NCBI GenBank assembly: GCA_038501625.1
Contig: JAZAYU010000116.1
Coordinates: forward strand, 1,921,914-1,985,913
From: Corbicula japonica
Lineage: Eukaryota > Mollusca > Bivalvia > Venerida > Cyrenidae
Length of the DNA: 64,000 nt
Direction: 5' to 3'
The number at the start of each line of letters is the position of its first letter. The first letter of the stretch is position 1. A program made the translations under genes and the position numbers. The notes beneath the pieces were generated by a model. The model was not told the DNA's origin, did not search any database, and saw nothing but the letters and a program-made list of their open reading frames with translations. Of this stretch, positions 1 through 64,000 are shown one piece after another.

Positions 1-1345
1 GAAACAGCAGCTAACACAGCCATCTCCGCCCTCCGCAAACACACAAATCAGGAACAGCAGCTGACACAGCCATCTCCGCCCTCCGCGTGATACAAATCGG
101 GAACAGCAGCTAACACAGCCATCCCCGCGCTCCGCAAACACACAAATCAGGAACTGCAGCTAATACAGCTATCTCCGCCCTCTGCAAACACACAAATCAG
201 GAACAGCAGCTAACACAGCCATCCCCGCCCTCTGAAATCACACAAAACAGGAACAGGAGCTCACACAGCCATCCCCGCCTTCCGCAAACACAGAAATCAG
301 GAACTGCAGCTAACACAGCCATCTCCGCCCTCCGCGTGACACAAATCAGGAACAGCAGCTAATACAGCCATCTCCGCCCTCCGCAAACACAAAAATCAGG
401 AACAGCAGCTAATACAGCCATCCCCGTCCATTGCAAACACACAAATCAGGAACAGCAGCTAATACAGCCATCCCTGCCCTCCGCAAACACACAAATCAGG
501 AACAGCAGCTAGCACAGCCATAACCGCCCTCCGCAAACACACAAATCAGGAACAGCATCTAACACAGCCATCTCCGCCTTCTGCAAATACACGAATCAGG
601 AACTGCAGCTAACACAGCCATCTCCGCCCTCCTCGTGACACAAATCAGGAACAGCTGATAACCCAGCCCTCCGCAAACACACAAATCAGGAACAGCAGCT
701 AACACAGCCATCCCCGCCCTCCGCAAACACACAAATCAGGAACAGCAGATAATACAGCCATCCCCGCCCTCCACAAACACACAAATCAGGAACAGCAGCT
801 TACACAGCCATCCCCGCCTTCCGCATACATACAAATCAGGAACAGCAGCTAACATAGCCATCCCCGCCCTCTGCAAACACACAAATCAGAAACAGCAGCT
901 AACACAGCCATCCCCGCCCTCCGCAAACACACAAATCAGGAACTGCAGATAACAGAGCTATTCCCGCCCTCCGCAAACACAAAAACCAGGAACAGCAGCT
1001 AACACAGCCATTTCAGCCCTCCGCAAGCACACAAATCAGGAACAGCAGCTAACACAGCCATCCCCGCCCTCCGCAAACACACAAATCAGGAACAGCAGCT
1101 AACACAGCCATCCCCGCCCTCCGCAAACACACAAATCAGGAACAGCAGCTATCACAGCCATCCCCGCCCTCCGCAAACACACAAATCAGGAACAGCAGCT
1201 AACACAGCCATCCACGCCCTCCGCAAACACACAAATCAGGAATAGCAGCTAACATAGCCAGTCCCGCCCTCCGCAAACACACAAATTAGGAACAGCAGCT
1301 TACACAGCCATCCCCGCCCCCTCCCCCACCCCCACCTCCGCAAAC
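1..1345. repeat. 50-bp minisatellite, about 26 copies, cut by window start
   Basis: A 50-bp unit repeats head to tail from base 1. Each unit contains AACAGCAGCTAACACAGCC, then a CCCCGCCCTCCGC block and ACACACAAATCAGG. Most copies differ by a few substitutions, and a few carry small length changes (near 325, 640 and 1310). The last copy decays into a C-rich run at about 1315-1340. The array continues beyond the left edge, so its true length is unknown. It has no coding signal. Confidence 0.95.
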
Positions 1346-3290
1346 ACACAAACGCACGCTACCATATACACAGTAGAAACCTAAACGACCGCACATGTTC
1401 AGTATACAAATCACTGATAGTTGGTGGCTGGTTGTTGAGACAAACCTGAGTCTTATCTTATATAAATGTAAATTCATATTTTCCATGTGTTGCTTTATTT
1501 CTCTGATGTACGCCGACTACAAATTTGACATACTCGCTCCGCTGCACGTACCAAGAATTAGTGTTACCGTTATTATGTTACATGCACGTGCTTATTTGTT
1601 GATTTGATTTATGATAAATGCAGCGTTTCACGGGCTTTTTGTAACTGTACCATTTATCATTTATGACAAATAATCAAATTTTCGGCTGCCACCAGGTGAA
1701 ACGCATTTACTAAGTTTACTGTATTGTAAGACAACAAAAGTACTGGGGACTTTTTACAGTGTAGCCGCCGTTTCCAAACACTTTTCGGGACATTTAACGT
1801 TTTGTCCAATCTACCCTGCACCAAAATAAGGGACAAAATTGCAATAGTTTGACATCAGTTTTCTACCCTTTCTACAGGGCTTGAGAGACCTTTCACTTGT
1901 TCAGTTTTAACGTATTAATCTCATCGTGAAAGCCCCTCCTTTATCACGGTTTAGTTTCAAAGCATCGCCATTATAGGTTTTAATGGTTCATTATGGCAAG
2001 TTCAATAAAAAGCCATATTAACGAAATAAAACGTATGAGTACGGGTGGTCTAAGATAGGTTAGGGTTGAATAGCAAGGACAAGTATTCTGCACAACTGGT
2101 GTATTCCTACATGCATTTAATATAGGATCCCGGTATGTTCCGTGTATTTTCGAGGATATACATTGATGCGGTTTGGTACCGGCTTTGAGTCCGGACAACT
2201 TGGTAGGGTCTAAAATTTACCATTTTACATGAGCCGGTTGCATTTGTCTTAGACTCTTGCTCAGTTTGAGAAACATAAAAAGATGACCGACCTAGTATCG
2301 TATGCTGCTTACCAAGCAGTTTATGAGTTGATCCTCTCGCCATTACTATTATAACAGGCTAAATTATTCATGTATGATCTTGCATATCATTTTCTACACA
2401 TTATACATTACATGTATCATTTTTTGAAACATGTCCAATGATACCGTTTTTGCAGGTTCTTCTATCATTTCGACACAGTGATGTAATGGTGAGTTGTTCT
2501 TATAACCGTATTTCCTGGACATGTGTAACGAAATACCTACAGTAGAACGTCAGTTACAAAAGGGAAAAGTGTAATTCTGTATATCATTTGTATATCGCCA
2601 GTTGTAGTACAGGGCTTTAAAGGTGTAGTTTGAAGTCGGTATTTAAGACCTTACTTGTAGATAATTTCAGTCATTACATATTTTATGTGTTCCAAATCTC
2701 TCCCCTTATATGGTTTCTACAAGTTTACAGTCTTCAAAATGGCAAATAAATTTGTTTCAGAAAGAAAACATTTAGACAAAATCAAAATGATCTGTTATAT
2801 AAATTCCAGAAAACTTTAGACCATCATATAATAGAGATATGTGTCGTTACAGACTTGTAACGTAAAAATTTTCTCTGTAAAATTCCGCATCAAAGAATGC
2901 TGTGTCTTTTTCTCTCCATTTTCTTTAAGTTATCTTAATATCGCTGATGTTGATATAAGTACGGGCTGAAATAGGAAACGCACGATTGGTTTGGTGCGCC
3001 ATGCGTCAAAAAATGTAAAAAAACAACAACAATCGAATCTGATTTCACACTAAATTAAATGATAACTTTAGCAAACACGTGTGAATGTTAAAAAAGACTT
3101 TTTTCGAATCTAAAAAAACATTTCGTTGATGTATTTGTTTAAAATATTGAAACAACCTTTATTCGTAATGAATCTAGGCCAGAATGATTCGAATCCGCAT
3201 AACCAGGTCCATAATGGGAATTAAGAACTACACAATATGTGACGATCGATGCTAATACATAATGTTATTTCATTATTGCAAGTAAATCGG
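1346..3290. other. AT-rich stretch without a recognisable gene
   Basis: Only short ORFs without family resemblance are present, on both strands. No tRNA, no clear splice-bounded exon and no inverted-repeat element was seen. The last few hundred bases may still be 5' sequence of the retrotransposon that becomes recognisable at 3291. Confidence 0.5.
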
Positions 3291-3332
3291 TGTACGAACT
3301 GTGGTCTTTCAAATCATGTTAGAGAGGACTGT
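3291..3332 (+). other. CCHC zinc knuckle remnant of the LINE
   Basis: In the same frame as the downstream endonuclease the sequence reads CTNCGLSNHVREDC, an exact CX2CX4HX4C retroviral-type zinc knuckle, followed by an Arg-rich stretch. Such knuckles bind nucleic acid and sit in or just upstream of the endonuclease ORF in many LINEs. Between it and the endonuclease lies a Cys/Asn/Ser-rich stretch broken by one stop near 3418. Confidence 0.7.
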
Positions 3333-3699
3333 AGACGAGCATGTGACAAGACACGGCGTTATGAGCGGCGGCGTCCAGCAAGTAACAGCAGCGAAAATAG
3401 AAGAAACAATTATCATTAGAAATACAAAGACAATGTACTACAGACGCTTGAAATACATAATAGCTATAGTGCTCTCTCAGGTATTTGCAACAGTTGTAAT
3501 GAATTTCCATGTACATGTAATTCAAACAATTCATACGGTACTTCCAAACCCTTATTAAATATTCATTATAATAAATGTCAAAATAGCAAACTTAAAGTAA
3601 AAACAAACTGCAGGTCATCTGAATGTTTATCTGTAAATAATTGTTTTAATACTTGTTCTCAAACAAATGATGTAACTCCACTTGCATTTTCTAAACATG

Positions 3700-4383
3700 G
3701 ATTTCATGTCGTTAATTTGAACATTAATCACCTACTTTCTAAATTAGATCAACTAAAAATGTTGGTATATAGATCAAATAATATTGATTTAATAGGAGTA
3801 TGCGAAACCTTTCTAGATCATGAAGTTGATAACGAAATCATTTCTGTTCCGAATTTTATTATCGAGCGAAAAGATCGTGATTGTACAAATATTAGTAAAA
3901 CGTCCGGGGGTGGGATAGTTTTATACATAGCTGATCATCTACACTATACACGTAGGCTTGACTTAGAAACTGATGATGTTGAGAGCCTATGGGTAGAGGT
4001 AAGGATTAAAAGTATCAAGCCAATTCTTGTTTGCTCTGTATACCGACCACCGTGGGGTCCAGTTAGTTGGAGTGAATGTTTTGAAAGGCAGATTGAAACC
4101 GCGTCAATGTGTAATCTTGAAATGTATATACTTGGTGACTTTAATATAAATTGTTGCACTGACACCGACTCTATTACAAACCAAGCATGGGCACAGTGCA
4201 TAAGAAATCATGATTAATGTCAACTTATTAAAAACCACACTCGCGTAACTAAATCGTCAGCATCTATTATTGATCATTTATATGCCCGCAACTGTGATAT
4301 TAATTGTGTTGAATCTTTTGTAGCTCAAGTTGCGATTAGTGATCACTATCCAATTTGTTTTACAAGATGCGTACAAGGTAGTA
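3700..4383 (+). pseudogene. LINE endonuclease (EEP-type) domain with in-frame stop
   Basis: The translation shows the hallmarks of the endonuclease/exonuclease/phosphatase fold of LINEs: LNINHLLSK at the start, GVCETFLD with the catalytic Glu, GGGIVLYI, VYRPP, and GDFNIN with the Asp/Asn pair. Past a TAA at 4215-4217 the same frame continues with the terminal SDHYPI motif whose His is catalytic. The domain is therefore complete apart from one nonsense mutation. In a live element it nicks target DNA to prime reverse transcription. Confidence 0.85.
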
Positions 4384-4525
4384 ACAATACAAAACTAACA
4401 CATACTGAAATTACTTAATAAAATCGATCTTTTCGAAAGTTTTCTGAAACAGACTTTTTAAGTGATTTACAAAAGTCATTGTCAGATTTTTCAATATCCA
4501 GCAACCCTGATGATGAATTTCAAAG

Positions 4526-5200
4526 ATGGACTGCCACTTTTATGTATGTATTCAATTGTCATTCAATAGAATTATCCCAAGTAATGGTTCACTTGACAAA
4601 TTGGAAGAATTTGTGAATGCAAGAGTTCCAAATTTCATTTACTTTACTATTCCTTTTATTAAAGAAAATGACGTTTTGAATTTTTTACGAAAACTAGACA
4701 TAACAAAAGCAACTGGTCTAGATGGACTAAGTCCGAAATTACTTAAACTATCTGCGAATGTTATAGCTACAAGTATTACAAAGTTAATTCATAACTGTAT
4801 TATTAATACTGCATTTCCTAACTCCCTTAAACATGCCAAAGTTTTTCCGAGTATTAAAACCGGTGACAAATCCAATCCTACTTATTATAGACCAATATTG
4901 ATACCTCCCGTAACATCAAAAATATTTGAACGACACATAGTGAGACACCTTTTGTCTTTCCTTAATAAGTACAACTTAATTAACGAAGGACAATCGGGGT
5001 TTAGACAGTTACATTCATGTCAAACGGCCCTTGTTAAAATAATTGATAACTGTATAGGAAATATGAATGCTGGTGAATTAACCGGGGCAATATTTTACGA
5101 CCTCAGGAAAGCATTTGAATTAGTTGATTTCCAGCTGCTTTTAAATAAACTTAAGATTTACAAAATCTCTGACATTGCTGTCGATTTTTTCACGGTTTAG
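4526..5200 (+). pseudogene. LINE reverse transcriptase fragment (motifs 1 to A)
   Basis: The frame contains KATGLDGLSPKLLK, a YYRPI block, KIFERH, GQSGFR and FYDLRKAFELVD. These are reverse-transcriptase motifs 1, 2 and A in order, with the motif A Asp at 5099-5101. The frame ends at a stop soon after and runs straight into 3' untranslated sequence, so motifs B to E, including the catalytic FADD, are deleted. The first 25 or so codons do not fit the family and come from a frameshift or deletion joining the end of the endonuclease linker to the RT. Confidence 0.85.
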
Positions 5201-5340
5201 TTTCCTTTAGTTTTTTTCTTTTTTTCAATTATATTATGAGAATGTATGTATGTATAAATGTAAATTTGTAACTATTTGTACTTGTTTTTAAGAGGACCAT
5301 ATGTAAGAATGGCTATGCCAAATATGTTATCCTCTCAAAA

Positions 5341-5346
5341 TAAAGA

Positions 5347-5396
<50 letters not shown>
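5341..5396 (+). repeat. ATT/TTA microsatellite tail of the LINE
   Basis: AATAAAGAATT followed by about 16 ATT units terminates the LINE. Simple-repeat tails of this type are typical 3' ends of non-LTR elements. Confidence 0.85.
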
Positions 5397-5397
<1 letters not shown>

Positions 5398-7451
5398 ATA
5401 TATTTATATTCATTAAAACAGGATATACTAGTAGTTGAAAGTCGAGGACTTTAAACAGCAAAATAGCGAGGATGAGCTATAGAGAAACACGGCTAGGACT
5501 AAAGTGTCAACGCGTTAACAGCGCAAACGCGTCAACCGAAATTCATTTTTATCAACTGATCTTTCTTTCTCTCTATCAGCTGTCGCATTCTACCTCATGC
5601 CCTTTCTGTTAAGTGTTCTATTCTATCAATTGTCTTTTGGCAAATTGTCGTGCACCGACAACATAGTGTATTATTTCAATCCGGAACATGTCGAGTAAGT
5701 GCATGTAATAGATACTCTCGCGATTTGAAAACTGTGAGTGGGGAACATAAATATTAAAATGTTAAAATATAATTTGTAAAACATTTAGTGCACACATCAC
5801 GAGAAATTCAAGGAAAAAATCCTATTGACATCTAACACAAGCAAGGACAATCATACGATCCTCGTTTCATGTGTTCTGACTCGCTTAAATCAAACGAAGA
5901 TTAATTCAATGATTAAATGCGTAAGCATACACTTTGTATACCGCGTTAGTATATATTGTGAAATACACATTCGGAACTGTCCTTTTTCTCCAGGGCTGTG
6001 TGTCTCTTTGTTTCAGGGCTTCGCGGTGGGGCCACTAGTTAGTGCTCGTTTACTCATCTTGTATTCATTGTACATCTAAGAGAGATGAAGCGATTATACA
6101 TGTTTATGGTTTTGCTAACATGCTCCTTGGGTGGCGTAATGAAAAAAGTTTTTTTTTCTTAGAAAGTCAAGTTCTTTTCAAAATAAAAATTAGACCATAT
6201 CATTGCAAGCACCAGTCTTAATAATTTGTAGCATATATAATTAATATCATACAAATTAAAAAGATAAACAAAGATGAATTTTACAGGTAAAAGCGTTTGC
6301 ATTCATTCGCGACACAGAATACCATTATTATCAAAAGTAACATGTGCAAAGCCTTATCAATAACTAACTGCAATAGTTGTTGAAATAATACCCCCTTAAG
6401 TCTACTTTCGGTTCAAGGAAAAAATCATTTTGATGTATCTTTTCAAACACTCGACATTAATAATTACTAGCAGACCAACTAAAGTGAAGAAATTTAGTGT
6501 CCTGTGATTGTATTTAAGTTAGGATGCTCAAATTATTATAAAAAATGCTTTATTTACATAGAACTAATTAACGTTTGAACGAAAACTCTGGAATCGCTGC
6601 ATAAAACATTTAGAAAAAAATGATACAAATAACAATTATTTACAATATTTTGCGATCATCTGTCAAAATAATGTTAGGAATTTTAAGTAGTACAGCAAAA
6701 TGTTTGACCATCAAACCGAAAGTAGACAGGACGAGAGACTTTATCTTATTTCTTGAGAACCCTTAAATTATTTGGACGAATTGCCACAACATATTGTAGA
6801 TCAGCATATACTTATTGCGATTTATTGTCCATGAATTTCAGAGTTCTCGTTCTCGTTCAAACGGGGATTTCTTTTGTTTTGGTATGTGCTTGTTAATTAG
6901 AACATGAATACGACTTAACTGAGCATGCAAGCATTAGAACATCCTTAAATAAATACTTTTCTTCACTAAAATCTAGGTGACAATCCAAAATTCATTTTTG
7001 ACATTTTAGTCAGTTTCCGCTTATTGCAATGTTTGTTTCCCCTTAACCGTTCATCTAAATATATTTACCAGTAGACAAACAGTAACTCTATCAAATCAAG
7101 TTTGAACAGTGTCTACTTACACCAGATTTCTGTTTTATACAATACGATTTATTACACAAAATACTTAGTAATTGTTTTGGACTTCTCCATGTGGACGCTT
7201 ATAACAGGTGTTGACTGGAAGGTTACATGGTTTGGTCGCGTCTCTAATGACACTCATAGGAAACGATACGTGTGGCTACATTTTAAAAGCTAATAAAACT
7301 GATGAAAACTTGCTTTCAAATATCCTACAACCGCTTAACTTATCATCTTTCACAGACAGGCGCTTGGTCAGATTGTTATTTCGACGTAGGAGAACTATAA
7401 CCACTATCAGCACTGCAAGCACTATGTGACCTACGACCACACACACTGAAA
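5397..7451. other. AT-rich stretch without a recognisable gene
   Basis: I see short ORFs only, none with a known motif. No tandem array, palindrome or splice-bounded coding block stood out. Confidence 0.45.
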
Positions 7452-7862
7452 GCAAACACGGTAAACGCTGTCATGATACTTTATAAATCTAAGACGACCG
7501 ACAGAGGCCGCCAGTGGCACCACCAAGACAGAAAACAAACACGGTCATCGTTGTCATGGTACTATATGAGACCACCGACTGAGGCCGCCACTGGCATCAC
7601 CCACACTGGAAGCCTGGAAGCAAACACGGTAAACGCTGTCATGATACTTTATAAATCTAAGACGACCGACAGAGGCCGCCACTGGCACCACCCAGACTGA
7701 AAACAAACGCGGTCATCGTTGCCATGGTACTATATGAGACCACCGACTGAGGCCGCCACTGGCATCATCCACACTGAAAGCAAACACGGTCATCGTTGTC
7801 ATGGTACTATATAACTCTGAGACCTCCCACAAAGGCCGCCACTGGCACCACCCAGACTGAAA
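7452..7862. repeat. Degenerate tandem repeat, about 82 bp, 5 copies
   Basis: Five units share AAACACGGT, a TGTCATG-TACT-TAT block, a GAC-GA-GAGGCCGCCACTGGCA block and CACCCAGACTGAA. Two subtypes alternate: a TAAACGC...TTTATAAATCTAAG form and a TCATCGTTG...ACTATATGAGACC form. This suggests growth by duplication of a dimer. No coding signal is supported. Confidence 0.8.
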
Positions 7863-8388
7863 GTTTTTTCCAGCGATTTCGACTGTTTAATGCAAACCAT
7901 GAACATGTGAAAAAATAACACTGAAAACTGAAACTACCGCAACCGTTTTATCTACGACAATAAAGCGGCGTTACGGCCAAAACGAGGTTCCCTTTATCTT
8001 ATATTCGGCACTTATTTTCGTGCTATAGAAACGATATCATATGAAGTTAATGTAACAAGATTTAACCTGGAACGCCTGAATCTGGCTGAGACAAGGTTGT
8101 TCCCAATGTTGTCGTCCCTTCTGTCGTTGTACCGTCTGTGGTAACCGTTGGCGACCACGTGATCGGGAGGGCAAGATCAACTGTGACATGTCAGACAACA
8201 GTCCAGTCGGCGTTGCTTAGTAGGCCATACCCACAACACTGTACTGAGCAACTATAAAAAAGGTCACATTATCTAGGCCTTTCCAAGCAAATGTCAATAC
8301 TTCCATAGTCATGTAAAAATAAAATATATATACCACCATCTGACTTCTAAGAGCCCTTTCCATCAGAGTTTGTTTATTCCACCAAATT

Positions 8389-8562
8389 AAATGTTGCTGG
8401 TGTTAGCATGTCCTTCCATGATGAAATGTTGCTGGTGTAAGCATGTCCTTCCATGATGAAATGTTGCTGGTGTAAGCATGTCCTTCCATGATGAAATGTT
8501 GCTGGTGTAAGCATGTCCTTCCATGATGAAATGTTGCTGGTGTAAGTATGTCCTTCCATGAT
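8389..8562. repeat. 35-bp tandem repeat, 5 copies
   Basis: Five nearly identical copies of a 35-bp unit containing AAATGTTGCTGGTGTAAGC and TGTCCTTCCATGATG. The unit length is not a multiple of three, which explains why the same peptide pattern appears in several frames. There are no spacers, so it is a plain minisatellite and not a CRISPR array. Confidence 0.92.
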
Positions 8563-9030
8563 GAGTTAACAGATAAGCCACATTGCCCTGATAAAAGATG
8601 CTAACAGCTGATATAAATCAGCACCTTAAACAGGAATATATCACTCTCTGTTATAATAAAAGCTACACAAGTCCTTTCCATCCATTTCTGTTAATTCTGT
8701 CAAACTGTAAACTTGGTTGTGTTCTCTGCATCTGCAAAACCTATTGATAATACATAAGTTAAATATACTACTCTCATGAAAAGTATTACATGTAGTAATG
8801 TTTTAGAATTATAGACACAGAATAGAATTGACTATTTTCTTAAACACAAAATTTTCCTCTGCTTTTTCAAGGGCTTGGAACCTTCTTGTGCAGCTGTTTT
8901 GTCACATTAGCACTGAAAATATTTGCCAAATGAGACTAAATAGCATACAAGGCAGCATAAAATTTTGGGTTTTGATGAGATGATAATTGATGAATGTCTA
9001 AATATGTATTTATTTTAGTAAGCTATGCCA

Positions 9031-9130
9031 TAATGGAGCAGTCCATTTTTCAATTGCTCTTCTTAAGTATTTATGTAAGTAAGATAATCAAAATGGAGCA
9101 GTCCATGTTTCAGTTGCTCTTTTTAAGTTT
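9031..9130. repeat. Short tandem duplication, about 61 bp, 2 copies
   Basis: AATGGAGCAGTCCAT followed by TTTCAATTGCTCTT...TTAAGT occurs at about 9031 and again at about 9092 with a few substitutions. The flanks 8563-9297 are AT-rich with no other recognisable feature, apart from the likely 3' untranslated region of the minus-strand gene that ends at 9298. Confidence 0.7.
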
Positions 9131-9297
9131 TTTTCTTCATCCATTTGCTGTTTTATGTTTTTTCTCCATTCTTCGAATGTTATTTTTTCTGAAAGTTGGC
9201 AATAGATTTTAAACATGTAGGATTTATGGGTTGTCGATTTTTTTCTTTTTTTTCCACATTTGCTGCATTTTATGAAATCAGGAGTCTTGTAGGGTCT

Positions 9298-9709
9298 TTA
9301 TTTCTTTAAATTAGTTGAAGTTGTTGGTGTAGCTGAAGTTGTTGTTGTTGATTGAGGAATTTCTGCACTTTGGTATCCTGGAAGAACGATTATCTGTTGT
9401 TGGTCCATAACGTCAGGATATGTGATCACCTTTGCTTCTGGTGCTTGTGTAATTGGCAAAAGTGATGGATTTGAACTGGCTGGCTCTGGAAAAAGAGTTG
9501 ACACTTTCCTCTTCCGATTTATCCTCTTGTGTGCCAGCCCAGCAGTACACGGGGTCTCCTCAAATTTGTATTTAGGAGCCTTACTGGCAGGTAGCATTGA
9601 TGGTTTCTGACGGGCCTCTGGCCAGTCACTTCCTGTCAAAGCTGGCTTTGGCATGTTAAGGCCCTGCAAGAGTACCTTCTGCTCTTGTTCCTGTTCACCC
9701 TTGTTGTAC
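9298..9709 (-). CDS. Terminal exon of unknown minus-strand gene
   Basis: The acceptor TTTCAG at 9710-9715 is followed by 136 codons and TAA. The sequence is low complexity: Lys/Glu/Gln-rich at first, then Pro/Ser/Ala-rich with a small basic patch (HKRINRKRK, a possible nuclear localisation signal), ending in Thr/Ser repeats. Confidence 0.65.
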
Positions 9710-12700
9710 CTGAAACACAATTGTTAAATAATGGTCACCAAAACTGATCATGGTAAAAGGTGCAGATATAAATGCCAGAAGACATTCTGAACACATAAAA
9801 TTGATAAAATTCTAAGCCTTACTGTATCTTCAGAAACAATTACTAAAAGTAGGGTTGAATAGAAATCTTAGGAATCAATAACCATATTGAGATTCATTTT
9901 AAAAAGGACAAAAATATACAATTTCACAGTCATAGATATATTAGTTAATCATTAGAGTAAGCTTCAGCTTTTTCACAATTCCCCCCTTGTTCTTCAATGG
10001 TTATATCTAAAAAGTGTTAACTAATATTACTTCTTACCACTGCTGTAGTGTCTTCTTATTTAACAAAGGCAGTTGTATTTCTGTCCTCTGCATGGCCAGT
10101 TGTGACTTTAAAATAAGCTGTCTGATGTTGTGAAAGGCCCTGAGTACAAGACGCCATCTGGTCCACACAGTTCCTTCACACTTCTTGTCACCAGAGAAAA
10201 TTTTCATGAGGAGGTTCAAGTGGCCTCTGTGTACCTGTTGCAATTCGGCCACTGTGCTGGACCTTTGTCTGGTCCAAGGAGAACTCTAAGAAAGCAGAAA
10301 AAATAAATCTGTTTCATTAAAGTAACAATGAAGTAGAACATTTCCAGACATACATTGCATTGTAAATTGTAATGTTCTAATGTTTGAATGTCCAAAAAAA
10401 TCGTTACTGTTTGTTTGTTTGTATGGTTATTTTTAAAGCCAATTTTTAGATGTTTTTGGTCAGTCGACATAACCAGCTTTTCTGGATATCTAACCAGTAA
10501 TTACCAATTTCTCGGCAAGTGACTGACTACTTATCCCACATGATCTACAGAGAGACAAATGTTCATTAGATACAATGTCCGAGATCAAGATCGCAGAGAA
10601 ATCCGCGCCCTGCCCAGGGCTGAAGGTTATAAAGCGACCAGTCGCCATTTCAGCCAATCAGATGCTTGAGATTTGAGACTGGTTTCCATGCTCAGTTTTA
10701 TAACCTTGGGACCAGGAATCGAGAAACTGCTATATTTTGATTACTTATCCAGTGCTCTACCTATTTAGCTAACCAGGCAGGCTTCATTACACTAAATAAA
10801 CATTTTAATAATTAGCGATATAATAAATAACAACCTTACAAAGTACACAGTTTCAGTAATAAACGAAATTTTATCAGAGTTAATAAATAAAATACACAGA
10901 AATGATAATGGTTGAAATACTAACTTAGTTATGCTCTCTACCCCTGGAGCGACATGTTTTTCCCGTCCACCAAACTTCCCTGACCAAGGCTTCTTTTTGA
11001 ACCTCTTTGGAAAGATGGTCTTTTTCTTGTCAAAGTCAGACAACTGTTCCCAAAGGTAGATAAGGCATCTAACTTTGTCAAAACTGAGAACTCTCTCATC
11101 ACGTAACTCAACAAGAAACTCAGCAAGGTTAAGTACCATATCACAACCTGGTACATTGTCTGGTCCAAGGACCTGAAATACAGATATATTCAATATGGCA
11201 TCAAAGTTATGGCCCTTTGTTATTACAAATTTTGTTGCAGCAGTAGGGGCATCAGTGTCCAAGGACACATTCTAGTTGTTATTCTGACAAAGTACCTAAG
11301 GGCAACACAAGTGTTTAAAACCCTTTTCTCCATATATGGGCTGTTTAAAAAAAAAGGCTGGTTTGGGTTTTCCTGTTTTAAAAATGTACAACACATAGTT
11401 ACTTCCATTTTCCTACTTTGCAGAGGTGTCTCATCATGCCCTTTAAAGATTTATGAAGTTTCATCAAAATAGCACCATCCGTTAAAAAAATATTCTAAAA
11501 TAATATGCAAAAAATGTCAGGAGTGTGACAAAAAAGTGTGACACTTTTCGAAATCGAATTTGTTCAGACCATTATTTTACAAAAAGCTTGAGTCAAGACA
11601 AGTTTTAGTATTGTTTTAGTAAAATGTGCATTTATTAGGCATCAAATAATGATAAAATTAAGCATATTATACTTAAAGTAATCAAAATTTATGCTATTAA
11701 GTCAAGCGTGAAGAGTCAAACTCTTCAAGAAAAATAAACACAAGAAATATTAAGTAAATACCAAAAGTACAAAGAAATAACACTGGCTTAAGTATATGTA
11801 AATAGTTTTAATATGATTTATTTGTTTATACTGCACGACATTAAAACTGTGTGACAAAAACAAAAGCATATTACCTGACTGGTCTTCTACCAAGGCTGTT
11901 GTCTCATGCTTCTTCCTAGCACTGTTATCTGAAAAGTGTAAGAAGAAAATGAACAAAACTTCCACAGGAAAGAAAACTAGAATTATCACTGAAAGTGATT
12001 AAATACCCCCACATGTGTGCTTGATACTTGAACTGGGAATGCTTCGAATCAATGGCATAATGTGTCCCCTTCAATCCAAAGTGTCGTCTTCACAGTTGCC
12101 ACATATACAGCAAGTTTCATCACAATATCTCATTCCTTCTAAATTTATTGAGCATAAATGGTTTGAATATGTTAGTAACAGTGACCTTTACTTAACTTTT
12201 ATCAAACATTTGTCTGCCAAAAAAATTGTTAATATATGTGAAGCTTTTCATGAGAAATCATCCAGAAACCATTTGTTCTGTTTTAGTAACAGTGAACAGT
12301 GACCTGGACCCTATCAGGCCCATTATTTCAATACCAAGTTTCGTCTTCACAGACACTATCTATATAGCAATTTTCATCACAATATCTCATTCCGAACCAA
12401 AGTTATTGAGCATATATAGTTTTTTTCTATTTTTAGTAACAGTGACCTTCACCCAAAAGGCCTTACTTTGAATCCCAAAAGTCATCTCCACAAAAACCAC
12501 CAATACACCAAATTTCATTTAAGAATCTCATTCCAAGCTATAGTTACTGAGTGGAAATGAAGTTTTGAAGTTTATATAACAGTGACCTTGACCTTGAACT
12601 CACAGGCCCCAGTCAAACCTAACCTGTATCTTGTTATGTTACATCTGTGTCCCAAATAATAATTAAATCTATGAAGTATTTCATGAGTTATCGTCCACAA

Positions 12701-13914
12701 ACAATTTTTCTATTTTAAGTTACAGGGATCTTGACATTGACCCCACAGGCCCCGAAGTCGAACTTGACCTGTATCTTCTGATGTTACATCTATTAACCAA
12801 AAAAATTTAATCTGTTAAGTGTTTTTATGAGTTATCATCCGGAAACCATTTGTCTATTTTTAGTAATACTGACCTTGACATTGACCCCACCAGCCCCAAA
12901 TTCTAACTTGACCTGTATCTTGTGATATTACACCTGTGTACAAAATTTTTTTAAAATAGTTGATACCTTTCAGGAGTTATCATCCGGAAAGCATTTTTCC
13001 ATTTTTAGTAACAGTGACCTTGACACTTACCCCACCAGCCCCAAAATCGAACTTGACCTTTATCTTATGATGATACACCTGTGTACCAAAAATTATTTAA
13101 ATCTGTCAAGCTTTTCATGAGTTATCATCCGGAAACGAATAATCCGACCGACAGACCGACCGACAAGCTAACTCCTATATACCCCCTGAAACTTCGTTTG
13201 TGGGGTTCTAACTACAGTTATTTTTGCTGTTATAAAATTTCATTTAATTTTACCTCTTGCTAGAATAAATCTTGCTAAAAGTATAAAGAATCATGAATAA
13301 CATAATCAGACAAGGCATTTTGATATAACATACATTTTGATACCATAACTGAAATATTTGTACCTGCTGGCTTTTTAATCTTTGCTTTTAAGGCAACAAT
13401 CTCCTTCCCTTCTGGAAACATGCTGACATATTTGATGAAAGTCTTCTTGTCAGATGACGACAAAGTTTCACTCTCAATCTGATTCAGCCAGCCACCCACA
13501 ATACCCTGATGTGTTCTCAAGCAGCCAGCGGTATGTTTCTCCTCTACAAAACAAAAATTGACAACATTTTTTAAAGGGAAGTGGCCTGAAGGAATAGCAA
13601 ATATCTGCACATTGCTCAGCTCTCATACATAATACAGAAATGCAAAATAAAATGCTACATGTTCATTAATTACATTGAAATATCTTATATATGTACCTGA
13701 ACAAACCCCATTGAATCCGCAGAAAACCCATCCATTGTTTAGGCTCGGACTCATCTCCACCTGCCTCCCTGCACTGACGACAAGCCGCAACTTTGTCCTC
13801 ACTATACTGGACAGGTTTGGCCCACTTGTGTTTTTCCGCTTTCACATCCGTTGCTGACTTTGTGTCAGTCACGCTGACTCCTCCATTGGCATCCTTGCGG
13901 AAAACTGGGAACAT
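9298..13914 (-). CDS. Multi-exon gene of unknown function
   Basis: Six minus-strand coding blocks are bounded by GT/AG sites: 13697-13914, 13364-13543, 11875-11928, 10925-11172, 10038-10283 and 9298-9709 (stop TAA at 9298-9300). Phases match at exons 2-3 (1), 4-5 (2) and 5-6 (2). Exon 1 to 2 fits only if exon 1 uses the weaker donor after 13707, and exon 3 to 4 is off by one base, so an exon or alternative site is missing. The start ATG at 13912-13914 lies 8 bases past an acceptor-like TTTTAG, suggesting a 5' untranslated intron. The protein is hydrophilic: a CRQC-bearing N-terminus, a Lys-rich middle (KRFKKK) and a Ser/Thr/Pro/Gln-rich C-terminus. I recognise no family. Introns hold tandem-repeat, duplicated and foldback elements. 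Confidence 0.6.
10038..10283 (-). CDS. Exon 5 of unknown minus-strand gene
   Basis: The acceptor is CTTAGAG and the donor is GTAAGA. The 246 bp join both neighbours in phase. It encodes HRGHLNLLMKIFSGDKKCEG, a Trp/Arg-rich WTRWRLVLRAF and a Leu/Gln-rich helix-like end. Confidence 0.65.
10623..10708. mobile_element. 136-bp foldback MITE, deleted copy
   Basis: This copy keeps the outer AAGGTTATAAAG, the centre GCGACCAGTCGCC and the complete right arm ending TTTATAACCTT, but lacks most of the left arm. It lies in the intron between exons 4 and 5 of the minus-strand gene, beside a tRNA-like SINE fragment. Confidence 0.85.
10700..10777 (-). mobile_element. tRNA-derived SINE head fragment
   Basis: On the minus strand the sequence reads GCCTGGTTAGCTAAATAGG then TAGAGCACTGGATAAGTAATC. 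This resembles the 5' half and D-arm/A-box of a tRNA. The B-box region is degenerate (CTCGATTCCTGG). It is most likely a SINE fragment and not a working tRNA. Confidence 0.5.
10925..11172 (-). CDS. Exon 4 of unknown minus-strand gene
   Basis: Flanked by TATTTCAG and GTTAGT, 248 bp. It begins VLGPDNVPG, continues with AEFLVELRDERVLSFDKVR and LIYLWEQLSDFDKKK, and ends with a strongly basic KRFKKKPW and GGREKH. The start of exon 5 carries a DNA near-copy of the LGPD segment in another frame. Confidence 0.65.
11205..11710. repeat. Near-identical 505-bp duplicate, copy 1
   Basis: From AGTTATGGCCC to GTCAAGCGTG this block is nearly identical to 15036-15539, differing by a few bases mainly in poly-A runs. 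It sits in the intron between exons 3 and 4 of the minus-strand gene, about 30 bp from an exon. Confidence 0.92.
11875..11928 (-). CDS. Exon 3 of unknown minus-strand gene
   Basis: A 54-bp micro-exon between TTTTCAG and GTAATA, encoding NSARKKHETTALVEDQS. It joins exon 2 in phase and leaves one base over. Exon 4 starts in phase 0, so the next junction does not fit as modelled. A GTAGAA site inside it would restore phase. Confidence 0.5.
12003..13212. mobile_element. Non-autonomous element built of about 143-bp tandem units
   Basis: About seven degenerate units of roughly 143 bp share GTAACAGTGACCTTGACC, CAGGCCCC, a CTTGACCTGTATCTTGTGAT block and ATGAGTTATCATCCGGAAAC. The array ends in GACCGACAGACCGACCGAC and CCCCCTGAAACTTCG with TTGTGGGG. 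The left end ATACCCCCACA is an imperfect inverted match to that right end. The layout parallels the 28394-31077 element. It fills the intron between exons 2 and 3 of the minus-strand gene. Confidence 0.7.
13364..13543 (-). CDS. Exon 2 of unknown minus-strand gene
   Basis: The acceptor TTTTGTAG precedes and the donor GTACAA follows. The 180 bp encode EEKHTAGCLRTHQG, a GGWLNQIES block and a basic KAKIKKPAG end. It is open only in this frame and ends with one base that joins exon 3 in phase. Confidence 0.6.
13697..13914 (-). CDS. Exon 1 of unknown minus-strand gene
   Basis: The exon begins MFPVFRKDANGG and contains HKWAKPVQYSEDK and CRQCREAGGDE. It can end at 13697 before GTACAT (phase 2) or at 13707 before GTTTGT (phase 1). 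Only the second joins in frame to exon 2. Confidence 0.55.
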
Positions 13915-13921
13915 GGTTATC

Positions 13922-14800
13922 CTAAAACCAAATTTATAACTTAATGTTCATTTATATACATTAATAAATAAAAAAATCATGTTTTTCTGTTTTATAAATA
14001 GTTATGCACTGGTACAGTACTATCCAAGAAAGTACTGATTCATTACTAACCAGGTGGTGGTGTAAGTAGTTTACCCTCCTGGTCACGGCACTAGGCACTA
14101 AGCCACTTTGATTTCACCATAGCACATTTCAACAACGGCATTTGTCAAGCAGTTCACGAGTACATTTTGCCTTCACTTTAGCAAGGAAACGAAAATTTCT
14201 GAGCATACCGAACTAGAGGTACAGTGCGAATAACTGTAGAAAGGATTTTATGATCAATCAAAGCGAAAGTGACATGCACAGTACAAGGAATCGAACCTAG
14301 GTCGACAACTCCACAGTCAAACACTAACAGTACCTACAGAAAAGTACTAATGCAACCGTGCATTACTATCCAGAAAGCACTGGTGATGAAAGCACTGGTG
14401 AATCACTATCAGTACCTTTTACATGTATTATATTATTATACTATCCAGTTAAGTACTAATGCATTACTTTTTATGGAAGCACTGGTGCATTACTATTCAG
14501 GACAATAATGTTGCATGCACAATAAGATGATGGATAAGATGTCAGGCACAGGGGCTTTAAAGACGAACCCTATTTTCTCCAAAATTCGTATAATTTATAC
14601 TAGCCGCACCCCCCCCCAATATAAATGAGGGTCTACACAGGCTCTACACTACATAAACAGGTCTTATACAGTCGGGACTCTTTTCAGAGAACTTGGTATT
14701 TGATAGTAATTCGGAGTGGATATACTGAAAACGATCTCAATCTATCAAAACAAAACCAAAAAGATGTGTTAATGCAGCGTAGACCCTGTGTAGACCTTCA
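13922..14800. other. AT-rich stretch with SINE-like B box
   Basis: No gene is seen. On the minus strand at about 14280-14350 a perfect pol III B box, GGTTCGATTCC (14291-14301), suggests a tRNA-derived SINE remnant. Repeats of the type AGTACTAATGCA/AGCACTGGTG occur at 14340-14505 in a loose array. Confidence 0.45.
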
Positions 14801-14802
14801 TT

Positions 14803-14840
14803 TTTTTTTGGGGGGGGGGGCGGGGGGCGGGGCGTCAAGT
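14803..14840 (+). repeat. Poly-G tract
   Basis: A T-run is followed by 10 consecutive G, then GGGGGGC and GGGGC blocks. At least four G runs lie close together, so G-quadruplex formation on the plus strand is possible. Confidence 0.75.
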
Positions 14841-14882
14841 GCACACATTTTGAAGAAAACGGGGTCCGTCTTCAATAACTGA

Positions 14883-15046
14883 GGGCCATAACTCTGGTAA
14901 AAATGGTCGCAGGAAAAATTCCTTCCTTTACGATCATCTACACATCCTGCTTGATCATCTGTGCAAGTTTAAAAGAAATCCGCCTTATAGTTTGATCGTA
15001 AAGGAAGGAATTTTTCCTGCGACCATTTTTACCAGAGTTATGGCCC
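14883..15046. repeat. Perfect inverted repeat with 53-bp arms
   Basis: The left arm 14883-14935 (GGGCCATAACTCTGGTAAAA onward) is matched by its reverse complement at 14994-15046, with a spacer of about 58 bp. The right arm overlaps the start of the second 505-bp duplicate. Copy 1 lacks this arm, so the palindrome appears to be one end of a longer mobile element. Confidence 0.9.
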
Positions 15047-15539
15047 TTTGTTATTACAAATTTTGTTGCAGCAGTAGGGGCATCAGTGTCCAAGGACACA
15101 TTCTAGTTGTTATTCTGACAAAGTACCTAAGGGCAACACAAGTGTTTAAAACCCTTTTCTCCATATATGGGCTGTTTAAAAAAAAGGCTGGTTTGGGTTT
15201 TCCTGTTTTAAAAATGTACAACACATAGTTACTTCCATTTTCCTACTTTGCAGAGGTGTCTCATCATGCCCTTTAAAGATTTATGAAGTTTCATCAAAAT
15301 AGCACCATCCGTTAAAAAAATATTCTAAAATAATATGAAAAAATGTCAGGAGTGTGACAAAAAAGTGTGACACTTTTCGAAATCGAATTTGTTCAGACCA
15401 TTATTTTACAAAAAGCTTGAGTCAAGACAAGTTTTAGTATTGTTTTAGTAAAATGTGCATTTATTAGGCATCAAATAATGATAAAATTAAGCATATTATA
15501 CTTAAAGTAATCAAAATTTATGCTATTAAGTCAAGCGTG
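15036..15539. repeat. Near-identical 505-bp duplicate, copy 2
   Basis: Nearly identical to 11205-11710 and in the same orientation, 3.8 kb apart. It contains no credible ORF. Confidence 0.92.
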
Positions 15540-16388
15540 GTAGGCCTAGATTAGAAAATACGTCAAGAAAATCAATACATCTCTGCTTTATGAATTTATA
15601 GGACTTTAAAGATTAATAAGAAATGCGTACATAAGAAATGTTTTGTGTATCATTAAGTTTTATGTTTCTAGATGCAATAATTAAAATAGTATCACCTCTA
15701 CTGAAATTATATTTGTCTGCAGCTCATTTCAGAAAATGTCAGCTAAATTTGTCGGGAGTGTGACATTATGCACATATTGCAATATTCTGTCAACATATCC
15801 TTTACATGAAAACAATCTTGAGCATGTTTTTTTTCTAGAAGTATATGTCATGTTTTGTTAAATTGTGACAAACAGGAATGGCCTTAGTGAAACATTTTTG
15901 AGTACACTGCACTTATGTGGTTGTCAGGAGTGTGACACACTTTCTATCAATATGATTTTTTTATCTTTATGATATACCACAAGTTCTAAAGCACTTATAT
16001 TTGATGCTTCAACACGTATTTTAACGGAAATACCCATTTAAATAATAAGAAACAGTAATACTTGTATTTTAAGCACATAAATTAAAATTCTTTGATTTAT
16101 TTAATATTGGTCAATAAAGCTCCATAAAATTTTTATTCTGCCAAATATGAGTTAACTTGATTGGTTGGACCAACCAGTTTGGACTTTTTATGAACTTAAA
16201 TTCTTTACATTTTTTTCACTTCAATTGCTATTTTTCAAATGACAACATCTCAGCAACCAGTTGACCGATTTCAAAAATCTTTTCAGTTTTGTACTCAGTT
16301 TCAATAAGCAAAACTTACAGAATAACAAGTTTGGAATTTTTATGAACTTTAATTTTTCACTATTTTTTCACTTTTCCAGCAATTTTTT
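15540..16388. other. AT-rich stretch with GTGTGACA motifs, no gene seen
   Basis: TCAGGAGTGTGACA-type motifs recur at about 15751 and 15924 and also inside the 505-bp duplicates, so this may be further sequence of the same element. No coding block is supported. Confidence 0.4.
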
Positions 16389-16622
16389 TAAACAGCCCAT
16401 ATACATTCTACATGTGTGCGACCAGTATAGATCCAGATCAGCTTGCATGTCCATTCTATCTGATCTGGATCTGCACTGGTTGCATCGTGATCAGAAATAA
16501 CCTATTAAATCTTCAAGTGAATAGTGTAGATCTTGATCAGATGGCACAGATGTGCTGGCCGATCTTGATCTACACTGATGCCTGCACATTAAAGGTGTAT
16601 CTATGGAGGAAAGGATTATCTG
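16389..16622. mobile_element. TTAA-type MITE (about 240 bp), copy
   Basis: It contains the family core GTGTAGATCC-AGATCAG, the middle GTCAGAAATAACCTA and a right end GTATCTATGGAGGAAAGG. The left end is degenerate (ATACATTCTACATGTGTGCGAC). Confidence 0.8.
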
Positions 16623-17489
16623 AAAATCAATATATAGTTTATTTTATTTTGTATTGCAGTTAAACTATAAACAATTAGACGAACTAAAGAATTGGCATAG
16701 AAAATCTTCAATAAAGAACCTGCTCAGCGGGATACGGCGAGCGATGCAGTTGAAAGAAAACAACAAGTTGTCACAGCCCTCTGACACATCCACGTTCTCA
16801 TAGAATTTCTAACGTGGAAAACTAACTAACTTGTACGTTCATATGAAAAGTTGGAAATGGAATAAGATAATTCTTAACAAATCAGCAAAACAACAAAATA
16901 ATGCATAATTCTATGTTTCAGCAAGAAACCATCATTGATTTCTTTGGTATTTTGCTAGTACTGATTGACTTTCATTAAACTATTTATTAGAAATTTGTCT
17001 ACCATGTTTTCTCTATCCTGGAATTCTTTTCAGTATTTAATGCACTTGTCCTCTTTCCAAAATGCATTTGTTTGAGCTATAATAAATGTCTACCACTGGG
17101 TATTGTTTAGATCTGTGATGGGAATTTACCATATTTTCCCACTTATAAGACAAAGAAAATGTGACCCAATTTTAACCTATATCTAGAGGGCCCATAGAAA
17201 TGCAAAAAAATCATTAAGCATTTATTTTACAAAATCCTAATTTCAGGGGCAAATATAAATGCTTTGCCTTATAAGCAAACAAAGTTAGGGTGTCGGCTTA
17301 CAAGTGCATTGCCTTATTAGTGATAAATAACAAAAAACCTTGGCAATATTTCCAAGATACATCGCACACAACTATTTCTTGGTTGAAGTTGCCATTTAGA
17401 TTAGAATTTACAATTCTTTTATGATGTTGAAAATGACATCATCCTAAGCCTGTTGAAGTGATATATTTTACCACTTGCTTCAATGTATT

Positions 17490-17727
17490 GACTCCCCCTT
17501 TACTCCATATATATGGGTTTTATCGGTGTGTCCAGTGTAGATCCAGATCAAAAGGTAGATCAATACCTGATCTGGATTTACACTGGTCACCTCTTGGTCA
17601 GAAATAACCAAATAAATAAACAAAAAAGCAAAACAGAGAAGATTTTGATCCGACAGCACAGATGTGCCTGCTGATCTGGATCTACACTGTTCTCCCAAGG
17701 ATAACAGTCATACCCTGTAAAGGGATG
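17490..17727. mobile_element. TTAA-type MITE, copy
   Basis: Left CCCTTTACTCCATATATATG, right GTAAAGGG. The internal GTAGATCCAGATCA/TGATCTGGATCTACAC cores are intact. The CCCTTTAC ends are the best-preserved part. Confidence 0.78.
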
Positions 17728-17960
17728 TTTGAAGTCCTCGTTGTCATGTTGGAATATGTGATAGCCTTCATCAATATTCAGAGAATGTGTATAAGTACTT
17801 TGATTCATAAAAACTGTCATGTTCTGATGTTTTTGTTTTTATTTATGTGCTTATTTTGGGTTTGAGTCAGTTTGCAACGAATTGAGTCACTTGCTTTTTG
17901 ATTGGTCATAAATGTTGTCGTTCAGCTACTGTATGATCAAATGTGTAACCTTACATGTAT

Positions 17961-18178
17961 TAACCCTTAACTCCGTTGATAAGGCGTTTAGATCTAGATC
18001 AGCTGGCACATATGTGCTGTATGATCAGGATCATTACTGTTCACTTTTAGGTTTATTCAGTTATTTCTGACTGGGAGGTGAATAGTTTAGATCCAGATAA
18101 GATGGAATGTGCTGGCTGATCTGGATCTAAACTGGTCACCTATGGGATAAAAGGCTTATATATGGATTATAGGGTAAA
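17961..18178. mobile_element. TTAA-type MITE, diverged copy
   Basis: It begins TTAACCCTTAACTCCG and ends GGATTATAGGGTAAA. The internal TAGATCAGCTGGCACA and TGATCTGGATCTAAAC cores are recognisable. Confidence 0.7.
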
Positions 18179-18417
18179 TGAAGTCTAACATCTAAAATCC
18201 GTTGTAAAAATAACTTCAGATAATTTCCATTATGCTTGAGCAGCATGGTCATGTAGGTCATGTGTAAAAAACTAACAATGAGTTCTTCTTGTAGATCATG
18301 CTTAGAAGATGGGTCTCCTACTTTTAAGGCTATTTTCCAAGGAAAAAAAAAAAGTCTTATAACCGAGTATTTACGGTAATTATACTATTATGGTTACTTG
18401 TAATGCTGCTTGCACTT

Positions 18418-18657
18418 GTTATCCCTTTCCTCCTTAAAATATGGTTTATATTCCATGGGTTACAGTGTAGATCCAGATCAGCCTGCACATTAGTGCAGTC
18501 TGATCTGGAACAACACTGTTTCTTTATAGATCCATTACGTTGTTTTTTACCATGAAGCAAACAGTGTAGATCCAGATTAGACTTCGTGGATGTGAAGGTT
18601 GATCCACATCTACCCAGGAACCAATGTATATAAAGTCATATCCTTGGAGAAAGGGTA
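18418..18657. mobile_element. TTAA-type MITE, diverged copy
   Basis: TTATCCCTTTCCTCC at the left and CTTGGAGAAAGGG at the right, with two GTGTAGATCCAGAT cores between them. Confidence 0.72.
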
Positions 18658-18721
18658 TTCTTGTGAAAATCAAATGTGTCATTAAATAATCAGTGCAGCT
18701 AACTAATATTTTCATTTGTTA

Positions 18722-18943
18722 GTTTAACCTTTTACCGCATATATACACATTTTAACCAGCCTGCGACCAGTGTAGATCCAGATCAGATGGCACGAAATGC
18801 ACCGATTGCTTCCTGGTCAGAAATAACCTAATTAAAAAAAACGAACAGAGCAGACCCTGATGAGATGACACAGATGTGCGAACTAATCTGAATCTACCCT
18901 TTTTGCCCACGCGATGAAGGTGTTAATATGGAGGAAAGATTTT
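18722..18943. mobile_element. TTAA-type MITE, diverged copy
   Basis: TTTAACCTTTTACCGCATAT at the left and TATGGAGGAAAG at the right. Internal GACCAGTGTAGATCCAGATC and GGTCAGAAATAACCTA are conserved. Confidence 0.72.
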
Positions 18944-19039
18944 ATAAACTAAGCTTATTAACTCTTTAATTTAAAATGTTCAGTCTTGTCTTGTAGGGTT
19001 GATTTTTATGTCATTTTGTTTTTTGTAATTGTTGCCTTC

Positions 19040-19215
19040 AATTATCCCTTTCCTCCATATATACCCATTTTTTCGCATGTGCGACAAGTGTAGATCAAGA
19101 TCAGCCCGTACGTTCGTGCCATCTGATAAGGATCTGCACTGGTCTCATTTTGGTCAGAAATAACCTACCAAATCTAGAAGCAAACAGTGCAGATCCTGAT
19201 CAGATGGCATGTTTT
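19040..19215. mobile_element. TTAA-type MITE, right end missing
   Basis: TTATCCCTTTCCTCCATATA at the left, then GCGACAAGTGTAGATC, GGTCAGAAATAACCTA and GTGCAGATCCTGATCAGATG. The remainder is lost. Confidence 0.72.
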
Positions 19216-19469
19216 ACTTTTCTTAGACTGAGCTCTTTCTCCAAAATTTACTTTTAGTTAATCAATAGTCCATGTTTGTGTGTGTATTTTTGACTGTTGA
19301 GCGGTATTTATTTTGAGGTGCTTGTGTTAAATAAATAATCTTGATTACTAAAATGAAATCCCCGAAATAGGGTTTGTGTCAACTTACAAGTTTTTATGCA
19401 AATAAAAACAGTTTAGCAGCGCCATGAAAAAATATGTGTCTTCAGTTGCTATTAGAAATGAGGTCCTAA

Positions 19470-19680
19470 CATGAACCCTTTCCTCCATATATACTCCTTT
19501 AACCCTTTCCTTTCCCTTTCTGATCTGGATCTGCACTGGTCGCATTTTGGTCAAAAATAACCTAAGGAATCAAAAAGCGAACAGTTTAGATCCTGATCAG
19601 ACGGCATGGATGTGCCAACTGATCTGGATCTAAACTGATCGCCCTAGCAATAAAGGTGTATCTATACAGGAAAGGGTTAT
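19470..19680. mobile_element. TTAA-type MITE with duplicated left end
   Basis: CCCTTTCCTCCATATATAC occurs first and TTTAACCCTTTCC follows at 19498, so one end lies within or beside another. The right end is TACAGGAAAGGGTTAT. Confidence 0.72.
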
Positions 19681-19895
19681 AGCAAGGTGGAACAGTGTTG
19701 ATCCAGATCAGCCAGCACATCTGTGCCATCTGATCAAGATCTACACTGTACACTTTTACATTTTCTTTCTTTTTGTAATTTCATACCAAAAAGAGAACAA
19801 TGCAAATCCTGATCAGATGGCAGATATGTGCCAGCTGATCTGGATCTACACTGTTCACAGATGCGATTGAAGGCATATATATAGGAATGGGTTAA
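19680..19895. mobile_element. TTAA-type MITE, copy
   Basis: The GTTGATCCAGATCAGCCAGC and GCTGATCTGGATCTACACTG cores are present. It ends ATAGGAATGGGTTAA. The left end abuts the previous copy. Confidence 0.72.
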
Positions 19896-20109
19896 GTAGA
19901 TGACTTGCTTTTTCATGCATTTTGTGGAAATATATGTAAAGTTATTAAATAATGAAGTCAGAATTTGTTTACAACACCTTATTATTTATTTGTCATAAAA
20001 TGATAGTGTTTTTTGTAAAAAAAAACAGTGAACAAAATGTTTAAAAAATATTATCACAGAAACATTTTTGCACGATATATCTTACATAACGTGCTATTCA
20101 CATTAAAAA

Positions 20110-20313
20110 TTGTACTTTGGATTTGCATTGACAGAACAGAAGAGTAGCTCTCCAGATTATGTTACTTCATCAGTCTCATATCAAAACCTCATGTTGATCA
20201 AATTTTCAGATAATCTTATTTTGGCAATACAGGAATACAGAAAAACTTCCGCGAAATCTCCAACCTCAATGCCAATGGTAACGGTTCAAAATAGACACAT
20301 GTTGAAATTATAG
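20110..20313 (+). other. Possible terminal coding exon, uncertain
   Basis: After an acceptor-like TTGCATTGACAG (ending near 20141) an open frame of about 57 codons ends at TAG. It is rich in Ser, Thr, Lys and Asn and ordinary in composition. No donor-linked upstream exon was found among the repeats to its left and no family is recognised. It could equally be chance. Confidence 0.15.
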
Positions 20314-20825
20314 TATTCATATCGGTGGATACACAATTTCAAAATCTTGTATTTTAGAATACGAGGTTTTGATATTAGGCTGACTTCTTGTATTCTTGTT
20401 TGAAGTATTAAAGTGCTAATTTTGTTTTGTACATTATATTTCTTTTATTAAACTTTGCTATGTTCCAATGTTTGGATAAATGTTGTACAAAAATGTTTGT
20501 CTCTGAAAAAGGATGTACTGGTCAGTTTAACCTTCAAATGTATTTCAAAGCATATGTTGTACCAAAAGATGGTATTGACTAAATTATACTGGAATCGTAC
20601 AATAAACAACATACTAGTAGAAGTTTGTTTCTGATTGATGTTTGTGTTGCCTTGGTCAGTGTCAAATGAAGATGATGCCCTGTAACCTGTGATGTATTCT
20701 AAACACATTTTCCCTTGTGCAAAAAGGCATAGTTTTCTAAACCAATGACTGCGCTCTATACAACTTCCTGTTTTGACAACACCCTGGCATTATCACAAAA
20801 CAGCTCTACAAGATTTTACTCAAAT

Positions 20826-21060
20826 TGAAACTAGAATGTCTCTCGAGACACTGACGCCCCCACTGCTGTAACAACATTTGTAATAACAAAGGGCCATAAC
20901 TGGTAAAAATGGTCACAGGAAAAAATCCTTAAGATCATCTCTACACATCCTGCTTGATCATCTGTGCAAGTTTGAAAGAAATCCACCTGATAGTTTGGGA
21001 GGAGTCGATGCCACATGATTTGTAGGCGATACGTACCAGTGGATGAGTGCAACTCTATAT
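20826..21060. repeat. Fragment of the GGGCCATAACT element family
   Basis: It contains TGTCTCGAGACACTGACGCC, then AAGGGCCATAACTGGTAAAA and CACATCCTGCTTGATCATCT. The latter two match 14883-14960, so this is a further dispersed copy of that element, without the palindromic right arm. Confidence 0.75.
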
Positions 21061-21119
21061 GCCTCCCACTTTGAGGGGTCATAAATAATAAATAAAACCA
21101 AAAGCGACTATATTGGCAC

Positions 21120-24090
21120 AAAGAAGCAGTGAGATGATTGGTGCCTTTGACTCAAAGTGTGACTGGTGCCACTGGCTCACAGTAAAATGACTGGTGCCAC
21201 TGGCTCCTACCATTGGCTCATAGTGAGATGACTGGTACCATTGGATCACAGTGAGATGACTGGTACCATTGGCTCACAGTGAGATGACTGGTGCCACTGG
21301 CTCACAGTGAGATGACTGGTGGCACTGGCTCACAGTGAGATGACTGGTGCGATTGGCTCACACTGAGATGACTGGTGCCATGATGTCACAGTGAGGTAAC
21401 TGGTGCCACTGGCTCACAGTGAGATGACTGCTGTCACTGGCTCACAGTGAGATGACTGGTGCCACTTGCTCACAGTGAGATGACTGGTGCCACTGGCTCA
21501 CAGTGAGATGACTGGTGCCATTGGCTCACAGTGAGATGACTGGTGCCATTGACTCACAGTGAGATGACTGGTGCCATTGGCTCACAGTGAAATGACTGGT
21601 GCCATTGGCTCACAGTAAAATGACTGGTGACACTGGCTCACAGTGAGATTACTGGTGTCTCTGGCTCACAGTGAGATGACTTGTGCCACTGGCTCACAGT
21701 TAGATGATTGGTGTCACTGGCTCAAAGTAAAATGACTGGTGCCATTGGCTCATAGTGAGATGACTGGTGCCATTGGCTCACAGTGAGATGACTGGTGCCA
21801 CTGGCTAACACTAAAATGACTGCTGCCACTGGCTCACAGTAAAATGACTGGTGCCATTGGCTCACAGTGAGATGACTGGTGCCATTGGCTCACAGTGAGA
21901 TGACTGGTGCCTTTGGGTCACAGTGAGATGACTGGTACCATTGGCTGACAGTAAAATGACTGGTGCCATTGGCTCACAGTGAGATGACTGGTTCCACTGG
22001 CTGACAGTAAAATGACTGGTGCCATTGGCTCACAGTGAGATGACTGTTTCCACTGGCTCACAGTAAAATGACTGGTGCCATTGGCTCACAGTGAGATGGC
22101 TGTTACCACTGGCTCACAGTGAGATGACTGGTGCCATTGGCTCACAGTAAAATGACTGGTGCCATTGGCTCACAGTGAGATGACTGGTGCCACAAGATCA
22201 CAGTGAGATGACTGGTGCCATTGGCTCACAGTGAGATGACTGGTGCCATTGGCTCACAGTGAGATGACTGGTGCCACTTGTTCACAGTGAGATGGCTGGT
22301 GTCCTTGGCTCAGTGAGACCACTGGTGCCTTTTGCTCAGTGAGACAACTGACATCATTGGGTGACAGTGAGACTAATGGTGCAGTTGGCTCACAGTGAGA
22401 CAACTGTTGCCATTGTGTCACAGTGAGACTTCTGGTGCCATTTGCTCACAGTAAGAATACTGGTGCAATTGGCTTAGTGAGACTACTTGTGCCATTGGCT
22501 CACAGTGAGACTACTGGTGCCATTGGTTCACGACTACTTGTGCCATTGGCTCACAATGAAACTACTTTTGCAATTGGATCACAGTGAGACTACTTGTGCC
22601 ATTGGCTCACAGTGAGAATACTTGTGCCGTTGGCTCACAGTGAGACTACTGGTGCCATTGGCTTAGACTACTGGTGCTCTTGGCTCACAGTGAGACTACT
22701 GGTGCCATTGGTTCACGACTACTTGTGCCATTGGCTCAAAATGAAACTACTTTTGCAATTGGCTCACAGTGAGACTACTTGTGCCATCGGCTCACAGTGA
22801 GAATACTGGTGCCATTGGCTTAGACTACTGGTGCTGTTGGCTCACAGTGAGACTACTGGTGCCATTTGCTCACTGTGAGACTACTGGTGCCATTGTCTTA
22901 GACTACTGGTGCCATTGGCACTCAGTTAGACTACTGGTGCGATTGGCTTAGTGATAAAACTGGTGCCATTGACTTAGTGAGACTACTGGTGCAATTGGCT
23001 TAGTGAGACTACTGGTGCTATTGGCTCACAGTGAGACTTCTGGTGCCATTGGTTCACGACTACTTGTGCCATTGGCTCACAATGAAACTACTTTTGCCAT
23101 TGGCTCACAGTGCGAATACTGATGCCATTGGCTCACAGTGAGACTACTGGTGCCATTGGCTCACAGTGAGACTACTGGTGCCATTTGCTCATAGTGAGAC
23201 TACTGGTGCCATCGGCTCACAGTGAGACTACTTGTGCCATCAGCTCACAGTGAGATTACTTGTACCATTGGCTTAGTAAAACTACTGGTGCCATTGGCTC
23301 ACAGTGAGAATACTGGTGCCATAAGCTCACAGTGAGACTACTGGCGCCATTGGCTCACAGTGAGCCATTGGCTCACAGTGAAACTACTGGTGCTATCGGC
23401 TCACAGTGAGACTACTGGTGCCATTGGCTCACAGTGAGATTACTGGTACCATTGGCTTAGTGACACTACTGGTGCCATTGGCTCACAGCGAGATTTCTGG
23501 TGCTCTTGGCTCACAGTGAGACTTCTTGTGCATTTGGCTCAGCGAGACTACTTTTGCCATTGGCTCACAGTGAGATTTCTGGTGCTGTTGGCTCACAGTT
23601 TGATTTCTGGTTGAATAGCTCACGGTGAAACTACTGGTGCACTTGCACCAGTGAGACTACTGGTGCAATTGGCTCACAGTGAGACAACTGGTGCCATTGG
23701 CTTAGAGAGACAACTGGTGCCATTGGCTCACAGCAAGATTTCTGGTGCTGTTGGCTCACAGTGAGATTACTGGTGTCATTAGCTCATAGTGAGACTACTG
23801 GTGCCATTGGCTCAGAGAGACTACCGATGCCATTGGCTCACAGTGAGACTACTGGTGCTATTAGCTCACAGTGAGACTACTGGTGCCATTAGCTCACAGT
23901 GAGACTACTGATGCCATTGGCTCACAGTGAGAATACTGGTGCCATTGGCTCACAGTGAGACTACTGGTGCCATTGGCTCTCAGTGAGGCTACTGGTGCCA
24001 TTAGCTTATAGTAAGACTACTGGTGCCAATGGCTCACAGTGAGACTACTGGTGCCATAGGCTTAGTGAGACTATTGAACAATTTGGTGTG
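21120..24090. repeat. 28-bp minisatellite, about 100 copies, two subfamilies
   Basis: The unit is GCTCACAGTGAGATGACTGG plus TGCCATTG. From about 21120 to 22300 units carry GAGATGACTGG or AAAATGACTGG. From about 22300 to 24090 they carry GAGACTACTGG, with frequent truncated units (GCTTAGTGAGAC, GGTTCACGACTAC) and higher-order repeats of a few units. The sharp switch suggests two independent expansions. No protein-coding constraint is evident. Confidence 0.95.
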
Positions 24091-24535
24091 GGAATTCACT
24101 TCCATAGTTCATTAGCTCTTTAATTCATATGTTCTCCAACTTTTTTTATTGCGGGTGAAAGCGGCAGATAGTGGGGGGTTAGAGATGCGTGAAGATACAT
24201 ACAAAGTACTTAATCTTAATGGATTTTAAGTATAAAAACTAAAAGCAGCAACACATTTTTTAGATTTCTCATTTATTAGAGCATGTATTTTTGTAAAAGA
24301 TTTCTAAATATAAACAATGACTTGAAATAGTCTTGAATAACATTGGTTCAATATTTTTTTTCATATTAAACATTTGCTCACCAGTCCTGTTGATCTAATC
24401 AGTCAGGTGGCCATACCACGTGGTTTGTGACGTCATTTTCGGTATTACGGCAAGAAAAAACCCATAGATTCAAATCTTTCAAGCTTTGTAATAATTTTAT
24501 TAGTTCAACATTTTCGACAAAATTTAGTGCATTTT

Positions 24536-24740
24536 ATGGGGTGTTGGAACGGGTGATCAATACATTTGTTGCCTTTTGACTACTTTTCTCTTCGATTCGG
24601 GGCAAATTCAGATAAAATTTTATCATTCAATTGCATTCTATGGGGTGTTGGAACGGGTGATCAATACATTTGTTGCCTTTTGACTACTTTTCTCTTCGAT
24701 TCGGGGCAAATTCAGATAAAATTTTATCATTCAATTTCAT
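24536..24740. repeat. 104-bp tandem duplication, 2 copies
   Basis: ATGGGGTGTTGGAACGGGTG to CAGATAAAATTTTATCATTC occurs twice head to tail, nearly identical. It is therefore recent. No gene is seen between 24091 and 25200. Confidence 0.88.
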
Positions 24741-25206
24741 TATATGCTTAGAATCACAGACGTAAGTAGACGTAAGGTAATTAAAACTGATTGCATGTCC
24801 GTCAAATGGAATGCACTTAAAAGTTATGAAAAAATCTTTTTCATGAACACATAAAAAGAATTGTTTATTAACATATAACAAGACCACAAGCCCTTATACT
24901 CTAGCATTTTTTAATTTTGCAGGACCTAATTTTTGCGCATATAACAAAAATGACATTTTAGCGCAGAAATAAATTCACACAAATACATTATTTTCATAGA
25001 ATAATATATCAAATGATTATTATTTGCTGGGAATTTGGTTTTGCTCACAATGCCTAGCAAGAAATACGCAAAAAATTAAACCCGGTGAAATATGAAGATA
25101 GCAGTGGTAAATTTCCTCCAAACACTTCACTTGCACTAACAACTACACGAACTGTATCACTCATTGTAAAACAATTACGGTTCCTTCACTTTTCAGGCTT
25201 TGTGCT

Positions 25207-26225
25207 AATACGGTGTTCCGTTGAGGCCATCGTTGTTTCGCCCTGTCGACTTCAAGAGCGAGAACACGAAAACGCGAAAACACGATGCGAGATCGCGAAA
25301 CAACGATGCGAGGTCGCAAAACAACGATGCGAGATCGCGAAAACACGATGCGAGGTCGCGAAAGTACGATGCGAGAACGCGATATTAATATCGCGTTCGC
25401 GCATCGTACTTTCGCGACCTCGCATCGTGTTTTCGCGTTCTCGCATCGTTGATTCGCGTTTTCGTGGTCTCGCTGTCCTTAGGGCGAGATCATGAAAACG
25501 CGAAATCACGATGCGAGAACGCGAAACAACGATGCGAGGTCGCGAAAGTACGATGCGAGGGAGCGAAAGCACGATGCGAGAACGCGATATTAATATCGCT
25601 CCCTCGCATCGTACTTTCGCGACCTCGCATCGTTGTTTCGCGTTCTCGCATCGTGATTTCGCGTTTTCGTGATCACGCCCTAAGGACAGCGAGACCACGA
25701 AAACGCGTAACAACGATGCGAGAACGCGAAAACACGATGCGAGGTCGCGAAAGTACGATGCGAAAACGCGATATTAATATCGCGCCCTCGCAATTTCGCG
25801 TTCTCGCATCGTACTTTCGCGATCTCGCATCATGTTTTCGCGTTTCGTAGTCTCGCTGTCCTGAGGGCGAGACCACGAAAACGCGAAAACACGATGCGAG
25901 AACGCGAAACAACGATGCGAGGTCGCGAAAGTACGATGCGAGGGCGCGATATTAATATCGCGTTCTCGCATCGTACTTTCGTGATCTCGCAGAAAACACG
26001 ATGCGAAAACGCGAAACAACGATGCGAGGTTGCGAAAGTACGATGCGAGAGCGCGATATTAATATCGCGTTCTCGCATCGTACTCTCGCGACCTCGCATC
26101 GTGTTTTCGCGATATCGCATCGTTGTTTCGCGATCTCGCATCGTGTTTTCGCGTTTTCGTGTTCTCGCCCAAGAGATCGAAAGTGCGAAACAACGATGGC
26201 CCCAACGGAATTCCGTAGTGCTAAT
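25207..26225. mobile_element. CpG-rich foldback element of nested palindromes
   Basis: The outer ends are inverted: TCCGTTGAGGCCATCGTTGT at the left, and its near reverse complement at 26187-26215. Inside, a 21-bp unit built on ACGATGCGAG-TCGCGAAA is tandemly repeated and flips strand repeatedly around five GCGATATTAATATCGC centres at about 25386, 25591, 25776, 25954 and 26061. Inverted GTCTCGCTGTCC/GGACAGCGAGAC linkers at about 25480, 25680 and 25860 separate the blocks. Every frame on both strands is open because the unit is 21 bp and lacks stops. That is a by-product and not evidence of genes. CpG density is far above the surroundings. Confidence 0.9.
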
Positions 26226-26348
26226 GATTAGACTCCAATTTTCTACAGTCCTGGACTTTGTGCAAACTTGGCTTCTTTTCTGGCTAAGCGTATGTTTTCG
26301 CTAGACATGTCTACAGGTATCCTCCTCAGGTTAGCCGCTGTTTTTTTA

Positions 26349-26725
26349 GCCTAAAGTAAACAGAAAAAAATAAAATTAATGAAAATGTAAAGCATACATA
26401 TCAAAAATAGCCAGTCAGATAATATAGCCTTCCCAAATAGTTTGTTTTGTCTTAATTTAAACAGAAAAAATGACGAAAAAGTGATATATGCATATCAAAA
26501 ATAGCTAGTGAGAAAATATAGCCTCCCCAAAATATTTTTTAGCCTAAATTAAACAGAAAAAAAAGAAATATATGAAAAAGTGAAATATGCATATCAAAAA
26601 TAGCCAGTGAGAAAATATAGCCTCCCCCAAATATTTTTAGCCTCAATTAAACAGAAAAAAAAATATATGAAAAAGTGAAATGTGCATATCAAAAATAGCA
26701 AGTCAGAAAATAGAGCCTGACCACA
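26349..26725. repeat. Tandem repeat of about 90-100 bp, 4 copies
   Basis: Units share AGCCTAAATTAAACAGAAAA, ATGAAAAAGTGA, CATATCAAAAATAGCCAGT and GAGAAAATATAGCCTCCCC, with variable A-runs. Confidence 0.85.
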
Positions 26726-26798
26726 TAGCTAAAATGTATAAAGGAAACGAGAGCATGGGTTTATAATATGATCATATATGTATTTCACTACAATTGAT

Positions 26799-27290
26799 TA
26801 TTTCCTCCAGTTATACACCTTTTTGACATGGGCAAACAGTGTAGATCGAGATCAGCTGGCACATCTGTACCATCTGATCAGAATCTGCACTGTTTGCTTT
26901 TTGATTTACTAGGTTATTTCTGACCAAAAAGTGAACAGTGTAGGTCCTTATCAGATGGCACAGATGTGCAGCTGATCTGGATATACACGGGTCTCACACT
27001 TGATCAAAAGCTTATATGGGGCACGTCACGGAAAAGATACCTTCGGCCATTTTAGTGATATTTTAGTTTTTAGTAAATTTAGAAAGAACTTACAACTATA
27101 AATCAATTTTTAGTAACTAAAAATGTGATTTTGTCACACATTCTGATAATAAAATTATAGTATTTTTTTCCGCGAAATGCATACTAAACAATGTCGTCTG
27201 CTCAAATAATGACGTCATTTCAAAGATTGACGTCAACTGTCCAAAGGTACCTTTTTCTGTGACGCGCCCCAGTTATAGGGAGGAAAGGGT
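26799..27290. mobile_element. TTAA-type MITE interrupted by another MITE
   Basis: The left part 26799-27017 carries TTTCCTCCAGTTATACACC and the GTGTAGATCGAGATCAGCTG core. The right end GGGAGGAAAGGGTAAA lies at 27278-27293. Between them sits a complete GGGGCACGTCAC element, giving a relative insertion age. Confidence 0.8.
27018..27270. mobile_element. 253-bp MITE with GGGGCACGTCACGG ends
   Basis: GGGGCACGTCACGGAAAAG at the left is mirrored by TTTTTCTGTGACGCGCCCC at the right. It is AT-rich inside with TGACGTCA-like motifs near the right end. Two relatives lie at 46140-46380 and 46545-46794. Confidence 0.85.
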
Positions 27291-27603
27291 AAATGGAAAA
27301 GGAAACCCGAGAGGTTACCGCCTTGGAATGGTCAGCAGTGTAACATTTTGCAACTGGGGGTTTAAACCAGGTTCTAGGGTGCTCTAACCTCACACTTGCC
27401 CCCAACAGGTTCTCATATGAACAAGCAAGTACAAGTTTTTTTTGGTGAATAAACTCCAATCCACCCATCAACTCAACAAAGTTGCATGCAAAAGCACACA
27501 AACATAAAACTTAAGAATTAAACGTTCATTTGATTCATTCCATGAGCAAATGAAAATTTGCATTATTGTTTTCTATGTCATGAAAAAAAGATTGCAGAAA
27601 ACC

Positions 27604-27985
27604 TTTACTCCCTATATATGAATTTCCCTAAATTCATGTACAAACAGTGCATATCCAGTTCGGCCGGCACATCCATGCCATCTGATCAGGATGTTCACTG
27701 TTTGCTTTTATATTCATTAGGTTATTTCTTACCAAGATGTGAGTAGTACAGATCAACATCAGACGGCACAGATGTGCAAGCAGATCTGTGCCCAAGGTTA
27801 TAAAACTGAGCATAGAAACCAGTCTCAAATCTCAAGCATCTGATTGGCTGAAATGGCGATTGGTCGCCATTTCAGCCAATCAGATGCCTGAGATTTGAGA
27901 CTGGTTTCCATGCTCAGCTTTATAACCTTCAGCCCAGAATCTGCACAGATCACACAAGTGTTCATACGCGTTTATATGGAGAAAT
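27604..27985. mobile_element. TTAA-type MITE interrupted by the foldback MITE
   Basis: CCTTTACTCCCTATATATG at the left, two AGTGCATATCC/GTACAGATC cores, then a foldback MITE at 27794-27929. The remaining AATCTGCACAGATCAC and TTTATATGGAGAAATGG right end follows. Confidence 0.75.
27794..27929. mobile_element. 136-bp foldback MITE, full copy
   Basis: Starts AAGGTTATAAAACTGAGC and ends GCTCAGCTTTATAACCTT. Arms of about 64 bp are almost perfectly complementary around a GCGATTGGTCGC centre. It is inserted into a TTAA-type MITE. Confidence 0.93.
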
Positions 27986-28393
27986 GGTTTTAAAATATTT
28001 CCATGCATACTCACTGAACTAGGTTCAAAATTACTAAAATCCTGGAATGATCCTGTGGAGGATTTTGCTTTCCTGAAAAGCAATCAAGTCAATCAAATGT
28101 TTTCCTTACTATGTAAATATTTTTTAGTTACACATTTCACACAACAAAACTAGTGACATGGTCATCTAGGTACTCAATGAATTTACCCTTACCATAGTAT
28201 TTTTAAATTACAACTTTGTAACGTTTTCCAGAAAAGCAATTATCTGATTGGCTCATTAGGATCATGTGACTTCATTCATTTCTCAGTGAAGCAGCTCCGT
28301 ATTGCGAGGGAGCAATTGCTAAATCAATAAATGACAAATAAAGAAAAAAATTGTTGAAGGTAATAATTATTAACAAGCAAATTCGTTGAATTT

Positions 28394-31077
28394 ATATCCC
28401 CCGCCGAGTACTGGTTATTACTAACACAACAGCTTAAGACATAGGGCTTTATTTAGATATTTATCATGGATGGCAAAAACAGTGAAAAAAACTTGATGGT
28501 GAAAAGGGTTGGGCAGCTCACCAGAATATAAAAATGAGATGAAAAGTCTTCAAGTTGTTGAAATGAAGAACGCAGTAGTAAAAATATAGCGCAGTATTTA
28601 ATGGAACTCCATGCAGAAGTTGCATAGAAGTAGCACGGAAACGAATACTACTCTATTTGCATAGTGCATAACTTATCAAGGGCCATAACTCTGTGTTTAA
28701 TGGTCACACCAGAACAAGATAACAATATGTGCATCTTGTCTTTGTATTGATGGTTTCCATAGTTTCCTACTAAGTTTTCCATACTAAGATGCAAGCTGAA
28801 ATGTATAAACTTTAGGCTAGTCATAAAAATCTTTTAATGAGTCACTATTATTTATTATCTTATTTATTATATCAAAACGTGACTGGGTGGCAGATACTCG
28901 ATGCACTCCGTCACCCTCTGTTGTCAGGTGGTACGTCTGACCCCCTGGACAGGGGTGACTTAAATGGAGTAGTGATACTTTCAGGCGGATGTTTTGACCT
29001 CCTGGGTAGAACTGGTATTCAAACACCGGCACGAGTGAAGCCAACCTCCTCATGTGGGATAAATTTTTAAATAAATCTTAGTAAAACTTTTGTGATAAAT
29101 GAAACTTTTATTAACTATTAAGACATGCCATATTTTAGAAATCCTATATATATAATCTTAACTATTTAATGTTCATTAGCTTTTAACTGTCAGAATTTAA
29201 CTTAAAATGTTTTGTTTTTCTTATACTATGACACTGTTTAACATTTAACTATGCTTTTATTACAGCCTCTTTACACTTGTTTTTACCCTGTTTACATTTG
29301 TTATTATAGTCGGTTAAAAAGCTCCTGAGAGCTTATGTTATTCTATTGTACTCGTCTTGCCGACTCAAAATAAATCTTATTGTATTGTATTGTATTGTTC
29401 CTGCTGAAATTAGCAAGAAACAAATACTGCTCTACATGCAAAATACTTAACTTATCAAAGGGCCATAACTCTGTGTTAAAGTGTCTGACTGAAACAAGAT
29501 GACAATATGCGCATCTCCTGTTTGTATTAAAAGTTTCAAGAAACATTCATTAAAATCCATCTAGTAGTTGCAGAGAAATAGCGAAGAAACAAATACTGCT
29601 GTATATGCATAATGAATAAGTTATCAAAGGGCCATAACTCTGTGTTAAACAGTCTGACAGGAACAAGACGACAATATTCATATCTCCTCTTGATGGTTTC
29701 AAGAAAGTTTCATTGAATTCCATTCAGTAGTTGCAGAAAAATAGCCCGGAAACAAAAAACTGCTCTATGTTCATAATGCATAAGTTATCAAAGGGCCATA
29801 ACTCTGTGTTTAACAGTCTGACCGGAACAAGATGACAATATGCGCGTCTCCTCTTGGTATTGATGGCTCTCAGAAAGTTTCATTAAAATCCATCCAGTAG
29901 TTGCAGAGAAATAGTGTGGAAACAAATACTGCTCTATATGCATAATGCATAAGTTATTAAAGGGCAATAACTCTGTGTTAAACAGTCTGACCGGAAGAAG
30001 ATGATAAAATGCGCATCTCCTCTCGGTATTGATGTTTCCCAGAAAGTTTCATTTAAATCCATAAAGAAGTTGCAAAGAAATAAAGCGGAAACAAATACTT
30101 CTCTACATGCATCATGCATAAGTTATCAAAGGGCAACAACTCTGTGTTAAACAGTCTGACTAAAACAAGACAACAATATGCACATCTCTTCTTGATATGG
30201 ATGGTTCTCAGAAAGATTAATTGAAATCCATCAGGTAGTTGCAGACAAATAGCGGAAACGAATACTGCTCTATATGCATAATGCAAAGTTATCAAAGGGC
30301 CATAACTCTGTGTTTAATAGTCTGACGGAACAAGATGATGATGTGCGCATTTACTCTTGGTATAGATGGTTTCTAGAAACATTCATTGAAATCCATTCAG
30401 AAGTTGCAGAGAAATAGCGTGGAAATGAATACTGCTCTATATGCATAATGCATAAGTTATCAAAAGGCAATAACTCTGTCACAGTGTTAAACAGTCTGAC
30501 TGGAACAAGACGACAATATGCGCATCTCCTCTTGGTATTGATGGTTCTCAGAAAGATTTATTGAAACCCATCTGCTAGTTACAGAGAAATAGCGCGGAAA
30601 CGAATACTGCTCTATATGCATAATGCATAAGTTATCAAAGGGCAATAACTCTGTGTTTAATGGTCTGACCAAAACAAGACGATGATATGTGCATTTCCTC
30701 TTGGTATAGATGGTTTCCAGCAAGTTTCATTGAAATCTATTCAGTAGTTGCAGAGAAATAGCGCGGAAATGAATACTGCTCTATATACATAATGTTAAGG
30801 TTATCAAAGGGCCATAACTCTGTGTTAAATGGTCTGACTGGAACAAGACAACGATATGCGCATCTCTTCTTGGTACTGATGGTTCCCACAAAGTTTCGCT
30901 GAAATCCATCCAGTGGTTGCAGAGAAATAGCGCGGAAACGAAATTCGGACGGACAGTGTGACGACGTGACAGCGTGACGACGTGACAGCGCGACGACGTG
31001 ACAGCGTGACGATGTGACGGACGGACAACGCCAAAACAATATCCCCCTCCCGATTTCATCGGCGGGGGATAAAATCA
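28394..31077. mobile_element. 2.7-kb TIR element of 168-bp units with 9-bp flanking repeat
   Basis: Inverted ends TATCCCCCGCCGA (about 28395) and TCGGCGGGGGATA (ending about 31071) enclose about ten 168-bp tandem units. Each unit contains AAGGGCCATAACTCTGTGTT, GAACAAGATGACAATATGCG and AGTTGCAGAGAAATAGCG. The last unit runs into GGACGGACAGTGTGACGACG repeats and CCCCCTCCCGATTTCATCGG. The direct repeat GTTGAATTT flanks the whole block at 28385-28393 and 31078-31086 and may be a target-site duplication, of a length seen with Mutator-like elements. No transposase is encoded. An unrelated insertion lies at about 28800-29395. Confidence 0.78.
28805..29395 (+). mobile_element. Insertion inside the 168-bp array, TATTG-tailed
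   Basis: The 168-bp unit that begins at 28679 is interrupted here and the array resumes at about 29396. The insert ends with CTCAAAATAAATCTTATTG and a short TATTG repeat, like the 3' end of a LINE or SINE in plus orientation. Its inner part has no recognisable ORF. Confidence 0.6.
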
Positions 31078-31115
31078 GTTGAATTTTGTTCTGTTAAAGA
31101 AATAATTTCGATATG

Positions 31116-31269
31116 CAGCCTAACCTGTTTTAAAGACCACCTTTCGATAAATACCATATTTTACATGCCCACTGACTGATTAAAAATTCTCCTGTGAATA
31201 AGGACCACCTGCCTTTAAAGACCATTTCTGTGTTTTCCATTGAGTGGTCTTTGAAGACAGGTTTGACTG
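31116..31269. mobile_element. CAGTCAAACCTG-family MITE, diverged copy
   Basis: CAGCCTAACCTGTTTTAAAG at the left is inverted against TTTGAAGACAGGTTTGACTG at the right, with AAAGACCACC repeats inside. Relatives lie at 44559 and 52875. Confidence 0.72.
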
Positions 31270-31524
31270 TACCTGTAATATGTTGCAAGAATCAAGAAAA
31301 AGAAATTACTGTGGTATCATTATATTTACATTCCTATTGATTTCTTCGTTTAAAAAAATTCGGTTCATTTTGCATGAATCGCATGACCCGTAATGACGTC
31401 AGTAACGGCTGTTACTATTGAAAACTCCCACGTAATACTCACCCTTTTCGCTTAATACTAATTTTTGAAAGCGTTCGACTTAAGTTTATTTAAAGAAAAA
31501 AATGAATAAAATGTAAATATAAGT

Positions 31525-31654
31525 AATGATTCTTATTTTGGTGCGGATCATGCAGATTGGACGTGCACGCGAGAGCTGGCAAATTTACCATATGGATTTG
31601 CCAGCTCTCGCGTGCACGTCCAATCTGCATGAACCGCACAAAATAAGAATCATT
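31525..31654. repeat. Long near-perfect palindrome
   Basis: The left arm from AATGATTCTTATTTTG to GAGAGCTGGCAAAT is repeated in reverse complement after an 11-bp spacer (TTACCATATGG). Each arm is about 58 bp with two small mismatches. It abuts the TTAA-flanked element at 31657. Confidence 0.92.
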
Positions 31655-31656
31655 CC

Positions 31657-31977
31657 TTAAGGTAGAGGATTTCTAAAAAATTCCCGGGTTTTTGGCCGAT
31701 TTCGGCCCATTTCGGCAATTTCCGTACAATTTCCGTAATGACGTAAACTATTCGGTACCATCCGTCAATAATCACATTTCTTGTAAAAACGTTCTATTTT
31801 TTAAAAAGAGGTGAAAATTTCTTTATATTATTGAATTTCCATTACGTAGAATGCCTTTTCAAATAGTTAAACTAAACAGAGTAAAAAATAATAAAATTTA
31901 TAAACCGAAAGTTGTGTGACGTAATAATTCGAAATCGGCAAAAAACGCGGGAATTTTTTAGGCATACTCTACCTTAA
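31657..31977. mobile_element. 321-bp MITE with TTAA ends and long TIRs
   Basis: TTAAGGTAGAGGATTTC at the left and its imperfect reverse complement ending CTCTACCTTAA at the right. The similarity continues for about 50 bp (AAAAAATTCCCGGGTTTTT, CCGATTTCGG). A TTAA duplication fits piggyBac-like or Kolobok-like mobilisation. The inside is AT-rich and non-coding. Confidence 0.85.
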
Positions 31978-32159
31978 ATATTTCGCGGTGGTTCAATTTT
32001 TCACGTATTTCGCGCTAGGGTAAATACGGGAAACCAAACCCTAGCAAAATCTAAGTCTGTTGAATGTCTAGTCTTATTAGAATAATATACTGCTAAGAAA
32101 ATTATGAGTTACATCGTGGAACACCATCGTGGTATTTCAAGTGTCTCTTGAGGTGTCTC

Positions 32160-32300
32160 GTGTGTTCTCAACAAGAATTGAATAGTGTAGATCCAGGATC
32201 AGTATGTACAGCTCAGCTGGATGATCTGGATATACACTGCTTGAACATCAGAAATATACCAAATCCATAGAGAAAACAGTTTAACGATACTATGCGTATA
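32160..32300. mobile_element. TTAA-type MITE fragment
   Basis: Only the core AGTGTAGATCC-AGATCAG/TGATCTGGATATACACTG and a partial AGAAATATACCAAATCC middle remain. Both ends are lost. It lies just downstream of the last recognised CDK10-like exon. Confidence 0.55.
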
Positions 32301-32352
32301 TTATTTGGTCAACAATTATCCCAATAAATGTCAGCGAGAAATAAACACCTAC

Positions 32353-32498
32353 GTAATGGCTGTTCCTTGAAGTATGAACTCTCCAAACAGTCTACTGCTG
32401 TCGCCCGCTTGTAGGGGTCGTACATAAACAGGAAGTTCAACAGCCGGATACCAGCATCAGATAACCAGGAGAACTTGACGTGTCTTAGATTATTATAT
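32353..32498 (-). CDS. CDK10-like: CDK10-like exon: end of C-lobe
   Basis: 146 bp between CTTGTTGCAG and GTAGGTG. It encodes [40 protein letters not shown] and SYFKEQPL. This block is far closer to CDK10 than to CDK11 or other CDKs. It begins needing two bases and ends in phase 1. The expected PCEPELMPTF tail exon was not found at lower coordinates. Confidence 0.88.
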
Positions 32499-35400
32499 CT
32501 GCAACAAGTTTTAGCTTTCCAAAAAGCTAGTCGGTCATTAGCAAATAAATTAAAAGAATAAGTAGGTATGTATTCGTTCATGTATTTACTTTTGGACCAA
32601 TGTAAGTCAATGATATGGCCAGTTTTCTGTCGATCAAAGTCACACAGACTGTATCTGACAACCTATTTGTGAATTTAGTTGATGTTTCAAGTTTCAAGTT
32701 TATTTCCATTTACATTTCTCTGTATGTACAAACATAAACAAGAGAACATATAAACATTGTACAATTCTGTTACTTTAAAGCATGCAAACAAAGTTGAACG
32801 GCTGATGTTTGATTTATTGAAACATGAAGAATACGTGTACGGGCTAAAGGCATCAATATAAATAATCATGTCTCTAGTAGACGTAATTTATTTTTTTTTC
32901 AGGACGTGTTGAAATAATTACGTTGTTTAAGCACCAGAGAATCTGATGAATATGTTACATTAACGCGAATGCTCAAAGAGGTACCATAGAACTTTCCACA
33001 GTTGATACTTATTTGTACATTGAGAGAAAAGCCACGCTTATAATATTCAGTATTCATTACCAACATTCATAAAATGTAGTTTTAGTTGGTTCAGCAGATC
33101 TCGTCAAACTTGAAGTTGACGAGCGTTAAAAGACAGTAAACAATAAACTAGGATGCTGATGCATTTATTACTTTCACTTAAGCTTTATGCTGCTATTATC
33201 TTTTGTTTTTGTTTGAACGATTTTCTGTAAAACTATTAAAGGAACTCAAGAAGCACTATTTGTATTTAAATTAATCTATCATCATAAAAATTGTCGTTAT
33301 GCCACTGTTCTGAAAACAACTTTTTCTTTACTTTAAAGGCTGGTTTTGCATTCCTTGCAGTATATTCTAGTAGATCGCCATTACATAGAAATGATAGTGC
33401 ATGTGTTGTCTACCTTACTGTACTTGTCAAAATAATGTTATCGTTTAGTATCCCAAGAACAAAATCAGATCCGTTATATTGCATGTGTATGGGGAAGCAG
33501 TCATTGGGGTCACGGGAATCCCCGGAAATCTTTTACAAGTAAAACTCAATTTGGATTGCAACTGCGACGAGTCCAACCGTTCACTATAGACCCCAAGAAG
33601 AGAACGCATAGATATATGCGGTTTTGAGAGGGAATATGGGAATCAAAGTAAATCAATTCGTATTTCGTTAATAATGCATATATTCAAGGGCAAGTTTTGA
33701 ACTTTATGGCGGCGAAAGTTTTGTAACATAAATTAAATAGTTAAAGTTTAAATGATAAAAATACAGAAGCACGTATAGAATGGTTACCAAGTTTCTATTT
33801 CAAAACACTTTGAAAACCACCGAAGACGAAAAATGTGAAAATATTACAGGCTCGGTTTCATTGAGCCTGTTAAAGACTTTAAAACATATCAAAAACATAA
33901 AATACCGCATCGTAATTAGAGCTCCAACTTGGATATCAAAAGGACAGGGAAATAGATAGATCTAAAAAACATGGCAGTTTTTGTGCAACAAGCTCAAAAC
34001 GAGGCACTTTTATGCAAATCTTTGAGAAAGAGCATAATACATGTATATAAATGTCCCTCTAAATGAGTAATTGCGAATAAAAGATAAAATGTAATGTTCA
34101 TAACTAATGAAGACATGGGTAGTCATCAAACCAACTAGGTTTAAACTCTCGCATCTCAGGTTATTTCAATAGTGCGCTCGTGAAATGCAAAAGTGTGTAA
34201 TTATGGATTGAAATTATATTTCAACAAACTTGACTAACTAAGTACTTGTAACTTAAGTAACGTGTCGCCATTTATCCTATAAATTGATATCAGCCAAGTT
34301 CAATAAACAAAATCATTATTGATGCTTTCACGCTGTATGTGTAATCATAACCTCATGTGGCCATCCTAGTCGTTTATCTCTCTCGTCCGCAGCTTATTGG
34401 TCGTATTGATGACTGTCTTTTAGCGTAGCGCCGCCTAATTGACTACACTTATGATATTAGATAAAAATATTGCCCATGCTGATCTCCTATGTTTACTTTA
34501 AACAATGGCCATGTCACATTCGCTAAACCTCCGGTATCTTCTGATAACATCACCAAATTTGCACTGGAAATCGCAAACAAATGGCAAAATCGCTGATCCC
34601 CCCCCTTTTTTTTACTTTAAACAATGATCACCTCACTTCGCTAAACTTCCGTTAACTTCTGAGAACATTCGCAACATTTGCACTGGAAAGCGCAAAAAGC
34701 AAAATCTCGCTTTAAAAGACAATATTTTGACAATTCAGCAAGTTCTGAGCATTCGTTTCTTCCTAAATGCTTGTTGAAAACATCCCCTCGTTTACTATAA
34801 GCCTCTTCCGTTTCACGACCGTATGTTTGGTGATTTATACCACAAGAAAGAAATTTTTAAAATTAACACTTGGGTAGAAGTGTTCATCAATTTTCAAAGT
34901 CAATGCATGGACATGAGTTTTTTTTGAAACCCGCATAATGTGATCTAACATGGCATAAACTGAAATTGACATCATTAAAACTAACAAACAAAAACAGGAA
35001 AATGTGCGAGAACCACCAATATTACATGTTAAAGTTCAGCATTCTAACGAAATTGTTGAAGATCAGAATAGTAAATTTAATAATTTGAGTCCCTGTCAGG
35101 CTGCTCATCCCCCCACCCTAGGATAGTGACGAAATTTTGTTGTTGAACTACTGCACCAAACTGAAATATTTTTAGATACTGGTTTTTTGCCATAAAATAA
35201 GATAATGGTTACATTTCAGTACTATGCCAAGAAGTTCACCAACATAAATACCAGAAATAGTGTTATTTTTCAGTAAATTATAAATATTGCTTGTTGTTGA
35301 CTGATCTAAAAACTAGGAAAACTTAGTTGAACTATGAAGTATGGCTTATTAAGACCATTAGGAGTTCTTTAGACTTCAAAAGATATAATAAACATGCAAT

Positions 35401-38400
35401 TATGTAACACTTTTTATAAAAACCTATCATGTTTCTGTTCCGACATCCAATCTCACTCGTTTGGCAGATTCTTAGACTCTTTCTCCGTCGTTATCAGAAA
35501 ATAAACGACTGTTGTAAACCAAAAAAACTAAAGGCCTCTGATTGGCTTCTGGATTACGTCAAGCCTGTTCTCTGTATCTATTTAAAAAAAAAATTCTCAA
35601 GCTTCTTATCAACTAAGCCTATTGCTCATTACAATAATTCAACATAACACTTGATTAAAGAGTAAATATAAACCATTTGTAAAAAAGAAAAGAAGAGGTA
35701 CAGCTTATACTGTATTAAACCAGCACCTAGAAGGTGTAAACGTCGCCCTGAACGACAGGATATGGCAAACAGTGTGCAGTATTTGTGCAACTCGAATGGT
35801 TAACATTTAAACCCCCGACGCACTACGCCAGCAGTGGTTACAAGCGTCGCAACAATACAGATACAGATGTCATCATAATATGCATTCCAAACATATGAAT
35901 GGCAATAAATCAGTGACCGACATTTAAGTGACATCAAATTGCTATCAGCAACTCTGCTGTGATAACGGTAAACATACATTTTGTAATATGACTCCGAGTT
36001 CGTTGTATTTTTAAATCTAACACCAACTGGTGTTGTTAATCTCCAGCAGCAGTATGTACTTTACTTGCAAGCTTGGGGAATACCGCCTATTTTAAACCTC
36101 GAGGAAAGATAACTGAAGCTCGCTAAAGATTCTCTGGCGACTATAATCGCCAGACAAAATTGGTTTACTACTGTCGCTGTCTGCTGAAAGTACAGACATG
36201 CGCAGTGAAACAGTCAAGCAGATTCTGTGGAAGAGTTGCGGAATTTGATTCTGGCACAGTTCCGACTGCCCAATCGAGCACGCCCGGATATTCATTAGTC
36301 TCTAAGAAAAACATAAACGATGTCTTGCTTTTGACTAACAAAATCAATATAACGGTTTGAATCTATTTCATATATGGGATCATCCTGAACAGTTGTTTGA
36401 ATCAAATAACGTAACAGTTCAATTTATACACAAATAATATTTTGCTATGAAGGTTTTCATCACGTGACTTTCTAAAAAAAGACGCATAACATTTTTTCTA
36501 CACCCTGTAGAAAATACAACACACGTATGTTTATATAATTTAACATGTCGTTATATATCGGCTCAATTTCTGACTTGATGTTACTACAACGTCCAGATAT
36601 TGTTTCATCAACATTTAGAAGACTTTTCTTGCAAATAGGGGGAACGGAATAGCATTCCCAAGCTCTAGACGGGCGGCTTTGTCTAAAGTGACCACGTCCG
36701 GTGCCGCTGTTAACCGGTGTTACCCTTCAAAGTTCAAGTTTGGTCCATTATAATATGTCGGTCATCCTGATGACCGACAACAAATTATGAATTAATTTTG
36801 CGTTACGTTTAATTATTAAAATGCTTTTACCTTTTCCTCCATAGACACACCTTCATTGCGTGGGCAAACAGTGTTAATCCAGATCAGCCGGCACATCCTT
36901 GCCGTCTGATCAGGATCTGCACTGGTTGCATTTTGGCCAGAAATAACCTAACGAATCAAAAAGCAAACAGTTTAGATCCTGATCAGACAGCCAGATGTGC
37001 CAGCTGATCTGGATCTACACTGGTCACCCATGCAATAAAGATGTGTCTGTGGAGGAAAGGGACAAATGCATTAAGTTGAAACTTATCAAAACTGAATCAG
37101 TAAGATATTGTGCTTTTTATCAGTGCAGAAAGTTCCAAGAATCCAGACCAGATGAATTTCCGAGTTGCCAGGTAACAAAGGTTTGTGCGCCAACAATTCT
37201 TCCAGAATACATCCGGCTGACCTAGAATAGTACAAACCAGTACATGTTATTAGTCAATACAGTATACAGGGATATCATTTCTTTGGGCGCAAGTTTTATT
37301 TTCGTGCCAGGACCTATCATTTTTGTTTTATTTTAGGGTTTTACTTACACTTGTCTGTCATGACATAAAAGTCGTATTTATAAAATCCATGGCGTAAAGT
37401 GTTATACATATTTTAAAGCAAAATACCGTACTGTAAAATTCCTTTAAAATGCTGTAATAAATGTCCCCACCACCCCCATGTTAATTTTTGTACGGAATAA
37501 TCAGTTAATCCATGTTTATTATCCAATATCCTTCAAAACCTTAAAGTACAATAAAAATGATTAAAATAAATAATAAAAAATAATAATAAAAATGTAACAC
37601 CCCCAGGGACGATTCAAACGAATTTTATGGTTACCATTGTTTTTCTTACCACATATCAATACCGGTGGTCTGTGTTTTGGATCCAAGCAACAATTCTGGG
37701 GCACTATACCTGAAGCAGTGCACAAGAGTTTAGAACTTCAAGAATTTTTTTTTCAATTTAACTTTTCATGTTTACAGAAACAGCAATTTTATTATTTTTT
37801 AAAAACGATATTTACTGAGTTTATAAGTTTTGGTTCATAAGCAAATTTGCTGACTTTTTCAATAATAAGTAAACTAGGAAAGTTTTAAAATTTCAGTAAT
37901 ATATGGGACTTAATTTTCTAACCAAATGCTTCAAATGAATCAATAAATTCTAAATTCAAGTCAATCTGATTAAAATCATCTCCTGAAAACCACGTTCTTG
38001 GTGCATAGCAAACTTTGAGTAATATATTCAATTGATTGTGCTTAAAGAATACATAGCTACTGGCACTGCGGCATGTGAGTGCTAGCAACATGTGGAAACC
38101 AGTCTCAAATCTTAAGCATCTGATTGGCTGAAATGACGACCAGTCACCATTTCAGTCAATCAGATGCTTGAGATTTGAGACTGGTTTTGTCGTTTAACCC
38201 TTTCCTCCAAAGATACACCTTAATTGCGTGGGCGAACAGGATCCAGATCAGCCGGCATAGCCAGAAATACCCACATAAACCAAAAAGGGACCAGTTTATA
38301 CCATTATCAGACGGGACGGATGTGCCGGCTGATTGAGACCTAAACCTTTCGCCCAAGTAATAAAGGTTTCTGTATGGAGGACAGGATTAATGACAAAATT

Positions 38401-41400
38401 TCCAGCAAAACTGACATTTTGCACTGATGTCAAAACTATCATGCCAAATCCTTTGCTCCAAGGGATGTAGCTTAAATCACAAAGCTGACCAGTGTAGATC
38501 CAGATCAGTCAGCACAACCATGCCATCTGATCAGGATCTAAACTGTTTACTTTAAGATTCATAGAGGTTATATCTGATCAGCAAGCCAAAAAAGATCAAG
38601 ATAAGAAGGCAAGAATGAGCTCGCTGATCCATATCTACACTGGTCACCTATGTGATAAAAGTTGTATCCCTGGAGTAATGACAAGCAGTATCGTAACATG
38701 AAAATGTTCACCATAAACCTTCCACACAGGCAATGCATTTAAGAGAAACTTATGAAACTCCCGATTATTTATCACAGCTTCTTCCCACATGTTCACCCTA
38801 AGCCTTCTATTGATAGGCAATAAATTAGGTGAACATTACGAAATACCCCATATTTAACACTGCTATTCCCCTTCAACACTCGAAAAGAAATGCATATTTC
38901 ATTAAAAAACACACATTTTAATTCTCTTCGCACTTACCATAATGTAACAACAATGGGTGTCATTGGTTTACTGGGTAGTTCAAACTTTCTCGCCAAACCA
39001 AATTCAGCTAAAAAGAAACAATATATATTTATTTTTTAATTATAATTACATTTGGATTACTTTTTAGAAAGACTGACAATTACAAATAGATTACAGATTG
39101 CAGTTATTCAAAAGGAGTTACATCATATGATGGGTCAAATGTTGAGTCAAGGTCATGCATACACTGTTAATTCTATGTTTATAAATTGTGTTTTTTTCCG
39201 ATTGACATATTTGAGTTGAATTCTGCAGATAATAAGACAGCTTCATTTTTATTCAAGCCTTTCTGAAAAAATACCGAAATCTTATGTTCTTGACTTTTGT
39301 ATTTTACTTAGAAAATAAAATAAATAATAAATATAACTATTAACAGTGAAAACATTAAAAAAACAACAACAACAAACCAACAAATCTGAGTTTCATTAAA
39401 CATTAATTTAAAAATTCTGTTATGCTCTTATTATCTCCCTTCATTAAATTTCAAAAATGAGGATTCATATGAGAATATTTATTTCTTGTTATTGCCATAA
39501 ATTTGTTAAATTTTAAAACAGAGAAAGTGAATTTTTATTTTCTGTTTATCTCCTTTGATAAATTTCATAATAGAGGAAGTGAATGTTGGTATCTTGTTAT
39601 ATTCCTTTATTAAATTTCAACAGAGGAAAAGGGAACTTTGAAAGCCACCGAACTCTACAAATATGAAAACATTGCAGGCTCGGTTTGACAAAGCCTGTTC
39701 ATAGGCAGTAATGGAAATACATATTCTTGCATACCAGATCAGGTCATCCGGTGTTTTCACCCGTGTAAGAAATTTTGATTCTACACCCCCTTGTAGAATG
39801 AGTTACACGCCTTATATTATGTCACGACGTCTTACGCAGTTATGAATGAATGATGGGATGTCTCATATATCACTCCGCTACTCATATATAACTCAAAATG
39901 CGCAAAATAAATACGTTATGCCAGAAAAAGTATCATTCACTTATGCTGGGTTAAGATCGCGTGATCCGGCTCAGAGCCTCGTTACTGCCCTTGTGCATAT
40001 TTCACTCGGGCCGGATCACGCGATCTTTACCCAACACACGTGAATGATACTTATAATGATGCCCACGCCGCCTAGCCCCGGGTTAAGCACAACTCAATAT
40101 TTACATCTATAAACAGTACAATTTTGATCAATTCCAAACAATGTTACGCATACAGAAAAAAATGTAGAAAGTGAATTTTGATTTCTCGTTATCTCCCTTT
40201 GTTTAATTTCAAAACCGAGGATGCAAATTTTAATTACTCTTCATCTTCCTTTGTTAAATTTCAAACAACTAATGGGAAGTTAATTTCTTGTTATTTCCCT
40301 TCATAAAATTCCAGGAAAAAACAGAGGAAGATAAAATTAAATGAAGTGGAGAATAAATAGGATTGAAGAAAAATATAAATGGATTGGAGAAAAAGAAAAA
40401 AAGAAAAGCCATTCTAATATCTAAAATACCAGGTTTGTTTGATTTTTAAAGAAAATAATTTCATTAAATTCTCAATAAAGAAAAAAAGATAAATAGCCTC
40501 ATTACATTTAAAACTTTATTTCTGTTTCATTTTTGTTGTTTATAATTCAATCGAATTTAAAAAGAAAACAAAAAAAACATGTAGATAAATTGCATGGGAC
40601 GTTTTTCCTAAGAAACTTTCGAAAAACAAAGGCACAAAAAGATTTAATTCGGCATTTTTCTTGTAATCAACCTAAGTTAAATTCCAAAATAGATGAAATC
40701 AATTTCAATTTCTTGTTATCTTTGTTAAATTTCAAAAACAATATCGGAAGTGAATTTAGATTCTTGTTAACTCCCTTTATTCAATTTCAAAACAGTGTAT
40801 CTGAGTTTTGATTTATTTTTATCTCCCTTTGTAAAGTTTCAAAACAGTATTTAATTTAGTGAGTTTTGACGTCTTGTTATCTCTCTTTCTTCAATTTCAA
40901 AGTAGTGTAAGTGAGTTTTGATTTCTTGTTATCTCCCTTTGTTAGATTTCAAAATCGAGGATGCAAATTTTAATTTATCATTATCTTCTTTTTTTAAACT
41001 TCAAACAACTAAGGGGAAGTTAATTTCTTGTTATAGCCCTTCGTAAAATTCCAGAAAAAAAAACAGAGGAAGCTAAATGTATCAGAGAAAAAGATAAATG
41101 GATTGGAGAAAAAGAAAAAATCGAAGTCTTTCTAACATCTCAAATACCAGGTTTGTTTGAATTTATATAAGTATTTGATAAAATTCACTAAAAAGAAAGA
41201 GATTGATAGCTTCCTTACATTTCACAAAAACTATCTTTTTTAAACGTTCTTTCTGATCATTTTTTTATAATTCAAAAATAAAAAAATGCTTAATTGCAAG
41301 GGACTGTTTCCTAAGAAACTTTTGAAAACATAGGCAAAACATGATATAATTTGGCATTTGTTCAAGACAAAAAATTTCTTAAAATTTGTTTATTTGTATT

Positions 41401-44400
41401 TTACAAGTTTGTACACGTGCCAACTTTCACAAGGCTGTGCACGGTGTTGATACCCTATGTGTGCTGTTTATTATTAACCCTTTCCTCCATAGATACACCT
41501 TTATTGCATGGGCGAACAGTTTAGATTCAGATCAGCCGGCACATCCGTGCCATCTGATCAGGATCTAAACTGTTCGCTCTTTGATTTGTTTGGTTATTTC
41601 TGACCAAAATGCGACAAGTGCAGATCCTGTTCAGACAGCATGGATGTGACGGCTGATCTGGATCTACACTGGTCGCACAGGAGAAAAAATGCGTATATAT
41701 CCAGGTAGGGGTTAAAATGGATATACATAATGAATATTTCTGACAGGAATATTTCAATTTCTAATAGTTACAATAAATTACTTGGTTAAATATATGATCT
41801 CTTTTTTATATTTCTCCCTAACCTGATAAGTGTCTTAACTTGAAAACTGGTTAACAAGCAAACCATTAGTTGTGTTGATTTTAAGTGTTCTCTCAGGCAG
41901 TATATTTTTTCAAGCAGGGTAAAGAGAGGTATGATAACTTTAACTTGAATAAAAGTACTTGGTTGAAGGTTATAAATCTGAGATTGGAAACCAGTCTCAA
42001 ATCTCAAGCATCTGATTGGCTGAAATGGCGACCAGTCACCATTTCAGCCAATCAGATGCTTGAGATTTAAGACTGGTTTCTAATCTCAGTTTTATAACCT
42101 TGGTTACTGTAATTGTCGTCTTTAAACTCTTTACTCTATAGATAAAACGTTATTGCATGGGGCTTTAATGTAATCCTGATGAGCTAGCAACCATGCCATC
42201 TGTGAAGGATCTTTATTGTTCGCTTTTAGATTAATGTGATTATTTTTAACCTCAAAGCGACCAGTGCAGATCATGATCAGATGGTTCAGAAATGCTTATC
42301 TAGAACTGGTCACACAAGGGAAAGAAACAATAATGTATTATTGATTTAAGTGTTAAACATGTTTTGGTAATATTTCATAACATATATCATAATTTTTTTC
42401 AGAATGTTCCAGTCACCAGACCATAATAACAACCTGTCCATGAGGCCGTCTGCAGTCCTTCATGACATAGGAGTGACAGAAAACATAGTAAAGAAGACAA
42501 GGAGGGCGTGGATGATACAGGAGGCATTAGAAAATATACTAACATATAATTTCTTAATGGACGGAGAAATAAGATGCTGTTGCTTTGGTAGTCAGTCTGA
42601 AGCATCAACTACAATACACTTACAATCTGACACTGATACTCTATATTCTTATACAAATGTATATGTGATACAGGACTGGTTTGAGTGGCAGCCAAACAGG
42701 GAGTGGCAGTATCTGATGATACAAGATGAGACAACATCACCAGGCTATTGCCTGCTACAGTTGCTGAGAAATGATGCTCCTCTTCCTGCTGTGAATATCC
42801 CAAATAAAAACTTTATCACAGACAGAGTTGGCAGAGTGCTTCTAACAAATAAAGTAAGTTTATTCAACTTTCCCAAAGAAATGCAAGAAGAAATAAGTAG
42901 AAATGGTCCTGCTGTAACACGTGTTGTACCTGGTTGCTTTGAAAGGGACAATGTGTATGCTTTACACTGTCGGTCCTGGCCAAGAGAAGCTGGTCCATGG
43001 TTACATCTGCAAAATGTGAGTGGCTGGCCAACTGAAGATATGAAAAGCTATTCAGCACAACAAGGTTGTTTTGTTGTCCCTGTTGGCAGCAAAACATGCA
43101 ACAATGTGGATCTGGAGTGGAGAATATCCACATCCTTAGCTGAAAGATGTCTGATGTACAACATCAACATCACACAGATAAGATGCTACATGCTGATGAA
43201 AATGATTATTAAAACATTTCTGCAGCCTAAATGTGGAAAGGCCATAACCAGTTTTATGTGCAAGAATATTTTATTTTACTGTATAGCAGGTTCAACATCC
43301 AGATGTACATGGCATGAAGGTAGTTTACTGACATGGTTAAATAAGTGTTTGCAAACTTTATTCAACTGTATACTGACTGAAAACTGTCCTCATTTTGTGA
43401 CACCCAGAAATAATCTTCTTGCTGGTAAATTATCTCCAGAAGTGAAAACTCATCTTGTAGAGGTCATGTGTACATTGACTGGTAACATAGAGCACACTCT
43501 GTTGGGTATCCAGATCAATAATCTTGGTAACCGTCTACATGCAAAGTCAGGCTATATACTAATAGAAGATGATTTATCTACTGTCTATCAAATTTTCTGT
43601 AACATCCATATCACAGCTCGGGCATTGTTGAATATTTTAAATATCATTTACACAAAGAAATTTCAAAATGTTGGTGCAAATGATCAAAACCCTTTAAAGA
43701 TTGTCTCTAAGTTGTGTCAGTTATATGCAGTGGGCAGCGATACTGAGAAGGTTGCTATCAGTCTTCTTACACCATTGTTCTGTACCAGCATAGGATCCAT
43801 TAGAGCATCAGCAGATATCCATCATACCCGGGCTATATCTTCCGAAGCCTTCAGGTGGTTCTCTCTTGGTTCGAACTCAGATTTCTCCTCCGGTAGACTG
43901 AAATACGCATCAGCACTGTACTGTGCTGGAGATCTAGTAAGATGTGAAACGATCCTGACTGCTGTGAGAGGACAATTATCACAAACAAATGTTCTGACTG
44001 TATGTTTTTGCAACATGCATACACCCACATTGCATGAAGACGCTGTAAGAGACTTAGCAAAACTCTACTATGAGAATAATGAAGATGTGATAAAACACAA
44101 CCTGGCTTTCTGTGTCCAGTTTTTGCTTAGTGAGTTCAACTGTATACCTCGACAGCTGGTGTATGAACTGTTCCGCAGAGGATCGGCCACACAGAACAGT
44201 ATATGAAAACTTCTGGATGGACCGTGCAGTGGTAGACTCCCTACCATATCTTTTCTTCCTGCAGTACAAGGTGTACAGCCAGCTCCAAAGACTAGCAGAT
44301 AAACAAAGAGCTCTCTACGACCTTGATACAACAATCCATAACGACAAAAACCTTGGTCACCGCGAGACGGCGCTTAATCTACTGGGACAATGCATGGTGC

Positions 44401-47400
44401 AGGAGGGCAGACACCAAGAAGCCATGAAGTGCTATGTGACATCATTGAAAATTAGGAGACGAAACAATGCAGCAAACTGGCATCTGTGTATGCGGATGGC
44501 TCGTTTAATTCACAGGTAATCAAAATACCATATACATTGTAATTTCAAATACTCAATACAGTCAAACCTGTCTTTATCAGCCACCCTAGGGAGTGACAAA
44601 ATTAAATGTGGCTGCTGAAGACAGGTGGCTGTTTAAGACAGTAAAAAATTATAACAAAATGTCAGTTTAGGTCATATTCAAACTGGCTGTTAAATAAGGC
44701 AGGTGGTTGGTATTCGAAGGAGGCTGCTAAGGCAGGTTTCACTGAAGACGACTGACTCTTTAAATTAGTACAAATTACAAATTTAAGTAGATCTATTTTA
44801 CTTCAAGAAATTGACATTAAAAATATATAATTTGCTAAGTATTACTGTGGTATGGTTTAATTTCCAGGAGATGAATTTTCCCACAAAAGCCAAAAATGAT
44901 ATAGGCTGAAGGTTATAAAGCTGAGATTGGAAACCAGACTCAAATCTCAAGCATATGAATTGCTGAAATGGCGACCAATCGCCATTTCAGCCCATCAGAT
45001 GCTTGAGATTTGAGACTGGTTTCCATGCTCAGTTTTATAACCTTAGGCAATAGTCTGTTGTCCATAATTTTGCATTTTTCTATTAAAGCGTATCATTACA
45101 AAGTATGATGTTTTTCCTATTCTTTAAATTTGCCCATTGTCCCTAAAAAACAAAAAAATCGAAACATCTGCATAATATAATGATACCGCAATACTTTAAA
45201 AATGTTTATCTAATTATTGTTTCTTAAGTACTGTTACTATTTTTATGTTAAAACCAACTAGTGAAGGTTTCTTATTTATTGCAGGCAGGCAAACTAACAT
45301 ATGTATCCACATGGAATGAAAAAAAAGACCCCTATCAGGTAATGTTTACCTCCAAAAACTACACTATATGTTATTATCCCTACAAACAGCCAAGTCAGTA
45401 GTCACCTAGTAAGAGACGAATAATTATTGGAAATCTAACAAAGCTGGGAAACAAACCATCAACACCAGCATCATACTTTAACTTGTTATCCAAGTTGGCC
45501 CCCAGCTCCCTTATTTGTGAACTGTGGATTAGATTATCGGTATTCCTGAGCTTATGGAACTGAAAACTAAATTATGGCTGAAATAGCAGTTTATTGTAAC
45601 AGTTGTTGTTTATAAACTCTCAAAATCAGGTGCAAACTTTTCATTATTGTGTTTAACCCTTTCATCCATAATTAAATATTACGCGTTTTTACGCATGTGC
45701 GACCAGTGTAGATCCAGATCAGCCGACACATCAGTGCCGTCTGATCAGGAGTAGATCCAGATCAGTGGGCACATCCATGCCATCTGATTAGGATCTGCAT
45801 CAGTCGCATTTTGGTAAAAAATAACCTAACAAATCAAAAAGCGAACAGTTTAAATCCTGATCAGACGGCATGGATGTGAAGGCTGATCTGGATCTAAGCT
45901 GTTCGCCCTTGCAATCAAGGTGTATCTATAGAGGAAAGGGTTAATGAAAATTTACAAAATTAGTTCAGTGAAGCCTTGAGACCAATTATTTTGTGGATGA
46001 AGTTATTTTTAGTAAATCAATTTATGTACTGGGGTAAATTATTCAATTATGCAAAAGTACAAATAAAAAAATAATTTTACTAACAATTTGAAAAATTTTG
46101 CAATTTCATTGAACAAAATATAACTTTAACCACTAATTAGGGAGCGTCACGGGAAAAGGTACATTCAATTTTTGAAATGACATAATAAATTTGAGCAGAA
46201 GACATTATTTATTAATAATATGCATTTTGGGTAATCATACCATTTTATTGTCAAAAATTGTAACACATTCACATCGTGGTTATAAGAAATTGAGTTATAT
46301 TTGTAAATTCTTTCTTAATTTAGTAAAAACTAAACTATAACTAAAAATTACCGAATGCACATTTTCCCGTGACGTGCCCCAATCTATCAGTTGTCATTAT
46401 CAAGGCAACCATAAGTGTTTCAGCTGGTAGTGTTTTGATCTATGTGATTGTTTTAAATATTATTATATATCCTTCTTTATCTCAATTTAGTGCGTTTGAG
46501 TGTACTTAAATAGCTTTGTACTTGTGTAAATCACCAAACAATTAGGGCGCATCACGGGAAAAAGTACTTTCAGAAGTCAATTCTTGAAATGAAGTCATAA
46601 AGTTGAGCAGACGACATTACTCATTATGCATTTCGCTGTAAACATATCATTACATTGTCAAAATATAAAATTTGACAAAATCAAATTTTAAAAAGAAGAA
46701 AATAACAGATAATTTTAAGTTCTTTTCAAGTGTAGTAACAACTTTAAATGTTTAAAAAATATGACTGAAGACACATTTTCCCGTGGCGTGCCCCAATTTA
46801 AATTTATTTTTAAATTCCTAGTACTACTTTTCCCAGTCTGAAGAGGTATCTTCCTTCACCTTAAAACTGTTAATGTTTACCATATATACTCAACAATAAG
46901 TCGCAGAATTTTCCTTTCAAAAACACTTCTGAAAATGTCAATTCGACATATTGCCAAATACATACGGTACCCCAATAATCCACCCAGTCAGTGAGCAAGA
47001 ATCTAAAATAAAATACAAGTCCTCCTATTTGTTACAACTACACACTTCAGGCACTTAATCATTGTGAAATTCTAGCAAACACTCAATTATGAAGTGTCCT
47101 TTGAAAGAAATTTTAACAATAGAATCACATCAGCCGTACACGTACGGTTACGGATTTTGTTTTGGGTTAACTGCAACTTATAACCAATCTGTTAACTGCT
47201 TAACCCTAAGAACAGTGAGATAACATAAAGTCTCTTTTAAAGCAGAATAAGATTATCAGTATTTATTTATTACAAGGAAACGAACACTAGAATGATTTAA
47301 TATTTGCAAGACAAAACTATTTATTTTACTAACATTTGTATTGGTAGTGTAACTAGTGGATACTAATTTGTCAAGTACCATCTTTGAACCAAATGATCAC

Positions 47401-50400
47401 CTCTGCTTCTGTTTTAACCGATATAAACATGGTGTCAATGCCTTCAGGCATGTTTGAAAATGTCCTGGGTATCTAATATACATTACAGTGTCAAAAATCA
47501 TGTGTCGAATACCACAAATATAATAATTTCAAAAGTATGGAAGATACTCACAAAATGTTAACCCTAACCCTACAAATTGTTTTATCAGATATCAATTTTT
47601 TTATCTCAATACTGTTGTAACACGTAATTTTGCGGGCACAAAGTTTTGCACAAAAGCCATAAATGATATATTTGCTTGGACCTAAATTCACACAATTGTA
47701 TTTTTCTATAAAGACTTTGTTACATGGTGTTATTTTGCACGGGTTTCAAATCCAGGGCTTTTTCAGTTGTTTTTTTTCGGGGGGGGGGGGGGGGGTGGGG
47801 GTGGGGGGGGGGGGGGAAGGCCCATGTCCAAATGGGGAATTTTTTCACGGTATATATGTATATACATACATTAATTTTTTATTGTAGTTTTCACAGATTA
47901 TTTATCATCAAGAAACAATTTTTGGAATTTGATAAGTCTCTTGATTAAAAGGTTTCTCGTTTTTTTTTTGTTTCTGTGTTACAGGCAAAAGGTATCTCAG
48001 TCTGTTAAAATGGTTTTTTTTTCTTGAAATTGGAAAAAGTCTGGCATTGGGAATAGGACTCAGTATCGGTCCCGTGAGACTAGCTGAAAAAGCCATGATA
48101 TCGTGCATTTTTCTAGCGCAAAATATGTGAAATTTAAATGCACGTAAAACAACATGATACCAGAGTAGAGACGTGTCCTGCTACTTACCAATTTTCAAGG
48201 ACCTTTTGTCTGTCATCAATAAATTTGAAACCTTTAAATCTCTGAAAAAGAAAAAAAAACATAAAAACAATATAATGTTTTTTTATTGTACTAGTGATTC
48301 TGACCCCTAATAAGTTGTGCTATCAAACCAAATTACGATCTTTAAAATGAAAGCATGAGAGGGCTAAGTAAACCGATGTGCTTTCATCGTCTTTGGCTTC
48401 AAAATTATTAACCTTAGGAACTAAAGAACTTGAAACAGGTTATCTACTAAATTCTTCATATTTGGGCATCAAAATTACCAATACTTGTTTGTCCATATCC
48501 ATAAATGCCTCTCTTAGGGGCAGGGCAGAACGTTAAAACTCGAAAAACAAAACAACATATTCTCATCACCAACCAATACTTAGCACAAAAACCAAATTCA
48601 GCTGCCCATACACAGGTATTTTTTCCGGTTGATTTTATTGATGATATTCGGTCATGTTTCTAATTGCAAAACCATATACTTTTGTGCAAATTGAGAAGAA
48701 AAAATGCCCAACTGAATCAAAACAAAACATTCTGATGAAAAGCAACACAATCTGCATCACTTGTTTCTTTAACCCAGTAATTATTAAGAATTTTAAATAG
48801 GTGTGGCAATGATGAGAAAAACAGCAGATAACAGTAAAACTTTTTATATCCCAAAGATGCTAAAAAAAATTCTCAATTTCTGTAAAAATGACTCAAACTT
48901 TTCCAATTCCTGGGGTATGGGTCGTATTCCTAAAATGATGAAAAAAGGCCCTGATACAGTAAACTTTGCACAAGGTTATAAAACTGAGTTTGGAAACCAG
49001 TCTCAAATCTCAAGCATCTGATTGGCTGAAATGGCGACTGGTCGCCATTTCAGCCAATCAGATGCTTGAGATTTGAGACTGGTTTCCAATCTCAGCTTTA
49101 TAACCTTCAGCCCTTATATTATTATGTGTTGATTAGTTTTCAAGGATTTTGTAGTTGGAGACAACCAGACATTCAAATACCTGAACAAATACCTTAATCT
49201 GCTCTTTATGTTATTTGCTTTTTCATTTTACCTCATTATTATCACTTTTAAGTTCTTTTAAGTTTTAATCAGGAAATAGCTAAATAACATCCCCATTAAA
49301 TACATGTAGCTATTATAAAGCTATTCATGATGAAGTTTTTTAATGGTTTTCCTGAAAAAGATTTCAGGAAAACCATTAAACAACTTCTTCATGAAATAGT
49401 TTTTTTCTAGCAGGAAATCCATTAAATTCCATTTCTGTAACATTAAACATTCGCAGAATTAAAGGATTTTTAATCAATTCAAACAGCCTAATCTTTGCTA
49501 GTGATTGTTTGGACTTTTACTTTACAAAATTGTTTTCCAGCTGATCATTCCAAGGCAGTAAACCCAACGGCTTTTTTGTTAACCCTTTCCTTCATATATA
49601 CACATTTTTACACATGTGTTACCAGTGTAGATCCAGATCAGCCAGCACATCCTGATAAGATGGCACAGATGTGCCTGCTGATCTGGATCTACACTGTTTG
49701 CCATAAAGCCATAAAGGTGTGTATAGGGAGGAAAATGTTAATTGTTTGTGTTGTCTTGTTTGAAATTTATATTCTTATAAACCCATGCTCTCGTTTCCTC
49801 CCTACCTTATAGCTGCATGGGGAGGCTGCGTTTTCTGAGTGTGGCGATTCCTGATATGCACATTTCACTTTTTATATAACTGTGAATGCATTTTGTTCAT
49901 TGGCATGAAAATTTATGGTTAACGGTAAAACAGATTTTTCATAGGTTCTTGAATTAGCAGTTTTCTTTTTTTTTCACAACCTATCGTTTATTTCTTTGGG
50001 GGATTTAACCCTTTCCTCCATATATACACATGTGTAATTAGTGTAGATCCAGATCAGCCGGCACATTTGTACCGTCTGATCAGGATATGCACTGGAATCA
50101 TTTTGGTCAGAAATAACCTAACAAATCAAAAAGCGAACAGTGCAGATCCTGATCAGATGACAAGGATGTTTGGGTTGAGCTGGATCTACACTGTTCGCCC
50201 ACGCAATAAAGGTTTATCTATGTAGGAAAGAGTTAACTTTGTGGATCCATCTACCCACAAAACCCACAAAAATTAGTACCCCACTAATTCAAATCAATTA
50301 ACAGTACATGTATTTCAAAAAATTTGAAGGTGGATACTTAGATTTCAGTAGATTAGAAAAAAGACAAAACTTTTAAAAACTTGGTTATTTGAATTTTGTA

Positions 50401-53400
50401 ATTTTGAATCAGTTCTTCACCATATTTCTGCATACACTTTGTAATCCATGCAACCAAAAAGAAGCAGTTTCTGCATTATTCATGTTTTATTTATGACACA
50501 ATTGGTTTTGCACATCCATATTTAAACTAATTCAGATTTTCTTTAGAAAGAAAAACTAGATAACTTGGTTGTGAAACTTGCTTAGAAAACTCCAGCAAAA
50601 ATTTGATTTTGGCTGAAATGATTATCATTTTAAATATTAATATATCAGTATCATTACTTAAACACAATTTACTGATGGTGGACTATAATATGAACTAAGG
50701 CACTGCCTCAATGCGAGCTCTAGAGCAAAACTCTTTTATTCAAGAAAATTTTTTAACTTGCTGCTTCTGAATGACTTGAAACATCTTGATAAACCAAAAT
50801 GTAACAAAAACGCTTTTATTTAGGTTGTTACACTTTAGCAACAAGCAATGCATTTTACTGTCTTTACTCTGATTATAACACTTCAAAAATTAAAATTTTG
50901 TAGATTTCCTTCAGGCCGCCTTGGTAGCTTAGCTGATAGCCCAACAAATTGTGCGCAACAATGGCTTTTCTATATACGATGTCCGCCCTTCGCGCAGAAC
51001 CCAGTTAGCATTCAAATCAAGGCGGAAAATTTTCCTGCTATGTCTATATTTCAGCGATAAGAATCCTTGTCGCAACTTTTGACGCTTCAAATAGCTTTTT
51101 TAAACCTTATATATCTTTAAAAGAATTACATACCTTAAAAGCTAATTCTAATTAGAATCAATATATATGATACTTTTTCAAAAACTTTTTTGTTTATTAT
51201 GAAACAAGAAATATCTTTTAAAAAAGATAAACGGCGTTGATGGAAAAGATTTTTATATATAAGAAAGAAAGAAATAAAGAGCGTGCAAAAATTTCGTCTG
51301 GTGATAATACGTCGATTAAAGAAGAATGTCTAACACTAACTGTACATTTATTCAGTTTCAATAAAATAAATCTTGTGGAGTTAGTACTAATGACGAATAA
51401 ATCTTATTAAAATACAATAAATGAAAATAATAACAACTTGTTACAAGAGCGAAATCTACCAACTTTTACGTAAATTAACTTTTAAAAAAGTGTCCCTCCC
51501 GAGTATTGTACCTGGAGCCTCCGCTTGAGAGGCGAGTGTGATAACCACTACACCAACGGGTTTGGAATATCTGGACTTGAAATTAACAATCAGTATCAAA
51601 GGAACTAGAAAGGAACCAGTAAGAACCAGAAATATCTGCACTTCTCTGTCGTTTTACACTGTGTATTGTACTCGAGTGTTGACCTGACACCCATGAATAT
51701 TCCATATAAAATCGTATTTAAGCCATCAATTGACTTAACTGGTTTTTTATACCGTAAATATCTTTTTCTCCAATACAATTATCGCTTTTAAAAACGAAAA
51801 TGCCCGAACATATAAGTGCCATGTAAATACTAACACACAATATAAAAATCGTTACGGTAATCATTACCGAGACCCACTAATAACCAATCAAAATAATCTA
51901 TTTGATTTTCCCGCTGCTTAATAAGTTTTATTTACAATATTTCATTGGTCGAAAAACTAGGTCAAAAGTGAGCTTAGACAGCTAACGCCGAAAAAATCCC
52001 TTATAAACCTCAACACGTCAACAGTTTTTATGTTGCACCGCTTAAAGTCTATCTGACTGTAGTGTATCGATTTATGAAAGTGACGCTTTCATTGGTTATT
52101 ACGTTAAAATCTACATGTAAACGGCGTAAACAATACTAGGTTAAAACGTTTTTGGAATCATTTTTTTATTTTATTGATATTTTAGAGACTATTTATGTTT
52201 TATAACAACAAATGAACATGGTAGTGCTTAAATTTTCAAGTGGCAGTGAAAAAATGGGAATTTAAATCGGGTCGATTTTAACCACAGTTTTGATCCTAAC
52301 TGCTTGAGACGTAAATGACAGACGTCTAAAAAAGTCAGTATGATAATGGGTCTTTACTTGGAGTCGAATTATTGAGACTACTTAGCTGACAGAGCATCAC
52401 TATGAAAAACTGGATCTACATTGTAAGGTTCAAGTCCTGGTCAAGGCTATTCTTTCCAACCCAAAACTACCACATAAATATTAATATGTAAACAAAATAG
52501 TCCCTCCTGCTTTCACACTCGGGGCTTGGGACCCGACGATGGTGCAGTTTCCTATTTTGTTTTGGTTCTTCTTTTATGTACAAGCCTTAAGCTAATATTA
52601 AAATGCTGGTAACACCACCATTGCTAACACAGAATAACACGTGATAATAATCTAATTATACTGATATACTGGAAACATCAAAAATAGTATTATTAAAAAA
52701 TCTTTGCATGAAGGTTCCCATTTCAGGCATGACTGCATCAAAATAGGCATATGTTACAAACAAAATGCACGATAGACAATATATTGGACGCACACAGATA
52801 CAACGTAAACTATTGGACGCACGATACCGTTGCACAAAATTCAGTAAATGTTTCTGGCATATGAAAAAGGTATACAGTCAAACCTGTCTTAAGCAGCCAC
52901 CTGCGAATAGCAACCACCTGTCTTAAACAGCCAGTTTGAAGATGTCCTAAACTGACATTTGTTCTAATGTTTACCTGTCTTAAGCTGCCATCTGTCTTAA
53001 ACAATATCCACTTTTTGTCACTCCCTCGGGTGGCTGCTTAAGACAGTAGACTGTAATTATTAAAAAACATACCGCTAATGATGATTCCTGGTGTTTGTAA
53101 ATCCATTGTACAATGACTCAATGAGGGTATAAAAATATGTCTGTAATTATCTTACAATATAATAGATTGTACTGCGCTTTGCAAGTGATTGAGAAATTAA
53201 ATCTAAATATCACTTATCAGTTTGGATTTTTTTAACAAAGGCATTTCGCCTTGTTCTTTAGTCGATATCACATTTTGACAGTCAAAATAACGTTTGAGAA
53301 CTTCCCTGCTCTGTTTCAATTGCGATGACGTCACGCATTGCCTCACAAAAGAGAGATCAATACAGTAACTGTAAACAATAGCAGCACGCAATAGGAAATT

Positions 53401-56400
53401 TAAATTTTGCGATTGTAAGCAGCAAACTGGATATCAGTTTGAAAGAAAAATCCAGGAATTTGCAGCACAGGACTTTTCGTATTTCGCAAAACAGGTATTA
53501 ATTTTAAGATTTGTTAAAAAAAATCGCATCTTTTAGACATATCTATACTATTGAGCTGTAGAAATCTATATAAAAAAGTCACAATCTTCTGGAATATCAT
53601 GAACAGCAAAATTCTCATTGTTTATGTGCAAAAAATCTTTTGTTCAGTTGTTTTTTTCAACACATTTCCATTTTGTATTTTGCCTTTTTTGGTCACCTCA
53701 GTCTGAGGAAAATGAAATTATTGATCGTTATTAAAAATGTCAAAATGCATATTTTTGATTGTCAGTGACCAGGAAAAGAAGAATTAATTACACGTATTTC
53801 AGACTTCCTGCAAGTTGAAAAAAGTGTCAGACATTTTGGGCGAATCGTTATGGGGCGAATCGCCTAATATTGGAAAATGTAAACAAAATGCTTATGCACT
53901 GCAGAACCGAGAGTGAGAAACAATGGGTCGACGTTTCGCTATTATTTGACAAACAGGTGTACAAATATAATATAATCTACCTCAAAGCATTCAAACAGAT
54001 CTGTCTGGAAGTCTAAATCGCTAAGTTTACTGGTAGTCCAGTCAATTTATATTTTGACCTCAAACTAATTGCAAAAGTTATGTTCACAGTAAAAAAATAT
54101 CAGTTATACTTTAAAATTACTATAGCAAAAAGTCTAAGAAAATCTAATAAGGGGAAATGAAAAAATAAGACATTTTATTTTACCGAAAATTGTAAAAAGA
54201 AACATTACCCGTTTGGCTTGCCATACCATACAAAGCGTTTGACTTACGCGGATCGATCCGTCTGTTGTTTAGATAGTAAACATGGCAAAAATGACAAATA
54301 ATCGGCATAATCTCAATAAATAAGGTAAGTTAGTGCCTTCTTACGATTATTTTTATAAAGAATTTAGTAAGAAATGCTTCCAGTTTGTTTTATAAAAGCT
54401 TTTTTGTATCTGCTTAAATATTGTAATACATTTTCGCGAGGTAAATGAAAAGCCAAGAACGCTGCCAAATAAGTGGTTATTAATGAGAAAAATACATGTT
54501 TTTGGTCATTTCATATAAGGTTTGATCTTTTTGATGGCCCTCCTATCGCTAAAATGTTATAAAAAGTTATATAAAGAGATCAATAATCGGCCACGAGACG
54601 CCGACGATTTTTTGACTATGGAAGTCCGTTTTAGCAAAAATTACGTATCTTCTTTATACATCTTCGTTCTTATAAAAGGACTGAGATTTGTATAAAATAT
54701 CAAATAAAAACGTTGTTAAGGATTTCAGATGGTAATATATATTTGTCAGAGAGTTAAACCGAAGTCCATCCGTTTTGCATTTGTTCTAATTGTAAATCTG
54801 AATCTTGTTATGAATGTGTAGTTTACTCGAACCATATTGGAGTTATGTTCAAAAGACCTATTGTTTACTTTCTGACATTGTAACTTAAGAAAATAAAAGC
54901 TTATCTTATTGTATTTCTATGAAAAAAATCTGATAATTAAAATAAACGTGGGTTATCTTAAACTAAGATCCTAAAAAACTATCACTGAACTATTAAAATA
55001 TTAAAAAATTAATATTTAAACGTAATTTTATTTTCAGTACTTTCTAATTTCAGAATGGATTTACCAAGTGGGCTATGCAAAATTTGTAACCTTATCCTAG
55101 ATGACTCCAAAACAACAGTACGACTCACGCAAAAGGGATGTGATGGCATAAACACTGCAAGTGAAAAACGAAAAGATTGTATATTTACCGTACCTGGTCA
55201 GTTTGTTCATGCTGAATGTAGAAAGAAGTACTGTAACCCGAATGTAATTGCTCGTGATGCCAAAGAACAACAGGAAGCACCCGCAGTTTATTCAAGATCT
55301 ACGAGATCAAAAAATGAGACATTTATGTTTAAAGAAAACTGTTTGTTTTGTGGTCAGTTTGCCAAGTGTGACGGGAAAAAACGAAGCTATGATGTATATC
55401 CTGTAAGAACATTAGATTTTCAGAAAAGAATCTTAGACATTTGTTCTACTAGAGGAGATGCTTGGGCTCAAAAAGTGTCAGCTAGAATAGAATTTGCTGC
55501 TGATTTACCTGCAGTAGATGCTGTATACCACCAGACGTGCAATGTCAATTTCAGGACAAATAAAGATGTTCCTAAGTATTTCCAACCTGATCTCGAAAAA
55601 ACGCAGACACGTGGTAGACCAACAGACCAGGATGCATGCATAGCATTTATGAAAGTAATTGAATACTTAAAGGAAAATGACAATGAACAAATAACTATTT
55701 CAGATCTTGTGGACAAAATGAAGGAGATGTGTGGAGAAAGAGCTTATAGTTCATCATACACAAAACAAAAGTTAGTGGAACACTTTGGTGACTCAGTAAT
55801 AATAACAGAAATAAACGGCAAGCCTAATGTTGTCACTCTTAGGCAAACTGCATCCACCATTTTGCACGACTTTTACTGTCAACGTAAATCAGACAACCCA
55901 GAGAATGAGAAAGTAAAATTAATAAAAACTGCAGCAAAACTGATAAAGAATGACATCAAATCCGTCGATACAAATAAAACTGTATACCCCAATCCTCATG
56001 ACATTTCGTCTATTGAAGCCAATAAACAGTTCATACCAGATAGTTTGGTACAATTGTTGCGAGATTTGTTCAGTGAAAAAGATGCTGATACCAAAGTTTG
56101 CTCTATAGGCCAAGCAATAATGCAGGCCTCACGTCCAAGAATAATGATTGCTCCATTACAGCTGGGACTTGCAGTGCAATTACACCACCACTTCGCCTCA
56201 AAATACCTGATTGATATATTGAACAGCTTAGGATTTTGTGTTTCGTATTCTGAAGTCCAAATGTTTGAATCTAGTGCCGCTGTTTCAAACAAAACAGATA
56301 TTGAAAATTTTCAGAACGACATGTTCATCCAATATGTTGCAGACAATGTAGATCATAATCTTCGAACTCTTGATGGGCACAATACATTCCATGGTATGGG

Positions 56401-59400
56401 CATGATTGCATGTGTAACACCTGGGAACTTTGGCAATAAAGCTATTATACGGCAAGTTGTTTCTTCAGATGATCTTATCTCTGCTGGAAAAATAGATATT
56501 TCATATTATCGTCCACCAGAAGCAACACAATTGTCAATTAACCTTTTGGAGCTAAATAGCTTTAAAGTGTCAGACGACAGCATCAAAATTGCTTTCCTTG
56601 CGCAGGTGACTTGGCCGCTTAGAAAACCAGGCCCAGAATGGTCAGGCCTTATGCAGATGGTGAGGAAGGGGGACTACCCTGGAAAATCGTCTGTCGTGTT
56701 CCTACCAATGATTGATATGGACCCAAGTGATATGTCTTGCATTTACACAACTCTCAAATACATCAGTAGCCATGCTTACCAGTACAGACAAACAGCTATT
56801 GTAACATTTGACCAGCCATTGTATTGGAAAGCAGTGACTGTGATTTCAAGTGAAAATGACAGTAGTTCACTCAAAGGCATTGTTGTGCGAATGGGTGGTT
56901 TTCATTGCATGATGAGCTACCTTGGTTGTATTGGTCAGCTTATGTCAGGCTCGGGATTGAGTGACTTGTTAGAAACAGTTTATGCACAAAATGTTATCCC
57001 ACACATGATGAGTGGAAAAGCTGTGTCAAGAGCACTTAGAGGCCATTCACTTGCAACCAATGCTTTAAATGTTCTCTTGATACGCCAGTGTTCAGAGACC
57101 TCCCAACCTATTGATGCCAACAATAATGATGAAGTCATGGAAATGAAAGATGAATGTGACAATAATGCACTGAATGATTTAGTTGTTCTGTATGAAAAGC
57201 TATCTTCTGGTGAAATTTCTGTTGAGGATGTATACAAGAATGATCTTCTTGATGACTTCTTTAAATCATGGTTATATACAAAGCAGAATCTCTTACAATA
57301 TCCAACTGCAGCACTGTGGATCCAGTATCTAGAAATGATGGATATACTACGCAAGTTTATAACAGCAGAACGAACTGGGAACTGGGAGCTGAGTTTGCAA
57401 TCATTGAGTGAAATGTTGCCTTTTTTTGCAGCTGCAGGCCACAATATGTACCTAAAGTCTGTGTATTTTTATTTGCAATGCATGCAAAACCTCCATGAAA
57501 GTCACCCTGATGTATATCAAGCATTCATGAAAGGTTACCACGTAGTACGCAGAAGTGACAGATACTGGGCAGGATTATCAACAGACCTTGTGATTGAGCA
57601 AGTCTTGATGCGTTCAGTCAAAACTACAGGAGGAATGACTCGTGGAAAAGGACTTTCAGAAAGTCAGAGAGCTCAATGGTTATTGTCAATGCCTTCATGT
57701 GTTGAAGTTAACAATGCCATGCAGTTATTTTGTGAGAAGGAATTTCAGACCAGTTCACAGCATAAAGAACTAGGCAAATCCCGAAATGAAAGAGACCTCA
57801 AAGATACCAAGATTTTATTGTCCTTCTTAGAAGAACGGAATCCTTTTCGTGAAGATCCTCTTCTGTTCAACATCGAAACTGGAGTAACATCAGATTCCAC
57901 AGTAAATGCACATCAGGCAAAGATTGTAGGAAACAAGGTCGTGCAATCAATGATAGGACAAAACGTTTTTGAAATTAGTTTCAAAAAGAGTCAGAAGGCA
58001 GTAACTTTAGATGCAGCACAACAGCTCAAAGTTGACAATGATATTATTAAAGTTGACCCTCAGTTACTTTTTCAAAGAATGACAGCAGCAGCACAAAGGT
58101 TTATAGAAGATATGCCAAGTGTGTTTTCTTATGAATTGTGCAGTGTACCATCATCTTTATTTGATACAACAGGACTAATGAGAAAGTCTCAGAAATCACT
58201 CCTGGCAGATGCTATATGGGCACTTGGAGATTGCAGTGTTGTTGAACTACTTGAAACGGACACGTACATGTATGTCATTGATGGTGGTTCCCTTCTGCAT
58301 CATGTTCCATGGAAAGTAGGGATGTTGTTTTCAGAAATTTGTGATTCTTACTTCCACTACATCTCTTCTAAATACCCCAATGCACTGATTGTATTTGATG
58401 GATACCAGTCTGGCCCAACAACTAAGGACTCAGCACATGTGAGACGTAACCATGGTGTCACCAGTACAAAAGTTTACTTTACAAAGTCTACACCTCTTGC
58501 AACAAGAAAGGAGAAGTTTCTAGGAAATTCAGAAAACAAACAAAACTTTATTTTCATGCTAAGTGAAAACCTGGAAGAGAAAGGATATGGTGTCGTTCAT
58601 GCAAATAGTGATGCTGATGTTTTGATAGTGAAGTCTGCTATGGAATTAGCTGATACAAGAGATGTTGTAGTTATTGGTGAAGATACAGATATCCTTGTGC
58701 TTTTGTTGTATTACATAAACTCACATCACAAGCATGTAATATTCAAATCAGCCCATAAGCAGAAAACATCTAAATCAGTTCGTGTCTGGGATATAAACAA
58801 AACCAAGCATGTTCTTGGTCAGGCACAGTGTAAAATATTGCCAGTTGTTCATGCATTAACTGGGTGTGATACAACTTCACAGATGTTTGGAATAGGCAAG
58901 GGATCAGCACTGAAGAAATTTATGTCTGATGAGCAACTTGTTGCCCTTGCCAATGTTTTTCTGACACAGTCCAAAAAGGAAAATATAATCAATTGTGGGG
59001 AGCAAATTCTTGTTCTTCTATATGGTGGATTACCGTTGGAAGGTCTAGACTTGCTACGTTTCCGGAAATTTACTACGAAAGTAATGTCAAGTTCTATCTA
59101 CGTTCAGGTGCAGACATTACCCCCCACATCCGCAGCTGCCAAGTACCACAGTTTACGTGTGTATTACCAAGTTCAAGAATGGATAGAACAAGACACAAAA
59201 CTGCTACCTATTGAATGGGGGTGGAAACTGACAAACGATGTGCTGATGCCTCTGAAAACTGATCTTCAAGCTGCACCAGATAATCTGCTTAACATGGTCA
59301 GATGTAAATGTAAACAGAACTGTGACTCGAGAAGGTGTACTTGTAGAAAGAATGGACTAGAATGTTCCTCAGGATGTTCTGAATGTAGGGGTTTAAGTTG

Positions 59401-62400
59401 CACAAATGTTGCAAAGGTCACTGACTCAGACTCGGACAGTGAGTAACTCTTAATGACAAGATGAGTGGCAACTGAGTTTGGGTAAAATTCCATAATATCA
59501 TGCCATGTATTGATACAAGTCAACACTGTATATAAGCAGTATCGATAAATAATATTAATTAGTTAACTTTTTAAACCTAAGTATATTTATATTATATGAC
59601 TGTTTTGAACATAAATACAATTTATTTAATTTTTTCATAATATTACACAAAACATAATATTGGTGTTTTTCAATAAATGTGTGGTATTACCCCACCCACT
59701 TTTTCTCTTTTTTATTAAGAAAAACAAAAAAAAATATTGCTCTTAAATCATAACAATACACTTGTTTTAAATGCTTTATATTGTAAAACATAATTACAGT
59801 ACAGTGCATATTTTTAAATGAAATTATTGGTAGCTTTTATACCCACATATGTCAATTTCTTGGTAAGCCAACCCCTAAAAATATGTAAATAGTCATCCGA
59901 TTCATCCAAATTTTTCTACAATTTCCCCTATTTAGATTTTTCTAGACTTTTGATATTATATCTAAGATAGTATCTAGATTTAAAATTAGTGAGTTTCATT
60001 TCTTTTGCAATTAGTTGGAGGTTAAGGGTCATTTTGATATAGATTGACTGGACTATGGCGCGGACGCAAAGGTTGATGGTGTTTTGACAGCCTCGGTCTG
60101 ATTTGACAGTTGCGCGCGCGATGGTTCTCCGAATTACGTCATATGTATATTTTTATTTAAAAAAACCCAAACCTATGAAAATGATTGTATATTTTGTGTT
60201 ACAAATGCACTATGTTGACTATTCTTCTTATTAAAAATAAGAATAAAAATAAATTATTGAATAAAAATTTGGTACTCTTAAGCCTAGACGGTGAAGAGTG
60301 TATCCGTGAGATTTACACTCCCATGGGGGAAAATCGGAACGCTTCGGATCACAAATTTTTTAAAGCGATGGTAGTTGGGCATAACATTACGCACATTACC
60401 GTAAAAGCTCGCTTGCTCGCGAGCTCCCTTCGGGGGCTCGCTCGCTAGAGCTCGCATATTAGACACATGCATGATTATTACATGTATATAATATGAACTA
60501 TAGGTGCTACCTATTTAACGGGGAAAGCCAAAGAACTGCTAAGAGCGTTATGCAACCTAGATATGGCCCAAAATGTGCACCTCTGCGCAAAGAGGTTGAT
60601 TTGTAACATCCATAATGGTGACCAAAGTTGACCAGAGTAACCAGTCACTCCTGATGGATTTATAAAATACACATGATAAAATCATGAAACACTGAGGAAT
60701 ATGGGATGGTTACCAGAGGTGACCAAGAGTGACCAAAGAGTAATAGTAGGTCACAAATGAACATGTATGCGCTGAGGTGCACATTTTGGGCCATATATGG
60801 TGCAACCAGCTGAAACCCTGTGTCATCTGCGTACTTGTTGAAATATATATTAATTCTTATGGAGTTCAAAAAATCTTCATTTCTTCTGTATTTTGGTGAA
60901 AATACTTAACTAACATATCAGTGTAACATATACCAAGAAAAGACAAGAGTTCGGCATATCTAGGTCAAACTCAAAGCTATCAAATATGGACATGCATGTG
61001 AACAGTACTGTCCATAAACAGGCTCAATCAAACATATTTTCATATTTGTCAGGTTCGAAGGCTTTCAAAGTTCCCTTTACATCTATTTCAACATAACTCA
61101 TTCATCTTGGTGATAGAGATGCATCGATAACAAAGAGTTTGAGTAAAAGTTATTGATTAGCTTAATTTCTGTTATGTTAATAAACAGCAGCTTAGATAAT
61201 CTATCAAATTATTTTGAAATTTCAATAGATCTGTTTTCGTAAAATGATAACTCTTATTACTTCACAGCAAAAATTAAGTAAATAATATTAGTTTAAGGTA
61301 AACATGATGATTGAATTGTTTTGCAATATATTCACAAATACAATCATGATGCTATGACAGACAGATTTATGATGATAGTTCTTTACATGGGGTTTTCATG
61401 GGATTTTGGCTCTCAACATTGTTTACATGTTTAATGCCGTTGAAATTTGGAGTTGATTTGATGCAGATTAGTCAAAATTGCATGTCAAAAACATCACTGC
61501 TTCAAAGTCTGTCAGTCAACACTGTTAATGTCTAACCATTTCCCTCCAAGATCCAATAAACTGGTGAGAAAAATGCTGGTTGAGCCATGAAACAAATTTT
61601 CTTTCTTTGGGCTACTTGCAAACTACTTTTTCTTGTGATTCAGTTGATATTCATATCCAAATTACAGTAATTACTTCTTAGAAGATCAGTAGGTGTGAAA
61701 TGTATGTGCATCAGTTTCAGATTCATCTCCAAATCACACTTATTTCTCTTAGGTGTGAAATGTATAACCCTAGGTGATAACAGCTACTGCGTAATAACCT
61801 GTCTTTGTCAATGTATTATTGCCATGTTTGTGAAAGACTGCTGCATGTTATTGAATTTAATTGACAATTATTTTGCCCTTTTTAAAAAATTAATAGATTG
61901 ATTACACTTAAAATAACTAAATATCTGTCAGTAATTTATTATTTTTAATTGATTGAAAATTAATTTTGTAATTAATTATAATTCATTAATTTTTTGTTGT
62001 TATGGGACACAGGTCTGTCCCTTACACAAAAGTTGTTTATTAAAAAATACAGGACAGGACTTCTAACAAATTGACAGACAGTTGTGTATTTATTTTGTGT
62101 ACTGTATCATATAATCAAAGTACTGAAAGTACAGAAAACCAGCGAAGCGATTTTGCTTATTGAGAATAACCAGTGCCATGATTTTCATACATGTATCCAT
62201 TTACGAAAAAGCAAAAAAAAACTTGGTTCACTCGCAAAGAACTTCCTCTTGTCTAAATGATAGTGGAAATAAGGGTTTCCATGTATTATCTGGATGAAGG
62301 CTTCTGTTAACCCTTTACTCCATAGATATACCTTCATAGCTTGTGCGAACAGTTTATATCCATATCAGCTGGCACATCTGTGCGATCTGATTAGGATTTA

Positions 62401-63521
62401 AACTGTTCGCTTTTATGATCATTTTTTCTGACCAGTAATCACAAATTTTAGATCCAGATCAGATGGCACTATTGTGCCAGCTGATTGGGACCTGAACTGG
62501 TAACCTATGTGATGAAAGGCGTATATATTGAGTAAAGGGTTTTAAGCAAGAAATTATAATAGTGAAATCTGTGTACTGACATCCCAAAGACATAATGAAC
62601 ACGAAAAATGACACTCCTTCTTTGTTTTTGTCGTCCGCACTTTTCAACGATATTCTATATCGTCCGCTAATTGGACCGCATTTTAGTGCGACCCATATTC
62701 CATACCTCCGTGTCCGTTCCACGTCGGATGGACACGGAGGTATGGAATATACCCAACGATATCTTGGTGAGTGAAAAATCGCGGACACGGACAATGTTTG
62801 ACCATTGTTGCACCGCACCGATCAAGTCCTAGAAATATGAACCGCACCGATTTTACATTGACCATTGATGCACCACACAGGTTTTGTCCTATCAACATGA
62901 CGTAGTTAATACCAACTTGAACACGTAACAGGAAACTTGGGGACTACTTTACTTACTCTGATTTCTCTGAAATGCGTAAATCGGTGTTTGCAAGTTGGTT
63001 TGATACCGATTTTAGAATTGTGATAAGTAAAACCAGCTTCTCATTCATAAAGATTCCAGGAGGCATTTTATAAGTTCTTAATCTTCTTAAAACTTTTATC
63101 ACGGTAAATGTCTTAAATTTAGTAGACGATCTTCGTTTAGTTTTAATCAACTGTGAAAGAGTCTAAAACTTGGACCGCGATCTGTGTTTTAGTACGTTGA
63201 TGTAACGTCCGTAATCCGTACTTTAGCGTAACCGGAAGGAAGTCCAAATTCAATATGGCGCCTTGGAGTGGGAACCGAAAAAATTGTCTGACGGGTATAT
63301 ATTTTCATTTTTGAAATCGATCATTTTCAATAATTACACGCTGCATACACATTATCTATAGGCGGGCAAAGCCCGCAAAGCGCCCTTCGGGCGCTTTGCT
63401 TGGCTTTCCCCGTATAAAAATGGCGAATGTCCACCTTAAAAAAAACAACATACCTATGAATTATAAAGTTTTCATGCAGAAATCTTATTCCCTTAAACAG
63501 CTGCTGCATGATGCATTTAAC
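32353..63521 (-). CDS. CDK10-like: Cyclin-dependent kinase 10-like gene, partial, split over 31 kb
   Basis: Five minus-strand exons were found by kinase motifs and splice phase: 63454-63521, 48189-48241, 38938-39007, 37650-37709 and 32353-32498. All exon lengths fit the phases required by their neighbours. They spell the CDK10 kinase domain from the helix before HRD ([17 protein letters not shown]), through the activation segment (KPMTP...VVTLW), SAPELLLG and IDMW, to the C-lobe end ([24 protein letters not shown]). CDK10 pairs with cyclin M and phosphorylates nuclear targets such as ETS2. HRD Asp, DLK Lys and the activation-loop Thr are kept, but DFG is EFG and YRAPE is YSAPE. About 55-60 residues (GCILGELL to the P before YNNL) were not found, and the N-lobe and the tail are not seen. 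It is either a diverged paralogue or a decaying copy. Confidence 0.8.
32686..32725 (-). repeat. LINE-like 3' tail on the minus strand
   Basis: The minus strand reads GGAAATAAACTTGAAACTTG and further CTTGAAA units, like the 3' end of a non-LTR element. No coding part was recognised upstream of it. It lies in an intron of the CDK10-like gene. Confidence 0.4.
32870..37640. other. CDK10-like intronic sequence, expected exon not found
   Basis: Exon(s) coding the stretch from AVGCIL to the QP before YNNL should lie here, but no minus-strand match was seen. A 116-bp tandem duplication (TTACTTTAAACAATG... at about 34492 and 34611) and a hairpin GGCTCGGTTTCATTGAGCC at about 33852 are present. The latter is shared with a diverged copy at about 39678 in the next intron. 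Confidence 0.45.
36826..37065. mobile_element. TTAA-type MITE, well-preserved copy
   Basis: ACCTTTTCCTCCATAGACAC at the left, GTCTGTGGAGGAAAGGG at the right, and all internal cores are present. It is close to the family consensus. Confidence 0.82.
37650..37709 (-). CDS. CDK10-like: CDK10-like exon: APE region
   Basis: 60 bp between CTGCTTCAG and GTAAGAAA. It encodes [19 protein letters not shown] plus two bases of Trp. APE is intact. The usual Arg before it (YRAPE) is Ser. It joins the 38938 exon in phase. Confidence 0.88.
38093..38188. mobile_element. 136-bp foldback MITE, outer ends missing
   Basis: GGAAACCAGTCTCAAATC to GATTTGAGACTGGTTT is present with the GCGACC-like centre mutated (GACGACCAGTCACC). 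The AAGGTTATAAA ends are gone. A TTAA-type MITE starts 6 bp later. Confidence 0.88.
38194..38390. mobile_element. TTAA-type MITE, internally deleted
   Basis: TTAACCCTTTCCTCCAAAG at the left and TATGGAGGACAGGATTAA at the right. Part of the first core is deleted. Confidence 0.78.
38462..38680. mobile_element. TTAA-type MITE, diverged copy
   Basis: ACCAGTGTAGATCCAGATC, CATCTGATCAGGATCTAAAC and ATCCATATCTACACTGGTC cores are present. The ends are worn (CCTTTGCTCCAAGGG and CCTGGAGTAAT). Confidence 0.68.
38938..39007 (-). CDS. CDK10-like: CDK10-like exon: activation segment with EFG
   Basis: 70 bp between TTTTTAG and GTAAGTG. It encodes (A)[17 protein letters not shown] and VVTL(W). The KPMTP-VVTLW block is diagnostic for CDK10. 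The codon at the DFG Asp is GAA (Glu), reading GCT GAA TTT GGT across the splice junction, so the Mg-binding Asp is changed conservatively. Confidence 0.88.
39420..41260. repeat. AT-rich degenerate repeats with an internal direct duplication
   Basis: TTCTTGTTATCTCCCTTTGT then AAATTTCAAAAC recurs roughly every 60 bp. A longer block at about 40165-40450 is repeated at about 40905-41165, sharing GAGGATGCAAATTTTAAT and CAGAGGAAG...GATTGGAGAAAAAG. No coding signal. Confidence 0.65.
39929..40051. repeat. Inverted repeat with arms of about 48 bp
   Basis: AGTATCATTCAC...GGTTAAGATCGCGTGATCC is mirrored by GGATCACGCGATCTTTACCC...GTGAATGATACT, with a 20-25 bp centre and a few mismatches. It resembles the free-standing palindrome at 31525 in design but not in sequence. 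Confidence 0.88.
41477..41716. mobile_element. TTAA-type MITE, full copy with TTAA on both sides
   Basis: TTAACCCTTTCCTCCATAG at the left, GTAGGGGTTAA at the right, four internal cores, about 240 bp. It is among the best copies for defining the family. Confidence 0.85.
41966..42101. mobile_element. 136-bp foldback MITE, full copy
   Basis: AAGGTTATAAATCTGAG at the left and CTCAGTTTTATAACCTT at the right. The centre is GGCGACCAGTCACC. Exactly 136 bp, as in three other copies. Confidence 0.93.
42123..42335. mobile_element. TTAA-type MITE, strongly diverged
   Basis: CTCTTTACTCTATAGATAAA at the left, internal CATGCCATCTGTGAAGGATC and GACCAGTGCAGATCATGATC. The right end is not clear. Confidence 0.55.
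42404..44515 (+). pseudogene. Mab-21-like / cGAS-like receptor protein with TPRs, frameshifted
   Basis: The ATG at 42404 follows an acceptor (TTTTTTTCAG, ending 42402), so a 5' untranslated intron is likely. 600 codons run to a TGA at 44204-44206. The family continues in the next frame from about 44175 to 44515, so one base is gained or two lost near 44172-44184. Residues 58-80 hold the nucleotidyltransferase signature: GS at 62-63 and SDTD with Asp76/Asp78. [28 protein letters not shown], a GCFVVPVGS block and [20 protein letters not shown] mark the Mab-21 fold with its helical H2TH-like half. The shifted part has VVDSLPYL and TPR-like helices ([32 protein letters not shown]). Relatives in animals make cyclic dinucleotides on sensing RNA or DNA; activity here is inference. 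It may end by splicing at GTAATC (44516). It sits antisense in a CDK10-like intron. Confidence 0.8.
44559..44744. mobile_element. CAGTCAAACCTG-family MITE
   Basis: CAGTCAAACCTGTCTTTAT at the left and TAAGGCAGGTTTCACTG at the right. Inside are further GACAGGTGGCTG/CAGCCACC repeats in both orientations. Confidence 0.82.
44909..45044. mobile_element. 136-bp foldback MITE, full copy
   Basis: AAGGTTATAAAGCTGAG at the left and CTCAGTTTTATAACCTT at the right, with the centre GGCGACCAATCGCC. Exactly 136 bp. Confidence 0.93.
45655..45945. mobile_element. TTAA-type MITE with internal duplication
   Basis: TTTAACCCTTTCATCC at the left and AGAGGAAAGGGTTAA at the right. The GTAGATCCAGATCAG core is tandemly duplicated, which makes this copy about 50 bp longer than the rest. 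Confidence 0.82.
46140..46380. mobile_element. GGGGCACGTCAC-family MITE
   Basis: GGGAGCGTCACGGGAAAAGG at the left and TTTTCCCGTGACGTGCCCC at the right. AT-rich inside, 241 bp. Confidence 0.85.
46545..46794. mobile_element. GGGGCACGTCAC-family MITE
   Basis: GGGCGCATCACGGGAAAAAG at the left and TTTTCCCGTGGCGTGCCCC at the right, 250 bp, with AT-rich flanks (ATTA/AATTTA). It lies 165 bp from the previous copy. Confidence 0.85.
46795..47778. other. AT-rich intronic stretch, nothing recognised
   Basis: No exon, palindrome or array stood out. A short TACCATATATACTCAACAAT motif at about 46879 resembles one at about 17128 and may mark a worn dispersed element. Confidence 0.4.
47779..47818 (+). repeat. 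Poly-G tract
   Basis: About 40 bases almost entirely G, broken only by single T or A. Strong G-quadruplex potential on the plus strand (the non-template strand for the flanking CDK10-like gene is the minus strand). Tract length is also the least reliable part of any assembly. Confidence 0.85.
48189..48241 (-). CDS. CDK10-like: CDK10-like exon: catalytic loop
   Basis: 53 bp between CTTTTTCAG and GTAAGTA. It encodes [17 protein letters not shown] after completing Arg, so HRD-x-K-x-x-x-N is intact (catalytic Asp, Lys and Asn present). It ends in phase 1. Confidence 0.88.
48972..49107. mobile_element. 136-bp foldback MITE, full copy
   Basis: AAGGTTATAAAACTGAG at the left and CTCAGCTTTATAACCTT at the right. 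The centre GGCGACTGGTCGCC and the arms are nearly perfect, suggesting a recent copy. Confidence 0.93.
49324..49395. repeat. Palindrome with arms of about 34 bp
   Basis: TTCATGATGAAGTTTTTTAA then TGGTTTTCCTGAAA is mirrored after a 4-6 bp loop by TTTCAGGAAAACCATTAAAC then AACTTCTTCATGAA. One or two mismatches. Confidence 0.9.
49579..49742. mobile_element. TTAA-type MITE, middle deleted
   Basis: TTAACCCTTTCCTTCATATA at the left and GGGAGGAAAATGTTAA at the right. The central GTCAGAAATAACC segment is lost, leaving 164 bp. Confidence 0.82.
50007..50237. mobile_element. TTAA-type MITE, full copy
   Basis: TTTAACCCTTTCCTCCATAT at the left and ATGTAGGAAAGAGTTAA at the right. All internal cores are present. 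Confidence 0.84.
50240..52370. other. AT-rich intronic stretch with tRNA-like fragments
   Basis: No gene is seen. A minus-strand tRNA-like block lies at 51495-51562. Another possible A-box segment, CTTGGTAGCTTAGCTGATAG, lies at about 50919-50938. Confidence 0.45.
51495..51562 (-). mobile_element. tRNA-like pseudogene or SINE head
   Basis: The minus strand reads CCCGTTGGTGTAGTGGTTAT then CACACTCGCCTCTCAAGCG. This has an excellent A box (TGGTGTAGTGG) and a tRNA-like anticodon arm. The B box (GGTACAATACTC) and acceptor stem are poor. A T-run (pol III terminator-like) follows. A working tRNA is unlikely. Confidence 0.5.
52376..52450 (+). mobile_element. tRNA-derived SINE head
   Basis: GACTACTTAGCTGACAGAGC (A-box part) and a perfect B box GGTTCAAGTCC lie about 45 bp apart. 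A further non-tRNA body probably continues to about 52580 (CACTCGGGGCTTGGGACCC). It resembles tRNA-derived SINEs of molluscs. Confidence 0.55.
52875..53053. mobile_element. CAGTCAAACCTG-family MITE
   Basis: CAGTCAAACCTGTCTTAAGC at the left and GCTTAAGACAGTAGACTG at the right. Several internal CCACCTGTCTTAA motifs. Confidence 0.82.
53326..53333. promoter_or_regulatory. CRE/ATF-type palindrome TGACGTCA
   Basis: A perfect 8-bp cAMP-response element sits in a locally CpG-containing context (GCGATGACGTCACGC). It lies 1.7 kb upstream of the 1463-codon ORF and about 1 kb before a strong donor site at 54325. A promoter role for the ORF gene is possible but unproven. Confidence 0.35.
54325..55053 (+). 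other. Probable 5' untranslated intron of the 1463-aa gene
   Basis: A near-consensus donor AAG/GTAAGT at 54325 and an acceptor CTAATTTCAG ending at 55053 frame 729 bp directly before the start codon (CAG-A-ATG). The upstream exon carries a short ATG-initiated frame (54282-54323) ending in TAA, a possible upstream ORF. Confidence 0.5.
55055..59446 (+). CDS. 1463-aa zinc finger / FEN1-XPG-like nuclease / CXC-domain protein
   Basis: One uninterrupted frame, stop TAA at 59444-59446. The ATG follows an acceptor by one base, and no earlier in-frame ATG is plausible. N-terminus: two Cys/His modules (C8, C11, H52, C55; C96, C99 and a YHQTC near 170). Centre (about 400-900): ADNVDHN with Asp430/433, VTFDQPLYW with Asp586, [20 protein letters not shown], and a [11 protein letters not shown] helix with Asp844/Glu848. 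This layout recalls an RNase H-like DDE transposase, by inference only. About 1070-1290: a FEN1/XPG order of acids, VIDGGS (Asp1076), VFDGY (Asp1115), NSDADVL (1186/1188), GEDTDIL (1209/1210/1212), LTGCDTTS (1272), then [12 protein letters not shown], the helix-two-turn-helix. 1417-1449: nine Cys of a tesmin/TSO1-type CXC domain. Acidic Ser/Asp tail. It lies antisense in a CDK10-like intron. No terminal repeats were seen; it may be transposon-derived. Confidence 0.82.
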   Translation: MDLPSGLCKICNLILDDSKTTVRLTQKGCDGINTASEKRKDCIFTVPGQFVHAECRKKYCNPNVIARDAKEQQEAPAVYSRSTRSKNETFMFKENCLFCGQFAKCDGKKRSYDVYPVRTLDFQKRILDICSTRGDAWAQKVSARIEFAADLPAVDAVYHQTCNVNFRTNKDVPKYFQPDLEKTQTRGRPTDQDACIAFMKVIEYLKENDNEQITISDLVDKMKEMCGERAYSSSYTKQKLVEHFGDSVIITEINGKPNVVTLRQTASTILHDFYCQRKSDNPENEKVKLIKTAAKLIKNDIKSVDTNKTVYPNPHDISSIEANKQFIPDSLVQLLRDLFSEKDADTKVCSIGQAIMQASRPRIMIAPLQLGLAVQLHHHFASKYLIDILNSLGFCVSYSEVQMFESSAAVSNKTDIENFQNDMFIQYVADNVDHNLRTLDGHNTFHGMGMIACVTPGNFGNKAIIRQVVSSDDLISAGKIDISYYRPPEATQLSINLLELNSFKVSDDSIKIAFLAQVTWPLRKPGPEWSGLMQMVRKGDYPGKSSVVFLPMIDMDPSDMSCIYTTLKYISSHAYQYRQTAIVTFDQPLYWKAVTVISSENDSSSLKGIVVRMGGFHCMMSYLGCIGQLMSGSGLSDLLETVYAQNVIPHMMSGKAVSRALRGHSLATNALNVLLIRQCSETSQPIDANNNDEVMEMKDECDNNALNDLVVLYEKLSSGEISVEDVYKNDLLDDFFKSWLYTKQNLLQYPTAALWIQYLEMMDILRKFITAERTGNWELSLQSLSEMLPFFAAAGHNMYLKSVYFYLQCMQNLHESHPDVYQAFMKGYHVVRRSDRYWAGLSTDLVIEQVLMRSVKTTGGMTRGKGLSESQRAQWLLSMPSCVEVNNAMQLFCEKEFQTSSQHKELGKSRNERDLKDTKILLSFLEERNPFREDPLLFNIETGVTSDSTVNAHQAKIVGNKVVQSMIGQNVFEISFKKSQKAVTLDAAQQLKVDNDIIKVDPQLLFQRMTAAAQRFIEDMPSVFSYELCSVPSSLFDTTGLMRKSQKSLLADAIWALGDCSVVELLETDTYMYVIDGGSLLHHVPWKVGMLFSEICDSYFHYISSKYPNALIVFDGYQSGPTTKDSAHVRRNHGVTSTKVYFTKSTPLATRKEKFLGNSENKQNFIFMLSENLEEKGYGVVHANSDADVLIVKSAMELADTRDVVVIGEDTDILVLLLYYINSHHKHVIFKSAHKQKTSKSVRVWDINKTKHVLGQAQCKILPVVHALTGCDTTSQMFGIGKGSALKKFMSDEQLVALANVFLTQSKKENIINCGEQILVLLYGGLPLEGLDLLRFRKFTTKVMSSSIYVQVQTLPPTSAAAKYHSLRVYYQVQEWIEQDTKLLPIEWGWKLTNDVLMPLKTDLQAAPDNLLNMVRCKCKQNCDSRRCTCRKNGLECSSGCSECRGLSCTNVAKVTDSDSDSE
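59672..59677 (+). terminator. Likely polyadenylation signal AATAAA
   Basis: AATAAA within TTTTTCAATAAATGTG lies 226 bp after the stop of the 1463-aa ORF. It is the first canonical hexamer downstream and fits a normal 3' untranslated region. Confidence 0.5.
59700..60400. other. AT-rich stretch, nothing recognised
   Basis: A GCGCGCGC run lies at about 60111-60119 and a small CpG-containing patch at 60055-60140. No coding block, palindrome or TIR is evident. Confidence 0.4.
60405..60455. repeat. GC-rich hairpin with CTTCGG loop
   Basis: GCGAGCTCCC-TTCG-GGGGGCTCGC forms a strong stem capped by a TTCG loop inside a wider AGCTCGC/GCGAGCT inverted set. A similar loop design occurs at 63375-63399. 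Confidence 0.75.
60549..60808. mobile_element. 260-bp MITE with TIRs of about 36 bp
   Basis: Left ATATGGCCCAAAATGTGCAC and CTCTGCGC, mirrored by GCGCTGAGGTGCACATTTTG and GGCCATATATGG. Inside, GGTGACCAAAGTTGACCAGA and similar GTGACCA repeats recur. Confidence 0.85.
60809..62300. other. AT-rich intronic stretch, mostly unrecognised
   Basis: At about 61020-61080 the minus strand resembles the GGCTCGGTT...GAGCC hairpin repeat seen near 33850 and 39678 (AACTTTGAAAGCC, CAAATATGAAAATA). A short direct repeat AGGTGTGAAATGTAT occurs at 61691 and 61751. No gene is seen. Confidence 0.4.
62308..62543. mobile_element. TTAA-type MITE, copy
   Basis: TTAACCCTTTACTCCATAGA at the left and TTGAGTAAAGGGTTTT at the right. 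The internal cores are diverged but ordered as in the family. Confidence 0.8.
62695..62750. repeat. Perfect hairpin with 21-bp arms
   Basis: ATATTCCATACCTCCGTGTCC at 62695-62715 is exactly mirrored at 62730-62750 with a 14-base loop. Degenerate direct repeats (CACCGCACCGAT, TTGACCATTG-TGCACC) follow at 62795-62885. Confidence 0.9.
63375..63399. repeat. GC-rich hairpin GCAAAGCGCCC-TTCG
   Basis: The perfect 10-11 bp stem GCAAAGCGCCC/GGGCGCTTTGC is closed by TTCG. A second GGGCAAAGCCC palindrome sits immediately left. It is 55 bp from the CDK10-like exon at 63454, inside the intron. Confidence 0.85.
63454..63521 (-). CDS. CDK10-like: CDK10-like exon: helix leading to HRD
   Basis: 68 bp between TATGTTGCAG and GTATGTTG. 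It encodes [19 protein letters not shown] then IIH, with two bases of the HRD Arg. This matches the alpha-E helix of CDK10. Phase 2 joins the exon at 48241. Confidence 0.85.
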
Positions 63522-63589
63522 CTGCAACATAACATAAAAGTCTACATTAACAGATGTTAATTTTATAAAGATAAACAATAACCTGGTGT

Positions 63590-64000
63590 ATAATAATAAT
63601 AATGTGGTATGTGTTACTAATTGTGTAACAATGATACAGTGGTATGTATTACATGGTGTGTAACAATGACAATGTGGTATGTGTTACATGCTGTGTAACA
63701 ATGATAATGTGGTATGTATTACATGTTGTGTAACAATGATAATGTGGTATGTGTTACACGTTGTGTAACAATGATAATTGGTATGTGCTACATTTTGTGT
63801 AACAATGATAATGTGGTATGTGTTACATTTTGTGTAACAATGATAATGTGGTATGTGTTACATTTTGTGTAACAATGATAATATGGTATGTGTTACATGT
63901 TGTGTAACAATGATAATGTGGTATGTGTTACATTTTGTGTAACAATGATAATGTGGTATGTGTTACATTTTGTGTAACAATGATAATGTGGTGTGTGTTA
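63590..64000. repeat. 35-bp minisatellite, at least 11 copies, cut by window end
   Basis: The unit contains GTAACAATGATAATGTGGTA and TGTGTTACATTTTGT. Early copies are more variable (TAATAATAATAATG at 63590), later ones nearly identical. The array continues past base 64000. Confidence 0.93.

Follow-up and report, generated by a model that had tools for sequence, protein, structure and literature searches.

A 6022-bp DNA transposon of Corbicula japonica, most likely of the AcademX lineage, encodes a DDE transposase core and a FEN1/XPG-type nuclease in one protein

Introduction

AcademX transposons have inverted ends and animal hosts, and the nuclease that they encode is, as we understand it, of the XPG type. 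In PMC10045372, AcademX, a lineage attributed there to Kojima 2020, is characterized by a nuclease and target-site duplications (TSDs) of 3 or 4 bp, and AcademH is characterized by a helicase and TSDs of 9 or 10 bp. PMC10294476 describes how Academ has been amplified specifically in bivalves and gives a curated set of 100 bivalve Academ consensus sequences (mean, 5565 bp), in a study whose profiles were built from DDE domains.

Here, we analyzed 64,000 nucleotides of the genome of the bivalve Corbicula japonica (contig JAZAYU010000116.1; this whole stretch is called the window). Within it lies what is very probably a cut-and-paste DNA transposon of the autonomous type. The element most likely belongs to AcademX, a lineage of the Academ superfamily, and its one protein combines a DDE transposase core and a FEN1/XPG-type nuclease (Table 1). 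Compared by description, the 6022-bp element is like AcademX in that a nuclease is encoded with the transposase and the target duplication is 3 bp (PMC10045372). It is also like the bivalve Academ elements in being a DDE transposon of a bivalve host, again by description, at 6022 bp versus their mean of 5565 bp (PMC10294476).

Table 1. Features of the element and its insertion site, in window positions
Feature	Position	Strand	Details or basis
Target-site duplication TGG, left copy	54031..54033	.	Flank comparison, empty sites
Complete DNA transposon, 6022 bp	54034..60055	+	Homology limits, inverted repeats, empty sites
Left terminal inverted repeat, gapped, starts TAGTCCAGTCAAT	54034..54164	+	Local alignment
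Single uninterrupted frame, transposase and nuclease	55055..59446	+	1463 aa
Two N-terminal Cys/His modules, residues 8-162	55076..55540	+	Conserved CxxC...HxxC pairs
DDE transposase core with helical insertion, residues 337-889	56063..57721	+	Fold model, conservation
Candidate triad: D430; D586; E848	56342-56344; 56810-56812; 57596-57598	+	Fold and conservation
FEN1/XPG/Exo1-type nuclease, residues 1046-1386	58190..59212	+	Fold model, conserved motifs
Nine-cysteine CXC-type module, residues 1417-1449	59303..59401	+	Cysteine spacing
Right terminal inverted repeat	59911..60055	-	Inverted-repeat search, local alignment
Target-site duplication TGG, right copy	60056..60058	.	Flank comparison, empty sites

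Results

The reading frame is free of internal stops, and the motifs that an earlier, sequence-only reading had named along its 1463 codons recur, with few exceptions, across 53 aligned homologues. Protein-level relatives numbered 254 at E<=0.001, and the best 120 of these were used; named sources among them are Porites corals and the molluscs Mercenaria, Mytilus, Patella, and Mya, and three rows bear the name "Tesmin/TSO1-like CXC domain-containing protein." In the resulting set of 121 sequences (query plus best 120 of 254), 101 had both the transposase motifs and the CXC pattern together with three or all four of the nuclease motifs. Residue conservation was counted in alignment A1, comprising 53 mostly or near full-length sequences, query included, hand-picked from the 121.

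No Pfam family matched the 1463-aa protein at the cutoff, and phmmer comparison of the whole protein with the PDB returned a single weak match (E = 0.093). When 30 members of the family were scanned, eight Pfam families were matched at E<=0.1; a helicase was absent from these eight, as in AcademX. DUF6589, a family of unknown function, was the only one matched by many members (15 of the 30 at E<=0.1; best, 1.3e-6), and the C. japonica protein reached 0.075, below the cutoff. This weak match runs from 57317 to 57751 (residues 755-899). Since it spans the stretch with the last catalytic E, the match suggests that DUF6589 is a transposase core. Six further frames of at least 60 aa, all overlapping the main frame and five of them in antisense orientation, were considered as candidates for a second element-encoded protein and set aside. 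In viral contigs, two scans gave 1 and 23 stretches that fit a pattern, none of which was confirmed as a relative, a result that leaves room for distant ones.

The model of residues 337-889 gave the RNase H fold of DDE transposases, as had been supposed from sequence for the center of the protein, with the P element and HzTransib as top matches; Foldseek alone returned no match to the transposase core at E<=0.001. D430, D433, D440, D586, E848, and Q849 were each present in 53 of 53 sequences (alignment A1), and fold and conservation together point to DDE chemistry at D430/D586/E848. For the P element, Transib/RAG1, and hAT (Hermes) transposases, the RNase H fold was matched across 292 to 367 residues in their best rows, at 7 to 11% identity, and these transposases served as fold relatives only. 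A helical insertion is present in the core model ahead of the last catalytic E, and we take the P element, Transib/RAG1, and hAT transposases to have one at the same place. To our knowledge, none of these carries a fused FEN/XPG nuclease.

For residues 1046-1386, the model gave the Exo1/FEN1/XPG fold, in agreement with the FEN/PIN topology expected by the sequence-only reading. D1076, D1115, D1186, D1188, D1210, and D1272 were each invariant in alignment A1 (53/53), D1212 was present in 52 sequences and replaced by E in the remaining one, and position 1209 was occupied by E (30 sequences) or D (23 sequences). In the GIG motif, G1279 was conserved in 50/53 and G1281 in 53/53. A PIN-like fold, this set of acidic residues, and a helix-two-turn-helix identify the domain as a member of the Rad2/XPG superfamily, and its fold and conservation argue for metal-dependent nuclease activity at D1076, D1115, D1186, D1188, D1210, D1212, and D1272. 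Fold and acidic residues are common to Exo1/FEN1/XPG (Rad2 family) and the element nuclease; however, identity is ~14%, and the element nuclease is part of a transposon protein. K1124 and R1130/R1131 presumably correspond in position to the Lys/Arg of the FEN1 and Exo1 arch, and D1186/D1188 of this family stand, we assume, where FEN1 differs in having E158/E160.

Cysteine-rich modules flank the two catalytic domains. At the N terminus, C8, C11, H52, C55, C96, C99, C130, H159, and C162, residues of the zinc-binding type, were conserved in 50 to 53 of 53 sequences (alignment A1), and their CxxC...HxxC pairs suggest that the modules bind zinc. Each of the nine C-terminal cysteines was present in 51 or 52 of 53 sequences, and the nine-cysteine spacing pattern was kept in 50. 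No CXC/TCR Pfam family was found at E<=0.1 among the 30 members scanned, and comparison by sequence with PDB structures gave no match to the module at E<=10. The CXC label therefore rests on cysteine spacing and on protein names given by the sources; of the CXC domain proposed earlier, the spacing held up and a family match did not appear.

Homology to other copies ends at 54033-54034 and at 60055-60056 (60061 in one row), and the matches of other close copies to the window end at the element termini as far as the compared flanks reach. Three colinear pairs of inverted repeats were detected around the frame, and together they make up one gapped terminal inverted repeat. Local alignment of the left and right ends scored 115, versus a mean of 25 and a maximum of 98 for 500 random pairs of window regions. 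The window has two occurrences of the outermost 19 bp, the right one with one mismatch, and two occurrences were seen in 0 of 100 shuffles.

Eight close-family loci, the window copy included, were compared, three of which have one end only. The five two-ended loci all carry a perfect 3-bp duplication, each different (TGG, TTT, GTA, CTT, and AAA), for which the chance of a match between two random window places is ~0.02 each; this length falls within the 3 or 4 bp given for AcademX (PMC10045372). The left flank (53534-54033) is itself repetitive and dispersed: a search of the host assembly gave at least 46 match rows to it, window included (40 of 311 candidates scored). All four of the repeat copies compared, out of these at least 46 match rows, cross the junction without the element and have a single 3-bp copy there, TGG in three and TGT in one. 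Uninterrupted sites with one 3-bp copy indicate insertion with target duplication, and these data show transposition with a 3-bp stagger. Inverted ends, a duplication of fixed length with empty sites, and an RNase H-fold DDE transposase are the features of a class II TIR cut-and-paste element.

At the protein level, the host assembly of 1.07 Gb in 1630 contigs gave at least 42 match rows (32 of 502 candidates scored), and some of these rows are fragments of a single copy. Locus L032 is 99.8% identical to the window copy over 6022 bp, with 11 substitutions and one indel, a near-identity that indicates recent movement. Of the eight, the window copy alone has both ends together with a frame whose alignment is continuous from the start to the stop codon: L031 and L032 each have one indel column within the frame, L034 is without part of it, and L035 and L036 retain one end only. 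In L002 the frame is open at residues 3-1457, with two further indel columns besides ~450 extra bases. These extra bases lie at element position 1029, in codon 3, and the copy is otherwise 99.6-99.7% identical. A second end-like site of L033, with no duplication match in its flank and no element sequence between, was left uncounted. Ten left-end matches, including L039 (293 bp kept), L046 (95 bp), L041 (which leaves the contig end), and L045 (88.6% identical), yielded no clear case of a short non-autonomous copy. A divergent relative, L010 (49% identical), has a perfect 22-bp inverted repeat and no convincing target duplication in the flanks inspected. L010-L013, L016-L023, L025, and L027-L030 are among the divergent relatives, at ~38-52% protein identity and many with stops. 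With such divergent relatives, more than one lineage of this kind of transposon is present in the genome.

Discussion

Architecture and duplication length are the basis of the AcademX label, because the comparison with Academ was made by description. The encoded nuclease has a FEN/XPG fold, and the likeness to Academ noted from sequence proved apt, in that a DDE transposase with a nuclease and a 3-bp duplication is what is described as AcademX (PMC10045372). Could the element instead belong to a separate, unnamed superfamily that has an AcademX-like layout (DDE plus XPG) and is not of Academ descent? Comparison by description leaves space for this reading, as does the fact that DUF6589 is the only Pfam family with many member matches. 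However, the pairing of a nuclease with a 3-bp duplication is the combination stated for AcademX (PMC10045372), and both the size (6022 bp versus a mean of 5565 bp) and the bivalve host group fit Academ (PMC10294476), so that we consider separate descent unlikely. Of smaller probability by far, indeed negligible, is a chance resemblance in which the motifs occur without the folds. Weak single-sequence profile searches and the lack of a significant Foldseek match to the transposase core would be in keeping with it; the two modeled folds and the conserved motifs support the transposase-like RNase H core fused to a FEN1/XPG-type nuclease that had been proposed.

The sequence-only reading had also described the product as a transposon-derived or domesticated genome-processing protein. 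If the host had domesticated a transposon gene and retained it as a genome-processing nuclease, this would account for the intact frame and for the excess of silent changes relative to three older copies (L031, 27/49; L033, 20/37; L034, 23/46). However, selection for transposition explains this excess equally well, and there is no such excess in the closest copies (L002, 3/9; L032, 1/6; L035, 0/3) or in L036 (22/59). Moreover, the inverted ends are intact, the target is duplicated, empty sites occur, and unrelated loci hold close copies, all of which mark a mobile copy, and the genome-wide comparison of copies and flanks that had been called for gave five two-ended loci of eight, each with its own 3-bp duplication. 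Domestication is therefore highly improbable, and that part of the earlier description is not supported. Given that the frame lies inside a complete mobile transposon, the protein is the element's own enzyme, and the DDE-XPG combination is no new fusion; the 6022-bp AcademX-like element is a well-formed copy of an already described kind.

For transposition, we propose that the zinc and CXC modules of the one protein would bind the inverted ends and that the RNase H-fold DDE center (D430/D586/E848), judging from fold and conservation, would cut and join the 3' ends, with joining across the 3-bp stagger that the duplications show. The FEN1/XPG-type nuclease would most likely act on the other strand, trimming it at excision or, after strand transfer, in the form of 5' flaps. 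Such 5' flaps are the substrate class of FEN1, and TnsA/TnsB divide their labor between the two strands. Tentatively, and with more doubt than confidence, the fused FEN/XPG domain may be a dedicated second-strand nuclease and a eukaryotic counterpart of TnsA/TnsB: the DDE center would process the 3' ends only, and the XPG domain, acting when strand transfer occurs or later, would remove the 5' strand in flap form and set the 3-bp stagger. A complete, recently moved DDE plus XPG transposon with exact ends opens the role of the nuclease to a simple plasmid test. In addition, DUF6589 and the mollusc and coral "Tesmin/TSO1-like CXC domain-containing" proteins (three rows) may be transposase annotations rather than host genes.

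Elsewhere in the window, a single-exon Mab-21-like frame lies at 42404-44206 (+; PF20266, E 7.4e-10) and is possibly, on our assumption, of the cGAS-like receptor kind. The best 120 of its 301 relatives (E<=0.001) are mostly large clam families of Mercenaria and Ruditapes, and it is 44% identical to the best-scoring clam protein among the matches listed. A LINE remnant at 3717-5200 (+) consists of an endonuclease-like frame just under the Pfam cutoff followed by a reverse transcriptase. The window also holds a long minisatellite at 21210-24073, with a 28-base unit and higher-order periods of 56 and 84 bases, and a dense array at 25273-26153 of a 21-base CG-rich unit (CGCGAAA...CGATGCGAG) in both orientations. 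Further tandem arrays are found at 3-1319 (50-base unit), 29417-30944 (169-base unit), and 63587-64000 (35-base unit).
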